A DNA stretch of 64,000 bases from Firmicutes bacterium HGW-Firmicutes-14 (GTDB lineage Bacteria; Bacillota; Thermincolia; Thermincolales; UBA2595), in assembly GCA_002840275.1 (NCBI GenBank), contig PHAB01000004.1:1-64000 (forward strand), given 5' to 3'. Every line of letters begins with the position of its first letter. Position 1 is the first letter of the stretch. Positions 1 through 64,000 of the stretch are shown one piece after another. Under the pieces are notes generated by a model that saw only the letters and a program-made list of their open reading frames with translations, was not told where the DNA came from and did not search any database. The position numbers and the translations under genes were made by a program.

Positions 1-104
1 TTCCGGAGGGTCCTGGCCGTTACCCCGATTTTTTCTGCCAACTCCTGCTGGCTGATGCCTTTCTGTTTTCTTATGGAAGATATACAGTTAGCGATTTTCG
101 ACAT
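1..104 (-). CDS. Small HTH (XRE-like) protein, copy A, N-terminal part only
   Basis: The window edge cuts this gene; only its first ~34 codons are visible. They are nearly identical to the start of the HTH protein at 3338-3532. The visible part reads as the first helices of a lambda-repressor-like helix-turn-helix, with the intact stretch ISQQELAEKIGVTARTLR. The ATG at 104 corresponds to the start of the second copy. It is the last visible gene of the order DUF2294, receptor, CheW, HTH. DNA binding is inferred from the fold; no target is known. Confidence 0.7.
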   Translation of the reverse strand, partial: MSKIANCISSIRKQKGISQQELAEKIGVTARTLR

Positions 105-148
105 ATCCGGACTCCTTAACTGTTGTTACTCCGAAAACCATCCGGTCT

Positions 149-622
149 TCAGACCGCCTGGACCATATTTGAACTAATGACCTCCTCCAGGTCCAGGATT
201 ATTATCAGCCTGTCATCTATTTTGGCTATTCCTTCAATGTAATCTTCTTCCACTCCCTGGCATATCATTGATGAAGGCTTTTCGACCACGTCACCGGATA
301 TCATAAGCACTTCAGATACACCGTCCACTATTATCCCCACCGTGCTTTCGCGGACTTCGATTACTACAATCCTGGTGTTCCCCGCTTCTTCCGGCCCGGA
401 AAAGCCGAACTTCTTCCTGAGGCTGTATATCGGGATAACTTTTCCCCTCAGGTTAATTATTCCTTCAATCAGGTCTGTTGTTCCCGGGATATTTGTCGTC
501 TCCCGGTATACGATGATTTCCCGGACTTTATTAATGTCGGCACCGAAGGATTCCTCCCCCAGTGTGAATACCACGTACTGTTGCTCCTCATATTTTGTTT
601 TCTCAGATGCCTGGGCATTCAC
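149..622 (-). CDS. cheW: CheW-like chemotaxis coupling protein, copy A
   Basis: A single CheW domain over the whole 157 residues, with the family's QYVVFTLGEESFG opening strand, the INKVREII helix, and the NLRGKVIPIYSLRKKFG and ISGDVVEKP segments. CheW proteins link receptors to the CheA kinase in membrane-associated arrays. The start is GTG, with a G-rich Shine-Dalgarno a few bases upstream; copy B uses ATG at the matching position. It starts 13 bases after the receptor gene stops, so the two are presumably co-translated and this CheW may be dedicated to that receptor. It is about 90% identical by eye to copy B (3577-4050). No CheA lies in the window. Confidence 0.93.
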   Translation of the reverse strand: MNAQASEKTKYEEQQYVVFTLGEESFGADINKVREIIVYRETTNIPGTTDLIEGIINLRGKVIPIYSLRKKFGFSGPEEAGNTRIVVIEVRESTVGIIVDGVSEVLMISGDVVEKPSSMICQGVEEDYIEGIAKIDDRLIIILDLEEVISSNMVQAV

Positions 623-635
623 AGAAATACACCCC

Positions 636-2498
636 CTATACCTTAAACTGGGCTATCAGGTCCTGAAGTTCCTGGGCCATCTTCGACAACTGTTCTGCTG
701 AAGCTGAAATCTCTTCAGTGGAAGCAGTGAGCTCTTCAGTTGAGGCAGAAACCTCTTCTGCAGAAGCGGCACTTTCCTCAGAGATGGAAGCGATATTCTG
801 CATAGAGGCATTGACCTGTTCGGCAGAAGCCGACATCTCTTCGGTAGCGGCCGTATTTTCCTCGGTGATGGCAGCCACATTGTTAACCGCCTTGGAGACT
901 TCCTCGCTCCTTTCGAGAATCTCACCGATGAGGCCCATAATCCTGCCTACCTGGTCACCGGCAGTTTTTACCCCCGTCACTATTTCGTTCAGGGATTGTC
1001 CTGCCTCCTGGGCCAGAGACACACCCTCTTCAACCTCCCTGGTCCCTACCTGCATGGATTCCACGGCTACCTTGGTTCCCTTCTGGATGTCGGTAATCAG
1101 TTCCGCTATCTCCTTAGTTGCCTTACCCGATCTCTCGGCCAGCTTCCGGACCTCGTCAGCCACCACCGCAAACCCTTTGCCGTGTTCACCGGCCCGGGCT
1201 GCCTCAATGGCAGCATTGAGGGCCAGCAGGTTTGTCTGTTCAGCTATATCATCGATTACCTGGATTATCTCCCCAATCTTCTGGGACTGTTCACCCAGTT
1301 CGTTTATCCTGCTGGCTGTCTCAAATACCGCTCCTTTTACCTGTTCCATTCCGGCAACGGTTTTCTCCACTGCCTCTCCTCCCTGAACAGCCACAACACC
1401 GTTCTGTTCAGATACCTGTTTAACCGTTTCCATACCCTCAGCCATCATGTCTATCTTCTGGACCATATCATTAACCATGTCGGTGGTACTGATGACATTT
1501 CTGTTCTGGTCCTGGGCGCCTGATGCAATTTGTTCGATGGCCTGGGAAACCTGTTCCACAATTTTTACGGTATCGGTAACACTCTTGGACTGTTCGCCCG
1601 ACCCGACGGCAATCTGTTCTATGGCCTTGGCTACCTGCTGGGTTGCCTTTGTGGCCTCTTCGGAGTTGGAGGAAAGCTCCTCACTGGTGGCCGCCACAGT
1701 CTGGCTGGTGGCGTTTATCCGGTGGACCATGTTCCGCAGATTTGTCAACATTGTATTAAAGGATTTGGTCATTGCGCCTATCTCATCTTTTGAGTCATAC
1801 TCTATTGATTGTGTCAGGTCTCCCTCTGCCATTCTTTCGGCTACCCATGCCACCTTAATAACAGGCTTGGTAACTACATTGGCTAAATAAAAAGCTATTC
1901 CCAAAGACAGCGCTGTTGCCACTGCTGCTGCAATTAACAATTGAGTATTTGTTCTGTCGATAGTTTCATGAAGTTCTTCCTCAATAATTTTGTTTTCTGA
2001 TTTGTACATTTCAATTACCTGGTTTATTGCTGAGTTCATCTCAGCCTGGTGCTGATCAAATTCCCTGCAGGCAGCATCTAAAGCCGCCACGTCGTTTTTC
2101 TCCCAGGCAGGTACAATTTTTTTGAAAAATGCCTCATCGACCTGGGCATCCAGTTCGAAGATTTTATCCCACAACTGTTTGGTTTCTTCAGATTCCGCTG
2201 ATTTCATGGCAATATCCCTGTTGGTATCCATCAAATTGACAGCTTCTTCAAATCTCTTTACGGCTTGAGCATCACTCTGTTCAATAAGGTCCATTTGTTC
2301 AATGTTCTGCCGCTGAACTGCATAGTTCATGGTCAAAAGGGCTTCTATTGCGGATTCCTTTTCGGAAAAGATATCGGCATCACCACCGATTTCCAATAGG
2401 TTTTTGTAAGTTAAACCACATAGTACAATAAACACCAAAACCACTGATAAAAACCCGGATATGAATTTTGTTCTTAACTTCCAGTTTCTGAATGACAT
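636..2498 (-). CDS. Methyl-accepting chemotaxis receptor, copy A
   Basis: About 620 residues in order: short cytoplasmic tail; TM1 at ~11-30; an extracellular helical sensor of ~155 residues that looks like a four-helix bundle (4HB_MCP type); TM2 at ~187-209; HAMP at ~210-262; and a long signalling coiled coil with the conserved hairpin tip [19 protein letters not shown]. The ATG at 2498 is chosen because a GGAGGTG Shine-Dalgarno sits just upstream; a TTG 18 bases earlier is possible. From the end of HAMP onward it is nearly identical to copy B, whereas the sensor is unrelated. The ligand is unknown. Transcribed with CheW A. Confidence 0.95.
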
Positions 2499-2537
2499 AA
2501 ACACACCTCCGTACAAAATTTTCCACGTGCCAATTTC

Positions 2538-2927
2538 TTAAGCTACTATTATGAGTTGAGTTAAGTCCTCTTTAAAAATTAATACGATAATGCCTTCATT
2601 ATTTTCAACATCGACATCAGCGAACATTTTGCTGGGCTCTACACTTAATAAATTCTTAATCTCCTGTTGAATTGTCTTGTTCATAACCTGTGTTAACTCA
2701 AGCCTGAATTGTCTAACCTTGTCTTTCCCCCTCTCTGTTTGACTTAATAACACCTCCCCCTGACACAAAAAACCCCTAATCATTAAGACAAATAGGTCCT
2801 TGGTCAGATAACTCTTATAGTTTGTTGGGCCTTTTCCGGTCGTTTCTTTAATGACTCTGGCTACCGTCAGGGCCATTTTTTTTTCTAACCTGTCTTTTCG
2901 TTCGCTATCCTCCCGACAGTACTGCAT
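2538..2927 (-). CDS. DUF2294 family protein, copy A
   Basis: A 129-residue soluble protein with the DUF2294 pattern: an N-terminal helix, then a TGKGPTNYKSY stretch (the family's GKGP motif), a conserved FLVLMIRGFL-type strand, a charged helix and a final strand pair. The family has no established biochemical role. The ATG has a GAGAGGTG Shine-Dalgarno. It lies 39 bases upstream of receptor A in the same direction. A second DUF2294 gene (6426-6785) stands before receptor B, so the pairing with chemoreceptors occurs twice. I infer a role linked to chemotaxis from position only. Confidence 0.8.
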   Translation of the reverse strand: MQYCREDSERKDRLEKKMALTVARVIKETTGKGPTNYKSYLTKDLFVLMIRGFLCQGEVLLSQTERGKDKVRQFRLELTQVMNKTIQQEIKNLLSVEPSKMFADVDVENNEGIIVLIFKEDLTQLIIVA

Positions 2928-2983
2928 TTATTACACCTCTCTTTTCAAGCTATAGTGAATAAATGCTAACACATCCTGGAAAA

Positions 2984-3046
2984 TAAAAAAACCAACAGCT
3001 GTCACAATATCTCCCGTTAAAAGAGAAATATTAACAAAATGTTGGT
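2984..3046 (-). terminator. Terminator-like hairpin in the leader of DUF2294 A
   Basis: On the minus strand an ACCAACA/TGTTGGT outer stem encloses a second stem (AATATTTCTC with GGAGATATT) and is followed by a seven-T run. It lies 57 bases upstream of the DUF2294 A start and downstream of the terminator that closes the previous unit, so it could act as an attenuator. The rest of the 2928-3337 gap is AT-rich and holds one further GC hairpin near 3060-3075 (CCGG arms) but no recognised aptamer. Confidence 0.5.
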
Positions 3047-3272
3047 GTTCTTCCGGCATGTATCCGGCTAACCTTCCCAATATTCTATTTTAAAAAACTC
3101 ACCTCAGGCGACCCGGTCAACCATATTTTATTAAATATGAGAAACATAAGTTAAATTAACAATTTATTGTTTATTTCTACAATATACGACATTATATTAT
3201 ATAATCCTCCTTATTATTAAATTTTTCCAGATATTTATGTTGTGATAAGCATGAATATCCACCTTTTTCAAA

Positions 3273-3317
3273 TAAAAAACCCGGAGCTGATCCATTACCT
3301 TTGGAACAACCCCGGTT
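3273..3317 (-). terminator. Rho-independent terminator after HTH copy B
   Basis: Minus-strand arms CCGGGGTTG and CAGCTCCGG (nine pairs including one or two G-T) are followed by GTTTTTT. It sits 21 bases beyond the HTH B stop and closes the copy-B chemotaxis unit. Confidence 0.75.
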
Positions 3318-3337
3318 AAGTTCTGACAGTATATCAG

Positions 3338-3532
3338 TCAGTCAATATAAAAAAATAACCTTTCCACAGGTATGTCCAATACCTGTGCCACCAAAAAGGC
3401 CTGGTCCAGCCTGGGATAATCACTGCCGTTTTCCCATTTCCGGAGGGTCCTGGCCGTTACCCCGATTTTTTCTGGCTGGCTGATGCCTTTCTGTTTTCTT
3501 ATGGAAGATATACAGTTAGCGATTTTCAACAT
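3338..3532 (-). CDS. Small HTH (XRE-like) protein, copy B, with a 3-residue deletion
   Basis: A 64-residue helix-turn-helix protein. Compared with copy A at the window edge it lacks nine bases (copy A GISQQELAEKIGV, copy B GISQPEKIGV), which removes most of the second helix of the HTH while keeping the frame. The rest, with TARTLRKWENGSDYPRLDQAF and a short C-terminal tail, looks like a regular XRE-type domain. DNA binding may therefore be lost or changed. The ATG and its upstream bases are conserved between copies. It is the last gene of the copy-B unit, 44 bases after CheW B. Confidence 0.7.
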   Translation of the reverse strand: MLKIANCISSIRKQKGISQPEKIGVTARTLRKWENGSDYPRLDQAFLVAQVLDIPVERLFFYID

Positions 3533-3576
3533 ATCCGGACTCCTTAACTGTTGTTACTCCGAAAACCATCCGGTCT

Positions 3577-4050
3577 TCAGACCGCCTGGACCACATCTGA
3601 ACTGATGACCTTCTCCAGGTCAAGGATTATTATCAGCCTGTTATCAATTTTGGCAATCCCGTCAATATAGCCTGAATCCACTCCCTGACATATCATGGAT
3701 GAAGGCTTTTCCATCACGTCACCGGATATCACAAGCACTTCGGATACACCGTCCACAATCACCCCCACCGTGCTTCCGCAGACTTCGATTACTACTATCC
3801 TGGTGTTCCTGGTACCTTCTGGTTCCGGAAACCCGAACTTTTTCCTGAGGCTGTATATCGGGATAACTTTTCCCCTTAGGTTTATTATACCTTCAACCAG
3901 GTCTGTGGTCCCGGGGATATTTGTCGTCTCCCGGTAAACGATGATTTCCCGTACTTTATTAATATCGACACCGAAGGATTCTTCCCCCAGTGTGAATACC
4001 ACATACTGCTGTTCCCCATATTTTATTTCTTCAGACACCTGGGCATTCAT
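3577..4050 (-). CDS. cheW: CheW-like chemotaxis coupling protein, copy B
   Basis: A single 157-residue CheW domain that couples chemoreceptors to CheA. It is nearly identical to copy A; differences are scattered, for example GVDINKVRE against GADINKVRE and FPEPEGTRN against FSGPEEAGN. The start is ATG after a run of G in the Shine-Dalgarno region, and it begins 14 bases after receptor B stops. The shared flanking sequence shows that the whole HTH-CheW-receptor unit was duplicated rather than cheW alone. Confidence 0.93.
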   Translation of the reverse strand: MNAQVSEEIKYGEQQYVVFTLGEESFGVDINKVREIIVYRETTNIPGTTDLVEGIINLRGKVIPIYSLRKKFGFPEPEGTRNTRIVVIEVCGSTVGVIVDGVSEVLVISGDVMEKPSSMICQGVDSGYIDGIAKIDNRLIIILDLEKVISSDVVQAV

Positions 4051-4064
4051 AAAAACACACCCCC

Positions 4065-5939
4065 CTATACCTTGAACCGTGCTATCAGGTCCTGCAGTTC
4101 CTGGGCCATTCTGGACAGCTGTTCTGCTGAGGCCGAAATCTCTTCAGTGGAAGCGGTGAGCTCTTCAGTGGAAGCAGATACCTCTTCGGCAGAAGCGGCA
4201 CTCTCTTCAGAGATAGAAGCAATATTCTGCATTGAGGCATTAACCTGTTCGGCTGAAGCCGACATCTCTTCGGTAGCCGCCGTATTCTCTTCGGTGATGG
4301 CTGCCACATTGTTGACTGCCTTGGAGACTTCCCCGCTCCTGTCGAGAATCTCACCAATGAGGCCCATAATCCTGCCTACCTGGTCACCGGCAGTTTCTAC
4401 TCCTGTCACTATTTCGTTCAGGGATTCTCCTGCCTCCCGGGCCAGGGATACCCCTTCTTCAACCTCCTTGGTCCCTATCTGCATGGATTCTACTGCTACC
4501 TTGGTCCCCCTCTGGATATCAGTAATAAGTTCCGCTATCTCCTTGGTTGCCTTGCCTGACCTCTCAGCCAGCTTCCGGACCTCGTCAGCCACCACTGCAA
4601 ACCCTTTGCCGTGCTCACCGGCCCGGGCTGCCTCAATAGCGGCATTAAGGGCCAGCAGGTTTGTCTGTTCAGCTATATCATCGATTACCTGGATTATTTC
4701 TCCGATTTTCTGGGACTGTTCACCCAGTTCGTTTATCCTCCTGGCTGTTTCAAACACTGCTTCTTTTACCTGCTCCATTCCGGCAACGGTTTTCTCCACT
4801 GCCTGTCCTCCCTGGACAGCCACAACACCGTTCTTTTCAGATACTTGCTTTACCGTGTCCATACCTTCAGCCATCATGTCTATTTTTTGGACCATCTCAT
4901 TAACCATGTCAGTGGTACTGATGACGTTTTTGTTCTGGTCCTGGGCACCTGCGGCAATCTGTTCGATGGCCTGGGAAACCTGTTCCACCACTTTTACGGT
5001 ATCGGTAACACTCTTGGACTGTTCCCCCGACCCGATGGCAATCTGTTCAATGGCCTTGGCCACCTGCTGGGTAGCCTTTGTCGCCTCTTCGGAGTTGGAG
5101 GAAAGCTCCTCACTGGTGGCAGCCACAGTCTGGCTGGTGGCATTTATTTGGTGGACCATGTTCCGCAGGTTGTCTACCATTTTATTAAATGAGTCAGCAA
5201 GGGTCTTAATCTCATCATTGGTTTTTACCTGAAGTGTTTCAACAGTCAGGTCACCGTTTCCTACCCTTTCCGCCGCTCCTGTCACCAGTTTTACTGAATT
5301 GGACATAGTTGTCGCAATATAAAGGCTTATTATAACACTCAATATCAAGGCGCCGGCGATAATGAACAATATTTTGTTCTTATCAGCCTTATAGGCGGCT
5401 TCAGCTTCCGCTTTGGCCTTATTGGCTTGTTCATCATTGTAGTTCAGCAATTCATCCAGAAGGGCGGAATTATGGTCATAGGAATCCCTTGATTCGCCTT
5501 TTTGGATTGATATGGCGGCAGTTATGTTCCCCTGGTTAACCAGGTTCATCATCCTGCTATGAATTTCCTGGTACTGTTGCCTCCCTGCATTGATTCCTTC
5601 AATTTTCTCTTTGGCAAAATCTGATTTAAACCTTGGGAAAAGTTCTGATGAAAGCTGTTCAACTGCTTTTACCCGTCCTTCATATCTATCCATATATTCC
5701 TGAAATTCGGCCTGGTCATTCAAACTTGCAGAAAATAAAGCCTGTACCTCGTCACGGCGCATCCCTGACCATTCGAACGCTAACTTCTGAAGTCCTTCTG
5801 CTTTTGGCAGCCGGTTTTCAGACACGTCTTCAACTATTTCGTATGTGCTTGCTCCAAGATTTATACCCAACCAGCCTATTATACCGGTAAGGGCCACAAC
5901 AACCAGAAAAGAGATCATCAACTTTGCTTTAATGTTCAT
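4065..5939 (-). CDS. Methyl-accepting chemotaxis receptor, copy B
   Basis: About 624 residues: TM1 near the N-terminus ([19 protein letters not shown]), an extracellular helical 4HB-type sensor, TM2 ([20 protein letters not shown]), HAMP, and a signalling coiled coil with the [19 protein letters not shown] tip. The ATG at 5939 is preferred over a GTG nine bases upstream, because the GGGGTG Shine-Dalgarno overlaps that GTG. The signalling half is almost identical to copy A, but the sensor and HAMP are different. A c-di-GMP-I riboswitch and terminator lie in its leader, so receptor B, CheW B and HTH B should respond to c-di-GMP whereas the copy-A unit has no visible aptamer. Confidence 0.95.
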
Positions 5940-6035
5940 ATACTTCACCCCTTAAAATTATATTTCTTTCCCTATGCCGTCCCATACTTAGTTACCAATA
6001 AGGCTCTCTCCGGAACTCCAGGCAAACCCCCTTCC

Positions 6036-6075
6036 CAAATAAAATGCACCTGTCCGCCTACCCGGGCAAGTGCAA
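6036..6075 (-). terminator. Expression-platform terminator of the c-di-GMP riboswitch
   Basis: Minus-strand arms TGCACTTG and CAGGTGCA pair around a GC-rich loop and are followed by TTTTATTT. It stands just downstream of the c-di-GMP-I aptamer and about 100 bases before the receptor B start, the usual layout of a transcription-terminating switch. Confidence 0.7.
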
Positions 6076-6087
6076 ATAATGGTAACA

Positions 6088-6186
6088 TATGCCTCATCCC
6101 AGGTAACCCGGCTGTCATGAACAGGAAATCCTGTTCGAAGACCCGTGGCTTTGCGCCCCCGCCTTTCGGCGTGTTTGCCCTTTTCT
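6088..6186 (-). promoter_or_regulatory. Cyclic di-GMP-I (GEMM) riboswitch
   Basis: The minus strand carries the GEMM-I signature: AGGGCAAAC, a GAAA-capped hairpin (GCCGAAAGGC), GGCGCAAAGCCACGGG, and in the second helix AGCCGGGTTACC, the tetraloop-receptor side. The order and spacing match the c-di-GMP-I aptamer. It precedes receptor B and is followed by a terminator. In this class c-di-GMP often controls motility and chemotaxis genes. Whether ligand turns this one on or off cannot be read from sequence alone. Confidence 0.88.
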
Positions 6187-6235
6187 GGTCTATTAATGAA
6201 TGTAATTATCTTCACAATTGTAAGCAGGATAAAAA

Positions 6236-6330
6236 ATAAAAAACACCCACCGGTACCATTCAGTCCTCGCAAGGACCGGTTGGAACCCTGGATGTGCGTT
6301 TGGGGAGATACCGGTAATCAGCAGCGCCCC
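6236..6330 (-). promoter_or_regulatory. Unassigned structured RNA element, copy 1
   Basis: Minus strand: a GGGG...CCCC hairpin, a short linker, then a long stem whose upper part holds ACCGG, a small GTCC/GGAC hairpin and CTGAA, followed by a T-run. Copy 2 (6870-6966) keeps the loop bases CCAACCGG and GGACTGAATGG while its stem bases differ, which suggests selection on RNA structure. It lies between the DUF2294 B stop and the c-di-GMP riboswitch. I do not recognise a known family. Confidence 0.5.
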
Positions 6331-6425
6331 ATTCTTACAATTTTCTACTTATTTTTTCACCTTTCTACATTATTTCTAAATTTCCTTCTTCAACTTTGAT
6401 CTTTTCTTTTTTTTATAGTAATTTC

Positions 6426-6785
6426 CTATAATGGCCTATCAAGAATAACAAGGCATATTGTTGAATTATTGCTAACATCAACACTATATACATGTTTTAT
6501 AATTTTTCTGCCAATAATTAATTCAATCCGGTGGGCTACCTCACCTTTGGCAAAGTCAAACAGGGCTTCCCTATACTGAAGCACAGTTTCCACAAGATGA
6601 GGATTACTTTGTAACATCTCAAGTTCTATCCTGCGAAGAAACCCGTAAAATTCCAGGACAATAATTTCGTCTATCATCCTGATGTTTATACGTTCAGGGC
6701 CCTTGCCAAACACTTCTTTTGATATCTTCTTTAATTCACTGAGCAGAACATGTCTGATATAACTATTATCCTGTTCCGGCGCCAC
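6426..6785 (-). CDS. DUF2294 family protein, copy B
   Basis: A 119-residue soluble protein of the same family as 2538-2927, with FGKGPERINIRMIDEIIVLEF at the GKGP motif, followed by the charged helix and the C-terminal strands. Identity to copy A is low, unlike CheW and the receptor, so this pair is older or came separately. GTG at 6785 is preferred because GGAGGAAGG lies just upstream; a TTG 15 bases earlier is possible. Function is unknown. It stands before the riboswitch and receptor B in the same direction. Confidence 0.78.
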   Translation of the reverse strand: MAPEQDNSYIRHVLLSELKKISKEVFGKGPERINIRMIDEIIVLEFYGFLRRIELEMLQSNPHLVETVLQYREALFDFAKGEVAHRIELIIGRKIIKHVYSVDVSNNSTICLVILDRPL

Positions 6786-6869
6786 ATTGCCTTCCTCCAA
6801 ATAGGTTACTGTAAATATTTTAATCGGTCTTTAGTTTCTATCACAACCCCCCGAACACCCTAAAGAAAA

Positions 6870-6966
6870 CAAAAAACATCCATTGTACCATTCAGTCCAT
6901 GGGAGCCGGTTGGTAACACAAGATGCCGCAAAAAAGGAATTCCTGCAGCTGTGGTACAGGCGTTCC
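6870..6966 (-). promoter_or_regulatory. Unassigned structured RNA element, copy 2
   Basis: Minus strand: a GGAA...TTCC hairpin, a linker with TTTTTTGCGG, then a stem CATCTTGTGTTACCA with TGGTACAATGGATG around the conserved ACCGG and CTGAA bases, and a TTTTTT run. It forms part of the ~300-base leader before DUF2294 B. The rest of the 6786-7100 gap is AT-rich and I saw nothing else in it. Confidence 0.5.
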
Positions 6967-7099
6967 TTAAATTATGAAATTGAAATGGCTTTTTTCTTCG
7001 ACATAATATTCTAATTTTCCTGCTTATTTCTGCATTTTTCTCTATATTTTGTTATTTTTCAATATTACACAACGTACTACAATATAATTTGGCACACCG

Positions 7100-7128
7100 A
7101 AAAAAATCCACCGGGTGCACCCGGTGGT
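7100..7128 (-). terminator. Terminator of the rapZ-yvcK unit
   Basis: A perfect 20-base palindrome (CCACCGGGTG/CACCCGGTGG) is followed on the minus strand by ATTTTTTT, 44 bases after the YvcK stop. No whiA gene lies between YvcK and this terminator, although whiA often follows these two genes in Firmicutes. Confidence 0.85.
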
Positions 7129-7171
7129 TGTATCACATCTGCCTCGCCTTATGTTTTTCCGCAAAAAAGAT

Positions 7172-8431
7172 TTACATATAAAACTTCTCGTTCTTATGTT
7201 TAATCATCCCAATCAGTTCAATTATTGCCTGGGCAAGTTTATCCGGGTCATGGCGGACCACGTCGGTTTTAAAAACCAGGTCCTTTTTCACCGGTTTAAC
7301 ATTCATCTGTTCGATGAGCTTGATATCCGGGGCTACGGGAACGGCACCATCCTCCCTGTATTTGCGGAGCAAAGTCCTGGGGATGTCCTCCACGTTAAGC
7401 ACCGCATAATCTATCAGGCCGGATCCGGCGTGTTCATGGATAGCCCTAACATGGTCAGATGCCTTGTAACCATCTGTTTCACCGGGCTGGGTCATAATAT
7501 TGCACACATATACCGCAACCGCAGGGGATTGGGTGATGGCATCAGCCATTCCCCTCACCAGCAGGTTGGGGATGACACTGGTATAAAGGCTGCCCGGGCC
7601 CAAAATGATAATGTCAGCGTTGTAGATGGCCCTGTAAGCCTCTGAGACGGGTTCACAGTCGCCCGGTTTCAGGAAAACCCTCCGGATCCGTTTCCCCGTG
7701 CGGGGTATTTTTGATTCCCCTTCAATTATACTGCCATCCTCAAGTTCGGCACAGAGGGAACAATGCTTCAGAGTCGCAGGCAGGACCTGACCCCTGATAG
7801 CCAGAACCCTGCTCATTTCCCTGACGGCAGTACTGAAATCACCTGCTATCTGGGTCATGGCTGCTATCAAAAGGTTTCCCATGCTGTGGCCGGCCAAGCC
7901 GTACCCGTTGGAAAACCGGTGCTGGAACAGGTCCTCCATAAGGGATTCCTTGTCAGCCAGGGCGACCAGGCAGTTCCGGATATCCCCCGGCGGCAGGATG
8001 CCAAACTCCCCGCGGATTTTGCCGGAACTCCCCCCATCATCAGCTACGGTTACAATGGCAGTAATATTGCTGGTATATTTTTTCAAACCGCGCAGGAGGA
8101 CCGAGAGGCCGGTCCCTCCGCCAACCACCACAACTTTGGGACCACGGCTGAGGTGATGTTTGCGGTAGATTAAGTCGGCCACCTCATCCTGTTTTTCCGG
8201 GGCCAGGACATTAATTATTGACCCTATTGTATTCCGGAAACCTATCACGATCAGGAACAGGCCAATTATAAAGAACAGTACGCCTATCCCCAATGACGTA
8301 CCCTGAAGGTCCGGACGCAGTTTATTGGTTATCAGCACCAGACCGGCCCCGGAAAAAATCGCCCCGATAAGGGACAGGAAAATCCACCGTTTTACACGCA
8401 TCCCGGGGTAAAGCCACTTAAGCTTGTTCAT
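7172..8431 (-). CDS. yvcK: Gluconeogenesis factor family protein (YvcK/MgfK)
   Basis: A 419-residue protein. Two transmembrane helices at ~15-75 precede a CofD-like/YvcK domain with VVVGGGTGLSVLLRGLK, TVADDGGSSG and LPPGDIRNCLVAL. In Bacillus, YvcK binds UDP-sugars and is needed for growth on gluconeogenic carbon and for cell shape; the CofD fold does not imply F420 synthesis here. The N-terminal membrane helices are a known variant in clostridia. GGGAGTG precedes the ATG. It follows RapZ by 19 bases, a conserved pairing, and a terminator closes the unit. Confidence 0.92.
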   Translation of the reverse strand: MNKLKWLYPGMRVKRWIFLSLIGAIFSGAGLVLITNKLRPDLQGTSLGIGVLFFIIGLFLIVIGFRNTIGSIINVLAPEKQDEVADLIYRKHHLSRGPKVVVVGGGTGLSVLLRGLKKYTSNITAIVTVADDGGSSGKIRGEFGILPPGDIRNCLVALADKESLMEDLFQHRFSNGYGLAGHSMGNLLIAAMTQIAGDFSTAVREMSRVLAIRGQVLPATLKHCSLCAELEDGSIIEGESKIPRTGKRIRRVFLKPGDCEPVSEAYRAIYNADIIILGPGSLYTSVIPNLLVRGMADAITQSPAVAVYVCNIMTQPGETDGYKASDHVRAIHEHAGSGLIDYAVLNVEDIPRTLLRKYREDGAVPVAPDIKLIEQMNVKPVKKDLVFKTDVVRHDPDKLAQAIIELIGMIKHKNEKFYM

Positions 8432-8450
8432 TATGCTACACTCCCGAAGT

Positions 8451-9326
8451 TTATTGATCGATATCCCGGTGTCTCTTAATAAGATTGTATTCTTTCTGGT
8501 CCAGCAGTTCTACCAGCTTATTGACAAGTGTGACTGACCTGTGCCTTCCCCCTGTACAGCCTATAGCGAGGGACAGGCTGGTTTTGCCTTCACTCACATA
8601 GTGGGGCAGAAGAAACTTGATCAGGCTGTAGAACTTCCTCAAAAAAGTCCGGCTTACCGGTGAATCCAGGACATAATCCTGAATCTGGGTATCATCTCCT
8701 GTCAGGGGCCTTAGTTCTTCTATATAATGGGGATTAGGCAGGAAACGGACGTCAAATACCAGGTCGGCATCAAGAGGGATACCGTATTTATAACCAAAAG
8801 ATGTGACGGTAATGTTCAGGCTTGGTTCCACCCCGTTGCTGCTGTACATCAGTTTTATCTGTTCTTTTAGCTGCCTGTTGGTCAGATTTGATGTATCAAT
8901 AATCTTATGGGCCTGACCCTTAATTTCCCCCAGCCTGACCCGCTCTTCCCTTATGCCTTCCAGAATCCTCCCGTCAGGGCTTAGGGGATGAGGGCGCCGT
9001 GATTCCTTGAACCTCCTGACCAGGGTCTCATCCGAAGCTTCCAGAAACAGTATTTCATACTTGATCTCCAGGGCTACCAGGCTTTCCAGGGCTTCATACA
9101 CTGAATCAAAAAAATCTCCGCCCCTGATATCAACTACCAGTGCTATTTTATTTATTTTGCCCTCAGATTGTGCACACAGCTCGGCAAACTTTGGGATAAG
9201 GGTCGGCGGCAGGTTGTCCACGCAAAAGAACCCCTGGTCTTCCAGGCTCCAGATGGCCTGGGTCTTTCCCGCTCCTGACAACCCTGTCACTATAACAAAT
9301 TTTACATCTTTCATTTTCTCCACCAT
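8451..9326 (-). CDS. rapZ: RapZ/YvcJ-type RNase adapter nucleotide-binding protein
   Basis: A 291-residue protein with a Walker A motif near the start ([10 protein letters not shown]), DNLPP, the middle segment RRPHPL, and the C-terminal domain with [10 protein letters not shown]. In Enterobacteria RapZ guides RNase E to a small RNA that controls amino-sugar synthesis; the Bacillus homologue YvcJ hydrolyses nucleotides and affects competence. ATG at 9326 follows GGAGGGCGGAG and matches the family start; the reading frame is open 34 codons further upstream without homology. Next gene is YvcK. Confidence 0.93.
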
Positions 9327-9378
9327 CTCCGCCCTCCAGACTGTAATACAATAGTTCGCCAAAAAACCCTTTTCTCCT

Positions 9379-10122
9379 TCAACTTCTACTCTTCCTGGCA
9401 TTAACAACACGCTCCGCAGGCACACCAAATTTCTCCAAAAGAAGTCCTCCAGCCTCCAGTTCGCCTACAGTTGCAGGGAAATGGGCATCACTGCTGACCA
9501 CAAAGTTCACTCCTTCCCCGGCAGCATTCTTTACCAGTTCACTCTTATCATAATGATGTCCCGTGTTGATCTCAATTGCCGTATCAGCGGCTGCACAGGC
9601 CGCCGCCAGTTCCGGGATATCCACAGGCATCCTCAGGTCAGGGTGGCTGACAATATCGACATTATACCTGTTCACCGTTTCTTTCAGGGCCTTGGTGTTA
9701 TTTACCCTGGCCTTTTCCCTGGCCGAGCGGCTGAACCTGGCCGCCTGGTTAATCCCCACAACCGACCACACCCCATTTATGACAGAAGGCCAGACATAGG
9801 GATGCAGGCCGGCGATGAATATGTCAAGTTCATTGATTATACTGCGGGGAAGGTCCACAGTCCCGTCAGGGGCCGTAATATCAGCCTCCGCCCCTGTTTT
9901 GACTGAAATACTGTCATACTGCGGGTTGAGTTTCCGGATTTCGTCTTTAATCTGCAGGTATGATTCAGGGCCTCGTACCCCAACCCCGATGTTCGCCGGG
10001 CCATGGTCGGTAATGGCCAGCTCTTCAAGCCCCCTGCTCACGGCAGCCCTTATATTTTCCTCTATCGTCCCCCTGCCGTCACTATATGTGGAATGGGTAT
10101 GCCAGTCAGCAAAAAACTCCAT
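9379..10122 (-). CDS. PHP-domain phosphoesterase
   Basis: A 247-residue PHP-fold metal-dependent phosphoesterase with the full set of metal motifs: [11 protein letters not shown] at the N-terminus, AITDHGP, an acidic GAEAD, SHPDLR, and the terminal SSDAHFP. The family includes histidinol-phosphate phosphatases and general phosphoesterases; the substrate here is not evident. ATG at 10122 starts directly at the first metal-binding strand. Its Shine-Dalgarno AGGTG lies in the right arm of the terminator hairpin at 10123-10152. It is the first of two PHP proteins around the ROK kinase. Confidence 0.85.
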
Positions 10123-10152
10123 AAAAAAACACCTCACATTATTATGTGAGGC
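10123..10152 (-). terminator. Terminator after ROK kinase, overlapping the ribosome-binding site of the PHP gene
   Basis: Minus-strand arms CCTCACAT and ATGTGAGG with an AATA loop are followed by TGTTTTTTT, which runs up to the ATG of the PHP gene. The right arm contains the likely Shine-Dalgarno (GAGGTG), so the same hairpin could end the upstream transcript and mask translation of the next gene. Confidence 0.7.
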
Positions 10153-10171
10153 AAGAAACCTGACAATACGA

Positions 10172-11191
10172 TTAATCCCTGATTTCGCCCTTTCTATGTA
10201 AAGAATAATGGTCCTGGCTCTCAACAGCCTGGAACACCAGTTTAGCGGCACCGATACACCCGGCGTCATTGCCCAATTCGGCAGGAATAATCCTGACCAC
10301 CGCAGCAGGAGCATCCAGGGCTTGTTCCATAGCAGTCCTCCTCAGGGGTTTAAACAGTATATCTCCGGCTTTAGATACCCCGCCGCCTATGACAATGGTA
10401 TCCGGATTGAAGATATTTATCAGGTTACCCAGGCCGATGCCAAGGAAATAAGCCGCCTTGTTAACTATCTCCCGGGCTGTTTTATCCCCGGCCTCTGCTG
10501 ACATGAATATATCTTTTGCTTCCAGGTTTTCCACCCTGACCAGGTCGGTTTCCTCCCCCCGGTCAATGGCTTCCTGGGCCATACGAACCATAGCCGTGGC
10601 AGAGGTAAGGGTCTCCAGACAGCCCCTGCGCCCACAGCTGCATTGAGGCCCGTCAGGGTCAATGACCGTATGGCCGACCTCCCCGGCGCTTCCGTTGGTC
10701 CCGCTGTAAAGGCGCCCGTTGAGAATCAGTCCCCCTCCGATGCCGGTACCAACAGTTATCATTACCATGTTGACAGAACCCCTTCCGGCCCCGCGCCATT
10801 GTTCGCCTAAAGCGGCAACATTGGCGTCATTCTCCAGGAATATAGGAAGCCTGGTTATCCGGTGCAGGTATTTTACCAGGGGGACATTATGCCAGTGGAG
10901 GTTGGGGGCAAATATAACCGTCCCCTGGGCCTGGTCAGACTGACCGGGGACACCGATTCCGATGCCCGGCACCCGGCGCTCCCGGTCATTGGCCATGGCT
11001 TCCAGATCTGTTATAATACCTGATATCCTCCCCGCCACCGCTTCAGGGCCGGCATTAGCCCGGGTGGCTGTTTCCAGTTTGGCGATTATGGCGCCTTCCC
11101 CATCCACTAAAGCCCCTTTTATGTTGGTCCCACCCAGATCTATACCAATTACCAAGTTATTATCCACCAAGTTATTGTCCAACAAAATCAT
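10172..11191 (-). CDS. ROK-family glucokinase
   Basis: A 339-residue ROK sugar kinase: phosphate-binding IGIDLGGTNIKGALVD near the N-terminus, sugar-binding ENDANVAALGE, GTGIGGGLILNG, EVGH, and the zinc site CSCGRRGCLE. It is likely an ATP-dependent glucokinase, fitting the neighbouring glucoamylase and phosphoglucose isomerase. The start is uncertain: the ATG overlaps the upstream PHP gene by 20 bases and has a Shine-Dalgarno too close to it, while a TTG 36 bases later follows GGTGG. The leader codons are an imperfect 15-base tandem repeat giving DNNLVDNNLV. Confidence 0.9.
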   Translation of the reverse strand: MILLDNNLVDNNLVIGIDLGGTNIKGALVDGEGAIIAKLETATRANAGPEAVAGRISGIITDLEAMANDRERRVPGIGIGVPGQSDQAQGTVIFAPNLHWHNVPLVKYLHRITRLPIFLENDANVAALGEQWRGAGRGSVNMVMITVGTGIGGGLILNGRLYSGTNGSAGEVGHTVIDPDGPQCSCGRRGCLETLTSATAMVRMAQEAIDRGEETDLVRVENLEAKDIFMSAEAGDKTAREIVNKAAYFLGIGLGNLINIFNPDTIVIGGGVSKAGDILFKPLRRTAMEQALDAPAAVVRIIPAELGNDAGCIGAAKLVFQAVESQDHYSLHRKGEIRD

Positions 11192-11906
11192 TCCTTTTTC
11201 TGGCCAGGTAATTCAATATCTTTTCAACAGATATATTTAAAACCTGTTCTTCCCGGATACCCGCCTCAATTATGGTTTTCAGGGCATTGTCAAACCGGCC
11301 CACATCAGGGGCAAAATGGGCATCACTGCCGATGACCACCGGCCCGCCATACACGGCTATCAGCCGGGCGATATCACTGCAGTTCCCCGCACTGCCCCGG
11401 CGGCTGCCACAGAATGAACTGTTATTGATTTCCAGGGGTATTCCTTTTTCCGCAGCCTTTCTGACCACTTTCTCGTAATCCATGGGAAACTCGGGGTTAC
11501 CGGGGTGGACGATTATATCGATATGGGGATTGTCGAGGGTATTTAACATTGCCCTGGTACATATATCCGGGCCGGTGCAGGAAAAACACTGGTCGTGGAA
11601 TCCGGCCAGCACTATGTCCAGCCGTTCCAGGTAATATTCGTTCAGGTCAAGCTCCCCATCTTCATTTATTATGTTTGCTTCCACTCCTTTCAGGATGCGG
11701 ATTCCGCCAATTTCTCCGGGCAATACCCTGAGATTGCCGAAATGATACGGGTGCGGGCCTCCCGGCATAGCGGGGCCATGGTCAGTTATTGCCACCATGG
11801 CCAGTTTCTTTTCCTTTGCAGCAGCCGCTATTTCTGTTATCGTGCTGTAAGCATGGCCGCTGCCAACCGAATGTACATGCAGATCAGCTACCAGCCTGAT
11901 GATAAT
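11172..11906 (-). CDS. YcdX-like PHP phosphatase with non-canonical start
   Basis: About 244 residues closely following the E. coli YcdX pattern: DLHVHSVGSGHAYST, ITDHGPAMPGGPHPYHF, GVEANI, HPGNPEF, LEINNSSFCGSRRGS and GSDAHF, the trinuclear metal site. The first in-frame ATG (11798) would delete the first metal motif. Upstream of it the frame is open and homologous but has no ATG, GTG or TTG; GAGGGGGG is followed by ATT ATC ATC AGG CTG, so initiation is probably at ATT, ATC or CTG (11906-11894). Seven bases separate it from the isomerase stop, implying coupling. Substrate unknown. Confidence 0.8.
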   Translation of the reverse strand: MIIRLVADLHVHSVGSGHAYSTITEIAAAAKEKKLAMVAITDHGPAMPGGPHPYHFGNLRVLPGEIGGIRILKGVEANIINEDGELDLNEYYLERLDIVLAGFHDQCFSCTGPDICTRAMLNTLDNPHIDIIVHPGNPEFPMDYEKVVRKAAEKGIPLEINNSSFCGSRRGSAGNCSDIARLIAVYGGPVVIGSDAHFAPDVGRFDNALKTIIEAGIREEQVLNISVEKILNYLARKRNDFVGQ

Positions 11907-11913
11907 CCCCCCT

Positions 11914-12990
11914 CTAACCTTCAGCCAGCTTGTTTTTCAGATAATCGATCTTTTTTACCGGGGTGGGGTCAATACCGGATAGTGCAGCAAGATAAACACT
12001 GACCCAGTCCCCCATGTAAGTCAGGGAAAACAACCTCGATAAGTGCCCTCCGCCTGAAGACCAGACCTCTGTCACTCCACTGACCGTATCTTTAATAATA
12101 TCCTTGCTGATTTCCATCCTTTTCTGGACCCTGGGATGGTCATGTTCATCCCGCAGGATGACAATCTCCAACTGCCTCAGCATTTCCACCGGCACCTCAA
12201 AACCGACTATTTCATTATGGTTGAGCTCCGGGAAGACATTCCAGTACGCCGGCGCCTTGGCATTTTCATTTATTTGCCCTTTCCACCTGGTGGCAACAAC
12301 TTCGGTATTCCCGGCAGCAGCCCAAATAACCGGAATCTTGCCGAAAAATCTGCGGGCAGCCTGTTTGGCCGGATTATTGGCTGTTCCGGTTTCCGGCTTG
12401 AATTGTTCCCTCTGTTTTCTCAGGACAGCGGTCATGTCCGCCATTTCAGCCGACAGGTCGCCTATCAGCCCCAAGCTCTCCAGGACAGCCAGGGCCGGGA
12501 CCAGAAGGTAACCGGTTGCTGCCCGGGGGGAAATTCCCGCAGGTACGATTATTACCGGAACCCCATCCCTTTCCGCCATATCCCGGAGTTTCCCTCCATT
12601 CGTCAGGGCAACAATTTTTGTCCCTTTTTCCCGGGCCTGGCTGTAAGCACTCAGGGTTTCTTCCGTGTTTCCGGAGTAGCTCACGGCAAACAGCAAAGTC
12701 CGGTTATTGACAAATTTAGGGAGCACATAATCACGGTTGACGATAACAGGTACATCCGTCCTGTCGCCGGCCAACAGGCGCAGGAAGTCGCCTCCGATAG
12801 CTGACCCTCCCAGGCCGGTAACGACTATGTTGGAAACAGATCCATAATCCGCAGGTATTTTCACTCTGCGCCCTATGGCCAGGGCTTCCTCACACTGTTC
12901 GGGAAGGTTCCATAAGGCCTCCATCATCCCACCCGGATCATTGGCCTTTAACATTTCAACATCGTCCAGGTCCTGTATTTTGACCGTCAT
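11914..12990 (-). CDS. Bifunctional phosphoglucose/phosphomannose isomerase
   Basis: A 358-residue protein with two SIS folds: N-terminal VTGLGGSAIGGDFLR and SYSGNTEETLSAY, then the C-terminal PGI/PMI-specific half with WKGQINENAKAPAYWNVFPELNHNEIVGFE. The family interconverts glucose-6-P or mannose-6-P with fructose-6-P. GAGGGGG precedes the ATG. It begins the run of sugar-phosphate genes and would pass glucose-6-P from the ROK kinase to glycolysis. The 136 bases upstream (12991-13126) contain short inverted repeats but no element I recognise. Confidence 0.92.
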   Translation of the reverse strand: MTVKIQDLDDVEMLKANDPGGMMEALWNLPEQCEEALAIGRRVKIPADYGSVSNIVVTGLGGSAIGGDFLRLLAGDRTDVPVIVNRDYVLPKFVNNRTLLFAVSYSGNTEETLSAYSQAREKGTKIVALTNGGKLRDMAERDGVPVIIVPAGISPRAATGYLLVPALAVLESLGLIGDLSAEMADMTAVLRKQREQFKPETGTANNPAKQAARRFFGKIPVIWAAAGNTEVVATRWKGQINENAKAPAYWNVFPELNHNEIVGFEVPVEMLRQLEIVILRDEHDHPRVQKRMEISKDIIKDTVSGVTEVWSSGGGHLSRLFSLTYMGDWVSVYLAALSGIDPTPVKKIDYLKNKLAEG

Positions 12991-13126
12991 AAAAAAATTC
13001 CCCCTCTTTTTTTGGTAACCTGTACCTGAATTTATGTTACTGCACCCACAGGTGCGACGCTGACCTGTTTTATGAGGTTAGACATAAGCACATGAATCTA
13101 GCGGCGTTGCCTGAAGGTGCACTTGC

Positions 13127-15109
13127 TTATATTTGCCTATCGGGGATTACCCCCATAATGTCCTCCACATATGCTCTAAGGACCTCTGCCACGCTCCAGG
13201 CCTGGGAAAAACAGCCTCTCGGGTAATGAGGCGGATCACCGTCAAAGACCTCGGAAACAGAACCGATACCATGGTCCCACAGGTGGGCTTTAAATGGTGC
13301 GATGAACCTCTCGGCAACAGTTTTGCTTTCCGCCGAATAGTCATTGACCCGGCGGTAGGCAGTAATAAAAGGTCCTGCCAGCCATGCCCAGCCGGTGCCC
13401 TGGTGATATGCCTCATCCCTCTGAACCACATTCCCAAAGTACCTGCCGTGATATTCATGGGAAGCAGGAGACAGGCTTCTCAGGCCGAAAGAAAAATACA
13501 GTTCCCGCCAGACGGTATTGACCACATGCACCTGTTTCCCATGGTCCAGGGGAGAAAAGGGGAGAGAAACGGCAAATATCTGGTTAGGCCGGATGGAGTC
13601 GTCCTTCCCCTCGTCTAAAATCACATCATACAAACAGGCCTGCCCGGGGTTCCAGAACTTTTCCAAAAAACCGTTCCGGGCTCTGGCTGCCAAACCGGCA
13701 TAGTCCTCTTTCTTATCTTTGAACTTTGCCGCCAGCCTGTTCATAACCTCCAGGGCATTATACCAGAGGGCGTTTATTTCCACCGGTTTGCCATGCCTGG
13801 GTGTGACCACCCAATCCCCGGCCTTGGCATCCATCCAGGTCAGCTGAATACCGTATTCCCCGGCGGAGATTAGGCCGTCTTTATCCATTCCTATATTAAA
13901 CAGTGTCCCTTCCCTGTAATACCGGATGATATCTTTCAGGACAGGGTAGATCTCCTCCCTGATGAAATCATAATCCCCGGTATAGCTAATATACTTATAG
14001 GCCGCATGGAAAAACCACAGGGGAGCATCCACGGTATTATACAGGGGTTTTTCCCCCTGGTCGGGAAACATGTTGGGGATAAGCCCCTTTTCACAATACC
14101 CGGCAAAGGTATGCAGTATTTCCCTGGCTTCTCCAAACCTGCGGGTGACCAGGGTCAGCCCCGGCAGGGCAATCATAGTATCCCGGCCCCAGTCAGTGAA
14201 CCAGGGGTATCCGGCAATAACCGTCTTGGCGCCCGTTGACTGCCTGTTGACAATAAAACTGTCGGCAGCCAGTATCAGCCGGTTGACAAACTCTTCCTGA
14301 AAACCTGCCTCTTCAACCAGCTGGGCAAGCCTTCTTTCAGCTCCAACCTGTTCCAGGAAAGGATTTTTAACCTCTTTCTCCCCTTCGGTGGAAGCAATTA
14401 TGCTGAACGACTCTCCATCAGACAATGCCACCTCAAAATACCCGGGCATAAAATGGTCTTCCCAGGGATCCAGTCCTCTCTGGTCTTCCTGCTTATAATA
14501 CATATGCTCAAACCAATAGCCCGGTCCACGTTCATAAACAGCCTTATCGGAATAAAGCTTCAGTTTCGGGGCTCCGGGATATGCTTCAATGATCACGGAT
14601 TTATCAGTGGTTTCCTGGTTAAAAGGCCAGTCATTCCTTTTGATGGTGTGGTGGTAATGACGGCAGTTTACCAGAGGAGTAATTTTTAAATTTGCTCTGC
14701 CGCCGGCGCCGGTATACAGGGTATACCGGCTTATCGTGATATTCGCTTCCCTGACCATAAATACGACTTTTTCCACGATTACACCCCCGAAAGAAAAGGT
14801 AAAGGTGGGAAAAGGCCGCAGTTCAAAAGACTGCAGGTGGTTATACCCGGCCGGGAAAATCCCGGTGCCGGTGTGGTTGCTCCCAAGGGAATAACTGTTC
14901 CCGTTAACCGTAATTTCTTCTTCCAGTTTGGCCAGCAGCAGGGTACGGTCTCCGGGAGGTCTGAAGGCCGCAAAAAGCAGGCCGTTATACTTGCTTGTAT
15001 TTGCTCCCGTTATCGTGGATGAAGCAAACCCCCCCAGCCCGTTGGTCACCACCCACTGCTTATCGGCACTGCGTTCGAAAACCCCAAGTTCATTGCGGCT
15101 GAAAATCAT
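13127..15109 (-). CDS. Glycogen debranching enzyme (amylo-alpha-1,6-glucosidase type)
   Basis: A 660-residue protein: bacterial/archaeal GDE N-terminal domain (WVVTNGLGGFASSTITGANTSKY, the usual opening, then a beta-sandwich to ~270) followed by an (alpha/alpha)6 amylo-alpha-1,6-glucosidase domain with GYPWFTDWGRDTMIALPGL, TVDAPLWFFHA, TWMDAK and the terminal GCFSQAWSVAEVLRAY. It probably removes alpha-1,6 branches from glycogen or limit dextrin. No signal peptide, so cytoplasmic. The ATG opens the conserved domain. It lies 16 bases downstream of the GH15 gene, forming one unit. Confidence 0.9.
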   Translation of the reverse strand: MIFSRNELGVFERSADKQWVVTNGLGGFASSTITGANTSKYNGLLFAAFRPPGDRTLLLAKLEEEITVNGNSYSLGSNHTGTGIFPAGYNHLQSFELRPFPTFTFSFGGVIVEKVVFMVREANITISRYTLYTGAGGRANLKITPLVNCRHYHHTIKRNDWPFNQETTDKSVIIEAYPGAPKLKLYSDKAVYERGPGYWFEHMYYKQEDQRGLDPWEDHFMPGYFEVALSDGESFSIIASTEGEKEVKNPFLEQVGAERRLAQLVEEAGFQEEFVNRLILAADSFIVNRQSTGAKTVIAGYPWFTDWGRDTMIALPGLTLVTRRFGEAREILHTFAGYCEKGLIPNMFPDQGEKPLYNTVDAPLWFFHAAYKYISYTGDYDFIREEIYPVLKDIIRYYREGTLFNIGMDKDGLISAGEYGIQLTWMDAKAGDWVVTPRHGKPVEINALWYNALEVMNRLAAKFKDKKEDYAGLAARARNGFLEKFWNPGQACLYDVILDEGKDDSIRPNQIFAVSLPFSPLDHGKQVHVVNTVWRELYFSFGLRSLSPASHEYHGRYFGNVVQRDEAYHQGTGWAWLAGPFITAYRRVNDYSAESKTVAERFIAPFKAHLWDHGIGSVSEVFDGDPPHYPRGCFSQAWSVAEVLRAYVEDIMGVIPDRQI

Positions 15110-15125
15110 TTATCTTATCCTCCAA

Positions 15126-17075
15126 TCAAGGTAGCCTGTCAATTTCATTAGCCTCTGCCATCATGTTTACCAGCAGAATGAACATGGCATGAGACCAGGC
15201 AAGGGGGACAACCCAGGCTGTCTCCCCGGTTTTCCGGTCAACCTGTTCGGGAAGAAAATCCAGTGGTGTTCGTTTGTCTAAAGCCCACCTGAGGCGCCCG
15301 GCTGCCGATTCCCAGTCCCCTGAAATACCTTCAAACATCCCGAGCCACAGGGTTGTCAGCACCCACGGGTTGCCCCCTATATAACAGTCATTCTCATACC
15401 TTTTTAGCCCGCCCGTGGCCTGGTTGGTAAGTTTTTCTACAAGACTGGCAACGGTTTTTTTCATTCTCTCATCATCCGGGGGGAAAACCCCAAAAGGAAC
15501 TGTAAGGCCGAGAAGCCCGGCATCAGGAGTACAGTCCCCGAAATATTCATATGTTATGTATCCCTTGGGACCGATAACTTCCCTGATCCGGCCGCCTTCC
15601 TTTTTATGGCATTCAAAAACCTCCCACCTTACAGAGGTCCAGGCTGAACGGAGAAACCGTCCGAGACACGGGTCCCAGAAATAGTTGTAAATATGTTCCC
15701 TGAAATTCTTGGCGGTTTCCAGCCACTCAAGGGCCAGCCCGGTCTCCCCAAGGGCCCTGGCCACCAGCCCCGCCCCCTTAAGCCCTGCGTGAACAGCGGC
15801 AAAAGAGTGGGCATGCTCACCGAAACGTTCCTCCCAAAGGTCCCATGACATACGGGCCAGACCGGATGTATCATTTATCCAGTTCGCCAGGTATTCCCCG
15901 GCCCTGGCAACCGTGGGCCACATCTCCTCAATAAACGTATTATCCCAGGTTTCTTTATAGAACTGGCAGATTCCCCAGATTATTGCCCCGGTTGAATCTA
16001 CCTGGTCCCCCCACCGGGGTGCCAGCTCACCGTCGGTAAACTGTCTCTGCGGCCATTCACCGCCGGGAAACTGGTTTTTAGCAGCCCACCGGTAAAAGTC
16101 CCAGGCATATTCGGGATAGCCTGCCTTAAGCATTGCATGAGCTATAATCGCCGCATCCCTGCCCCATACATAGGCATAACCACCGCAGCGGCTGTATGTT
16201 TCATCAAATTCAGGTGCCGCTATAATCCCTCCGGTATCCCTGTTCATCATCATTTTACATGCCATCACCGAACGCTTGAGAAGCCTTGCGGTTTCATGGC
16301 CAATGCCATGCGGTAAAAACAGCCGTCCCAGATAAGTTTCCCAAAATGCGGCTGTTTCTTTCAGCAATATATTCCGGCCCTGCTCCCTGGCAAAAGATGC
16401 ATTTTCCACCACCTGCTGCCTGCTGTTTGCGGCTGTTATAAAAACCGTTACTGTCCTGCTCTCTCCCGGTTCAATCACCCCGAGGTTCCAGGCCTGGGAG
16501 CCGCTGGTCCCCATGGCCAGGCTTCGGCCATTAAAGCTGCCTGTAAGAAATTCCTCGGGACCGCACCCGCACTGGTAATCTGCGGTTTCCTGGCTGCCTG
16601 CCACGGCAAACCAGGTATCATGCCGGTAGTGCAGCTGCACATCGTTCTCCTGGTCGAAACAGGTGGTATTGTAAAGGCAGCTTTCGTTAATATGAAGACA
16701 GCTGTAATAAAGAAAAACAGCCGGGACCGGCTTGTCCGAAAGGTTAGTGAACCGGAAGGCCCGGACAAGAATATCCCGGTCCGGGAGCACGAAATCCTCA
16801 GAAACTACTTCCAGTTTGCTTCGCTTCGCCCTGGCTACGGTTTTCAGAATACCCATGTCATCAAGGTACTCCTGGGAATAGACCCAGTTTCCCTCGTCAT
16901 TAAGCCTGACACCCCTGTCTCCCAGGGCAGGGCTTAAAATCGCAGGCAACATGAGGTGAACATGCTGTAACCTGTCAATACAGGGCCAGAAAAGCCGGTG
17001 CAGTTCTCCGTTCGACCCCAGGGTCGCCAGTATCCGGCCGTTTCCTATAATCGCTGAGGCAACAAAGGGTTTCAC
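15126..17075 (-). CDS. GH15 glucoamylase-like glycoside hydrolase
   Basis: A 649-residue protein: N-terminal beta-sandwich (SAIIGNGRILATLGSNGELHRLFWP) then an (alpha/alpha)6 catalytic domain with YVWGRDAAIIAHAMLKAGY, WPQRQFTDGELAPRWGDQVDSTGAIIW and ETAWVVPLAWSHAMFIL, typical of GH15 glucoamylase or glucodextranase. It should release glucose from non-reducing ends of alpha-glucans. No signal peptide was seen. A similar beta-sandwich/GH15 plus DOMON layout occurs in glucodextranases, and here a separate DOMON protein is encoded 15 bases upstream. Confidence 0.9.
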   Translation of the reverse strand: MKPFVASAIIGNGRILATLGSNGELHRLFWPCIDRLQHVHLMLPAILSPALGDRGVRLNDEGNWVYSQEYLDDMGILKTVARAKRSKLEVVSEDFVLPDRDILVRAFRFTNLSDKPVPAVFLYYSCLHINESCLYNTTCFDQENDVQLHYRHDTWFAVAGSQETADYQCGCGPEEFLTGSFNGRSLAMGTSGSQAWNLGVIEPGESRTVTVFITAANSRQQVVENASFAREQGRNILLKETAAFWETYLGRLFLPHGIGHETARLLKRSVMACKMMMNRDTGGIIAAPEFDETYSRCGGYAYVWGRDAAIIAHAMLKAGYPEYAWDFYRWAAKNQFPGGEWPQRQFTDGELAPRWGDQVDSTGAIIWGICQFYKETWDNTFIEEMWPTVARAGEYLANWINDTSGLARMSWDLWEERFGEHAHSFAAVHAGLKGAGLVARALGETGLALEWLETAKNFREHIYNYFWDPCLGRFLRSAWTSVRWEVFECHKKEGGRIREVIGPKGYITYEYFGDCTPDAGLLGLTVPFGVFPPDDERMKKTVASLVEKLTNQATGGLKRYENDCYIGGNPWVLTTLWLGMFEGISGDWESAAGRLRWALDKRTPLDFLPEQVDRKTGETAWVVPLAWSHAMFILLVNMMAEANEIDRLP

Positions 17076-17089
17076 AGATGGGCTCCCTT

Positions 17090-17977
17090 CTACAATTTTA
17101 CTTTCATTTTTTGTAAAACAGCTATGATTCTATCCAAAAATTTTTCCTCACGGGTAAGTTTTATCCGTGCAGGACCCACCGGTTCGACGATGGCCTGTAA
17201 CCGTTCAGCGGGGTTATAGGAACCCAGCATTTTTTCCTGTCTGCCTTTTGGGGCCAGGATATCAATAACATTCGGGTCATAATCCGTGTCTGTACCGCCG
17301 CCAAAGGTCCACTGGCCTATTTCGGCATTCACAACCCTGAAATTATCAGGCCCCATCCCGTCCTGGGACCCTATAAGGACGTAAAACCGCCATTCATAAG
17401 GGTCCCCCGGCAGAAGCGGTTTGGGCACCGATACCCGGACAGTCTTTTTGTCAGGCTGCAAACTTGCCCTGACACCCGTGTACCTTCCATCTGCACCTTC
17501 AAAGTCCGAATCCCAGTAAACCGATGACTTATTAAAACTGACTACTTTAATTAGATATCTCCACGGGCTTTGAGGGTCAAAAATGATATTCGCCCCTTCC
17601 CTGAAGGTTTCGATCCTGCCCTTATCAGGGTCATCGACTATGTAAATCTGGATCATTGTCTGGCTGAACCCCTCGGCTGCCCCCCAGGGATTGGTGACTA
17701 CAGGAAACGTCATATCAAAATGGTAAGTGTTCCGCTGACTGGAGAGGGAAAACTTCAGCAGGTCAAAATGTCCTTTCTTGGGGTCAAATATGGAGCTAAT
17801 AGGATATTTATAAGTCCCCGGGCCGTAATCATCACCCTCAGGGTCATTCATGGCAAAGACAATGTGCTCAGTGTTATAACGCGCTTTTGCAGCTTTGGTA
17901 ACAAAAGCGGCCAAAATAGCACAGATGAGCGCCACCAGCAGGAATGTAATTCCTATACTGACTTTCCACTTCGACAA
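17090..17977 (-). CDS. Membrane-anchored glucodextranase-type DOMON protein
   Basis: About 295 residues. One N-terminal membrane helix (VSIGITFLLVALICAILAAFV) is followed by a glucodextranase C-terminal/DOMON-like domain: FAMNDPEGDDYGPGTYKYP, FDLLKFSLS, YHFDMTFP, IQIYIVDDPDKG, RVSVPKPLL and the final YDPNVIDILAP. Such domains bind sugars or haem-like ligands and are usually fused to glucan hydrolases. TTG at 17977 is chosen because AGGGGGAAAA lies upstream and it avoids overlap with the HAD gene; the frame is open to 18013. The anchor puts the domain outside the cell while the partner GH15 looks cytoplasmic, which is odd. Confidence 0.75.
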   Translation of the reverse strand: MSKWKVSIGITFLLVALICAILAAFVTKAAKARYNTEHIVFAMNDPEGDDYGPGTYKYPISSIFDPKKGHFDLLKFSLSSQRNTYHFDMTFPVVTNPWGAAEGFSQTMIQIYIVDDPDKGRIETFREGANIIFDPQSPWRYLIKVVSFNKSSVYWDSDFEGADGRYTGVRASLQPDKKTVRVSVPKPLLPGDPYEWRFYVLIGSQDGMGPDNFRVVNAEIGQWTFGGGTDTDYDPNVIDILAPKGRQEKMLGSYNPAERLQAIVEPVGPARIKLTREEKFLDRIIAVLQKMKVKL

Positions 17978-17990
17978 TTTCTTTTTCCCC

Positions 17991-18791
17991 CTATTGAAAA
18001 ACCAGTTTTTCAATCACTTCCGCTATCCCGTCTTCATTATTAGTAGCAGTGACAATATCCGCTTTCTCCTTTACCTTGCCAGGAGCGTTTCCCATGGCAA
18101 TACTAATTCCGGCAAACCTGAACATGTCCAGGTCATTATAACTGTCACCGAAAACCATGACCTCTTCCGCGGGTATGCCAAACCTTTCCGCCAGGGTTTT
18201 CAGGGCCTTTCCCTTGGTAGCATCAGGGTGCATAATCTCCAGGTAATAGGGTTTTGACTTGGTTATATAAATCCTGCCGGCAAACTTCCGGTCAAAGTCT
18301 TCCTTCATGGAATCCAGGAGGTCCGGGTCAGCGATAAACAATATTTTGGTGGGGTCATCCTTTACGAAATCCACCAGGTCTCCCGCAGGAAATATGTCTA
18401 CCCGGGACATCTCCGCATATTCCCTGCCCACAGGGGTAATGTGGTCCACATAAAGGAGGTCATTAAAATAAACATTCATATGCACCCCGGCCGTGTATCC
18501 TTCCTTCAGCACTTCCTGGGCCAGGACGCTAGGCAGGGGAAGGTTGACAAGCACCTCACCGGAACAGGTGTTTTTGACCAGGGCCCCCTGGTAAGTGACA
18601 ATCGGCGCCTCTATACCCAGTTTTCGGGCGAAAGGCAGGGTTGAACAATACATCCTGCCGGTAGCAATTGTAATAAGTATCCCTTTATCTGCAGCCCTTC
18701 TCAGGGCTTGTCCGGTCCTGGGGGATATGTCCAGCTCATCATTCAGCAGTGTGCCGTCAAGGTCAACAGCTATCATCCTGTACCGTGCCAC
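17991..18791 (-). CDS. Cof-type HAD-IIB sugar-phosphatase-like hydrolase
   Basis: A 266-residue HAD superfamily protein with the nucleophile motif DLDGTLLNDELDISPRT, the C2B cap, and the C-terminal KGKALKTLAERFGI and VMVFGDSYNDLDMF motifs that hold the Lys and Asp pair. Members dephosphorylate sugar phosphates and cofactors with low specificity. The GTG start follows GGAGG with a normal gap. It precedes the glucan-degradation genes and may act on hexose phosphates made there, but this is inference. Confidence 0.88.
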   Translation of the reverse strand: MARYRMIAVDLDGTLLNDELDISPRTGQALRRAADKGILITIATGRMYCSTLPFARKLGIEAPIVTYQGALVKNTCSGEVLVNLPLPSVLAQEVLKEGYTAGVHMNVYFNDLLYVDHITPVGREYAEMSRVDIFPAGDLVDFVKDDPTKILFIADPDLLDSMKEDFDRKFAGRIYITKSKPYYLEIMHPDATKGKALKTLAERFGIPAEEVMVFGDSYNDLDMFRFAGISIAMGNAPGKVKEKADIVTATNNEDGIAEVIEKLVFQ

Positions 18792-18807
18792 TCTTTAGCC
18801 TCCAATT

Positions 18808-19173
18808 CTACCGGCGCCTGTGCCTTTTATTATCGTCCATCACCACTGAACTCAAAACACCGCTGATTATTGTAAGAATAATGGAGCCAAAGAATGCCGC
18901 CCAAAACCCTGATACGGTAAAGCCGCTGACTGCAGATGCGGTGATAAGCAGCATAACCGCATTGATAACCAGGGTAAAAAGGCCCAGGGTCAGGATGTTC
19001 AGCGGCAGGGTGAAAAACAGCACCACAGGCCTGATAATGGCATTTATCACCCCCAGGACAAGAGCTGTGATGAGGGCCGCTCCAAACCCCGTTACATCAA
19101 TGCCGGGCATCAGCCATGCGGTAAACAGGAGGGCCAGGGCATTGAGAATCCAGCGTATGGCAAGTCCTTTCAT
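18808..19173 (-). CDS. Small holin-like membrane protein (phage holin family 4)
   Basis: A 121-residue protein with four hydrophobic helices and the family pattern IRWILNALALLFTAWLMPGIDVTGFGAAL, VLGVINAIIRPVV and LPLNILTLGLFTLVINAVML, ending in a basic tail. The name comes from Pfam; chromosomal members like this one are common in bacteria and are not evidence of prophage. Function is unknown. An AGAGGTG Shine-Dalgarno precedes the ATG. It lies 16 bases upstream of the HAD gene. The 141 bases before it hold no clear hairpin. Confidence 0.8.
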   Translation of the reverse strand: MKGLAIRWILNALALLFTAWLMPGIDVTGFGAALITALVLGVINAIIRPVVLFFTLPLNILTLGLFTLVINAVMLLITASAVSGFTVSGFWAAFFGSIILTIISGVLSSVVMDDNKRHRRR

Positions 19174-19314
19174 TCCTGAAACACCTCTCTTTCAAAATGC
19201 CGTTTCACTAAGTACTGTCTCATTAGATACTGTTTCAAAAATGTCTTTTTCTATATAATACCACAAAAAATGATTGTTTCCTTTAGTTCCTTACCATTTT
19301 AACAACGGTGCCGG

Positions 19315-21171
19315 CTAATCTTCCTGCTGGAAAAACTCATATACAGCTTCTGCCACGGGAACCGTCAGCCCGGGGACTGCGGCGATTTCTTCAACTGTGG
19401 CCTTTCTCAGGGCAGCCATAGATCTGAAGTGTTCCACCATGGCTTTGCGGCGTTTCGGCCCTATTCCCGGTATGTCATCCAGGATGGATTTCAAAGACCG
19501 TTTCCCTCTCAGGGAACGGTGATACTCAATGGCAAACCGGTGGGCCTCATCCCTTATCCTCTGGACCAGGTACAGGCTCTCCGAATTTCGCGGCAATATG
19601 ATGGGGTCAGGGTCGTTTTCCCCATAGAGGTATTCATGTTCCTTGGCCAGGCCAAAGGTGGGAACAGGGTCAAACCCCAGTTCCTTCATGGCCTCCCGGG
19701 CCGCGTTCAGTTGGCCTTTACCCCCGTCAATGATTACCAGGTCGGGGAGATCGGCAAACTTCGCCTTATCCCTGTCCAGCTTCCCGGCTTCAATAGCCTC
19801 TATTTCTCTCAGAGCCCTGCCAAATCGCCTCCGGATTACTTCCTGCATACTGGCGAAATCATTGGGGCCTTCCACAGATTTGATCTTAAACCGCCTGTAC
19901 CTGGCGTTGTCAGGCTTACCGCCCGTAAATACCACCATGGAACCGACGGATTCGGCGCCCTGGATATTGGATATGTCATAACACTCAATCCGCTCCGGAA
20001 AACCGGATAGATCGAGGTATTCCTTTAATCCCGCCAGGGCTGTTTCAATCCTGGCCCTGGCCGCTTCCTCCCTGGCCCGGTGGCCGGCCAGTTCCTCTGC
20101 CGCATTTCTGGCTGCCATCTCCACAATTTTCAGCTTCTCTCCGCGCCTGGGCACCCTGATATATACCCGGCTGCCCCGCTTCCGCTCCAGCCAGGCCGTG
20201 ATAACTTCCTTTTCCGTTGTTTCCACCGGAAGCAGTATCTCTTTCGGGATAAATTCAACCTGGTTATAGTGCTGTTTGATAAAGACACTGACCAGTTCAC
20301 CGTCATCAGTGTCAGAAACCTCATCCAAAATAAAGTGTTCCCGGCCTATGAGTTTTCCGCTCCTGATAAAAAATAAGGCTATACAGGCCGTTTCTCCCTG
20401 CCTGGCTAAGGCTGCTACATCCTGGTCAGAGAAGTCGGTAGAAACTATCTTCTGTTTTTCCACAACCTTCTCGATAGACCTGATCCGGTCCCTCAGGGCA
20501 GCGGCCTTTTCGAAATCCAGGTTCTCCGCGGCTTCTTCCATCTGGCGGGCCAGGTGTTTGACCAGGTCCTCCTGCCTTCCCTCCAGGAACATACAGACAT
20601 CTTTGATCATCTCCATGTACCGGTCCGGGTCCACCTTCCCCGTACAAGGCGCCAGGCACCGTCCGATATGGTGGTTCAGGCACGGGCGGTCCTGTCCTTT
20701 CACCGATTTCTGTTTACAGGAACGCAGAGGAAAAATCCTCTTTAAGAGCTTTAGCGTATCCTTCAGGGCTGTTACATCGGTATACGGCCCATAATAGCGC
20801 GACCCGTCCCTGACCACATTTCTGGTCATATATACCCGGGGATATTTCTCACCCAGGGTAACCTTCAGGTACGGGTAGCTCTTATCATCCACCAGCCTGA
20901 CATTATATCTCGGGCGGTGTTTTTTTATCAGGTTGCATTCCAGGATGAGGGCTTCCACTTCTGAATCAGTCAGGATATAGTCAATGTCTTCCACCTGGCT
21001 GACCAGGCTGACAGTTTTGGGGCTGAGATTCCGGGCAGACTGGAAATAGGACCTGACCCTGTTTTTCAGGGAAATGGCCTTCCCGACATAAATGACCACC
21101 CCGGAACCGTTTTTCATTATATATACCCCGGGACTATCCGGTAACAGCTTCAGCTTCTCTGCCAGTTCCAT
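19315..21171 (-). CDS. uvrC: Excinuclease ABC subunit C
   Basis: A 618-residue nucleotide-excision-repair nuclease: GIY-YIG domain at the N-terminus ([22 protein letters not shown]), the four-Cys region, a UVR helix ([11 protein letters not shown]), the RNase H-like second nuclease domain ([22 protein letters not shown]) and a helix-hairpin-helix tail ([12 protein letters not shown]). It makes both incisions at UvrB-marked damage. The ATG at 21171 matches the family start and overlaps the uvrA 3' end by 38 bases, so translation is probably coupled. Confidence 0.97.
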
Positions 21172-23995
21172 CCTGTTCACTCCGTTCCAGCACCCGGCTG
21201 AGGAACTGCCCGGTGTAGGAATCCCCTGTCCGGGCCACCTCTTCGGGGGTACCATATGCCACAACGGTACCACCCATATCGCCGCCCTCAGGCCCCAGGT
21301 CGATAATATAATCAGCGGTCTTGACCACATCCAGGTTGTGTTCGATTACCACCACCGTATCACCCGCTTCCACCAGGCGATCCAGGACCCCCAGCAGTTT
21401 GTGGATGTCGGCGATATGCAGGCCGGTAGTAGGTTCATCCAGAATATACATGGTTTTCCCATTGCTCCGGCGGCTGAGTTCGGTGGCCAGTTTAACCCTC
21501 TGGGCCTCCCCCCCTGACAGGGTGGTAGCCGGCTGGCCCAGCCTGATGTAGCCCAGCCCCACATCCTGGATGGTCTTCAGTTTGCGGTAGATTTTTGGAA
21601 TATTCCTGAAAAACTCTGCAGCCTCATCCACGATCATATCCAGGACATTAGATATGGTCTTCCCTTTATATTTTACCTCCAGGGTCTCCCTGTTATAGCG
21701 TTTACCCTTACACACCTCACAGGGGACATAAACATCAGGCAGGAAGTGCATCTCAATCTTGATGATCCCGTCCCCCCGGCAGGCTTCACAGCGCCCGCCC
21801 CTGACATTGAAACTGAACCGGCCCGGTTTATAACCCCTCATCTTGGCCTCAGGAGTCTGGGCAAAAATTTCCCTGATCCCGTCAAATACCCCGGTATATG
21901 TGGCCGGGTTTGACCGGGGTGTCCGGCCTATAGGGGACTGGTCGATATTTATCACCTTGTCCAGGTGTTCCAGGCCCCTGATATCTTTATGCTCTCCGGG
22001 TTTGGCCTTGGCCCGGTGCAGGTCCTGGGCCAGCCGTTTATAAAGTATTTCATTGACCAGGGTGCTCTTGCCGCTCCCTGAAACCCCGGTAATACAGACA
22101 AATACGCCGAGGGGTAATTTCACATTGATGTCTTTAAGATTATTCTCCGCCGCCCCGATAATCTCCAGCCAGTTGCCATTGGGCTTCCGGCGGAAGGCCG
22201 GGACAGGGATATTTGCTTTCCCGCTTAAATACCGGCCTGTAATTGACTTACTCTCAGCAATAATATCTTCCACTGTTCCCTGGGCGACGACTTCCCCGCC
22301 GTGTTCCCCTGCCCCTGGCCCAATGTCAATGATATGGTCGGCCGCCAGCATTGTTTCTTCATCATGTTCAACCACAATAAGGGTATTCCCCAGGTCCCGC
22401 AGGTGTTCCAGGGTCTGGATAAGCCTCCGGTTATCCCTCTGGTGCAGGCCGATACTGGGTTCATCGAGAATATAGAGCACGCCCACCAGGCTGGACCCGA
22501 TCTGGGTGGCCAGCCTGATGCGCTGGGATTCGCCGCCTGACAGGGTCCCGGCCGCCCGGTTCAGGGTGAGGTAATCAAGCCCCACATTGACCAGGAAACC
22601 CAGCCTCTCCTTTATCTCTTTCATAACCTGCCGGCTGATCATGGTCTCCCGTTCAGTCAGGGCAAGCCCTTCAAAAAATTTAAGGGATTCTTTGACCGGC
22701 ATCCGGGTTACCTCATATATGGACAGATCCCCCACCTTAACGGCCAGGCTCTCAGGTTTCAGCCTGGCGCCCCGGCACTTGGGGCACGGTTTGGTACTCA
22801 TAAATGACTCTATCTCTTCCCTCATCCACTCGGAATTTGTTTCCCGGTGGCGGCGGGCCAGGTTATTTACAATACCCTCAAAGGGGGCGTGAAAAACATG
22901 GCTCCGTCCCTCTTTTTCAAAACGGTAGTTTATTTTCCTCTCCCCGGTCCCAAAAAGGATAACTTCCAGCTGTTTTTCAGTCAGTTCCTCAACAGGGGTC
23001 CGGACACTGAACCCATATTCCCGGCCCAGGTTCTCCAGGGATTGAAAATACCAGGCGGCATTGGAACTCCAGGGCGCTATGGCCCCTTCGGCAATGGATT
23101 TTGATCTGTCCGGAATCACCAGGTCAGAGTCTATTTCCATCTTGTTCCCCAGCCCGCCGCATTCCGGGCAGGCGCCATAGGGGTTGTTAAAAGAAAACAT
23201 GCGGGGAGAAAGCTCTTCCATGCTGATCCCGCATTCCACACAGGCGAAGTTCTGGCTGAAGACCAGTTCTTCGCCGTCAATCACATCTACAAGCACGGTT
23301 CCTCCCGCCAGGTTAAGGGCCAGTTCCAGGGAATCAGCCAGGCGGGAAGCCGAGTCCGGGCGGATGATAATCCGGTCTACCACCACCTCAATGGAGTGTT
23401 TCTTGTTTTTGTCAAGCTTGATTTCATCGGTGATTTCCATCATTTCACCGTTTACCCGGACGCGCACATACCCGTTCTTCCGGATATCTTCAAACACTTT
23501 AGCGTGCTCTCCTTTGCGCCCTTTGACCAATGGCGCCAGGACCTGTATCCTGGTCCCTTCGGGCATCTCCAGCAGGTTGTCCACTATCTGCTCAATGGTC
23601 TGCTGGGCGATGGGCCGGCCGCATTCCGGACAGTGAGGGCGCCCTATCCGGGCAAACAACAGCCTCAGGTAGTCGTATACCTCGGTCACCGTACCCACGG
23701 TGGAACGCGGGTTCCGGCTGGTTGTCTTCTGGTCAATGGAAATGGCCGGAGACAGGCCTTCGATGTAATCCACATCAGGTTTGTCCATCTGGCCCAGGAA
23801 CTGCCTGGCATATGCCGACAGGGATTCCACGTACCTTCTCTGGCCTTCCGCATAAATTGTGTCAAAAGCCAGGGACGATTTGCCCGATCCGCTGAGACCG
23901 GTTATGACCACAAACTTGTCCCTGGGTATGGCCACATCTATGTTTTTCAGGTTGTGCACCCTGGCCCCTTTAATGATAATTTTGTCTTTTGCCAT
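21134..23995 (-). CDS. uvrA: Excinuclease ABC subunit A
   Basis: A 953-residue damage-sensing ATPase with two ABC halves: Walker [21 protein letters not shown] and [16 protein letters not shown], signature [15 protein letters not shown] and [13 protein letters not shown], and three CxxC zinc modules ([14 protein letters not shown]...[14 protein letters not shown]...CEVCKGKR). Full length for the family. It hands damaged DNA to UvrB. The uvrB gene normally sits directly upstream but is 20 kb away here, leaving uvrA to rely on its own promoter in the AT-rich bases before 23995. Confidence 0.98.
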
Positions 23996-24060
23996 GTTGT
24001 AAAAACCTCCGGTTTGTTATCAATCATTATATTATATCATATTTGGAGGAATTGAAAAAT

Positions 24061-24094
24061 CCAACCGGAATTATAATCCAACCGGAATTATAAT
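24061..24094. repeat. 17-base tandem duplication at the end of a pseudogene
   Basis: The unit CCAACCGGAATTATAAT occurs twice head to tail. The second unit covers the stop codon of the GTPase fragment. It adds to the signs of drift in this stretch. Confidence 0.75.
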
Positions 24095-25066
24095 CTGCCT
24101 AAATTATCGTTTAAGTCTTCAAGATTAGAAAGCACATCAGTTATTACCGTCTCTATTTGATTTAACTTCTGCATATTCATTTTTACTTCCTCATCATTTT
24201 TTTGTTTCTTTTCCAGCGCCCGGCCGGCAGCCTTTCTGACACCATCAGTTAAACTCCGGATTTTGCTGTTTAATTGAGATGCAAAAGACCTCTGGCTCTT
24301 ATCTATCCGTTGTACAAAATCATAACGTATCCGGCCGCAATTCCGGTCCAGCTGGTCCCATATTTTTTTTCTTAAATCCCTGATAACAAGATTTCTAAAA
24401 GCAAACCTGGGAAGCAGGTAAGATAACCTGGAGGGATCAATCATAAACATAGTATCATCGTCTTCGAGCATATAATAAAAATCGCTTTCATCGGTAAGTC
24501 TCTCAATCTTACTAAAAGCTTCGACATCTATATCAAAAATATCTTTGGAAATCTCTCCTATATGCTGAATGATCTGGTTCGCTTTCAGGGTAAACCTTGA
24601 TATTGTTTTTTCAAAAGAACGGCTAATCGTCCCCGTCTGCACCGGTCTCCATTGTTCAAAGGACTCCTCAACAAGTTTTGCCAGGTACCTGTCTACAGCC
24701 TCGTTAAGTTCTCTGTTGCCAAGTTTGCTGTTATTCCGGATGTATTCCTGCATTACGCCAAACAATCTGGTCTTTAAATAATACTGTTATTTTGACTTTT
24801 TTACCGTAAGAAATTACTGTAACGATTGAAGTCAGCGGCACAACAGCAGTTGGCAGCAGTTCCGCACCCAGCAGTGATTTGATAAATGTAGTTTTACCCC
24901 TCTTAAACTGTCCGAGTACCACCAAATTAAATACGTTCCGGTTTAGTTTCTCCTGGTTTAATGTACTCTGGGACAGAATCTCATCATTTATCCCTTTGGC
25001 TGCCAGGTTAATCTTCTCATAGTTTTCATTTATCGCTTCTTTTAATCTTATGTAATTTGCTAACAT
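24088..25066 (-). pseudogene. Dynamin-like GTPase, broken by internal deletion and frameshift
   Basis: The upstream piece (24731-25066, ATG after a strong AG-rich Shine-Dalgarno) gives ~112 residues with an intact P-loop LGQFKRGKTTFIKSLLG and the switch segment TAVVPLTSIVT typical of bacterial dynamin-like GTPases. It then runs out of frame at ~24770. The next piece (24088-24765) reads as a 225-residue helical, coiled-coil-rich tail with a different frame. The G3 and G4 GTPase motifs and most of the middle domain are missing. Family members are usually 550-800 residues; about 335 remain. I infer a deletion that joined the ends out of frame. Confidence 0.72.
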
Positions 25067-25085
25067 TGCCCCTCTCCCCTCACTG

Positions 25086-25454
25086 CTATTTGCCTGCCAG
25101 TAATGAATCTGCCAGTGACTGCGGCAGACCAAGGCCAGACATTTTTCTGATCGTGGTTTCTGTATCATATGGTACTTTCCGGAATTCCAGGCTTATCACC
25201 GGCCCCAAATCCAATATCGCATAAGAAGCATCAGGATTCAGATCCTTGGGCTTGCCGACACTTCCGGGATTGATAAATACAGCATCTGTCAACATAATTT
25301 TATATGGAACATGCAAATGGCCAAGGACATATATATCAGCCGGATACTCCACATGCATTTCTTCCAGTTTATCCGGGGTGCCGGGACCCGCATAAGCAGT
25401 CAAAGAATTGGGCAGGGCGTGAGTTAAAAAAATACGATAGCCTTTCCGGTTCAA
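25086..25454 (-). pseudogene. YfcE/MJ0936-type metallophosphoesterase, 5'-truncated
   Basis: About 120 residues of the C-terminal half of a calcineurin-like phosphoesterase: IFLTHALPNS, ADIYVLGHLHVPYKI and FINPGSVGKPKDLNPDASYAILD are the family's last metal motifs. The N-terminal DxH and GNH/D motifs are absent, and an in-frame stop lies two codons before the homology begins. The missing part should be ~110 residues. A fluoride-riboswitch copy now stands where the 5' end would be, so the gene was probably cut by a deletion. It is unlikely to be active. Confidence 0.7.
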
Positions 25455-25487
25455 CTGTGTTCAATGGCAGGCTATCGGATTAACGAA

Positions 25488-25568
25488 AGAGCTCCTACCG
25501 GAAAAGAATATATTGACCGGTAGGAGCTATCAGCTGTAACCAGCAGTTTTGGCGAGCCCCATCGCCTT
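25488..25568 (-). promoter_or_regulatory. Fluoride riboswitch (crcB motif), distal copy
   Basis: Minus strand: GGCGATGGGGCTCGCC, then CAGCTGATAGCTCCTACC, followed by a terminator stem CTCCTACCGG/CCGGTAGGAG. These are the conserved parts of the crcB-motif aptamer. It starts three bases after the DUF190 stop and faces the truncated phosphoesterase, so it has no intact downstream gene in view. The T-run after the hairpin is weak (CTCTTTC). Confidence 0.85.
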
Positions 25569-25570
25569 TG

Positions 25571-25912
25571 CTATTGGGAATGGACAGTACCGTACTTGAT
25601 TATTTCCACATCCACAACCATGACAAGTCCCCGGGGTACCATTTCCCGAACCACCGGCAATACCTTCTTTATGTTTTCTTCCTTGTCAACTGCTTCAACA
25701 ACCATGGGTAAGTCCGCCGACAGGTCGAGGATTTTAGCTGAGTGCAGCACTTTATCAGCGCCGTAACCCTCAATTCCTCTGTAGACTGTCACTCCGGCAA
25801 TTCCCTCTTCTTTCAGCTTTATCACTAATTGGTGGTACAAAGACTTGCCCTTCCATTTCTCAGTCTCACCGACATAGATTTTCAGCAGTTTCCCTTTACC
25901 TGTGATATCCAT
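25571..25912 (-). CDS. DUF190 domain protein
   Basis: A 113-residue PII-like alpha/beta protein of the DUF190 family with GKLLKIYVGETEKWKGKSLYHQLVIKLKEEGIAGVTVYRGIEGYG and a C-terminal strand VVDVEIIKYG. These proteins often stand next to, or are fused to, CrcB fluoride channels; their role is unknown and a regulatory PII-like function is only inferred from fold. It is the last gene of the fluoride operon, 18 bases after crcB. Confidence 0.88.
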   Translation of the reverse strand: MDITGKGKLLKIYVGETEKWKGKSLYHQLVIKLKEEGIAGVTVYRGIEGYGADKVLHSAKILDLSADLPMVVEAVDKEENIKKVLPVVREMVPRGLVMVVDVEIIKYGTVHSQ

Positions 25913-25930
25913 TATTAGCCCTCCTCTAAG

Positions 25931-26308
25931 TTATCCGGATAAATATTCCGCCAACGATATCCCTAAAAAAGCCGCCATAAGCCCGACAATGATACTGGCC
26001 AAAAGGTATTTCAAAGCAGTACCTCTCTCCCCGTTTTCAACCAGGTTTACTATTTCATATGCAAATGTTGAGTATGTTGTATAAGCTCCCAAAAAGCCTG
26101 CAGTGGCAAAATTCTTGAAACCTGCCGCACCGGATCCTGCTTTTGAGAAAACAACGACTAACACACCAAGAATAAATGAACCGGTAATGTTAATGCAAAA
26201 TGTTGCCAGGGGAAAATCTCCTCTCCAGCGCTGGCCGATCCATTTGCTTAGACCGTACCTGGTTACAGCTCCAAAAATGCCGCCGATTCCAATATATAGA
26301 TATTCCAT
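25931..26308 (-). CDS. crcB: CrcB/Fluc fluoride channel subunit
   Basis: A 125-residue protein with four membrane helices and family motifs GGIFGAVTRYGLS, FCINITGSFILG and TAGFLGAYTTYSTFAYE. Fluc channels are dual-topology dimers that let fluoride leave the cell. Two different crcB genes in a row, as here, usually make a heterodimer with subunits in opposite orientation. It sits in the fluoride-riboswitch operon. Confidence 0.95.
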   Translation of the reverse strand: MEYLYIGIGGIFGAVTRYGLSKWIGQRWRGDFPLATFCINITGSFILGVLVVVFSKAGSGAAGFKNFATAGFLGAYTTYSTFAYEIVNLVENGERGTALKYLLASIIVGLMAAFLGISLAEYLSG

Positions 26309-26361
26309 GGTATTTCCCTCTTTATTATGAATTATAATTATAAATCCTTCTGATTTACAAG

Positions 26362-26781
26362 TTATTCTGAAGTCCCGGTCCCGGTATCCCTGCGTTCGGT
26401 CAGCCCTTTACCTGCGGCGGCGCCAATCATCGCCATGACAGTACATCCCACCGGGGTTCCCACAATATAGGCCAGTGAAATCCATATTTGATCACTTCTT
26501 ATAAGATTAATTGAATCCACGGCGAATGTGGAAAAAGTAGTATAAGCTCCCAGAAAACCTGTCCCTATAGCCAGGCGCAGCCTGGGATTGATTTCCAGGC
26601 GTTCCAGGGTCAGCCGGAGAAAAAAACTTAAAATAAAACAGCCGGTTATGTTCACGATAAAAATCCCCAGGGGAAAAGCAGTAACAACCAGCCCTTTAAC
26701 TGCTTCGCCTAACACAGCCCTTGCCACTGCCCCAAAGAAACCGGCCATGGCAACCGCCAAATAATCCAAATTTATCACCAC
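26362..26781 (-). CDS. crcB: CrcB/Fluc fluoride channel subunit (second)
   Basis: A 139-residue protein with four membrane helices and motifs AGFFGAVARAVLGE, IFIVNITGCFILSFFL and GTGFLGAYTTFSTFAVD. It lacks the RY of the first loop found in its partner and has a longer C-terminal tail ending in TGTGTSE. It is the first of the two channel genes and probably forms a heterodimer with 25931-26308. It starts at a GTG 28 bases after the GGGtGRT gene. Confidence 0.94.
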   Translation of the reverse strand: MVINLDYLAVAMAGFFGAVARAVLGEAVKGLVVTAFPLGIFIVNITGCFILSFFLRLTLERLEINPRLRLAIGTGFLGAYTTFSTFAVDSINLIRSDQIWISLAYIVGTPVGCTVMAMIGAAAGKGLTERRDTGTGTSE

Positions 26782-26809
26782 CAGAAATGTACTATAAATG
26801 GCTTCAGCT

Positions 26810-27817
26810 TTACTGCGTTTGCTTTAGGGCTTGAGCTATTTTTACTGATAAGGCCACTGTGGCTCCCACCATCGGATTGTTGCCCATGCCTATAAAGCCC
26901 ATCATATCCACATGGGACGGCACTGAGCTGGAACCGGCGAATTGGGCGTCACTGTGCATACGGCCCATGGTATCGGTCATACCGTAAGATGCCGGTCCTG
27001 CTGCCAGGTTGTCAGGATGCAGGGTCCTTCCTGTTCCGCCGCCGGAAGCTACTGAAAAGAACGCTTTGCCATTCTCAATACACCATTTCTTATATGTGGC
27101 AACCACCGGGTGCTGGAACCTGGTCGGATTGGTGGAATTACCGGTTATTGATACATCCACCTTCTCCATCTGCATTATTGCAATACCCTCATCCACTGAT
27201 TCAGCCCCATAGATTCGCACATTTGCACGATTGTCGTTGGTAAACCTTTTTTCATTGACAATATGTACCTGCCCGGTCTTAAAATCGTATTTAGTTTCCA
27301 CAAATGTAAAACCGGTTATCCTGCCGATTATATTAGCGGCATCTTTACCTAAGCCGTTAAGGACAACTTTCAGGGGTTCCCGGCGTACTTTGTCAGCATA
27401 TTTGGTTATTCCCAAAGCGCCTTCGGCAGCCGCAAAAGATTCATGTCCGGCAACAAAAGCAAATACCTTGGTCTTTTCATCCAGCAGCATGCTGGCCAGA
27501 CCTCCATGGCCTAAACCCACATTTCTCTGTTCAGCCACAGAGCCGGGTATGGTGAAGGCCTGTAAACCTTCTCCCATTGACAGGGCTATCTTCCTGACAT
27601 CCGGTTCACCTTTCTTTAATGCGATAGCAGCCCCGAGCGTGTATGCCCATACTGCATTATCAAAAGCAATGGGCTGGACCCCTTTGACTAATTCATCCAC
27701 ATCAATCCCAGCGGTTAGTGTCAACGATTTAGCTTCGTCCAGGCCGATGATGCCATATTGTTTTAAACAAGAATTGATTTTATCAGTCCTGCGGTCTTTC
27801 CCCTCAAAATCAGTCAC
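26810..27817 (-). CDS. GGGtGRT protein
   Basis: About 335 residues matching the family named after its motif, present here as SVASGGGTGRTLHPDNLA. Other conserved stretches are AFVAGHESFAAAEGALGITKYADK, ITGNSTNPTRFQHP and GMTDTMGRMHSDAQFAGSSSVPSHVDMMGF. No reaction has been assigned; the family is commonly found with an Fe-S scaffold-like protein, as here. GTG at 27817 follows GGAGGTG with a seven-base gap. Its place in a fluoride-riboswitch operon suggests a role in repairing or guarding a fluoride target, which is inference. Confidence 0.85.
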   Translation of the reverse strand: MTDFEGKDRRTDKINSCLKQYGIIGLDEAKSLTLTAGIDVDELVKGVQPIAFDNAVWAYTLGAAIALKKGEPDVRKIALSMGEGLQAFTIPGSVAEQRNVGLGHGGLASMLLDEKTKVFAFVAGHESFAAAEGALGITKYADKVRREPLKVVLNGLGKDAANIIGRITGFTFVETKYDFKTGQVHIVNEKRFTNDNRANVRIYGAESVDEGIAIMQMEKVDVSITGNSTNPTRFQHPVVATYKKWCIENGKAFFSVASGGGTGRTLHPDNLAAGPASYGMTDTMGRMHSDAQFAGSSSVPSHVDMMGFIGMGNNPMVGATVALSVKIAQALKQTQ

Positions 27818-27830
27818 AAACACACACCTC

Positions 27831-28514
27831 CTATTCCTTCCTTGGGTCGATTATCTTGACGGCCTCTTTGAACCTGCCATAAACCCCCACAGCCTTATTA
27901 AAGGCTTCACCAGGGGATACGCCGTCTCTGATCAGGTTCATCATCTTACCCAGGTTTACAAATTTATACCCGATTATTTCATCCTGATTATCCAGTCCCA
28001 GTTCCATTACATATCCTTCAGCGATCTCCAGGTAACGGGGGCCGCCTTCCAGAGACCCTGTGATTGTCCCGATATGTGAGCGCATGTTTTTCCCTAATTC
28101 TTCAGCCCCGGCCCCTACGGGTAACCCCCCTTCGGAGAAAGCTGTCTGGGACCGGCCATACACAATCTGCAGAAATAGTTCCCGCATGGCCACATTTATT
28201 GCGTCACAAACCAGGTCTGTGTTAAGCGCTTCCAAAATGGTTTTGCCAGGCAGTATTTCGCCGGCCATGGCTGCAGACTGGGTCATCCCGGAGCAGCCAA
28301 TGGTCTCAACCAGTGCCTCCTGAATAACCCCGCCTTTGATATTGAGGGTGAGTTTGCATGTACCCTGCTGGGGAGCACAGCCTCCCACACCGTGGGTCAG
28401 GCCGTTGATCTGGTTAATCTCTGTGACTTTATCCCAATTGCCCTCCTGGGGGATGGGAGCCGGGCCACGGTTGGCACTGCTGTGAACACAAAACACTTTA
28501 CCCTGGTGAGTCAT
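27831..28514 (-). CDS. Iron-sulfur cluster assembly scaffold-like (NifU-N type) protein
   Basis: A 227-residue protein: GVGGCAPQQGTCKLTLNIKGGVIQEALVETIGCSGMTQSAAMAGEILPGKTILEALN carries the Cys pattern of IscU/NifU-like scaffolds, followed by a C-terminal domain particular to the partner of GGGtGRT proteins. ATG at 28514 follows GAAGGAGG. It is the first gene after the fluoride riboswitch and terminator, and 13 bases precede the GGGtGRT gene. A role in Fe-S assembly is by homology; the link to fluoride is by position. Confidence 0.82.
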   Translation of the reverse strand: MTHQGKVFCVHSSANRGPAPIPQEGNWDKVTEINQINGLTHGVGGCAPQQGTCKLTLNIKGGVIQEALVETIGCSGMTQSAAMAGEILPGKTILEALNTDLVCDAINVAMRELFLQIVYGRSQTAFSEGGLPVGAGAEELGKNMRSHIGTITGSLEGGPRYLEIAEGYVMELGLDNQDEIIGYKFVNLGKMMNLIRDGVSPGEAFNKAVGVYGRFKEAVKIIDPRKE

Positions 28515-28540
28515 GATGAACCTCCTTCTCATGGTAAAAC

Positions 28541-28618
28541 TAAAAAACTCCTACCAGCAATTTACCGGTAGGAGCTATCAGCTGTAAACAGCGGTTAATG
28601 GCGAGCTCCATCGCCTAT
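28541..28618 (-). promoter_or_regulatory. Fluoride riboswitch with terminator, operon leader
   Basis: Minus strand: GGCGATGGAGCTCGCC, ATTAACCGCTG, ACAGCTGATAGCTCCTACC form the crcB-motif aptamer. The terminator pairs CTCCTACCGG with CTGGTAGGAG and ends in TTTTTTAG. Fluoride binding should prevent termination and turn on the Fe-S scaffold, GGGtGRT, two CrcB and DUF190 genes. The remaining ~150 bases up to 28768 are AT-rich promoter sequence. Confidence 0.93.
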
Positions 28619-28768
28619 TAATTGTCTTTACAATAATTATTTTTTCTATGTTTTTCGCAATAATCCTGCTTATCCCCTGACAATAATGAAAAAAATGGTT
28701 TGCTCTGACCAATTTAGAATTATAACATTATAATCTGCTTTGAATAAATACTTGCTTTTATTATACTG

Positions 28769-29329
28769 TCAACGGATAAAATTAATCACATCCCTGCTTC
28801 TTTCCGTTGCACCTTTATTTTCGTCTGCTTTATAACCCAGGGCTATTGCGCAAACAGGCAGATACCCTTCAGGAACGCCAAGCTCTTTTAAAAATTTATT
28901 TCCTTCTTCAGTCATAAAAAGCCGGAGAACGGAACCTATCCAACAAGAACCGATGTTCAGTGATTCAGCGGCAATTAAAATATTTGCGCCAGCTAAAGAA
29001 CAATCGTTTTGGGCATACGGAAACCCTTCTTCTCCGGAAACAAAAATCACAGTAGGAGCATTGTGAAAGGTATGATAACCAGGGTCATTTGCCCTTTCAG
29101 CCAATTTTTTATCTCCTGAAACCTTCATTATTCCCACCAGGCTTTTAACCATGCGGTCAAGTAAGTCCTTGTTTTGCACCACTGTGAAATGCCACTTCTG
29201 AGCGTTCCTCGCATTAGGGGCCCTTAAACCGGCATCAAGAATTTGCTGCAATTCAAAATCAGTAATCTGTTCCGGTTTATATTTCCTGACACTTCTCCGA
29301 TTTGCAATCACCCTTAACGTTTCATTCAT
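28769..29329 (-). CDS. Nitroreductase-family flavoprotein
   Basis: A 186-residue FMN-dependent nitroreductase fold: ANRRSVRKYKPEQI near the N-terminus, LQQILDAGLRAPNARNAQKWHFTVV, and IAAESLNIGSCWIGSVLRLF. The family reduces nitro compounds, quinones or flavins; the substrate is not evident. ATG at 29329 follows AAAGGAG and begins at the conserved RRSVRKY region. It lies 34 bases after the MFS gene and probably shares a transcript. Confidence 0.9.
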   Translation of the reverse strand: MNETLRVIANRRSVRKYKPEQITDFELQQILDAGLRAPNARNAQKWHFTVVQNKDLLDRMVKSLVGIMKVSGDKKLAERANDPGYHTFHNAPTVIFVSGEEGFPYAQNDCSLAGANILIAAESLNIGSCWIGSVLRLFMTEEGNKFLKELGVPEGYLPVCAIALGYKADENKGATERSRDVINFIR

Positions 29330-29363
29330 GTCATACCACTCCTTTATTCTTAGCAAGTTATTC

Positions 29364-30458
29364 TTAATGCTCACAAAGAGTTTTTGCTGTTTGTTTCGTA
29401 AACATCCAAAGAACCAGGGCCGCAATAGATAAGCCTGTGGCAGCCCCGCACACCAAAAACCCCGCACTGGCGCCAAACCTCTCCATTACACTTCCCGCAA
29501 AGAAATTCCCAAAGGGCATGGCCCCTGCGAATGACAGTGTATAAACACTCATGACCCGGCCACGGAAACTGTCACTCACATTCAGTTGAATCGTGGAATT
29601 TACCAGAGTCATAAACATCATGTGAAAAAATCCGATGGCGGACAAAAGGAATCCATACCCCTGGGCGCCCCTGTGCAGGATACGGTCCGAGAAAACCGGA
29701 ATTATTACATCCATGTTCATGGCAAAGGTACCGACTGCTACCAAGGCAAGTATAGCACTCAAAATCACGGGTTTTGATTTTATGTATTTCAGGCCGTCCA
29801 GGATATCATTTATTATTCTGCCCTGTTGGGCCGTTGTCCCGGATGACTGATATTTTATCATAAACAAACCAAATATAACCGGGATGAAACTGAGCCCATT
29901 TATGAAAAAGCAAAACCCAACGCCAAAGCGGACCAATAATATGGCGGAAAGGGCGGGTCCGGCAATTCTCGCTGCATTAAATACGGCGGAGTTCAGAGCA
30001 ATTGCATTAGTTAAATCATTTCTTCCCACTAAATTAATTATAAACGACTGTCTTGCCGGCATGTCGATACTGTTCATCAAACCCAGCAAAGCAGCCAAAA
30101 CAAGTACATGCCAATACCTGACGTGACCTGACCAAACCAATGCCATTAAAGTGAACGCCTGAATCATTAATGCCGTCTGGGTAAAGATGATCATCCTTTT
30201 TTTTGAACACCTGTCAATTATCACACCGGCAAAAAGAGAAAAAAGCAGTACCGGACCAAACTGGGCAACCCCCAAAAATCCCAGTAATAAAGCCGATTTT
30301 GTTAAGGAATAAACCAGCCACTGCTGGGCGGTTCTCTGCATCCATGTTCCCAGCAGTGAAATACAGTGTCCAAACCAGAAATATCTAAAGTTTTTATGAG
30401 ATAAAGCGGGAAACATTTTATTTAAATTTCGCCCCAGGGCGCTGACATCTGCTGCCAT
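29364..30458 (-). CDS. MFS transporter (EntS-like MFS_3) with internal gap
   Basis: A 364-residue major-facilitator protein. The N-terminal six helices are normal (FRYFWFGHCISLLGTWMQRTAQQWLVY, GVIIDRCSKKRMII, NSIDMPARQSFIINLV). In the second half, GYGFLLSAIGFFHMMFMTLVNSTIQLNVSDSFRGRVMS joins the start of helix 8 directly to the segment before the RGRVMS motif; about 45-50 residues usual in the family (length ~410) are missing without a frameshift. It may therefore be inactive or reshaped. Related proteins export drugs or siderophores. Confidence 0.82.
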   Translation of the reverse strand: MAADVSALGRNLNKMFPALSHKNFRYFWFGHCISLLGTWMQRTAQQWLVYSLTKSALLLGFLGVAQFGPVLLFSLFAGVIIDRCSKKRMIIFTQTALMIQAFTLMALVWSGHVRYWHVLVLAALLGLMNSIDMPARQSFIINLVGRNDLTNAIALNSAVFNAARIAGPALSAILLVRFGVGFCFFINGLSFIPVIFGLFMIKYQSSGTTAQQGRIINDILDGLKYIKSKPVILSAILALVAVGTFAMNMDVIIPVFSDRILHRGAQGYGFLLSAIGFFHMMFMTLVNSTIQLNVSDSFRGRVMSVYTLSFAGAMPFGNFFAGSVMERFGASAGFLVCGAATGLSIAALVLWMFTKQTAKTLCEH

Positions 30459-30519
30459 TTATATACTCCTCAGGTGGTTAAAAATCCTCGCTAAATAATA
30501 TCTCCCTTCGACAAAAAAA

Positions 30520-30546
30520 GAAAAAACCCCTGCAGAGCAGGAGCAG
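30520..30546 (-). terminator. Terminator of the multicopper-oxidase operon
   Basis: Minus-strand CCTGC/GCAGG hairpin with flanking G residues followed by TTTTTTCTTTTTTT, 60 bases after the last oxidase-like gene. Confidence 0.6.
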
Positions 30547-30605
30547 GAAGTACCAAAAAATTAGATATTTAATTTACGGAACAAATGCCTCAACTCCAAT
30601 TCCTG

Positions 30606-31544
30606 TCAAACCACTTCAATAACAGTCATCATTCCCCCGGGGAATGTATTATCATTGACCGAACAGTTCAGATTCCGGTCATAGAGCATATATTGCCCGG
30701 CGGCCGGGGCGGTAAATAGAAGGTCATACGACTGGCCTGACCCGATTGTTATGGTGTTTTTTTCATAACTCTTATCCAAACCGGCGGATAACAGGGGCCA
30801 GCTGTCCCCTGCCATTACCCTGGGGGTGATGCCCAGAAACCTGATGTTGTGATTTATAAACCCGGCATTGATAATCCTCAATAAAACCCTCTGCCCTGAA
30901 GTAACGGATACCCTGGAACCATAGGGCTGGCCGCCGCCACTGTCGGGGTCCGTGGTATCAGGGTAGCTTCTTCCGTTAATGATGAAATGACCAGGATTGA
31001 ATTCTGCCGCCGGAGATCCCGCAGCAAGCTCTTGATGAAGGTTTGTGTCTATTTCACCTGTCACCAGGATTTTTTCCACATCATATTCGGTTCCCGTACC
31101 GGGCCCGTATGCTGTCCATGTGGCGGGGTTCCCCGGGTCGAAACCGGCCGGGCGGACAACCATCACCCCGTACAGGCCCATCTGCACCTGTTTTTCGGGA
31201 CTGGTGCCGCTCTCATAGAGAAATATGCCGGGCCGGCCGGGGGTCAGGTTATAAGAGAAAGCGCCGCCGGGTGCGGTCTCGGAATTATAGGACACAAACA
31301 ATCCGCCGGAATCCCTGGCCGGCTGGGGAGTAAACTCCTGGCCCGGAAACATCACTGACACGGGGAAACCCAGGTCATTGGTCAGTATAACCTGCACATT
31401 GTCATTTTGGGGGACTTCCATGTGCGGACCGGGCAGCTGGGCAGGCCCGGCGGCTGAACCGGCAAACCCCCAAAAGGGAACCGGTCCTGTTCCGGGGAGT
31501 GATATATTGCCGGTTTTAGCCCAGAGGCTGAAGTTAGTTGCCAA
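30606..31544 (-). CDS. Multicopper-oxidase-like protein C (no copper ligands)
   Basis: A 312-residue protein of two cupredoxin folds, homologous to the two genes upstream (shared QVQMGLYGVMVVRP, DPGNPATWTAYGPGTGTEYD, NGRSYPDTTDPDSG, and NTFPGGMMTVIE at the end). The usual His clusters are replaced: the first domain has IFLYESG instead of a HCH motif, and the second NHNIRFLGI instead of HPxHxHG. It has no signal peptide. It is probably a structural or regulatory subunit for its paralogues and is unlikely to be an oxidase itself. Confidence 0.78.
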   Translation of the reverse strand: MATNFSLWAKTGNISLPGTGPVPFWGFAGSAAGPAQLPGPHMEVPQNDNVQVILTNDLGFPVSVMFPGQEFTPQPARDSGGLFVSYNSETAPGGAFSYNLTPGRPGIFLYESGTSPEKQVQMGLYGVMVVRPAGFDPGNPATWTAYGPGTGTEYDVEKILVTGEIDTNLHQELAAGSPAAEFNPGHFIINGRSYPDTTDPDSGGGQPYGSRVSVTSGQRVLLRIINAGFINHNIRFLGITPRVMAGDSWPLLSAGLDKSYEKNTITIGSGQSYDLLFTAPAAGQYMLYDRNLNCSVNDNTFPGGMMTVIEVV

Positions 31545-31590
31545 GTTTATTTCCTCCTTTCATATTCTGAAGAAAACCGGAAAACGAACC

Positions 31591-32796
31591 TCATCCCAGT
31601 CCTTCGATGGTCCCGGCGTCTCCAAGGGTCCCTGTGGGGAATATGGCGATCATGGTCATCATTCCTCCCGGGAATTCACCCCAGTTGGTTATCTGCATCT
31701 CTTCATGGGAATGGACCATAAAGTGATACTCTCCCACCTGGTTGAAAGAAGTGACACCTACGGGAACATCACCCTTTTCTCCCAGATAGGGGCTGCCGCT
31801 CCACATGGTCCAGCCGGCGTCACCCACACCCAGGTTCCGCAGGTTGGGCATAACCGTCGGAATGGGGTTTGACGGGTTATACCCCAGGCCGGACCAGGTA
31901 AATACCTGGTCATAGGTCTGCCCTGCCCCGACCAGCACGGTAAACTTCTTGTATGACAGGTCTTCTGTACCGTTCTTTAACAGGCTGCCATCCAGGGCAA
32001 CGATCCGGGTATGGTTTCCATGGGGGTGCAGGGGGTGGTTTTCAATCCCCCCGCCGGCATAACGGATAAGTACTTTTTCATCCGGTTCCGCCATAATCAT
32101 TGCTCCATAAGGCTGGTTAGGCATATATCCCGCATTATCCGAATTCATGGTATCAGGTGCGGAACGGCCGTTCATGGTCCAGTACCTGGGCAGGAAGTCC
32201 CTTATCTTGTAGTCCTTACCCTGTTCCACAGCCTGGTGAAGAACCGGGTCGATTTCAGATACCACGACCAGGTATTCCCGGTCAAATTCAGTATGGGTGT
32301 TTTCACCGTAAGCCGTTTTTTTCGCCGGTACAGCCGGATCATAATCGGACGGCCGGACAATTATAGCGCCGTACAAGCCCATCTGTACCTGTTTATGGGG
32401 GTTGGTACCGCTTTCATATATAAAAGTCCCGGGTCTATGGGCAGTAAAGGTATAGGTTATGGTTGGGGGGTTACCCCCCGGGTTACCGGGATAGTCAGCA
32501 AAATCAGTAAGGGAAACCAGGTTGCCGCCGCCGTCATATTTCGGTCCGGCGGGCTGCGGGCCGGAACCGGTATCAGCCGTCACACCCGATTGGCCGGGGA
32601 AAACAACGGAAGTGGCTTCAGGCAGGGTATTGGTGATGCTGATATTGACCACATCCCCCTGGTTGACAACAATCCGGGGTCCCGGCACCTGGGCCCGCTT
32701 GCCGGCGGCGTCGGTATACCCCCAGATGTAGATGCTGTTCCCGTCCGGAATGCTGATATAGCCATCGGTAACCCAAAGGTTAATATTTCTTATCAT
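31591..32796 (-). CDS. Multicopper-oxidase-like protein B (C-terminal-type ligands only)
   Basis: A 401-residue two-cupredoxin protein. Domain 1 has no HxH and reads IYESG at the HCH position. Domain 2 keeps a ligand set: ENHPLHPHGNH (His254, 257, 259, 262) and EYHFMVHSHEEMQITNWG (His358, 362, 364; Met367), resembling the terminal copper domain of three-domain oxidases but with Ser in place of the type-1 Cys. No signal peptide. It starts 16 bases after protein A stops. It would need partner domains to complete a trinuclear site. Confidence 0.8.
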   Translation of the reverse strand: MIRNINLWVTDGYISIPDGNSIYIWGYTDAAGKRAQVPGPRIVVNQGDVVNISITNTLPEATSVVFPGQSGVTADTGSGPQPAGPKYDGGGNLVSLTDFADYPGNPGGNPPTITYTFTAHRPGTFIYESGTNPHKQVQMGLYGAIIVRPSDYDPAVPAKKTAYGENTHTEFDREYLVVVSEIDPVLHQAVEQGKDYKIRDFLPRYWTMNGRSAPDTMNSDNAGYMPNQPYGAMIMAEPDEKVLIRYAGGGIENHPLHPHGNHTRIVALDGSLLKNGTEDLSYKKFTVLVGAGQTYDQVFTWSGLGYNPSNPIPTVMPNLRNLGVGDAGWTMWSGSPYLGEKGDVPVGVTSFNQVGEYHFMVHSHEEMQITNWGEFPGGMMTMIAIFPTGTLGDAGTIEGLG

Positions 32797-32811
32797 CTTT
32801 AATCCCTCCAG

Positions 32812-33840
32812 TTACTGCCCCGGCCCTGGCTGCGGAGGCAGGGACCCGGCGAGGATTTGTATTTCGGAGACCATGCCCCCTGGCGCTGTCCCGGCATTGA
32901 CATTTTTGTGATAATCCCTGTTAAATAAGGGGTAAGTACCGGCTGACGGGGCCGTAAAAATGGCGTCCATTGTCTGTCCGGCGGCAAAATAGAGGGCGTT
33001 TTTCCGGTAGGACAGGTTTTCACCGTTAAGGCCAAGAGGACGCTGGGCATCCTGGCCGATAACGTGCAGGGGTACGCCAAGGATTTCAATTGAATGCTGC
33101 TGGTAACCCAGATTAACGAACCGGAGCAGGACCTTATCCCCGCTATTGGCCCTGATCAGAGAGGAATACGGCTGGTAAGGCAGCGCCCCGGAAGGTTCCA
33201 CTGTATCGGGGTAAGACCTCCCGTTGTTCAGCCAGTAATCAGGTTTGTAGTCAGTCCAGTCATATTCCTGGACAGCTTCAATCTGCTGGTGGGCCCTGGT
33301 ATCCAGTTCCGTCAGAAAGATAAAGTATTCGCGGTCAAATTCGGTCCCTGTACCATGGCCGTACGCAGTCTTATAAGCAGGGTTACCCGGGTCATAGTCG
33401 GCCGGTCTGACCAGCAGCGGCCCGACCATACCCATCTGAATATGTTCCACAGGTTCAAAGTGGCAGTGGTATATATATGTGCCCGGGGCGAGGGGCTTAT
33501 AGTAATAGACGAAATCCCGGCCTACCAGCACAGATATTGAGGCTTCCGGAACCCCATCCCAGACAGGGATCTGGTTGGGGAAACCATGCCAGTGTATCGT
33601 GTGGGAATCATCAAGGTCCGGCCTGACCGGCATTCCCAGGTTGGTGAGAGTCAGGTAAACCTCATCTCCCACTTTTGCCTCCAGGAGGGGTCCCAGGAGC
33701 TGGGCCTTGCCCCGGTAAGAAAAAATTTCATTTTCCGGTATCCCGGTCAGGTCTACCCATCCGAAGATATATATTTCCGAGCCTCCGGGCACCCTGATAT
33801 AGCCGTCGGTAGCCCCGAAGCGTTTGTTAATAGTGGCCAT
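32812..33840 (-). CDS. Multicopper-oxidase-like protein A (N-terminal-type ligands)
   Basis: A 342-residue two-cupredoxin protein. Domain 1 carries SHTIHWHG (His80, 83, 85) and YHCHFEPVEHIQMGM (His125, Cys126, His127, His133, Met136/138), covering HxH ligands and a type-1-like Cys. Domain 2 lacks His clusters (QQHSIEILG). ATG at 33840 follows a GGGGG Shine-Dalgarno. No signal peptide or TAT motif. It lies 13 bases after the giant beta-helix gene. Together with protein B its ligands could form a complete oxidase. Confidence 0.82.
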   Translation of the reverse strand: MATINKRFGATDGYIRVPGGSEIYIFGWVDLTGIPENEIFSYRGKAQLLGPLLEAKVGDEVYLTLTNLGMPVRPDLDDSHTIHWHGFPNQIPVWDGVPEASISVLVGRDFVYYYKPLAPGTYIYHCHFEPVEHIQMGMVGPLLVRPADYDPGNPAYKTAYGHGTGTEFDREYFIFLTELDTRAHQQIEAVQEYDWTDYKPDYWLNNGRSYPDTVEPSGALPYQPYSSLIRANSGDKVLLRFVNLGYQQHSIEILGVPLHVIGQDAQRPLGLNGENLSYRKNALYFAAGQTMDAIFTAPSAGTYPLFNRDYHKNVNAGTAPGGMVSEIQILAGSLPPQPGPGQ

Positions 33841-33853
33841 TGTTTTACCCCCT

Positions 33854-36800
33854 TCAATACACTTTGGGATACGTTCCGGGCCTGTGCCCCATGAGCCTGG
33901 GAATCCTCCCGATGAATCGGGCCGGGAACCGGATACCCCTTCTCCTGAGCATTTCTTCAACGATGTCAAATATTCTCCTCACCGGATAAGGGAGTGGGAC
34001 GGGCCAGTATTCATCGGCTCCGATATCATACCTTTTCCACGGCCGGGGGTCATCGTCAAAATCGAAGGGCGGCGCGGCCCATACCAGACCCCTGGCGGTA
34101 AAGGTCCGGGTCCCGGTGTTGACTGCCGGTGAATTGGCACGGAGGTGGTAATTCCCTTCCGCTTCAGGAGTTACCGTGACAATTTTTACCGATATAAACC
34201 TGGGTTCAGTGGTAAAGGCCACCGCATCCACCCTGGTATTGTATTCCCGGATGAACCTGGGCGGGTTTTTACCCTTATATACGATATTATGAACCCCGGA
34301 ACCATAGGGAACAGAGAGATAGCTATAGTTAGGTGTCATAAATTGAGGTGCGGGTGTACCAAACACCTCCAGGTCAATGACCATGTAACCGGTAGAAAGT
34401 TTACCTGTATTTAGATCAAAGTAATGGGCGCGGTTATCCCAAAACAGGTTATTAAACAGAACAGGGTTGCTGAAAACCGGGGAGCCGGGCGGCAGTGAGG
34501 CCTGGAAAGCGGCGCTGTTGGGTTCGCTGGCCAGTCCTGCGGCATGGGGCCTGCCGTCACTGTCTTCGGCGGTGGCAGTGGTGATGTTTTTGGCAATGGT
34601 ATTATTGGAGATGATCACATTGGAAGCGTCATCCAGGGCGATGCCGCCCCCCAAATCGGTCGATACATTGTTGACAATCATATTGTTATATATCCGGATC
34701 CGGTACCTGCCGGGCTGCAGCAGCCTGATTCCTCCCCCGTCATCATTGGCCACATTGCCCTGGATGCAGTTGTTGTAAACCCGGACCTCACCTGACCCGG
34801 CGGAGAGGACTGCCGGCGGTATGGGCTGTTCCCCGCCGATGAATATTCCTGCCCCTTCATCAAAAGAGGCATTAAAGGATACACAGTTATGGTGGATACG
34901 GCCATACCTGCTGAGCCCGTAATGGGAGATTCCTCCCCCGTATTCAGCCGAATAATTGCCGCAGATTTCATTATGGTCTATTTCGTAGTAATGGGCACCG
35001 TTAAATATGCCTATGGCGCCGGCCAGGCTGATCCCGCCGTTATTTAAAATACGGTTATGATATATCCTTACATGGTCATTGTAATTAGACCCGGCATAAG
35101 CCCTGCCGAGAGTGACGGCCCCGCCGAAACCGCCGCCATTGCTTTGGATAATATTGTTGCTGATTTCCAGATAACTGCAGTAGGCATTGGCATAAAGGCC
35201 CCCGCCCTCTTCACCCCTGGCGCCGGTGATATAGAAGCCGTCAATCTGGGTGTGGAAGACCCGGCTGAAGGCCCCTGATTGTGCGACTACCGTTATTACC
35301 TGGCCTCTCGGTATTTCCTGGGGTCCGTCAAAAGTGATGCTGTTGAGGGTGTTTTCCCACCGGTCAAGATAACTCAGGAAAAACCGGCCGTCGATTTTCG
35401 TCACTTCAGGTCCATACCCCTGGATCTTCACGTTCTTGTAAAGGATGGGGCTTTCATAATAGGTCCCGGCCGGGACAATTATCAGGCTCCTGTCCGGGGC
35501 GCTGTCAATAGCCGCCTGGATTGACCCGCCCGCCGGTACATTGGCAACAGGGGGATTGTAGTTTGTGCCCAGGACATGAATGGTTAAACCCGTAGGTGTC
35601 ACCCGCCCGTCAGTCCTGTACAGCAGCAGCTGCCAGGCCCCGCTGGAAAAACTCCTGGGCACGGCACAGGTGACCCGGTTATTCCTCCACCGGCTGATTG
35701 GCAGAAACCGGTCATTAAGAGTAACGAAACCTATGGAGTTACCGAAATCCTTTCCTTCAATGACCAGTGTCCTTGACCCGGCCGGTGTCAGGTAAACCCT
35801 GTTTACCGAAGTAATCTGCGGAGTACCGGCTTTAACCCTGCAGAGAGGCGGTTGGGAGAACTGGGAACCCGGTGTTTCCACAAAGGCGGTTATGGGAAAC
35901 AGGGCGACATCCGCGTAAGTTGTTTTACCGGGCCAGACATCAAAGACCAGTTTCAGGGTCTGGTAATTGGGATTAAAGTGTTCATTTGGCGTGTCCGGGT
36001 CCCCCGGGTCATTTCCGATAACCTGGTACATCCCGGGAGCCACCCCTGAAGGTGAAGGGATATTAGCCGTATAGGTGGACGGCAGGACAACTTCGAATAT
36101 CCCGTTAGGGTCGGAATATACAGTGGTAATCAGACGTCCCTTATAATCCCTGATACCTACCGGAGCATGAGGAATTCCGCGCTTTTCCCCGTAATAAATC
36201 CTGGCAGGGTCGGTCTCTATGTTCACATCATCCAGCAAAAACCCCACGATTCTGCCTGGGACAGGCACATCAGTATACAGGAAGAAATCTGCCGCGGCAT
36301 TAAGCCCCCAGCCCAGGGTGACAATTTTGGCCGTCCTGGACGAACCCTCATACGGCGGGGGAAGCATCTGGGCAGTTACATTTTCACTGGGAATAAAAGT
36401 GTCCCCTTCCCCGGTATTTACTGATGATTCATCAATGGGCTTATACCCCGGGGGCACCTCTACCTCAACAATGTAAGTCCCTTCAGGCAATGGTTCAAAG
36501 GCATATCCCCCGTCAAAAACGCCCCGGGCTAAATAATTACCGGTGCCGGGGACTTCCCGGACAGGTGTCCCGTCAGGGTTGAGGGGGTGTTCCCAGGCGT
36601 CGGTGGCGACAGAGTTGATCTTGGGCCCCCTTGTTATCTCCCCGGTTACCGGGTCAGTCTCTGTGGCATAGAGATTGACTGCCACATTGGGGATTCCCGG
36701 TTCATAGTCCTCGGGCAGGGAAAATCGGGGATCCAGTTCATTGCGCATGGTGGCATAATAAACTATACCGGAAATACCCCCATTGGTAATATCATCAGCA

Positions 36801-38347
36801 GTGCCGGTAACGCCGTCCGGTCCGGGCAGGGGATATTCCTTTTTGCCCCAGTCGATTTTATTTTTCTTGGCTGCCCAGGTGAGGGCAGCCAGGGTCAGGT
36901 CGCCATCATAGACAACGGTGGGCTTTTGGTCAGGATTATCATAATCAGCGGTGGCGGTTGCGGTGGTCCGGCCAAAACGGGTAAAGCCAACTTCTGATAC
37001 ATTGAAACGTTCCAGTTCAAAGACTTCATTTAGCGCATAATTCCCTTCCATATCTGTGACCGTACTGTACTGGACGCTGCCGTCCTTAAACCGGGTACCC
37101 ACTTCCACATTTGGTATGCCCTCTTCACCGGAGTCAAATATGCCGTTGCCGTTCACATCCCGGAAAACCTTCCCGGCAATCCATCCATACCAGCGGGGAA
37201 TACCGATCTGTCCGGGGTACCTGTCCGGGTCATCGGATAAGGAAATATTCCAGCTGCCAGTTTCAGGGTCAGGCATCTGGACAGTACGGAAGGAAATGAT
37301 ATAGTCAAGGGGTTCATCCCAAACGGCCATCTGGTATACCCCTGCCGGGACATTGGTGATGGTGATGCTGCCATTGGTATCACCCCGGCCGGTATAAACC
37401 TGTTTATCTGTCCGCCCTATGTCAGTCAGGGCAACCCACGGCCTGTCGACCGGGTCTCCCAGGGTCAGGGGTTTCGTGGGGGGGACAAACTCAATTGTTG
37501 TCCTGACCCGGGTGGTTATGGTCCCGGTGGTTTCCCCCGGAGCGGGAGCAGGAAATTCCATCGGCCTTACAAAACCAAACCATACAAGAGGAGCCTTAAA
37601 ACCTTCCCGCGGGCTGTAGCCGTCATTGCCTTCCTCTATCCAGGCATCGATTACATGGGTCCCTTCTATAGTGGTGGTCTGGATCCAATCCGTCCCGTCG
37701 GGAGGAATTGCCTGGACTTCGTATTTCCCGGGGGCCAGGTTGTCAATAACGGCATCCCCGTTCCCGTCTGTCCATATTATCCCGCCTGTGTTGGAGACAG
37801 GTACCGGCTTCCCGTCAGGCCCGAAAATTATTTTACCCTCTGAATCTTTCTGGTACTGAGTACCAATGATATTTCCGAAATAATCTGTGGTTACCTCCCC
37901 GACAATATCCCCGATAACTATCCGGAAACCGGGCAGCCCCGATTCGAGGGGGATATCATCTTCACCGTTGACAGGACTGTTGTCATGAAACACGTGAACC
38001 CGGATTTTGGAGAGTGGCAGGGGGTCAGGCTGAAGGCTGACAATTGCCGTGGCACTGGAAGTGACGTTCACATGCAGACCGCCGAGCTTATAACCTGGGG
38101 CCAGGACAGAAATGAGGTAATTCCCCCCGGGCACCTCCACTGCGGGCAGGGTTGAATCCCCTGTGGCCACGACCGGACTGTGACTGGCCCCGGGCTTTAG
38201 TGACGGCCAGTTGTTCGGGTCAGGGTCAAAGGGGTTTCCCACGTTATTTTCATTGACTATGAATTTGAAATCGTTAACCTGTGTTCCCGTTGTCACGTCT
38301 TTCACTTGTATGGTAAGGAGGTAAGTATCTATGTTTCTACTGCTCAT
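33854..38347 (-). CDS. Giant beta-rich protein with SdrB-like, TIG and beta-helix domains
   Basis: A 1497-residue protein. Seen in order: carboxypeptidase-regulatory-like beta-sandwich repeats (VEVPGGNYLISVLAPGYK and similar) over ~1-370; SdrD-B-like domains with GKVFRDVNGNGIFDSGEEGIPNVEV and further copies to ~830; a TIG-type domain at ~850-930 (RTLVIEGKDFGNSIGFVTLND); then a right-handed beta-helix at ~940-1330 (IQAAIDSAPDRSLIIVPAGTYYES, with many N-rich turns such as ISNNIIQSNGGG). There is no signal peptide, transmembrane helix or sorting signal, unusual for such domains. First gene of the multicopper-oxidase operon; likely a scaffold. Confidence 0.8.
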   Translation of the reverse strand: MSSRNIDTYLLTIQVKDVTTGTQVNDFKFIVNENNVGNPFDPDPNNWPSLKPGASHSPVVATGDSTLPAVEVPGGNYLISVLAPGYKLGGLHVNVTSSATAIVSLQPDPLPLSKIRVHVFHDNSPVNGEDDIPLESGLPGFRIVIGDIVGEVTTDYFGNIIGTQYQKDSEGKIIFGPDGKPVPVSNTGGIIWTDGNGDAVIDNLAPGKYEVQAIPPDGTDWIQTTTIEGTHVIDAWIEEGNDGYSPREGFKAPLVWFGFVRPMEFPAPAPGETTGTITTRVRTTIEFVPPTKPLTLGDPVDRPWVALTDIGRTDKQVYTGRGDTNGSITITNVPAGVYQMAVWDEPLDYIISFRTVQMPDPETGSWNISLSDDPDRYPGQIGIPRWYGWIAGKVFRDVNGNGIFDSGEEGIPNVEVGTRFKDGSVQYSTVTDMEGNYALNEVFELERFNVSEVGFTRFGRTTATATADYDNPDQKPTVVYDGDLTLAALTWAAKKNKIDWGKKEYPLPGPDGVTGTADDITNGGISGIVYYATMRNELDPRFSLPEDYEPGIPNVAVNLYATETDPVTGEITRGPKINSVATDAWEHPLNPDGTPVREVPGTGNYLARGVFDGGYAFEPLPEGTYIVEVEVPPGYKPIDESSVNTGEGDTFIPSENVTAQMLPPPYEGSSRTAKIVTLGWGLNAAADFFLYTDVPVPGRIVGFLLDDVNIETDPARIYYGEKRGIPHAPVGIRDYKGRLITTVYSDPNGIFEVVLPSTYTANIPSPSGVAPGMYQVIGNDPGDPDTPNEHFNPNYQTLKLVFDVWPGKTTYADVALFPITAFVETPGSQFSQPPLCRVKAGTPQITSVNRVYLTPAGSRTLVIEGKDFGNSIGFVTLNDRFLPISRWRNNRVTCAVPRSFSSGAWQLLLYRTDGRVTPTGLTIHVLGTNYNPPVANVPAGGSIQAAIDSAPDRSLIIVPAGTYYESPILYKNVKIQGYGPEVTKIDGRFFLSYLDRWENTLNSITFDGPQEIPRGQVITVVAQSGAFSRVFHTQIDGFYITGARGEEGGGLYANAYCSYLEISNNIIQSNGGGFGGAVTLGRAYAGSNYNDHVRIYHNRILNNGGISLAGAIGIFNGAHYYEIDHNEICGNYSAEYGGGISHYGLSRYGRIHHNCVSFNASFDEGAGIFIGGEQPIPPAVLSAGSGEVRVYNNCIQGNVANDDGGGIRLLQPGRYRIRIYNNMIVNNVSTDLGGGIALDDASNVIISNNTIAKNITTATAEDSDGRPHAAGLASEPNSAAFQASLPPGSPVFSNPVLFNNLFWDNRAHYFDLNTGKLSTGYMVIDLEVFGTPAPQFMTPNYSYLSVPYGSGVHNIVYKGKNPPRFIREYNTRVDAVAFTTEPRFISVKIVTVTPEAEGNYHLRANSPAVNTGTRTFTARGLVWAAPPFDFDDDPRPWKRYDIGADEYWPVPLPYPVRRIFDIVEEMLRRRGIRFPARFIGRIPRLMGHRPGTYPKVY

Positions 38348-38554
38348 CCTGTTGCCTCCTTTTAATGATATCTGTTATTCCAGCATATTCTGAGATTATG
38401 TATCCTGCTACACATCTTAATATGCAGTTTTAAAAAGCAGTATATCAGAATAATCCATACATGAACTGCATCACTATGACGCCGGTAAAATAATAATGTC
38501 AGAAAAGTGCAAAATTACATATTCTGTATTATAAAATGCACGCAAAGGGAACAT

Positions 38555-38590
38555 CAAACGGCAATTCCCGCTTATGGGAATTGCCGTTTG
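38555..38590. other. Perfect 15-base inverted repeat after the cytochrome gene
   Basis: Arms CAAACGGCAATTCCC and GGGAATTGCCGTTTG around a six-base loop, 20 bases after the cytochrome stop. There is no T-run on either side, so it may be a transcript 3' stabiliser. The rest of 38348-38610 is AT-rich leader sequence for the giant gene, with no clear promoter of a known sigma class. Confidence 0.7.
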
Positions 38591-38610
38591 CCGGGTCACG
38601 CTTCTTTGTT

Positions 38611-39435
38611 TTATCCCTGAAACCAATGACAAATATTACAATAAGTTCCGGTCGCTGTACTACCTGGTTCATTCCTGTCGTGGCATGTAAAACAATTTCG
38701 AAGTCCGTTTTTCTGGGCTCTGGAACTATGAACCGGTATTTCTTCATGCCTGTATTGCAGATGGCAACTGTAACAAAAACTGTTTGCCCTGGCCAAATCC
38801 GCTATCTTATCCCCCACAGAAGGGGTAACATATGTGGGCCCTTCATTATCATTATGACAATAAGCGCAATCATCCGGAGCCTTACGGCCGGTGATACCAT
38901 GGGCCGTACCACCCCACGCGCTGGCCTGGTGGGAATCGGGCTTAACCGCCTGGTCTACCCCAAAGGTAACCGTAACCGTCTGGGTCTGGCCATTCCAGTC
39001 AACCAAAGCTCCCAGGGTCTCCCCCACAAACCGGACAGGAACCATGGTCCTGCCGTTGATTGCCCGGGGAGCCACATCCAGTACCACTTCATTGGAGGTC
39101 GAATATACCACATCCCGGACCATGGCCTTATTGGAACCCAGGGTTAATGTAATTTCTCTGTCCGCAAAGGTAATAATAACCTGCTGGGTTTCCGCCGCCC
39201 ATGCGATAACCCCTCCTATGTTCTCTACCAGAGTTCTGATGGGCAGAAGAGTGCGGCCGCTGATAACAACGGGAGTGGTTCCCCTGCCGGGGTCAATTTC
39301 CTGTTTTACCCCATTAACTGTCATAAATGGGTCCCCGATTTTGAGAACAATTGTTTTTTCGCCATCTGCCCGGGCTACCACTGCAATCATGAGGACCAGA
39401 ATTGCCGCAAACATCAGGACTAATCTGTTTTTCAA
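38611..39435 (-). CDS. Secreted copper-amine-oxidase-N / tetrahaem cytochrome c protein
   Basis: A 274-residue protein: signal peptide ~1-23 (LVLMFAAILVLMIAVVARA), a copper-amine-oxidase N-terminal (stalk) domain at ~35-160 with the paired repeats GRTLLPIRTLVENIGG and GRTMVPVRFVGETLGA, and a C-terminal domain with four CxxCH haem sites (Cys190-His194, Cys221-His225, Cys248-His252, Cys266-His270). Extra His at 169, 179, 230 and 236 could be distal ligands. It is an exported electron carrier, with the stalk domain probably binding the cell wall. It lies between the LVIVD gene and the oxidase operon. Confidence 0.9.
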   Translation of the reverse strand: MKNRLVLMFAAILVLMIAVVARADGEKTIVLKIGDPFMTVNGVKQEIDPGRGTTPVVISGRTLLPIRTLVENIGGVIAWAAETQQVIITFADREITLTLGSNKAMVRDVVYSTSNEVVLDVAPRAINGRTMVPVRFVGETLGALVDWNGQTQTVTVTFGVDQAVKPDSHQASAWGGTAHGITGRKAPDDCAYCHNDNEGPTYVTPSVGDKIADLARANSFCYSCHLQYRHEEIPVHSSRAQKNGLRNCFTCHDRNEPGSTATGTYCNICHWFQG

Positions 39436-39513
39436 ATGAATCCCCCCTGTTTGTTAAAACTTCTAATAAGAATTTTACCAGCCGGGGGAATTATTGTCAA
39501 TGTTTGCCATTTA

Positions 39514-39547
39514 CGGGAGCATTCCCCGGAATCCGGGAATGCTCCCG
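39514..39547. other. GC-rich inverted repeat after the LVIVD gene
   Basis: Arms CGGGAGCATTCCC and GGGAATGCTCCCG with a seven-base loop, 43 bases past the stop of the LVIVD gene. No T-run. Similar in style to 38555-38590; a 3' stability hairpin or weak terminator is likely. Confidence 0.65.
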
Positions 39548-39589
39548 CATCTTTCAGGAATGTTTCCGCTTCTTTCGCGAATATGGGCG

Positions 39590-42500
39590 CTACTTAAAGA
39601 ATACCAGGCCTCCTGACCCGTCAGCCGCGTATACACGGCCGTTGGACACAACCACTGCCGTACATTCGCCAACAGTAGGCGCAACTTCTTCGAGGACAGG
39701 GTTTGCCGGGTCAGTCCAGTTAATCTTGAGGACACCGGCTTCAGCAAAGGCTACATAGAAGACCAGTTTTCCGTTGACTTCAGTATAATCCATCTTAAAG
39801 GCCCCGCCTGCCCAGTCTTCATAACCTGGTACATACTGGAGCTTAAACCTGCTGACAGCCTCCGGCCTGTAATCATACAACAGCACTCCGCTCTGGTTCT
39901 TTTTCCATACATCAGTGGGACTTACCCCATCAGGCAGGGCTTCAATAAGGTCATATATGTCGTAACATACAACTCCAAAGCTGTCATAAGTGAAATATGC
40001 CCTGCTGCCCGCAACTTTGACATCAGTAGCCTGCCCGTCAGCTGCTCCCACCTTGTCGTCCTCATATTTTACCGGTTCAAAAACCTTGATAAGTTTCATA
40101 TTGGACACATCAGTTATATCCACTACACCAACACCCCGAGGCCCACAGGCGATAAAGGCATAAGACCTGCCATCAGCTGGGTCGGTCCACAGGGCAATCC
40201 CGGAAGCTGTACCCAGGGGCGGCTTTTCTGCTCCTGCTCCCAGGTTGGAGACCAGGAAGCCGCTGCCGGGATCGGTAGAATCCTTGGTGTAGTCATAGAC
40301 TGTCAAACCGTTACTGCCATCGGCTGCAAACGCATAGTTGCCCTTGATGGCCACATCATAGGCATGGTCCTGGAACTGCACATCTCTGACAGTACCCCAT
40401 TCGGCATTATGCTCAAAACAGTCAGTCAGGGCAAGGGGAAGCAGCAGCGGGGTCCCTATCTGCCCGTGACCTGCTTCGACATCAGATACATTAACTCTCC
40501 TTAAACCAAGACTGGCGCTGCCTGACCAGGCCACGTGGTTTACAGGGTCATAGATAACATTGGTCGCGTGCGAAGCCGGGTAGATCTTGACTCCATTGAC
40601 GATTTCGGGGTATTCATCCTGCAGGGTGTTGGCCACTAAATGTATGTCATCGGTGGCAAACCCTTCTTCATCCACCAGTTTCCACGCCGTAATCCCGTGG
40701 GGCCCGTCGGAAACATAAAGGTAAGTATCGGATGCTGCCACTCCCTGGCTGTGTCCTATAGAAATCGTCTGGGTGGGAGTACTGTCGGCAGCTGCGCCAA
40801 TCTCATCAGTCGGAGGGAAATATACCGGTACACTGTAACGCTCTTCCATGACCGGAGCATTCAGGTCAACAATGTCTACATAATTGAATCCACCGCCCCC
40901 CGCACATTCCAAAAGGTCCACATTACCGGCAGTATCCACAGACATCTCATCCATCAGCAGGAGGCTGTTGCCGTGGCCATTGATTTCCGCTGTAGCCAGC
41001 AGGCACGGTGATTCATACATCCAAGCAGGCAAGGATTCATTGTCATTGGGATCATAGGGTGACATGTTATATGATGTGATAAACTCCGAATCAGGCCAGT
41101 GATTCCCCATGATACCGTCTGTATCATTATTATACGGCCCGTCCGGACCGTGCCAGCCCATTTCCGGAGCAGAAGCATTGTCAACAATAACCAGTCCGGC
41201 AAAGTGGTCTGTGATATATACATAATCACCCCTCACCTGAACGTCCACAATACCGGATTCTTTAAGCATTCCGGCCCCAAAATAGGGCAGGAGGCTCTCG
41301 GACTGCTCACCGGTAGGCTCTTTGGGCCCATTTGCAGGGACTGCGGGAACATAGCCCAGGTAGCTGGCATTGAAGAAATTATCCGCAGCACCTTCCCGGT
41401 AACCGGTAATGTCAACCGCCACCAAGCCTCCCAGGGAATATGCGATATAGGCGATGGTGCGGCCGTTAATCTCCGCGATATCAACACTTTGGGCCTTATA
41501 ATAAAACTTGCCGCAGCGGTCAAAATCAGCCCACGGGGTTGGCGCATCCAAATTTTGTTTCATTACCTGAAGGATTTCAAAACTTGTCTGCCGGTAGTCC
41601 GGCATTCCTGTAAAGCTATCCAGGTAAACCTCACCTGTTACCGAGTCTCTCTGAACTGCCTGGGCAGGATCCATACCCACAAACCAATCCTCTAAAACAG
41701 TGGCATCAGTATAAAGGTTATACCTGCCTACCTGCTCAAGGGAAGCAGGGTCAAAAATCCCAAGGCCCAGGGAGCCAATGCAGGCAAACAGCCTGTCCCC
41801 GTAAAGGGCAAGGTCCAGCGGCCCGCCCCACGGGTTTTCCCCCGCATACTGGAGAGTGTATTTTTCGGCCTCAATAAACAGTGTGCCGTCAGGCTCCAGG
41901 ACAGGCCCCCCTTCGGCAAGCAGGTTATCCAGGGCAGTGCGGTGGATTCCATAGCCGCCGTCAGCAATAAACAGGGTTGCCCCATCAGTCTCAAGGGCGG
42001 CAATAGGTGCCTGTACACTGGATATCTCATTGTCATAAAGGATAGCCCCGCCGCCCTCAGTAAAGGTGATTCCGCCCTGGTAGTAATTGACATGAACCCG
42101 GTTAACCAAGACCATATTATATGGGTCACTGATGTCAACAACCCCGATTCCTTCCGAACCCATGGACAGAAGGGCATAGTTGGTCCCGTTATATGTCACC
42201 AGGTCAATATCATGGACAAACCCAGGCACATAAACAAAGTTAACGGGACCCGCCGATGCGCCTACAGGGGCTGCACAGAGCTTGCTGCCGATATTGAAGA
42301 TCGACCAGTCAATGCCGTTGGATACAAACTTGTTCACAGCTGTCGTGGCACCCCCTACCTGGACATAGGTGCCAAGGAACGGGAACATATCACCAGGTTC
42401 AACATATATGCTTACCCTGGCTGAATCACTGTTTCCGTCAGTATCACTGACGGTCAATTGGAAGACCAGCTCAACATCAGCTGCCACAGAAAGTCCGCTG

Positions 42501-43309
42501 ATATCCAAGACGGCATTGGAGGCATCAACAGCCGACAAACCAACCTTGGGCCCCGAAACCTGTTCCCACGTATAATCTGCCGGGGTGCCCTCGATCATAG
42601 CGAAAAGGTAAACAGCATCTGCTGTATTTTCCACAAAGGAGGTTTGGGAAGCCGCCAGGTAAACGATTGATACCACAGTACCGGACGGCGCCAGTGCAAA
42701 ATCACAAACGGATTCTGCCCCGGGCTCAACCGCGACCTGCTGTTCTGACGAAACATGACCGTCAGCCGATACAGAGACCTGGTAAGTACCGGCAATGACC
42801 CCGGTTATGGTAAATTTACCGTCATTTCCGGTTACAGCGCTGTATCCCCCCTCTGAAACGGTGAAAACAGCCCCATCCAAAGGTGTTCCTGTAGTGCTGT
42901 CAATAACTGTTCCTGAAATGATTCCGGTTGTTTCCATAGCCTCATTTAGGCTGAAATTTAGGGTTGTGGTAGTCCCATTCTTTGTGGTTACCTGCTCTCC
43001 GGCAGTGTTATAACCTGCAGCTTCGCATGTAACCGTATATGTACCTTCGGGCAAGCCCAGGGAATAGGTGCCTTTACCGGCGGATACCGCACTGAAGGCC
43101 CCTGTCTCCCCGGAAGCTGTAACAACTGCATCGGGAATGCCTGTCTTTGTTCCAGAAATCGTCACTTTACCGGAAATCATGGCTTCTGCCGGTTCCGGTG
43201 CCGGTTTCCCCCCGCCGCCTTTATCCGCTGACACAGGTGCAGCAAACACGGACATGACAAATACCAGGCACATAATTAATGCCAATCTTCTTTTAAGTTT
43301 TTTACTCAT
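39590..43309 (-). CDS. Large secreted LVIVD-repeat beta-propeller protein
   Basis: A 1239-residue exported protein. Signal peptide ~1-29 (LALIMCLVFVMSVFAAPVSA), then two carboxypeptidase-regulatory-like domains (ISGKVTISGTKTGIPDAVV; GIISGTVIDSTTGTPLDGAVF), a PKD/cadherin-like domain (~215-305), and a long run of LVIVD-type blades: IGVVDISDPYNMVLVNRV, DVQVRGDYVYITDHFAGLVIVD, YDVAIKGNYAFAADGSNGLTVYD, GVGVVDITDVSNMKLIKVF. No haem motifs or membrane anchor. Related proteins in metal-reducing bacteria sit next to multihaem cytochromes, as here. Function unknown; a surface scaffold or binding role is inferred. Confidence 0.85.
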   Translation of the reverse strand: MSKKLKRRLALIMCLVFVMSVFAAPVSADKGGGGKPAPEPAEAMISGKVTISGTKTGIPDAVVTASGETGAFSAVSAGKGTYSLGLPEGTYTVTCEAAGYNTAGEQVTTKNGTTTTLNFSLNEAMETTGIISGTVIDSTTGTPLDGAVFTVSEGGYSAVTGNDGKFTITGVIAGTYQVSVSADGHVSSEQQVAVEPGAESVCDFALAPSGTVVSIVYLAASQTSFVENTADAVYLFAMIEGTPADYTWEQVSGPKVGLSAVDASNAVLDISGLSVAADVELVFQLTVSDTDGNSDSARVSIYVEPGDMFPFLGTYVQVGGATTAVNKFVSNGIDWSIFNIGSKLCAAPVGASAGPVNFVYVPGFVHDIDLVTYNGTNYALLSMGSEGIGVVDISDPYNMVLVNRVHVNYYQGGITFTEGGGAILYDNEISSVQAPIAALETDGATLFIADGGYGIHRTALDNLLAEGGPVLEPDGTLFIEAEKYTLQYAGENPWGGPLDLALYGDRLFACIGSLGLGIFDPASLEQVGRYNLYTDATVLEDWFVGMDPAQAVQRDSVTGEVYLDSFTGMPDYRQTSFEILQVMKQNLDAPTPWADFDRCGKFYYKAQSVDIAEINGRTIAYIAYSLGGLVAVDITGYREGAADNFFNASYLGYVPAVPANGPKEPTGEQSESLLPYFGAGMLKESGIVDVQVRGDYVYITDHFAGLVIVDNASAPEMGWHGPDGPYNNDTDGIMGNHWPDSEFITSYNMSPYDPNDNESLPAWMYESPCLLATAEINGHGNSLLLMDEMSVDTAGNVDLLECAGGGGFNYVDIVDLNAPVMEERYSVPVYFPPTDEIGAAADSTPTQTISIGHSQGVAASDTYLYVSDGPHGITAWKLVDEEGFATDDIHLVANTLQDEYPEIVNGVKIYPASHATNVIYDPVNHVAWSGSASLGLRRVNVSDVEAGHGQIGTPLLLPLALTDCFEHNAEWGTVRDVQFQDHAYDVAIKGNYAFAADGSNGLTVYDYTKDSTDPGSGFLVSNLGAGAEKPPLGTASGIALWTDPADGRSYAFIACGPRGVGVVDITDVSNMKLIKVFEPVKYEDDKVGAADGQATDVKVAGSRAYFTYDSFGVVCYDIYDLIEALPDGVSPTDVWKKNQSGVLLYDYRPEAVSRFKLQYVPGYEDWAGGAFKMDYTEVNGKLVFYVAFAEAGVLKINWTDPANPVLEEVAPTVGECTAVVVSNGRVYAADGSGGLVFFK

Positions 43310-43543
43310 TTGGTGAACCTCCCCAAAAAGCGTTCAATTGCAAACAACAATTGTTTTCGCAATTTTCTAATAATTTACGCGTTTAAAAAAGCCCCAATGT
43401 CACCTCCTGGCTGTTGTTTTCCTGACTAAACCGAATCTCCTGGTTTGTCACTTGATTAAATTAATTTCGCAAATACTGTTATTGTTAAACCGGCAAAGCC
43501 GGCTGACTCACTCAGCCTACTAAAAAGAGAAGTACTATTAATT

Positions 43544-43571
43544 ATTATATATCCATATATATTTATTTCAA
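43544..43571 (-). promoter_or_regulatory. Sigma-A-type promoter of the LVIVD gene
   Basis: TTGAAA, 16-base spacer, TATAAT on the minus strand. It implies a ~225-base leader that contains the hairpins GGCTGA/TCAGCC and CCGGC/GCCGG near 43489-43517. The leader matches no riboswitch I recognise. The rest of the 43310-43665 gap is AT-rich. Confidence 0.65.
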
Positions 43572-43665
43572 TTATTATTTTACATTTTTAATACCAATTA
43601 CTGTAATACTACTTTTTGTAAATTTTTACTCTCCGTAAGTTTTAACGGGGAAAAATTTTTTTTAG

Positions 43666-43713
43666 CAAAAAGGAGACCCCCGGCGAAGCTGATAAGCTTC
43701 CCAGGATGTCTCC
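43666..43713 (-). terminator. Terminator of uvrB
   Basis: Minus-strand arms GGAGAC/GTCTCC with inner GAAGCT/AGCTTC, followed by TTTTTGC, 25 bases after the uvrB stop. It separates uvrB from the accessory block. Confidence 0.8.
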
Positions 43714-43737
43714 CAATGCACTAGTGCCCCTTCAGAA

Positions 43738-45729
43738 CTATTTAGAAACTACTTTCCGTACTTCAGCCCTCAGTTCAATTATCAAGTCCCTTAACTGGGC
43801 TGCCTTTTCAAACTCCAGGTGTCTTGCGGCTTCTTTCATATCCTTCTCAAATCCGTTTATCATCTTCTCCATTTCCCGGCGGGACATCTTCCGCGCCTTT
43901 GACCCGGCCCCATATACTTCACGGGTTTCTGCCACCCGGGTGGCCTCAATTACATCCCTTACCGCTTTCCTGATAGTGGCCGGTACTATGTTATGCTGCC
44001 TGTTATACTCGGTCTGTATTTCCCGGCGCCTGTTTGTCTCATCTATTGCCTTTTTCATCGATTCAGTGAGCCGGTCTGCATACATGATAACCTTCCCGTG
44101 GACATTCCTGGCAGCCCGCCCAATGGTCTGGATCAAAGAGCGCTCAGACCGGAGAAATCCCTCTTTATCGGCATCAAGGATGGTAACCAGAGAAACCTCG
44201 GGAATATCAAGCCCCTCCCGCAGAAGGTTAATTCCCACCAGGACAGTGAATTCCCCCAGCCGCAGTTCCCTGATTATTTCCATACGCTCCAGGGTTTTAA
44301 TATCTGAATGCAGGTATCTGCTCTTTATTCCGGATTCTTTAAGATAGTCCGTCAGGTCTTCTGCCATCTTCTTTGTCAGAGTGGTAACCAGTATTCTTTC
44401 ATCCCGCCCGATGCGGTCCCTGATTTCTTCCATCAGGTCATCTATCTGCCCCCGGGTCGGCCTGACATGTATTTCCGGGTCAATAAGCCCGGTAGGCCTG
44501 ATAATCTGTTCCACCACCTGCTGGCTGTGTTCTTGTTCATAAGGTCCCGGTGTGGCCGAAGTGTAAACCGCCTGGTTAACCCGGACATCAAATTCACCAA
44601 ACTTCAGGGGCCGGTTATCCAGGGCCGACGGTAACCTGAACCCGTGCTCGATCAGGACTTCCTTGCGGGACCTGTCACCCTCATACATGCCCCTGACCTG
44701 GGGGATGGTCACATGGGATTCATCCACAATAACCAGGTAATCATCCGGGAAATAATCCAGGAGGGTATAGGGAGGCTCTCCGGCGTTTCTTCCCGTAAGA
44801 TGCCGGGAATAGTTTTCGATCCCTGAACAGTATCCCATTTCCCGCATCATCTCAATATCAAAGTTGGTCCTCTGCTCCAGGCGCTGGGCTTCCAGCAGTT
44901 TGCCCTGCCTGTTCAGCTCTGCCAGTCTTATTTTCAGTTCCTCTTCGATACTGCCGATAGCCCTGTCCAGGTTCTCCCTGGAAGTGGCAAAGTGGCTGGC
45001 CGGAAAAATGGAAACATGGGTTCTCTCTCCCAGCGCTTCACCTGTCAGGACATCTATTTCCAGGATCCTGTCCACTTCATCACCGAAGAAATCTACCCGC
45101 AAGGCACGCTCGGTGCTGGCGGCGGGGAATATTTCCACCACATCCCCCCTCACCCGGAAGGTCCCCCGGACAAGACTCATATCGTTTCTGTTATATTGAA
45201 TATCCACCAGTTTGCGCAGAACCTTATCCCGGCCTATTTCCATGCCCTTGCGGACAGACAGGACCAGGTCCCTGTATTCTGCCGGGTCACCCAAACCGTA
45301 AATACATGACACACTGGCCACAACAATGACATCCCGCCGCTCAAGCAGGGCCGCTGTAGCCGAATGCCTCAGTTTATCGATTTCATCGTTAATTGAAGCA
45401 TCTTTTTCAATATAGGTATCGGTCTGAGGCACATAGGCCTCAGGCTGGTAATAATCATAGTAACTAACAAAGTATTCGACAGCATTATCGGGGAAAAATT
45501 CCTTAAATTCACCACACAGCTGGGCGGCCAGGGTCTTATTGTGAGCGATGACCAGGGTCGGTTTATTCACCCGGGCAATAACATTGGCCATGGTAAAAGT
45601 CTTGCCTGAACCGGTCACCCCTAAAAGTGTCTGGTGCCTTAAACCCCGGGTGATACCGGCCGTCAGCTTATCAATAGCTCCAGGCTGGTCACCGGTAGGT
45701 TTATATTCTGATTTAAGATTGAATTCCAT
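43738..45729 (-). CDS. uvrB: Excinuclease ABC subunit B
   Basis: A 663-residue helicase-like repair protein of normal length: N-terminal [20 protein letters not shown], Walker [15 protein letters not shown], the beta-hairpin [28 protein letters not shown]-box variant VDESHV, helicase motifs [16 protein letters not shown] and QTIGRAARN, and the C-terminal UvrC-binding helix KAAQLRDLI. It follows corA in reverse order by 15 bases. In most Firmicutes uvrA follows directly; here ~20 kb intervene. Confidence 0.98.
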
Positions 45730-45744
45730 GACAAGCCCCCCTGT

Positions 45745-46683
45745 TTAGAACATTCGCCTTTTGGCCAGGATGATTACAGCCATGGTCGAACAAAACGTGG
45801 TCAGCAATATAATCAGTGCAAAAGCAAATGGCTGGCCCTGAAAAGGCAGGTTAACATTCATCCCAAAGAAACTTGCTATCATCGTGGGGATAGAAAGGAC
45901 GATAGTAACCGATGTCAGGAACTTCATCACAATGTTGAGGTTGTTGGAAATTACGGACGCAAAGGCATCCATCATACCACTCAGGATGTTGCTGTATATA
46001 TGGGCCATCTCAATAGCCTGTTTGTTTTCAATAATGGCTTCCTCCATAATATCCTCATCATCGGCATACATTTTCAGGAACTTTGACCTGAGCAGCTTCT
46101 GCATGACAACCTCGTTTGCCCTCAGGGATGTGGTAAAGTAAACTAAACTCTTCTCCAGGTTCAGGAGAGTAAAGAGTTCCTGGTTCTTCATGGATTTGTG
46201 CAGCTGTCTTTCGATCTGGTCGGTTTTCCTGTTAATCTGTTTCAGGTACCTGAGGTAATATACAGCTATCCTGTACAGGAGCTGAAGTATAAACCTGGTC
46301 TTCTTGAAGGTATAAAAACCCTTTATCCGGTTGTTGGCAAATTCGTTGGTAATCGGGTTATCCTTCAGACAAACCGTTACAAAATAGTCATCCTCTATGA
46401 CAAACATACCAAGGGGTATTGTGTCAAAAGGAGATGTGTCATCTTCTGTATTAAGGACGGGTATATCGACAATGACCAGGAGAATTCCGTTTTCCTTTTC
46501 AACCCGTGACTTTTCTTCTTCATCAAGGGGGTCCTTCAGGTAATCCGGTTCTATTCCCAACTGACCGGCAACGTTGCTGATTTCAGATTCCGTAGGGTTG
46601 ACAAGGTTTACCCAGCACCCTTTCTGGATTTTATCCACTTCAAAAAAATCTCCGTTTTGGTTGGAGTTATAAATTTTTATCAC
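45745..46683 (-). CDS. corA: CorA-type magnesium transporter
   Basis: A 312-residue CorA protein: cytoplasmic alpha/beta funnel domain, long stalk helix, and two C-terminal membrane helices with the selectivity loop FFGMNVNLPF. It transports Mg2+ (or Co2+) inward as a pentamer. GTG at 46683 has an AAAGGGGCG Shine-Dalgarno; the frame is open to a TTG 33 bases upstream without support. An M-box riboswitch, a 35-codon ORF and a second terminator precede it, so its transcription should depend on low magnesium. Confidence 0.92.
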   Translation of the reverse strand: MIKIYNSNQNGDFFEVDKIQKGCWVNLVNPTESEISNVAGQLGIEPDYLKDPLDEEEKSRVEKENGILLVIVDIPVLNTEDDTSPFDTIPLGMFVIEDDYFVTVCLKDNPITNEFANNRIKGFYTFKKTRFILQLLYRIAVYYLRYLKQINRKTDQIERQLHKSMKNQELFTLLNLEKSLVYFTTSLRANEVVMQKLLRSKFLKMYADDEDIMEEAIIENKQAIEMAHIYSNILSGMMDAFASVISNNLNIVMKFLTSVTIVLSIPTMIASFFGMNVNLPFQGQPFAFALIILLTTFCSTMAVIILAKRRMF

Positions 46684-46764
46684 CGGATTCGCCCCTTTCC
46701 ATTTATAATCTGTCAAAAAAAGAAGGTAATTATTATGAAAGCCTGCAATCGTCCCTTAAAGACA

Positions 46765-46806
46765 CAAAAATCCTCCCGATCTGCCATAATTCCGGCACAG
46801 GGAGGA
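46765..46806 (-). terminator. Terminator between the small ORF and corA
   Basis: Minus-strand arms TCCTCCC/GGGAGGA with an inner TGCCG/GGCA stem, followed by TTTTTG. It lies 38 bases after the 35-codon ORF and about 80 bases before corA. Confidence 0.75.
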
Positions 46807-46844
46807 CAATTCCGTCCAACAGGCATATATCCATACGGCAAAGG

Positions 46845-46952
46845 TTATACTGATCCCGGTAACCGGGAAAATGCCGGACCTCCCCTGCATAAACACGCAA
46901 AAAACGGTTTATTTATTGTTTCTGTAAGATAATTACCAGGCCAGCCGTCCAT
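46845..46952 (-). CDS. Candidate 35-residue small protein under M-box control
   Basis: ATG follows GAGGTG with a five-base gap, an excellent Shine-Dalgarno, directly after the M-box terminator. The product begins MDGWPGNYLTETINKPFFAC and ends in TAA; it is not strongly hydrophobic. A terminator follows it. I recognise no homologue. It could be a small protein made in low magnesium or a leader peptide that affects read-through into corA; chance cannot be excluded. Confidence 0.4.
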   Translation of the reverse strand: MDGWPGNYLTETINKPFFACLCRGGPAFSRLPGSV

Positions 46953-46965
46953 AAAATCACCTCAA

Positions 46966-47170
46966 GTAAAAACATCTTCCCAGAGGAAGATGTTAACTGA
47001 TGTGGCGTGATTTATGCAGGATACACCCATCTCCCTCGTACGAGCTTTGCCACATACACAGCTAGAGCCGGGGCTCAGCAACATTAGGTAAAACCTTAAT
47101 CCGGTAGTACCTGTTAACCTATTGGCGTCTCTCGATATTACCACAAGGACCTCGAAACGCTACTTCGGTT
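46966..47170 (-). promoter_or_regulatory. M-box (ykoK) magnesium riboswitch with terminator
   Basis: Minus strand shows the M-box landmarks: CGAGGTCCTTGTGG near the 5' end, AGAGACGCCAATAGGTTAACAGG (read in two parts), a variable hairpin, and CAAAGCTCGTACGAG near the 3' end, followed by a terminator AACATCTTCC/GGAAGATGTT with a T-run (46966-46994). Mg2+ binding would favour termination. It is upstream of corA, a fitting target. Bases 47215-47376 beyond the promoter are AT-rich with no gene. Confidence 0.85.
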
Positions 47171-47184
47171 TATTCCACTATCTA

Positions 47185-47214
47185 ATTCTACACCCTTCAA
47201 TATCATAAAGTCAA
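47185..47214 (-). promoter_or_regulatory. Sigma-A-type promoter of the M-box transcript
   Basis: TTGACT, 18-base spacer, TAGAAT on the minus strand, placing the start a few bases before the M-box helix. Confidence 0.6.
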
Positions 47215-47376
47215 GCAACTAGTACTGCGGATTAGATATAAATTGATTCAATTACGTGGATACGATATAATTTAATATTTGGCTCATTTAGGTCGTTTTT
47301 GACCATTTTCGGACAGTTTATTTGCTGGACCTTACTTCTTGCATTGATTTATTAAATCGTTTTTTTACCCCCCGTT

Positions 47377-47405
47377 TAAAAAAAACTCCCATTCCAATGG
47401 AAGTT
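47377..47405 (-). terminator. Terminator of the DUF488 pair
   Basis: Minus-strand arms CTTCCATT/AATGGGAG followed by TTTTTTT, directly after the stop of the downstream gene. Confidence 0.75.
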
Positions 47406-47412
47406 TCAAAAA

Positions 47413-48207
47413 TTATTTGGGTGGATAAAACAAACCTATAATAGAAAATGTCCCAAACCTGTGTAATTCAAAAAGTGTTCCCAAATAAAGGTATACCTCT
47501 TTCTTAGTGGTAAACTCTTCGAAGTATTTTTCCTTAATCTTTTGTAGTAAAGTATCCTTTGGATAATTCCAACTTCTATAAGCCTCTCCCAGTTCCCAGT
47601 CAAGAATTTGTAGTTTATGACCTTTACATTCTTTATCATCACAATAAAAATGATAGTAAAATTTATAAGGAATCTTCTCTAACCCCAGTTTGCTATATTC
47701 TTGGGTTTTTCTTATATCGAACAGGGACATTTGAATATTTGACAACGCACCTTTCTGCTCTTGTGACCATTCATCCTCAACTTGTTCCCAAAAGAAATCC
47801 ACAATTTTCTTAGGCTTTATAATACCTAATGAAGTATTGATTTCTGCCCTTGAAGATTCCAGTTTTTCTAAGGAATCAACCAATAATGGTAATACGATTT
47901 CCTTTCTCTTCTGCCACTTATCTTTAGTATCTAACACTTGCAATGGCTTTAACGAATCGTGGTCAACCTTATAAGATTCAGGTCTGTAATCGCTGGATTT
48001 TCTGATCCTTCCTTTAATCCATTGATATTTTTTAAATCTTAGGTGAAAAGGCAAATCTCTAAACTGTACTGGATAAAGTCTAATCCATTTTCCATCTTCT
48101 GTTATCCCTGCAGTACAAACGGCTTCCCCATACGTCTGGCTAGGTGTAGGATAAGCCTTAACTGTAATCAAAATGTTTTTTGTAATCCATCCACCAGTCA
48201 ACGTCAT
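47413..48207 (-). CDS. Uncharacterised protein paired with DUF488
   Basis: A 264-residue protein, no signal peptide or membrane helix. The N-terminal ~75 residues have the pattern ILITVKAYPTPSQTYGEAVC and GKWIRLYPVQFRDLPF, then a charged helical middle and a C-terminal part with a possible CDDKECKGH metal or nucleic-acid site (Cys-x4-Cys-x2-His). I know no assigned function. Its ATG overlaps the DUF488 stop by four bases, so the two are co-translated. The pair is AT-richer than its neighbours, a sign of recent transfer. Confidence 0.65.
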   Translation of the reverse strand: MTLTGGWITKNILITVKAYPTPSQTYGEAVCTAGITEDGKWIRLYPVQFRDLPFHLRFKKYQWIKGRIRKSSDYRPESYKVDHDSLKPLQVLDTKDKWQKRKEIVLPLLVDSLEKLESSRAEINTSLGIIKPKKIVDFFWEQVEDEWSQEQKGALSNIQMSLFDIRKTQEYSKLGLEKIPYKFYYHFYCDDKECKGHKLQILDWELGEAYRSWNYPKDTLLQKIKEKYFEEFTTKKEVYLYLGTLFELHRFGTFSIIGLFYPPK

Positions 48208-48641
48208 AAATGTATCACCTGAATTTCACTATTTTGCTTCTTTAGATACTTCGCAATAATACTTCTATGGCAAACATTTGCATCTCTTTCAAAGCATAAT
48301 AAACAAGCTGGTTGTTCAGATACTATTTTTTCTATATTTTCTACTGTTTCTGTTTGAGACTTCAAATAGGCTAAGTATTTTTCGTAGAACTTTATAAAGT
48401 TTTTAGTTGCTCTTAATTCGTCTCTGATAGTCTTCGGACTTCCAAGTTCCTTTATATGTAAATAATCTATACCACTAGTCTTCATCCAACTTTGAAGGTT
48501 AGACTTAGAGAAATCCTTTTTCCTACTTGCCGGAATTTCCCTCACATCAAGCAGCATCTTAATTCCATTCTTTTTTAGCTTCTTAATAAATTCTTCTGGA
48601 ACTATTCCTTCATACCCCACTGTAAATAATTTGACATTCAT
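48204..48641 (-). CDS. DUF488 domain protein
   Basis: A 145-residue DUF488 protein with FTVGYEG at the start, LLDVREIPASRKKDFSKSNL, and the C-terminal CLLCFERDANVCHRSIIAKYL motif containing the family's conserved C-x-CHR. The family is uncharacterised; conserved Cys/His/Arg residues suggest an enzyme, possibly acting on nucleic acid. ATG at 48641 follows AAAGGAGG. First gene of a two-gene unit with its own terminator. Confidence 0.85.
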   Translation of the reverse strand: MNVKLFTVGYEGIVPEEFIKKLKKNGIKMLLDVREIPASRKKDFSKSNLQSWMKTSGIDYLHIKELGSPKTIRDELRATKNFIKFYEKYLAYLKSQTETVENIEKIVSEQPACLLCFERDANVCHRSIIAKYLKKQNSEIQVIHL

Positions 48642-48776
48642 AAATAAACCTCCTTTATCTCCAAAAAACAACCTTTCAACTTTTTTCTACCTTTTAAAGT
48701 TATGCAATATTTTTCCTATTTCTTTTCAGGGATGCCTGAACCTTTCTAACCATTGGATGTCAATCAATTATCCCCA

Positions 48777-49394
48777 TCAAACCGTCTCCGGTTCCCCGAA
48801 CAGTTGGTGATACCGGTCCCTGACCCTTTTGATATCTTCCCATACCGGCCGCTTCTTTGTCTCGTCCCGCAGCAGGGCAGCAGGATGATAGGTCGGCATG
48901 AACTCTATTCCGGATTTTTCAATCCATTGGCCTCTCATCCGGGTTATCCTGGCATCAGGGTCAATCATGTTCTGCAGGGCAACCGAGCCAAGCAGTACTA
49001 TGATTGCAGGGTTTATAAGCTCTATCTGCCTGACCAGCCATGGCCTGCAAGCCCATGCTTCCTCCCTGGCCGGGACCCTGTTGCCGGGCGGCCGGCATTT
49101 CACAATATTAGCTATGTAAACATGATTCAGATTAAAACCTGCCGCTGCCATAATCCTGTCCAGGAGTTGTCCTGCGGCACCCACAAAAGGCAGTCCCTGC
49201 CGGTCCTCCTCAGCCCCCGGCCCTTCACCGATGAACATCAGCCCGGCCCTGGGACTGCCTTTGCCAAAAACCACACCTGAGCAGCCATTCCTCAACCCGC
49301 ACTTCCGGCATCCGGCGGCCATGACAGACAGGTCTTCTAATGACAGGCACTTATCAATTTCATTTTGGGGAAACAGGGTTTTATCACCAAACAT
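48777..49394 (-). CDS. Type-4 uracil-DNA glycosylase
   Basis: A 205-residue Fe-S uracil-DNA glycosylase: [10 protein letters not shown] near the N-terminus, motif [46 protein letters not shown] with two further cluster Cys, and motif [11 protein letters not shown]. It removes uracil from DNA. ATG at 49394 follows GGAG and starts near the family norm. The following DUF488 pair is separated by an AT-rich gap. Confidence 0.93.
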
Positions 49395-49411
49395 CCAACC
49401 ACTCCATAGGT

Positions 49412-49594
49412 TTATTGGCAACTGCCACAGCATCGGGGACATACCTCGATGAACTCCGGCTGCCAGCATTCGTAACAGTATTTCAGCCCACACTTGATAC
49501 ACCTGTTGTATAACGGGGAATTTCCGTTTCCGTTGTTTGCGCCCTCCAGTTTTTTACCGCATTTGGCACACATATGGGTCTTAAAACCAGTCAT
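49412..49594 (-). CDS. Small zinc-ribbon protein
   Basis: A 60-residue protein with three CxxC pairs ([26 protein letters not shown]), probably binding two zinc ions. ATG at 49594 has GGAGGTG upstream. It lies 17 bases before the uracil-DNA glycosylase and may be co-transcribed. Function unknown. Confidence 0.7.
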
Positions 49595-49668
49595 CCCCTG
49601 CACCTCCAGACCTTAAGTTTTTCCGGGCATTAAACATATTCTATATACTATAGATGTTTCCTCTTACC

Positions 49669-49700
49669 AAAAAAAATAAAGAAAGACCCGCAGGTCTTCC
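49669..49700 (-). terminator. Terminator of the small zinc-finger gene at 49713
   Basis: Minus-strand AAGACC/GGTCTT hairpin followed by TTCTTTATTTTTTTT, 12 bases past the stop. Confidence 0.75.
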
Positions 49701-49712
49701 AGTGGACAGAAA

Positions 49713-49901
49713 TCAACTTATCTGCTGAAGTCTTCCGTTGGCCAAAACCCTGTATACAGCAGCCAGCTTTTCGTTCCGCAGGATAAATTCTAAATAACAG
49801 TTCATACAAAAGCAAGTTTCCATTTTGTTGTCATTTCTGTGAATGGTATGAAGCACTCCAACCCACCTGTCACTCTCACATCTCGGACATTTCACTGACA
49901 T
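49713..49901 (-). CDS. Small zinc-finger protein
   Basis: A 62-residue protein with CPRCESDRWVGVLHTIHR and CFCMNCYLEFILR, giving two CxxC pairs for a single zinc site. The start at 49901 follows GGTGAGG. It stands alone with its own terminator. Related small proteins occur in clostridia; no function is known. Confidence 0.65.
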   Translation of the reverse strand: MSVKCPRCESDRWVGVLHTIHRNDNKMETCFCMNCYLEFILRNEKLAAVYRVLANGRLQQIS

Positions 49902-50052
49902 CGTCACCTCACCAGGTCATTTTAGCGGGGTGTTTATATGGCATAATCTTTATGTTTCTATAATATCCCCGGTTAACATTATATAGATTAAATGTGAAGA
50001 AACTGTGACAGAAAGGTTAAAAATCTATAACAATTCACTGTGGTTCAGAAAC

Positions 50053-51288
50053 TCACCTTCTGATCCCCCTGAATTTATCAATCAGTTTTGAAATAAGGCT
50101 CTGCTTATTAAATTCAGTATATATGGCCTCCTCCCCCTCAGGTACGGCTATAATGCCGAGAGGTTGATATGGCCTTAATTTTACAATGGCCCTGTGCCAT
50201 TTCTTTTTAGTATATGGTATGTATTCGATTTCCAGGAAAACCGGCCCAACCCCTATAAAACCCTCGATATCCCTTTTACTGTTGACCGGTATCCCATTTA
50301 CAGCGTAAACCACATCCCCTGAACGAAGACCCGCGGCTTCCGCTGCCGTGTTGGGGACCGCCTCCAAAACCCGCACACCCCGCAGAGGCGGGACAAATAT
50401 CGGTTTGCCTTTAAATTCGGTATTCTGTCCAACAAGAATAACTATCTCGTGACCCAGGGGAGTAAAAATGGCAGCTATCCATTCAATTATCCGGTACCTG
50501 GATGCCAGCAGGGACAGAAGCAGCAGAACCAGGCTGAAAACACTCAGGTTACGGGCCGATATTTTGCTCTTTTCCCCGGGAGTATGGGCCAGGGCCAGGT
50601 CTCCATACCCCAGGCCGGCCACAAAAGGTATGATTACCCCAATCATGGAAAGGGCCGGTCCCTGTTCGAACCTGATCACAGGCCACCATTCGGGCATAGG
50701 GGGCAGTAAAGTAAATCCGGACACCTCCGGTAGAAATGCCACGGCTACTATAGGCAGGGGCCAGAATTTCTGCAGGGTAAACCCTCCCACCATCCGGCCG
50801 GAAGGCTTTTTCATGAACATGGGGGTCGCCCCCACATGGCCGCTGAAATAAATGAGCAGGCTCTCAACCAGGTGGAGGATGGCTATAAGCCCCATGAGCT
50901 GGGGCACATTGACATCAGGGATTCCCAGGATTAAGCTGCTGAGAGCCACTATCCCCCCCGCATAGGAAAAACAAAGGAACCTGGGATTTATAAGCATAAG
51001 AAACAGGGCAAGGGGCCAAATGTAGTTTATTCCCAGGCCCATTAGGTTTATCCCCGTAAAGACCAGGAGAATGCTGCCGAAAATCCCGCCAACAATTCCG
51101 TACAGGGTAGCTGTCAGGGTATCCCGAACAACCGAGTTTCCCCTTATCCCAAAAAGACTTTCCCTGGTCTTGGCAATCCTCCGGTACTGTAATGCCACGA
51201 GGGCCAAGACTACCCAGAAGAGGGGATTTTCGAAGACCCCCCAGAATTCACCGGTTATTAACCTGGCCGTTCCTATTAATTCAAGCAT
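50053..51288 (-). CDS. MinJ-like PDZ-domain membrane protein
   Basis: A 411-residue protein with about eight membrane helices to ~residue 275 and a C-terminal PDZ domain (VRVLEAVPNTAAEAAGLRSGDVVYAVNGIPV), the layout of Bacillus MinJ, which bridges DivIVA and MinD at the division site. The neighbourhood ftsE-ftsX-ctpB also matches Bacillus. ATG at 51288 follows AAGGAG; an ATG ten codons earlier lacks a Shine-Dalgarno. The division role is inferred from architecture and position. Confidence 0.8.
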   Translation of the reverse strand: MLELIGTARLITGEFWGVFENPLFWVVLALVALQYRRIAKTRESLFGIRGNSVVRDTLTATLYGIVGGIFGSILLVFTGINLMGLGINYIWPLALFLMLINPRFLCFSYAGGIVALSSLILGIPDVNVPQLMGLIAILHLVESLLIYFSGHVGATPMFMKKPSGRMVGGFTLQKFWPLPIVAVAFLPEVSGFTLLPPMPEWWPVIRFEQGPALSMIGVIIPFVAGLGYGDLALAHTPGEKSKISARNLSVFSLVLLLLSLLASRYRIIEWIAAIFTPLGHEIVILVGQNTEFKGKPIFVPPLRGVRVLEAVPNTAAEAAGLRSGDVVYAVNGIPVNSKRDIEGFIGVGPVFLEIEYIPYTKKKWHRAIVKLRPYQPLGIIAVPEGEEAIYTEFNKQSLISKLIDKFRGIRR

Positions 51289-51311
51289 TATGGTACTCCT
51301 TAATATATTCA

Positions 51312-51335
51312 GAGCCACGAGACTTGTTCGTGGCT
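51312..51335. other. Inverted repeat between ctpB and the MinJ-like gene
   Basis: Arms AGCCACGA/TCGTGGCT with a short loop, no T-run; a possible weak terminator or processing hairpin. Confidence 0.5.
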
Positions 51336-51344
51336 CCTCAGGGC

Positions 51345-52508
51345 TTAACTTGCCTTTTCCTTTATGATTTCAATGGCCTTTTCCAACTGGACATCTTTTT
51401 CCCCTTCTTCAGGCTGTTCCACTTTGATATCAGGTTCAATTCCTTTCTTATTGATATCCTTTCGCTGTGGGGTAAGGTATTTTCCGGTAGTCAGTTTCAG
51501 GCCTGCATTGTTCTGCAGTTCATAGAGGGACTGAACCACACCCTTGCCGAAGGTTTTTGTCCCTATCAGTGTGCCGGATTCTGTATCCTTGATAGCTCCT
51601 GCCACTATCTCGGAAGCGCTGGCGCTGTTCCCGTCAACCAGGACTACCAGGGGAAGATTGATGTACTGGTTGTCAGCTTCATATACCTCTTCATTTTCTG
51701 ACCGGTAGGTTATAAATACAATGGGACCCCCCGGGATAAAAAGGTCAGCTACGCGAACAGCCGATTCCAACTCTCCTCCCGGATTTCCTCTAAGGTCAAG
51801 AATAATACCGTCTAAACCAGATTTATTACTATAGGTCACCCCCAGGTCTGAAAGGACCTTCTGAAGTTCTGAAGCAGTGTTTGATGTAAACTGCATTATC
51901 GCAATATAGGCAACTCTGGTATCCGGAATAATTTCTCCTTCAACGGTAGGCACCTTTATGATTTCCCGGACAATAGTGAAATCGTGCATTTTCTTGTCCG
52001 ATTGGCGGTATATTGTCAGGGATACCTCTGAACCAACCGGGCCGCGCATCAGGTTAACAGCCGTATCCATGTCCATTTCTTTGGTGTCTTTTCCATCTAT
52101 CTTGAAGATAACGTCTCCTGCCTTGAGTCCCTCTTCATAGGCCGGGGTTCCCTTGATTGGTTTGACAACTGTCAGGTGTTCCTCGTTCTGTCCCACCAGG
52201 ATGCCTATCCCCCCAAAACTGCCCTGGACCTGTTCCCTGAGTTCTTTGTACATTTTAGGAGGCATATAGACAGAATAAGGGTCACCAAGGGCGTCAACAA
52301 CCCCTTTTATCGCCCCGTTAACCATTTCAGGGGCAGCGGCAGGCTCGAGATAATGTCTGTCTATTAAAGAAACAACCCGGGCCAAAGTGCCCAGGTTATC
52401 ATAATCGGCTATCAGGGCACCGGTTACCAACCCTCCGGAGAGGACTGTTAAAATAAGTAATACAGCTAAAACTCCGATCAGTACCCTGCGTCTTTCAGTC
52501 AAAAACAT
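51345..52508 (-). CDS. ctpB: C-terminal processing peptidase, S41 family (CtpB-like)
   Basis: About 387 residues: N-terminal membrane anchor, PDZ domain (GSFGGIGILVGQ through GDVIFKIDGKD), S41 serine protease domain with LRGNPGGELESAVRVADLFIPGG and the catalytic NSASASEIVAGAIKD (Ser) and IGTKTFGKGVVQ (Lys). Bacillus CtpB cleaves a sporulation signalling protein; others process cell-wall enzymes. The start at 52508 has GGGTGGGTG just upstream; an ATG at 52541 lacks a Shine-Dalgarno. It lies between the M23 peptidase and the MinJ-like gene. Confidence 0.9.
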   Translation of the reverse strand: MFLTERRRVLIGVLAVLLILTVLSGGLVTGALIADYDNLGTLARVVSLIDRHYLEPAAAPEMVNGAIKGVVDALGDPYSVYMPPKMYKELREQVQGSFGGIGILVGQNEEHLTVVKPIKGTPAYEEGLKAGDVIFKIDGKDTKEMDMDTAVNLMRGPVGSEVSLTIYRQSDKKMHDFTIVREIIKVPTVEGEIIPDTRVAYIAIMQFTSNTASELQKVLSDLGVTYSNKSGLDGIILDLRGNPGGELESAVRVADLFIPGGPIVFITYRSENEEVYEADNQYINLPLVVLVDGNSASASEIVAGAIKDTESGTLIGTKTFGKGVVQSLYELQNNAGLKLTTGKYLTPQRKDINKKGIEPDIKVEQPEEGEKDVQLEKAIEIIKEKAS

Positions 52509-52620
52509 CACCCACCCGCGAACAGCATTTAGTACACTCATAAATATATGTATAATACTACAATAATATTAACGAAAAAACAACTTGTCCGGGAAATTTT
52601 ATGCCGGGGTAAGTATTTAT

Positions 52621-52644
52621 CAGATGGAGCACAAACTCCATCTG
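52621..52644. other. Perfect 9-base inverted repeat after the M23 gene
   Basis: CAGATGGAG/CTCCATCTG around six bases, 15 bases past the M23 stop; no T-run. Confidence 0.55.
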
Positions 52645-52658
52645 AACTGATTTTCTCT

Positions 52659-53804
52659 TTATAAATATCCCATGGGGTCAATGGGAGACCCGTCCTTTCT
52701 CACCGAGAAATCAAGGTGAGGTCCGGTGCTCATCCCTGTACTCCCCACTTTGGCTATGGTATCTCCCTTGGTCACGTCCTGTCCCTCTGAAACAAGCTGG
52801 GAAGAAAGGTGGCTGTATGTGGTGGTCAGGCCGGCGCCATGGTCCACAACTACCACTTTACCATAGCCGTTCATCCATCCGACAAAAATAACCGTTCCTG
52901 AATCTGCGGCCACTACCTTGGTTCCTGAGGGAGCAGGAATATCGATTCCGTAATGCATTTTCCGCTCTTTAAGGATCGGATGTGTCCTCCACCCATAAGG
53001 AGAACTTATCCGGGTATGTCCCGGTACCGGCCAGGTGAACTGCCCTGTTCCCTTGGCACTGGAATTGGAAGTCTTCCTCCTGATCAATTCATCCAGGGCT
53101 TTGGTTTCTTCTTCAAGTTCCTCATATGCTGCTTCATAATATTCCTGCCGGGTTCTGATTTCCTCAAGCTTCTTTTCCCGGTCGACTTGTATCCTTCTGA
53201 GGTTATCCTGATACCTGGCTTTCCGGATGGCCAGGTCCTTGATTTCTGACAACTTAAGCTCCAGGTCAGCCTTCTGATTGGAAATTTGCCGGCGTTCAGC
53301 CTCAATTGTTTCGACCAGCTCAGTATCCTGTTTTACAATACGGCTTAAAAATTCAAACCTGGTAACAAAATCCGAAAAACTGCTGGCACTGAGCAGTACC
53401 TCAAGGTAAGAAACCTTCCCGTTCATATATATGTCTTTGACCCGCACATTGAGGACTGCCGTGCGTTCAGTTAATCTTTTCTCTGCATCCTTCAGGTCAC
53501 GGCGGACAGTTTCGACCTGCCTGTTGACCTCGACAACCCGGGCGCTTAAATTTCTCAGTTCACCTTCAACATTATCAATGTTCTTGTCCAGTTGGGCCAG
53601 CTCGCCCAACACGTTTTTGGCCTGCGTTTTCTGACTCTTAATCGCTTTCTGTGTCCTTTGCAGTTCTTCTTGTTTCTGTTTCTTCTCATTGATAAGGTTG
53701 TCCAGTTCACTCGCATAGGACGGCAGAAGTGAACCGAAGAGGAACACAGCGATAACAATAATGGCAGCCAGGAACCTTTCTTTCTTAAACCTAGATTTTA
53801 CCAC
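52659..53804 (-). CDS. EnvC-like M23 murein hydrolase activator/peptidase
   Basis: A 381-residue exported protein: signal peptide ~1-31, two long coiled-coil helices (~32-245), and a C-terminal M23 LytM domain with [20 protein letters not shown] and [11 protein letters not shown]; the zinc His/Asp of an active enzyme appear present (HxxxD, HxDF). Such proteins act with FtsEX to control peptidoglycan cutting at the septum. GTG start follows GGAGG. It directly follows ftsX, supporting that partnership. Confidence 0.9.
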
Positions 53805-53888
53805 GCATTATGTCCTCCTTTCCCGCCTGAAACACCTTATGTTGTAACATTTTATATATCGAAAAATATCGAAATTTCTTTAGAACTG

Positions 53889-54782
53889 TTATACCTTAAG
53901 AAATCTCCTTATGGAAATACTGCTTCCCAAAGCCCCTATAAAAGTACCCACCCCCAGCATAGCCGCACCCAGAGCCATCAGGAAATGCGGATCGGTCTGC
54001 AGGCCAAACAGGCCCAAATTAAGGTTTTCCCGGACATAATCAGTAGCCGTCACATAGGATAAATCTACAATCACCACAGCGATTATGGCACCCGTGAAAC
54101 CCAGGACTATCCCTTCCATCAGGAACGGCCACCTGATAAACCAGTCAGTGGCCCCAAGAATTTTCATAATCTGAATTTCCTTTCTCCGGGCAAAGACAGT
54201 CAGCCTGATGGTAGTGGCAATCAGGAAAACCGCTGCCAGCCCAAGGAGGACAATAACCACGATCCCTACCAGGCGGACCCATTTTGTGATGGCAAACAAC
54301 TTATCCACAACGTTTTTGCCATAATCTACTTTTTCCATCTGTTTCATCTTTTCTAAGGCACCGGCAACTTTCTCCACATCTTCCGGCGCAATAGCGCTTA
54401 TTTTAAAAAGATGGGGAAGGGGATTCTGACCGCCCAGGGCATCAACCATATTTTTCTGGTCTCCCAGTTCGCGGCGGAACTCCTGAAGCGCCTGGTCCTT
54501 GTTGATAAACTGGAGTTTCGCAATCCCCGGAATCTTATTGATTTCTTTCTTCAGGGCCAGGGCTTCTTCTTCATTTACCTCTGTTTTCATATAGGCGATT
54601 ATTTCAACATTTGACTCAAGCCTTGTAGCCAGGTAAGTGGCATTCATCACCGTGATAAGGGATACCCCGACAATTATCAGGGAAACCGCTACCGTTCCTA
54701 CGGAAGCCAGTACCATCCAGCTGTTCCGGTTGAGGGATTTCAGCGCTTCACGGACAAAATATCCGATGGTCCTAATCCTCAT
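53889..54782 (-). CDS. ftsX: Cell-division ABC permease FtsX
   Basis: A 297-residue protein with four membrane helices, the large extracellular loop between TM1 and TM2 (VNEEEALALKKEINKIPGI) and family segments GYFVREALKSLNRNSWM and RRKEIQIMKILGATDWFIRWPFL. With FtsE it drives a murein hydrolase at the septum. ATG at 54782 follows AAAGAGGTG and overlaps the ftsE end by 11 bases. Confidence 0.94.
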   Translation of the reverse strand: MRIRTIGYFVREALKSLNRNSWMVLASVGTVAVSLIIVGVSLITVMNATYLATRLESNVEIIAYMKTEVNEEEALALKKEINKIPGIAKLQFINKDQALQEFRRELGDQKNMVDALGGQNPLPHLFKISAIAPEDVEKVAGALEKMKQMEKVDYGKNVVDKLFAITKWVRLVGIVVIVLLGLAAVFLIATTIRLTVFARRKEIQIMKILGATDWFIRWPFLMEGIVLGFTGAIIAVVIVDLSYVTATDYVRENLNLGLFGLQTDPHFLMALGAAMLGVGTFIGALGSSISIRRFLKV

Positions 54783-55458
54783 AACCGTAAGCACCTCTTT
54801 CCTCATCCCTGGCTACCCGGCCTTTTTCAAGGGCAATAACCCTTTTCCTCATCCCATCGACAATCTCTTTTGCATGGGTGGCCATCAGGACGGTTGTACC
54901 GCATTTGTTGATCTCCTGCAGAAGATGGACTATTTCCCAGGAGGTATCAGGATCAAGGTTGCCGGTAGGTTCATCGGCTATAACCAGCGGAGGGTTATTG
55001 ACAATCGCCCTGGCAATGGCCACCCTCTGCTGTTCACCCCCGGAAAGCTGGGCAGGCATGGCATCGGCTTTGTTTGACAGTCCGACCAGTTCCAGGGCCT
55101 CCGGTACCGATTTTTTTATTTCCCGCCCTGAAGCCTCAATAACTTCCAGGGCAAACGCCACGTTTTCTGAAACCGTCTTGTTGGGAAGGAGTTTAAAGTC
55201 CTGAAATATCACCCCTATAGCTCTTCTCAGGAATGGTATCTCCCTGGGCTTGTACCGGGCGATGTTTTTACCGTGAAAAAGGAGCTGACCCCTTGTGGGC
55301 TGTTCCTCACGAAAAATCAGTTTTGTGAGGGTTGACTTGCCTGCACCGCTTGGGCCTACCAGAAAGACAAATTCTCCCTTTTCTATCCTTAGCGTTATGT
55401 CTGTCAGAGCCTTGGAGCCGTTCGGATAAACCTTGGAGACATTTATCATATTTATCAT
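54772..55458 (-). CDS. ftsE: Cell-division ATP-binding protein FtsE
   Basis: A 228-residue ABC ATPase: Walker A LVGPSGAGKSTLTKLI, Q-loop, signature LSGGEQQRVAIARAIVNNPPLVIADEPTGNLDP (in pieces) and switch His (ATHAKEIVD). ATG at 55458, beginning MINMINVSKVYPNGSKAL, matches the family; the upstream bases hold GAGGGGTG. It pairs with FtsX. The 236 bases to the plus-strand gene are a divergent promoter region without a confident promoter. Confidence 0.95.
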   Translation of the reverse strand: MINMINVSKVYPNGSKALTDITLRIEKGEFVFLVGPSGAGKSTLTKLIFREEQPTRGQLLFHGKNIARYKPREIPFLRRAIGVIFQDFKLLPNKTVSENVAFALEVIEASGREIKKSVPEALELVGLSNKADAMPAQLSGGEQQRVAIARAIVNNPPLVIADEPTGNLDPDTSWEIVHLLQEINKCGTTVLMATHAKEIVDGMRKRVIALEKGRVARDEERGAYGYED

Positions 55459-55694
55459 TAAAAAAATAACACCCCTCAAATATACGGTTATTATATTTTT
55501 CGACATGTTGTCCTAAATTCCTTTTTCAAGCAGAGTTTTTACAGTTTTTTCAAGGACTTCTTTTTCCTGATTACCTTTTTCTGCGAGTTTGGAGGAAAAC
55601 GGCATAATTTATCGAATTACATTAAAAATCAAAAACCATTGGCCCGGTAATCCGGCCAACGGAAGGAAACTCAGCAAAAAACAAGGGGGATAAG

Positions 55695-56366
55695 ATGTTA
55701 AAACCAGTCATTCTTGAAGTGCACGATTTGCCTGAACTGTGGTTCAGGGCCTTGTGGGAACTTTGGAACCGTCATTCCGGGGACAGCAGGGAATACATGG
55801 TCCAGCACGGAAGTTTCAGCGGCAGCCACCGCAGGAAAGAATTTGACTTTTTCCTGGGGCATGTAAGGCACCCCGGTAAAAGGCCGCTTACCCCGATTAT
55901 CCCTGAAGGTTCCAATATCAGCCCTCCTACCAGCATGGAAGCCATAGAAACCTATTTTGCCGAGTATATTATGGGGGCTGAAGTAGCCGAAAATGAAACA
56001 TATACATATGGAAGCAGGATAAATCTGAGCCTGGAAAAAGTAATCGGCCTGCTTAAAGAAACTCCCGATACCAATCAGGCCATAATCGAAATCGGCAAAC
56101 CGGAAGATATCCTAAACAGTGACCCACCGTGCCTGAGACTGATTGACTGCCGGATCAAAAACGGCCGGCTGCATTTTTTTATCTACTTCCGCTCCTGGGA
56201 CCTCTGGGCAGGACTACCCCAGAACCTGGGAGGCCTACAGCTTTTGAAGGAATATATGGCCGGTGAAATCGGGGTTGAGGACGGTGAAATGATAGTATCC
56301 AGCAAAGGGCTCCATGTATATGACTATGTCTGGGGCCAGGTGGAAGAGATGATAAAATACAGGTGA
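55695..56366 (+). CDS. Thymidylate synthase (short, archaeal-like type)
   Basis: A 223-residue protein, shorter than ThyA (~264), of the kind seen in methanogens: SREYMVQHGSFSGSHRRKEF, the catalytic-Cys segment NSDPPCLRLIDCRI (Cys146), FFIYFRSWDLWAGLPQNLGGLQLL with the RSxD and Asn positions, and a KGLHVYDYVW end. It should methylate dUMP with methylene-tetrahydrofolate. ATG follows AAGGGGGATAAG. It is the only clear plus-strand gene in the window, convergent with the histidine kinase. Confidence 0.87.
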   Translation: MLKPVILEVHDLPELWFRALWELWNRHSGDSREYMVQHGSFSGSHRRKEFDFFLGHVRHPGKRPLTPIIPEGSNISPPTSMEAIETYFAEYIMGAEVAENETYTYGSRINLSLEKVIGLLKETPDTNQAIIEIGKPEDILNSDPPCLRLIDCRIKNGRLHFFIYFRSWDLWAGLPQNLGGLQLLKEYMAGEIGVEDGEMIVSSKGLHVYDYVWGQVEEMIKYR

Positions 56367-56426
56367 AATAATTAATGGGAGTGTCCCGTTTACTTATGGA
56401 GCCTTTTGACAAATTATAAGGGTTGA

Positions 56427-56580
56427 AAAGGGATGGGAATGTTCCATAAGGGCGAGTCTGTCATCCGTCCGGCCGACGACCCGCAAAGCGGGAGGCGATG
56501 CCGGCGGAGACGTTGCCGCCCGTTGGAATATGCCCATCCCTTTTTGAGAAATTAGTTTGTCAACAGGCTTCATTACTGTT
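56427..56580. repeat. Palindromic repeat element, copy 1
   Basis: A ~120-base core with inverted ends (GGGATGGG...CCCATCCC) and a GC-rich middle, plus a 35-base flank (CAACAGGCTTCATTACTG on plus) that reaches into the 3' end of the histidine kinase gene. Copy 2 at 58224-58383 has the core inverted but the flank in the same orientation. It lies between convergent genes and could end both transcripts. Confidence 0.75.
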
Positions 56581-58158
56581 TTGGCAGACAGGAAGGACAA
56601 TTTCCACGACGGTGCCCTCACCCAGTTGACTGTTTACACTGAAGCTTCCCCGGTGGTTTTCTATGATCTTACAGCTGACCATAAGACCGAGACCGGTCCC
56701 TTTTTCTTTTGTCGTATAGAAAGGTTCTCCCAGTTTGGCAACCCGCTCCTCCGGGATGCCGCATCCTTTATCAGCGATTCTGACCAGGACCCTGTCCTGA
56801 GCAGCCATTTTCACGGTAATGATTATATCCCCGCCTTCAGGCATTGCTTCGATCGCATTTTTCAGGACATTAATAAAAACCTGTTTGACCTGGTTATCAT
56901 CACACTCTATCAGAGGGATTTCAGACTCGAAGGTAGTATTGATCGTGACCTTACTTATTATGGCCTGGGTATCCACAAGCCTGATTATATTGTGCAGCAG
57001 TTCCCGGAAATCCTTCTTACAGATTTTTGGCATCTGGGGTTTTGCCAGGACCAGGTATTCACTGATAATTGCTTCAATCCGGTCGACCTCGGACAAAATA
57101 ATTTCATAAACATCTTTATCATCCCTGGCCTTGCCCTGTAAAATCTGCACAAAACCCTTGATGACTGTCAGAGGGTTCCTGATTTCATGGGCCACACCGG
57201 CAGCCAATTGTCCTACAACCGATATCCTGTCTGATTTTTTCAGCAGTTCTTCTGTCTTCTTTCGTTCGGTAATGTCCCTGGAAATACAGGACAGGGCAAC
57301 TATCCGGCCTTCATTATTCCTGATGGGTGAAATGGTAATACTGACATCTATAAGACTCCCATCTCTTCTCTGCCTGACTGTTTCAAACCCGTTCACCTGC
57401 CCGCCGGACCGGACTTTTTCCCATAAACCCCCGGTTTCTTCAATCAAATTGTCCGGTACGGTCAGCAGCATCTGTCCTAAAGGCCGGTCTGATTTCCAAT
57501 CATACATTTTTTCAAATGCCCTGTTAAAGCTCTGGACGTTCCCTTTCAGGTCATGTACAACTATAGCATCAGTGGTGTTGTTGATAAATGATTCAAGGTA
57601 TTCTTTATTGGCCCTCAGTTCTTCAACAGCTTCCCATTCATTTTTCTCCGCCCGTAACCTCAGGTTCTCAGAAAACCTGCTGGTCATTACCAGGATTACG
57701 GTTATTAACACAGTGAACAGGTTTATGAAAATAAGCTGGTTCGTGTTTGAATCAGGAAACAGCCGGTCATGGTAGGCAAAAAAGAAATAGTTGGTAATAA
57801 ATACAGTGAGAAGCGAGGCGAACCATATCAACCGGGAATTTTGATAAAGGGAAGCGATTATAAGTCCGAACCACACAAAGATGTAGTTCGCTATTGATGG
57901 GTCTGTAGCCAGTAAAATATTAAAAAAAATAAACATTAAAATTATGTTGACAATCATTATTTGTTTGATAAATTTCCTCTTCAATACAAAGAGGGTGATA
58001 ATGCTGCTCAGCAATATTCCTGCCTGAATATGGGTTACAAGAAGATTTCTATAGTTGATAAATGCTATTACGACAATGTCCAGAATTAAGGCAGTCCATA
58101 CCAGTTTTAGCATCAATATGTTGCGCTGATGAATAAGTTCTTCCTGTTTGCTGTTCAT
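56560..58158 (-). CDS. PAS-domain sensor histidine kinase
   Basis: A 532-residue kinase: about six membrane helices at ~15-165, PAS domain ~185-300 with a PAC end (CISRDITERK), HisKA with the H-box AAGVAHEIRNPLTVIKGF (His324), and HATPase with NVLKNAIEAMPEGG, ADKGCGIPEE and KGTGLGLMVS. The stimulus is unknown; membrane-PAS kinases of this shape often feed sporulation phosphorelays in clostridia. ATG at 58158 follows a run of G. Its last residues, NSNEAC, are encoded inside the repeat element. No response regulator is next to it. Confidence 0.92.
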   Translation of the reverse strand: MNSKQEELIHQRNILMLKLVWTALILDIVVIAFINYRNLLVTHIQAGILLSSIITLFVLKRKFIKQIMIVNIILMFIFFNILLATDPSIANYIFVWFGLIIASLYQNSRLIWFASLLTVFITNYFFFAYHDRLFPDSNTNQLIFINLFTVLITVILVMTSRFSENLRLRAEKNEWEAVEELRANKEYLESFINNTTDAIVVHDLKGNVQSFNRAFEKMYDWKSDRPLGQMLLTVPDNLIEETGGLWEKVRSGGQVNGFETVRQRRDGSLIDVSITISPIRNNEGRIVALSCISRDITERKKTEELLKKSDRISVVGQLAAGVAHEIRNPLTVIKGFVQILQGKARDDKDVYEIILSEVDRIEAIISEYLVLAKPQMPKICKKDFRELLHNIIRLVDTQAIISKVTINTTFESEIPLIECDDNQVKQVFINVLKNAIEAMPEGGDIIITVKMAAQDRVLVRIADKGCGIPEERVAKLGEPFYTTKEKGTGLGLMVSCKIIENHRGSFSVNSQLGEGTVVEIVLPVCQNSNEAC

Positions 58159-58223
58159 TTCAACCCCCCCTGCAACAACTACTGTTTTCTGCAAATACTG
58201 ACATTTTCCTGCCGTGAAATAAT

Positions 58224-58383
58224 AAAAGGGGATGGGCATGTTCCAACGGGCGGCAACGCCTCCGCCGGCAGCGGCTCCCGCTATCGCGGATTGCCGGCCG
58301 GACGGATGACAGACTCGCCCTCTTGAAACATGCCCATCCCCTTTTTAGATTAGTAATTTTGTTAACAGGCCTCATTACCTGTT
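58224..58383. repeat. Palindromic repeat element, copy 2
   Basis: Same family as 56427-56580: the core (GGGGATGGGCATG...CATGCCCATCCCC) is inverted relative to copy 1 and ~85% alike, followed by the flank GTTAACAGGCCTCATTACCTG. The flank overlaps the last codon and stop of the transketolase C gene. The two copies bracket the histidine kinase. Confidence 0.75.
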
Positions 58384-59325
58384 GAGCTTTGTTTTTCTCT
58401 CTATCACTTTTTTCACTGCAGCTACGATGTCTTTGGCAGTCAAACCGTACTTTTCCAGTAGTTCGGAAGGGGCTCCCGATTCGCCGAAGGTATCTTTAAC
58501 CCCAACCATTTCCTGGACCACCGGGACAGTTTCAACCAGCGCTTCGGCCACAGCGCTGCCCAGTCCTCCGATAACATTGTGTTCTTCTGCAGTAACAATG
58601 GCCTTTGTCTCCATCGCTGCCCTGACCACAGCTTCCCGGTCAAGAGGCTTGATTGTATGCATATTTATTACCCTTGTGCTGATATTTTCCCCGGCCAGGA
58701 CATCGGCAGCCTCCAAGGCCTGTCCCACCATCAACCCGCAGGCAATTACAGTTACATCACTGCCGTCCCGCAGGGTATTGGCCCTGCCAATTTTATAGCT
58801 GTATGATTCATCAAACAGCACCGGCAAACCAAGCCTGCCAAGCCTTAAATAAACAGGACCCCTGTAATTCACCGCTGCCCTGACGGCCTTTTCGGTTTCA
58901 GTGGCATCTGCCGGTACAATCACTGTCATATTGGGCAGAGCTCTCATTATGGCAATGTCCTCTATAGCCTGGTGGGACGCCCCGTCCTCACCCACACTTA
59001 TACCTGCATGGGTTGCGGCAATCTTCACATTTAATTGGGGATATGCAATGGAATTGCGGATCTGTTCAAAAGCCCTGCCTGTGGCAAATATGGCAAATGA
59101 ACTGGCAAAGGGAATTTTTCCCGCCGCTGCCAGGCCGGCGGCAGTACCAATCATATTCTGTTCGGCAACTCCCATGTCAAAAAACCGGTCAGGGAATTCC
59201 TTAGCGAAATCCGATGTTTTGGTTGATTTGGAGAGGTCAGCATCAAGGACAACTATATCCCTGATCTCAGCTCCTAACCGGGCCAGTACCCGGCCATATG
59301 CTTCCCGTGTCGCTGCCTTGCTCAT
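58375..59325 (-). CDS. Transketolase, C-terminal subunit
   Basis: A 316-residue subunit: pyrimidine-binding domain ([33 protein letters not shown] with the catalytic Glu) and C-terminal domain ([19 protein letters not shown]). It forms a complete transketolase with the N-terminal subunit encoded just upstream, overlapping it by four bases (ATGA). The enzyme moves two-carbon units in the non-oxidative pentose phosphate path. Its stop lies within a repeat element. Confidence 0.94.
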
Positions 59326-60152
59326 CTGTCATCCCCTCCCAACTCACAAAGGGCCTTGCCGGTCTGTTCGGCATTGGGCGCATTACCGTGCCATCCTACC
59401 TGACCTTCCATAAAAGACACTCCCTTGCCTTTCACCGTATCGGCAACAATCATGACCGGCTTTCCCTTTACTTCCCTGGCCCGGGCCAGGACTTTGGTTA
59501 TCTGGTCCAGGTCATGGCCGTCAATTTCCTCGACATGCCACCCAAATGCCCTCCATTTTTGGGCCACCGGTTCCGGTGACATGACGTCCCTGGTCGGTCC
59601 GTCGATCTGCAGGCCGTTATGGTCAACAAAAGCCACCAGGTTATCCAGTTTATAATGGGCTGCTGCCATGGCGGCTTCCCATACCATTCCCTCCTGTATC
59701 TCACCATCCCCCAGCAAAACATAAACCCGGTAATCCCTTTTATCCAGTTTGCCTGCAATAGCCATACCGTTGGCCGCAGACAGGCCCTGACCCAACGACC
59801 CTGTAGACATCTCAACCCCGGGCAGGTGTTTCATACTGGGATGCCCCTGAAGGCGGCTCCCCAGCTTTCTAAGGGTATCCAGTTCATCAACGGGGAAATA
59901 GCCTTTCTCGGCAAGGGCAGCATACAGGACAGGGGCGGCATGGCCTTTGCTCAGGACAAACCTGTCCCGTTCGGGCCAATCCGGTTTGTCAGGGTCAATT
60001 TTCATTTCGTGAAAATACAAGGCAGCCACTATATCAGCAGCCGAAAGAGACCCTCCCGGATGGCCTGACCCGGCCTCACCCAGCATATTGACAATGTGCC
60101 GCCTGATTTTACAGGCTTTCACAGCCAATTCCTGCAAATGGGAATCATCCAT
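59322..60152 (-). CDS. Transketolase, N-terminal subunit
   Basis: A 276-residue TPP-binding subunit: [56 protein letters not shown], and the [38 protein letters not shown] thiamine-diphosphate motif (in parts). ATG at 60152 is preferred; the frame is open 25 codons upstream into the YitT gene region. The AAGGAG upstream is 12 bases away, a little long. Confidence 0.93.
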
Positions 60153-60183
60153 TCCTTCTGTCAACTCCTTATCATCAAGAATA

Positions 60184-61035
60184 TTATAGCCTTTTCTTAA
60201 AACCTTCACCCAGGACCTCATGGACATCTGTCAGGATGACAAAGGCATCCGGGTCAATCGTATGTACCAGCTCTTTCAGGGTGGATATTTCTGCCCGGGT
60301 GACCACAGAAAGAAGGACATCCCGGCCCTGTCCCGTATACATTCCCTTCCCCTGCAGGGATGTAACTCCCCTGTCCATCCGGCTCAGGATAGCATCAGCC
60401 ACTTCCCGGTTCTTTTGGGATATAATCAGGGCAGCCTTGGCATAGCCGAAACCTTCCTGGACAATATCAATTACCCTCGCTGTCAGGAATATAGTCAGCA
60501 GGGCATAAAGGGCCAGTTCGGCACTTCCAAAAGCTATTCCGGCAGCTACAATTACCGATGCATCAATTATAAAGAGGGCAACACCCACACTTACCCTGGC
60601 ATAATTATTGACTATGGCCGCCGCCAGGTCTGTCCCCCCGGTTGTCCCCCTGTTGCGGAATACCGTGCCTATCCCGATTCCCACTACTATTCCACCGTAA
60701 ATCGAAGCCAGCAGAGGGTCTCTTGTCGGTACGGGGAGAAAAGGCGCCATCAGGTCAACACCTAAAGAAATGATAATTGTCCCAAACAGGGACCTAACCC
60801 CAAAACTCATGCCCAGTCTTCTGATGCCCATGAAAAACAGCGGGATGTTTATGGCCAGCATGGTTATCCCCACCGGAACATGAGCAGTATAATATACTAT
60901 TGTGGCTATACCGCTGACTCCCCCGGCAGCAATCCTGTTAGGCACCAGGAACATGTCAAGCCCCGCTGCAGTCAGAAGGACACCAATCAATATGAGCAAG
61001 TACTCACGAAGGGTTTTCCAGTTCAAAAAAGTCAT
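60184..61035 (-). CDS. YitT family membrane protein
   Basis: A 283-residue protein with five to six N-terminal membrane helices ([36 protein letters not shown], typical of the family) and a C-terminal DUF2179 domain ([54 protein letters not shown]; shown in parts elsewhere). The function of YitT proteins is unknown. It sits 31 bases before the transketolase pair in the same direction. Confidence 0.9.
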
Positions 61036-61097
61036 CTCCCGGATTATTTGTTACTAGTAATTCCTCAGGAGGACTTTTTATAACCACCGGTAAGTTC

Positions 61098-62208
61098 TTA
61101 CCCCTGCCTTTTTTTAGCCTGAAACTGCAGATAAGCTGAAATAAAAGGGTCAATGTTTCCATCCATTACCGAATCGACATTACCGGCTTCTATCCCTGTC
61201 CGGTGATCCTTGACCAGACAGTACGGCTGAAAAACATATGACCTTATCTGGCTGCCCCAGGCTATATCCTGCTGATCCCCCCTTAGGGCACTTATCTCCT
61301 GTTCCTTCTGTTTTAACTGAAGGTCCAGCAGTTTGGCCTGGAGCAGTTTCATCGCCTTCAGGCGGTTTGCATGCTGGGACCGTTCGTTCTGGCACTGGAC
61401 AACAATACCTGTCGGCAGGTGGGTAATCCTGACTGCCGAATCGGTCTTGTTGACATGCTGGCCCCCGGCCCCTCCGGACCTGTAAGTGTCTACCTTCAGG
61501 TCACCCGGATCAATTGCCGCCTGGGTATCATCCTCAACCTCAGGCAGGACATCCACCGAAGCAAAAGAAGTGTGCCTCCTGCCTGATGCGTCAAAAGGAG
61601 ATATTCGAACAAGCCGGTGGACACCCTTTTCTGATTTAAGATAACCATAGATATTTTCTCCGGTAATCAGCAGGGATGCACTTTTGACACCGGCCTCATC
61701 CCCGGGGAGAAAATCAAGGGTCTCTGTGCCAAAACCCTTTTGGTCAGCCCATCTGGTATACATTCGGAGAAGCATTTCCACCCAGTCCTGGGCCTCAGTT
61801 CCTCCTGCCCCGGCATGCAGGGAAATTACCGCATTGGCCTTGTCATAAGGGCCGTTTAAGAGCAGCTCCAGATCCAGTTCATCCAGCCTTACATCAAGGT
61901 TGTCTATACCTTCACTAATCTCCTTTTCCAGGGATTCATCCCCTTCATCCACACCCAGCTGCCAGAGTACTTTCAGGTCCTCATACATAGAAAACGCCGT
62001 ATTATATTCTTCTACACGGCGTTGTAAACTATTGATTTCCTGCATTACTTTTTGGGCCGCTGCCGGGTCATCCCAAAAGCCGTCGGCGGTCGTTTGAGAC
62101 TCCAGTTTTTTAATTTGTTCGACTTTGTGGTCTAAGTCAAAGAGAGACCCTCAGTTCTTCGATACGGGTATTGAGCCTTTCCAGTTCTTTTTTAAGGTCA
62201 GCCAACAC
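61098..62208 (-). CDS. prfB: Peptide chain release factor 2 with +1 programmed frameshift
   Basis: A 369-residue class-I release factor read in two frames. GTG at 62208 follows GGGGG; after 23 codons comes CTT TGA C, with an upstream Shine-Dalgarno-like GAGGGT, the standard RF2 autoregulatory site. Slipping one base continues at GAC TTA and gives a full protein with the GGAGGQHVNKTDSAVRITHLP catalytic loop and the SPF stop-recognition motif (RISPFDASGRRHTSF). It ends translation at UGA and UAA. Confidence 0.95.
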
Positions 62209-62289
62209 ATTAATACCCCCAAAACCTTTATTGAATAATATTCTCATAACTTATATCATTATACTTTTACCGGCAGGTTTTGTCAAAAT

Positions 62290-63462
62290 CTACTTGCATG
62301 AATTAGCCTTCGCCCTGGCTTCATGGAAATTTGCCTCAATATCACCTTGAGAGCCAAAGCCGAAGCGTACATCCATTCCGGTTCTGTTCTGAATCGCTTT
62401 CTTAATGCGGTTAACCATCCTGTCGATAATCTCCGGCTCTTTCACCTTGGTTATCAGGGCATATTCATCGCCTCCGACCAGGCTGACCAGGTCCTTATCC
62501 CTATACCGGTCCTGTACCCGTATAACTGAACGGATGGTTTTTAAAATTTCTTTTTTTATGGCCTGGACCTTATATTCGCTGTTCTGTTGGACAAACGCGC
62601 CAAAACCCCTGATATCAAATAATATTACGGTTTCGTTGCCTTCCAGCCTGGCCCCCAGCAGGGCAACCCTCGGGTCCTGGATGTCAGTCACACCGATAAC
62701 CAGTTCCTTGGCCAGTTCGTCTTCCATTTCCTCCGGGTCCCTGGCCACATATACCCGTCCGGCAAATTTCCGTTCAATGGCGCAAATCTGGTCAAGGGCG
62801 GCAATAACCTGGGACAGTCCACAGCCCTTTGCCGTATACTGCTCCGGTTTAAACCTCAGTATATCCCCATAAATTACATCCGGCAGGCAGAGGCCCCGGG
62901 CCAGTTCCTTGAGCACCTCGGGAAGGATTTTTACATGGTGGTGCAAGGCTACTGCTTCAAGGATTTCACCTTCTATATCATATGCTTCGGCAATTTCAAT
63001 GCTCCGTTCCACATGGTCATGCAGGGGTGAATAATATTCCGCCCATCCGGGCACCCCGTATTTTTTGAGTTTCCGGGGCACCTTTGCCGGTTTGAACTCC
63101 TCTTCATAAAAACGACAGTCATCTATTTCTTTTCCCTTTCCGGAATCGTGAAATAATGCGGCAGTCGTCAACTGCTCACGGTTGACACCAAGGGCAGTCA
63201 GGCAACTGTCCTTAAGCCGGTGAATATGTTCACACATTCGGATTGTGTGGTAAAGCTGGTTTTCGCCGAGGCAGCTGACATCAGCCAGCTGGAACAATTC
63301 CTGGACTTCAAAAATTCTGTGGATAACAGGCATCATTTCAGGCCTGACCAGACTCCCGAGAACCTTCAGCATCAGTTCCCGGCTGCACATAACCTCTCCA
63401 CAGCCGTTTCCGGTCTTTTTGCAGTCAACCGGTTCCCCGTGATACATTAATTTCATTTGCAC
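62290..63462 (-). CDS. HD-domain protein with degenerate GGDEF-like C-terminus
   Basis: About 390 residues: an HD phosphohydrolase domain (HTIRMCEHIHRLK, TTAALFHDSGKGKE, HDHVERSIEIAE, ALHHHVK) then a GGDEF-like nucleotidyl cyclase fold (VILFDIRGFGAFVQQNSEYK, SLVGGDEYALI, AKANSCK). The signature is GGDEY and the I-site RxxD is absent, so cyclase activity is doubtful. GTG at 63462 follows AAAGGGGGG; an ATG two codons later is possible. It may link c-di-GMP or another nucleotide to flagellar functions near MotB. Confidence 0.82.
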   Translation of the reverse strand: MQMKLMYHGEPVDCKKTGNGCGEVMCSRELMLKVLGSLVRPEMMPVIHRIFEVQELFQLADVSCLGENQLYHTIRMCEHIHRLKDSCLTALGVNREQLTTAALFHDSGKGKEIDDCRFYEEEFKPAKVPRKLKKYGVPGWAEYYSPLHDHVERSIEIAEAYDIEGEILEAVALHHHVKILPEVLKELARGLCLPDVIYGDILRFKPEQYTAKGCGLSQVIAALDQICAIERKFAGRVYVARDPEEMEDELAKELVIGVTDIQDPRVALLGARLEGNETVILFDIRGFGAFVQQNSEYKVQAIKKEILKTIRSVIRVQDRYRDKDLVSLVGGDEYALITKVKEPEIIDRMVNRIKKAIQNRTGMDVRFGFGSQGDIEANFHEARAKANSCK

Positions 63463-63577
63463 AAAGGCCCCCCCTTTCAGTAGGACCGAAAAAGAAACCG
63501 TAATATGAAATATATTTGACAAAAATCTCCTGTTTCCTTCATAATATCGCAGGCTTTCCTATTAAAAAGGAAAATAA

Positions 63578-63612
63578 CAAAAAAAGAGGTTAAATACTCC
63601 ATCTAACCTCTT
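63578..63612 (-). terminator. Terminator of the MotB-like gene
   Basis: Minus-strand AGAGGTTA/TAACCTCT hairpin followed by TTTTTTTG, 12 bases past the stop. Confidence 0.85.
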
Positions 63613-63623
63613 AATCAGATATA

Positions 63624-64000
63624 TTACCGGACTTGGGTGTTTGCCTGGGTGTTTGCCTGCCCTGTGCCAGTCCCTTTTCCCTCTGTGCCGGGCTCAGCCA
63701 CATCGAGGGCGGTCCGGAGGACCACTATATCAACCCGGCGGTTTTTGGCCCTGTTGATCTCTGAAGTGTTGGACACTATTGGCCGAAACTCACCGTATCC
63801 TGTTGCCGAAAGCTTCTCCGGTTTTAACCCCACATTATTCACCAGAAATCTCACCACATTGGTGGCCCTTGCCGTAGAAAGTTCCCAGTTGGAGGGAAAC
63901 TGGGAGGTCCTGATAGGAAGGTTACAGGTATGCCCTTCAATCCTGATGTTGTTGGGCATCTCCGCCAGGATCCGGCCCACATTCAGAATTACATCCCTTG
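63624..64000 (-). CDS. motB: MotB-like flagellar stator protein, C-terminal part
   Basis: The 5' end lies beyond the window. The visible 125 codons form an OmpA/MotB peptidoglycan-binding domain: NNIRIEGHTCNLPI, NWELSTARATNVVRFLVNN, LSATGYGEFRPI, NRAKNRRVDIVVL, then a Gly/Thr/Gln-rich tail. The domain anchors stator units to the cell wall. An OmpA-family wall protein other than MotB is possible, since the membrane helix cannot be seen. Confidence 0.8.
   Translation of the reverse strand, partial: RDVILNVGRILAEMPNNIRIEGHTCNLPIRTSQFPSNWELSTARATNVVRFLVNNVGLKPEKLSATGYGEFRPIVSNTSEINRAKNRRVDIVVLRTALDVAEPGTEGKGTGTGQANTQANTQVR

Follow-up and report, generated by a model that had tools for sequence, protein, structure and literature searches.

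The locus examined here raises the question of whether three adjacent genes for multicopper oxidase (MCO)-like proteins, called A, B, and C below, encode the parts of one enzyme. An original prediction, made from the letters of the 64,000-nucleotide stretch of DNA that was analysed (the window), had proposed that A and B form a single active site between subunits, with C as a structural part. Our analysis indicates that the genes very probably encode a surface-type complex of a scaffold protein with A, B, and C, the core of which would be an obligate two-domain MCO (2dMCO) heterotrimer with one site, between domain 2 of B and domain 1 of A.

Gene Organization

The features of the locus are as follows.

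32812..33840, minus strand: A, a 342-aa two-domain MCO paralog; T1 ligands and half of the trinuclear site in domain 1
31591..32796, minus strand: B, a 401-aa two-domain MCO paralog; the other half of the trinuclear site in domain 2, no T1
30606..31544, minus strand: C, a 312-aa two-domain MCO paralog with a TTG start and no copper ligands; a third subunit, presumed to be structural
33854..38347, minus strand: scaffold gene, 1497 aa; SdrD_B/Cna-B-like, TIG, and β-helix domains, no signal peptide
30526..30544, minus strand: terminator-like hairpin with a T-run, 3' of C; a consensus match only, as the scan gave no more sites than shuffled sequences

The three open reading frames were located on the minus strand where they had been predicted, each with its own Shine-Dalgarno sequence and its own stop, and each product matched multicopper oxidase families above the Pfam cut-off. 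Cu-oxidase_3 was matched in the genome by A, B, and C only, and PF00394 was matched at that threshold by C only among the three. The pairwise identities were 37–41% across both domains. The segment NGRS.PDT, predicted to be common to the three proteins, was found in all of them; QMGLYG was exact in B and C, but A has QMGMVG. The prediction had also treated A as a first and B as a last domain. The ligand types were as claimed, but A, B, and C are all complete two-cupredoxin units (about 310–400 aa) of the 2dMCO type. The three proteins therefore form a set of six domains, in which the ligands are confined to domain 1 of A and domain 2 of B. Furthermore, the prediction of a three-part system had missed a fourth part, the gene of approximately 1500 aa upstream of A. 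The gaps between the scaffold, A, B, and C genes are 13 to 46 bases, and the hairpin after C probably marks the end of a scaffold-A-B-C operon.

Copper Ligands of A and B

The ligand roles were assigned by alignment to the two-domain MCO structures 3g5w and 2zwn.

33583..33603, minus strand: A, HTIHWHG; H80 (T1), H83 (T2), and H85 (T3), by alignment to 3g5w/2zwn
33427..33468, minus strand: A, HCHFEPVEHIQMGM (H125–M138); H125 and H127 (T3), C126, H133, and a Met (T1)
32011..32037, minus strand: B, HPLHPHGNH (H254–H262); H257 (T2) and H259 (T3), with H254 and H262 also conserved
31705..31713, minus strand: B, HSH; H362 and H364 (T3)

Domain 1 of A carries a full T1 set (H80, C126, H133, and a Met) together with the trinuclear ligands H83, H85, H125, and H127. 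Domain 2 of B carries the four trinuclear histidines H257, H259, H362, and H364, with Ser (or Ala) at the position where the T1 Cys would stand. The HxH and HCH-type ligands predicted for A and the HPLHPHG and HSH motifs predicted for B were thus present, and the alignment gave no ligand set in domain 2 of A, domain 1 of B, or either domain of C. A and B combined provide the ligand set of a single type C 2dMCO chain.

Distribution, Conservation, and Phylogeny

Homologs were collected from whole genomes, GTDB contigs, and plasmid records, and no homologs were found in the viral contigs searched. The gene order A-B-C was found in 28 loci, in hosts that include Thermincola, Desulfallas, Desulfoscipio, Desulfocucumis, Desulforudis, Tepidibacillus decaturensis, and Fermentithermobacillaceae, and in 27 loci the scaffold gene immediately preceded A. 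In one locus (L064), a frameshift splits C. Another locus (L059), from a metagenome-assembled genome labelled Actinobacteria, is nearest to those of Desulforudis/Peptococcaceae, which probably reflects misbinning or transfer.

A complete half-site was present in 29 of the 30 A homologs and 28 of the 29 B homologs. The T1 ligands (H, C, H, and M) were found in every A homolog (30/30), and B and C were without T1. As for C, which had been predicted to have no ligands, neither a motif in the protein itself nor a complete half-site in any of its homologs (0/30) was found. The recurrence of this partition among the homologs (30 of A, 29 of B, and 30 of C) indicates that it did not arise by chance. 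Apart from the exceptions described below, the four trinuclear histidines of A and the four of B were invariant across very divergent homologs, including those of Proteobacteria.

We compared the mean entropies of the domains in pairs, using the 24 genomes having A, B, and C. Domain 1 was better conserved in A than in B (0.74 vs 1.00, p 0.003), and domain 2 was better conserved in B than in A (0.71 vs 1.08, p 2e-5); these p values are indicative, since alignment columns are not independent. The direction was the same when the ligand columns ±3 were left out (p 0.03 for domain 1 and 4e-4 for domain 2). C was the least conserved subunit.

In the phylogenetic trees A and B were each recovered as a single, highly supported clade, and C was recovered as a single clade in the second tree (support 94/80). 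The Gram-negative copies were placed congruently in the A, B, and C clades. These separate clades indicate that the triplication predates the spread of the system. A single-gene homolog of Candidatus Scalindua carries both halves in one chain along with the same family motifs, and branches beside A. It has the form expected of the ancestral, self-complementing state, although its branch is very long.

Exceptions and Coupled Loss

The triad was not intact in G051 and G371, and G173 and G095 contained fragments. G051 (L037) possesses A and C, and no B was found in the genome. In its A protein, three of the four trinuclear positions are Y, E, and Y, and the T1 set (H, C, H, and M) is intact; it is the only one of the 30 A homologs without the trinuclear histidines. 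Since this protein adjoins those of Tepidibacillus and G341, both of which have B, in the tree, the loss is secondary. A shared site predicts this pattern because, without B, the half-site of A has no use. The coupled loss of B and of the trinuclear ligands of A thus appears to back a shared site, as a single event in one lineage; no further genome with A but without B was found in the smaller groups around other carriers.

Two further loci depart from the usual form. In G371 (L111:9313-12171), a deletion relic, A and B are gone and C directly follows a truncated 578-aa scaffold. The B protein of Desulfocucumis palustris (L062:9992-11200) reads NSH, one T3 histidine being replaced, and no scaffold lies upstream; this may be a decaying copy.

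Proposed Heterotrimer and Alternative Readings

An ordinary 2dMCO is a ring of three identical subunits, and each of its three trinuclear sites lies where domain 1 of a subunit meets domain 2 of the adjacent one (PMC13151041). We propose that the gene of such a homotrimer was triplicated and that complementary ligand loss followed in each copy, so that, of the three interfaces, only that of B domain 2 with A domain 1 would retain a complete site. The T1 site would be supplied by A (H80, C126, H133, and Met), and the trinuclear site would be built from H83, H85, H125, and H127 of A and H257, H259, H362, and H364 of B. A reductant would pass electrons to T1 in A; through the Cys-His links of H125-C126-H127 they would reach the trinuclear site common to A and B and there reduce O2 to water. 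C would close the ring, which the scaffold would anchor. This mechanism is drawn from the identity of the ligands and the known geometry of the family, and the ring order A-C-B follows from the geometry of the homotrimers. A-B-C would work like a 2dMCO trimer; we infer the ring geometry, the 1:1:1 stoichiometry, the copper content, and the oxidase activity.

The sharing of one active site by A and B with C as a structural part, as originally predicted, is well supported at the level of sequence comparison by the invariant complementary ligands, the coupled loss, the mirrored conservation, the invariant gene order, and the fusions described below, although the predicted structures did not arrange A and B with confidence. 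That A and B are instead separate homo-oligomeric enzymes without mutual contact is extremely improbable: 2dMCOs are normally homotrimers (PMC13151041), but the loss of B accompanies the loss of the half-site of A, and neither protein completes a trinuclear site alone, as no homolog has a complete set in domain 2 of A or domain 1 of B.

A and B might share the site within an AAB ring or another A/B assembly, with C as an adaptor to the scaffold or to the cell or spore surface. The AAB geometry also yields one B domain 2/A domain 1 interface, and the role of adaptor agrees with the low conservation of C, with its fn3 extensions in several genomes, and with its fusion to the scaffold in Burkholderiales. 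However, C has kept the full two-domain fold and the family motifs, and its place in the A-B-C order is maintained in the 28 loci. We therefore regard this arrangement as unlikely, albeit the best of the alternatives to the A-B-C heterotrimer.

It is also conceivable, with a still lower probability, that the proteins are no longer oxidases. In that case A would carry electrons by means of a mononuclear blue-copper (T1) center, and B would be a copper- or histidine-binding protein with a structural role in the surface layer. Most hosts are, judging by genus, strict anaerobes, in which the need for an O2-reducing enzyme is not obvious. Moreover, G051 retains an A protein with T1 only, and the B protein of Desulfocucumis has lost one T3 histidine. 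Neither a T1-only nor a structural role, however, requires the four plus four trinuclear histidines that are otherwise invariant as far as Proteobacteria.

Structure Prediction

The original prediction had suggested modelling the A-B-C complex. The A-B-C chain (from L058) and the A-B chain (from the window) were modelled with the stop codons read through, as a modelling device only. AlphaFold2 gave a pLDDT of 65 and a pTM of 0.42 for the former and a pLDDT of 72.1 and a pTM of 0.50 for the latter. The subunits were folded, but their arrangement was of low confidence, and A was not placed against B. In Foldseek searches, the domains matched those of ceruloplasmin, factor V/VIII, and MnxG in order, with a whole-length 3Di match and a TM to ceruloplasmin of 0.23–0.31; values of only 0.2–0.3 indicate that the models do not reproduce the six-domain arrangement. 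The two-domain unit matched 3g5w with a Foldseek TM of 0.72 and an rmsd of 4.4 over 335 columns. The models thus support a two-domain cupredoxin fold for the subunits.

Comparison with Known Multicopper Oxidases

The 2dMCOs are divided into types A, B, and C, and their homotrimers have interfacial trinuclear sites (PMC13151041). The type C enzymes (Nitrosomonas europaea blue copper oxidase 3g5w; 2zwn) resemble the proteins described here in their two cupredoxin domains and motif spacing, and they have T1 in domain 1 only, like A. Their trinuclear ligands come from domain 1 and from domain 2 of the next subunit (PMC13151041), as in our model. In contrast, the members known so far form homotrimers that have three sites, whereas one site per trimer is expected for A/B/C, and they carry both half-sites in one chain, whereas A and B carry one each and C none. 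As both half-sites are not found on one polypeptide, A-B-C is not an ordinary 2dMCO.

Ceruloplasmin and other six-domain MCOs also have six cupredoxin domains, with a single trinuclear site where the first domain meets the last. They are single chains, whereas A, B, and C are three genes with their own stops and ribosome-binding sites. In addition, ceruloplasmin has T1 in the last domain; in A-B-C, T1 is in the first, and there is no other.

The three-domain oxidase that the original prediction had taken as its template gives way to the two-domain MCO trimer (3g5w type) or to ceruloplasmin, which fit instead. In regard to three-domain laccases, CueO, and CotA, no subunit has the whole HxH, HxH, HxxHxH, and HCH set, and the scores were below all the family cut-offs. 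MnxEFG, which had been named as the nearest analogy, is an MCO complex of several proteins that is associated with spores in some Bacillus (PMC5622069). It proved to be a poor analogy because MnxG alone is a six-domain oxidase and MnxE and MnxF are small non-MCO proteins that have no known homologs. On A, the MnxG model NF041487 gave 13.7 bits against a cut-off of 3100, and membership in MnxG/MnxEFG was rejected. In POXA3-type heterodimeric fungal laccases a laccase-like subunit likewise pairs with a second protein, the small subunit raising its stability and activity; however, no sharing of copper ligands between the subunits is described there (PMC10741624). No precedent for a heterotrimeric two-domain MCO was found in the open-access literature that was searched, absence from which is no proof; the proposed three-protein oxidase, a "ceruloplasmin in pieces," seems to be previously undescribed.

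Scaffold Fusions and Burkholderiales Copies

Two distinct fusions join these proteins to the scaffold. In one locus (L061:1243-9822) a single chain of 2859 aa comprises the scaffold and A, with cadherin-like/Big_9 and PAP2/vanadium-chloroperoxidase-like domains between them. Behind A and B, Paraburkholderia and Cupriavidus metallidurans CH34 encode a large protein of 2723 aa (2698 aa), and that of Paraburkholderia is C fused to the scaffold. The profile scores of the Paraburkholderia proteins were 237 bits for A (next best 94), 205 for B (next 126), and 87 for C (next 59), and this assignment agrees with the tree. The existence of two different fusions involving one scaffold is good evidence for a functional association of A, B, C, and the scaffold.

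The Burkholderiales loci are L136:8275-19694 and L135 (Paraburkholderia largidicola AP028202; Cupriavidus metallidurans CH34 NC_007974), and their proteins are "hypothetical" where annotated. The domains within the L061 fusion suggest a possible haloperoxidase within the same complex.

Cellular Location

Signal-peptide-like N-termini were evident in the Gram-negative copies, and the Burkholderiales version appears to be a secreted form of the A-B-C-scaffold system. A simple hydropathy check gave no signal peptides in A, B, C, or the scaffold of Bacillota, which makes synthesis in the mother cell and a location on the spore surface plausible there. CotA and MnxG are spore proteins. A sigma-K-like pattern occurred upstream of the scaffold gene more often than in resampled sequence (4/24 vs 0.65), as did a relaxed pattern (12/24 vs 5.0), with none of 200 resamplings as high; as six patterns were tried and the loci are related, the promoter signal is weak. 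A link to sporulation by gene content was sought with spoIVA and discarded: nearly all carriers have the gene, but so do 335 of the 399 genomes in the phylum, which makes it uninformative about such a link.

Taken as a whole, a cross-phylum family of obligate heterotrimeric MCOs that arose when the gene of a two-domain homotrimer was triplicated and the copies degenerated in complementary ways, held by a β-helix scaffold and displayed on the spore in spore formers, seems a reasonably likely interpretation. MCO evolution is usually described as leading from two-domain homotrimers to three- and six-domain monomers via fusion. If our interpretation is true, it would show that asymmetry can arise without fusion, by triplication and complementary loss, and would provide a clear example of an enzyme ring that evolved by a constructive neutral or subfunctionalising route. 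The system would then be an extant equivalent of the transition between the symmetric 2dMCO/nitrite-reductase trimers and single-chain ceruloplasmin. It would also assign a function to genes annotated as "hypothetical" in numerous spore formers and in Burkholderiales that tolerate metals, such as Cupriavidus metallidurans CH34.

Neighboring Genes and Related Loci

Just upstream of the scaffold gene, 38611-39435 encodes a protein with a copper amine oxidase N-terminal-like domain and a cytochrome c7-like C-terminal region. The 1239-aa product of 39590-43309 has PEGA, CarboxypepD_reg, PKD, and LVIVD repeats and is weakly similar to the anammox S-layer glycoprotein Kustd1514. In two other genomes, G013 (L038:3689-7201) and G059 (L039), a 1170-aa multi-domain copper oxidase, possibly MnxG-like, lies beside a 478-aa protein with two CxxCH motifs.
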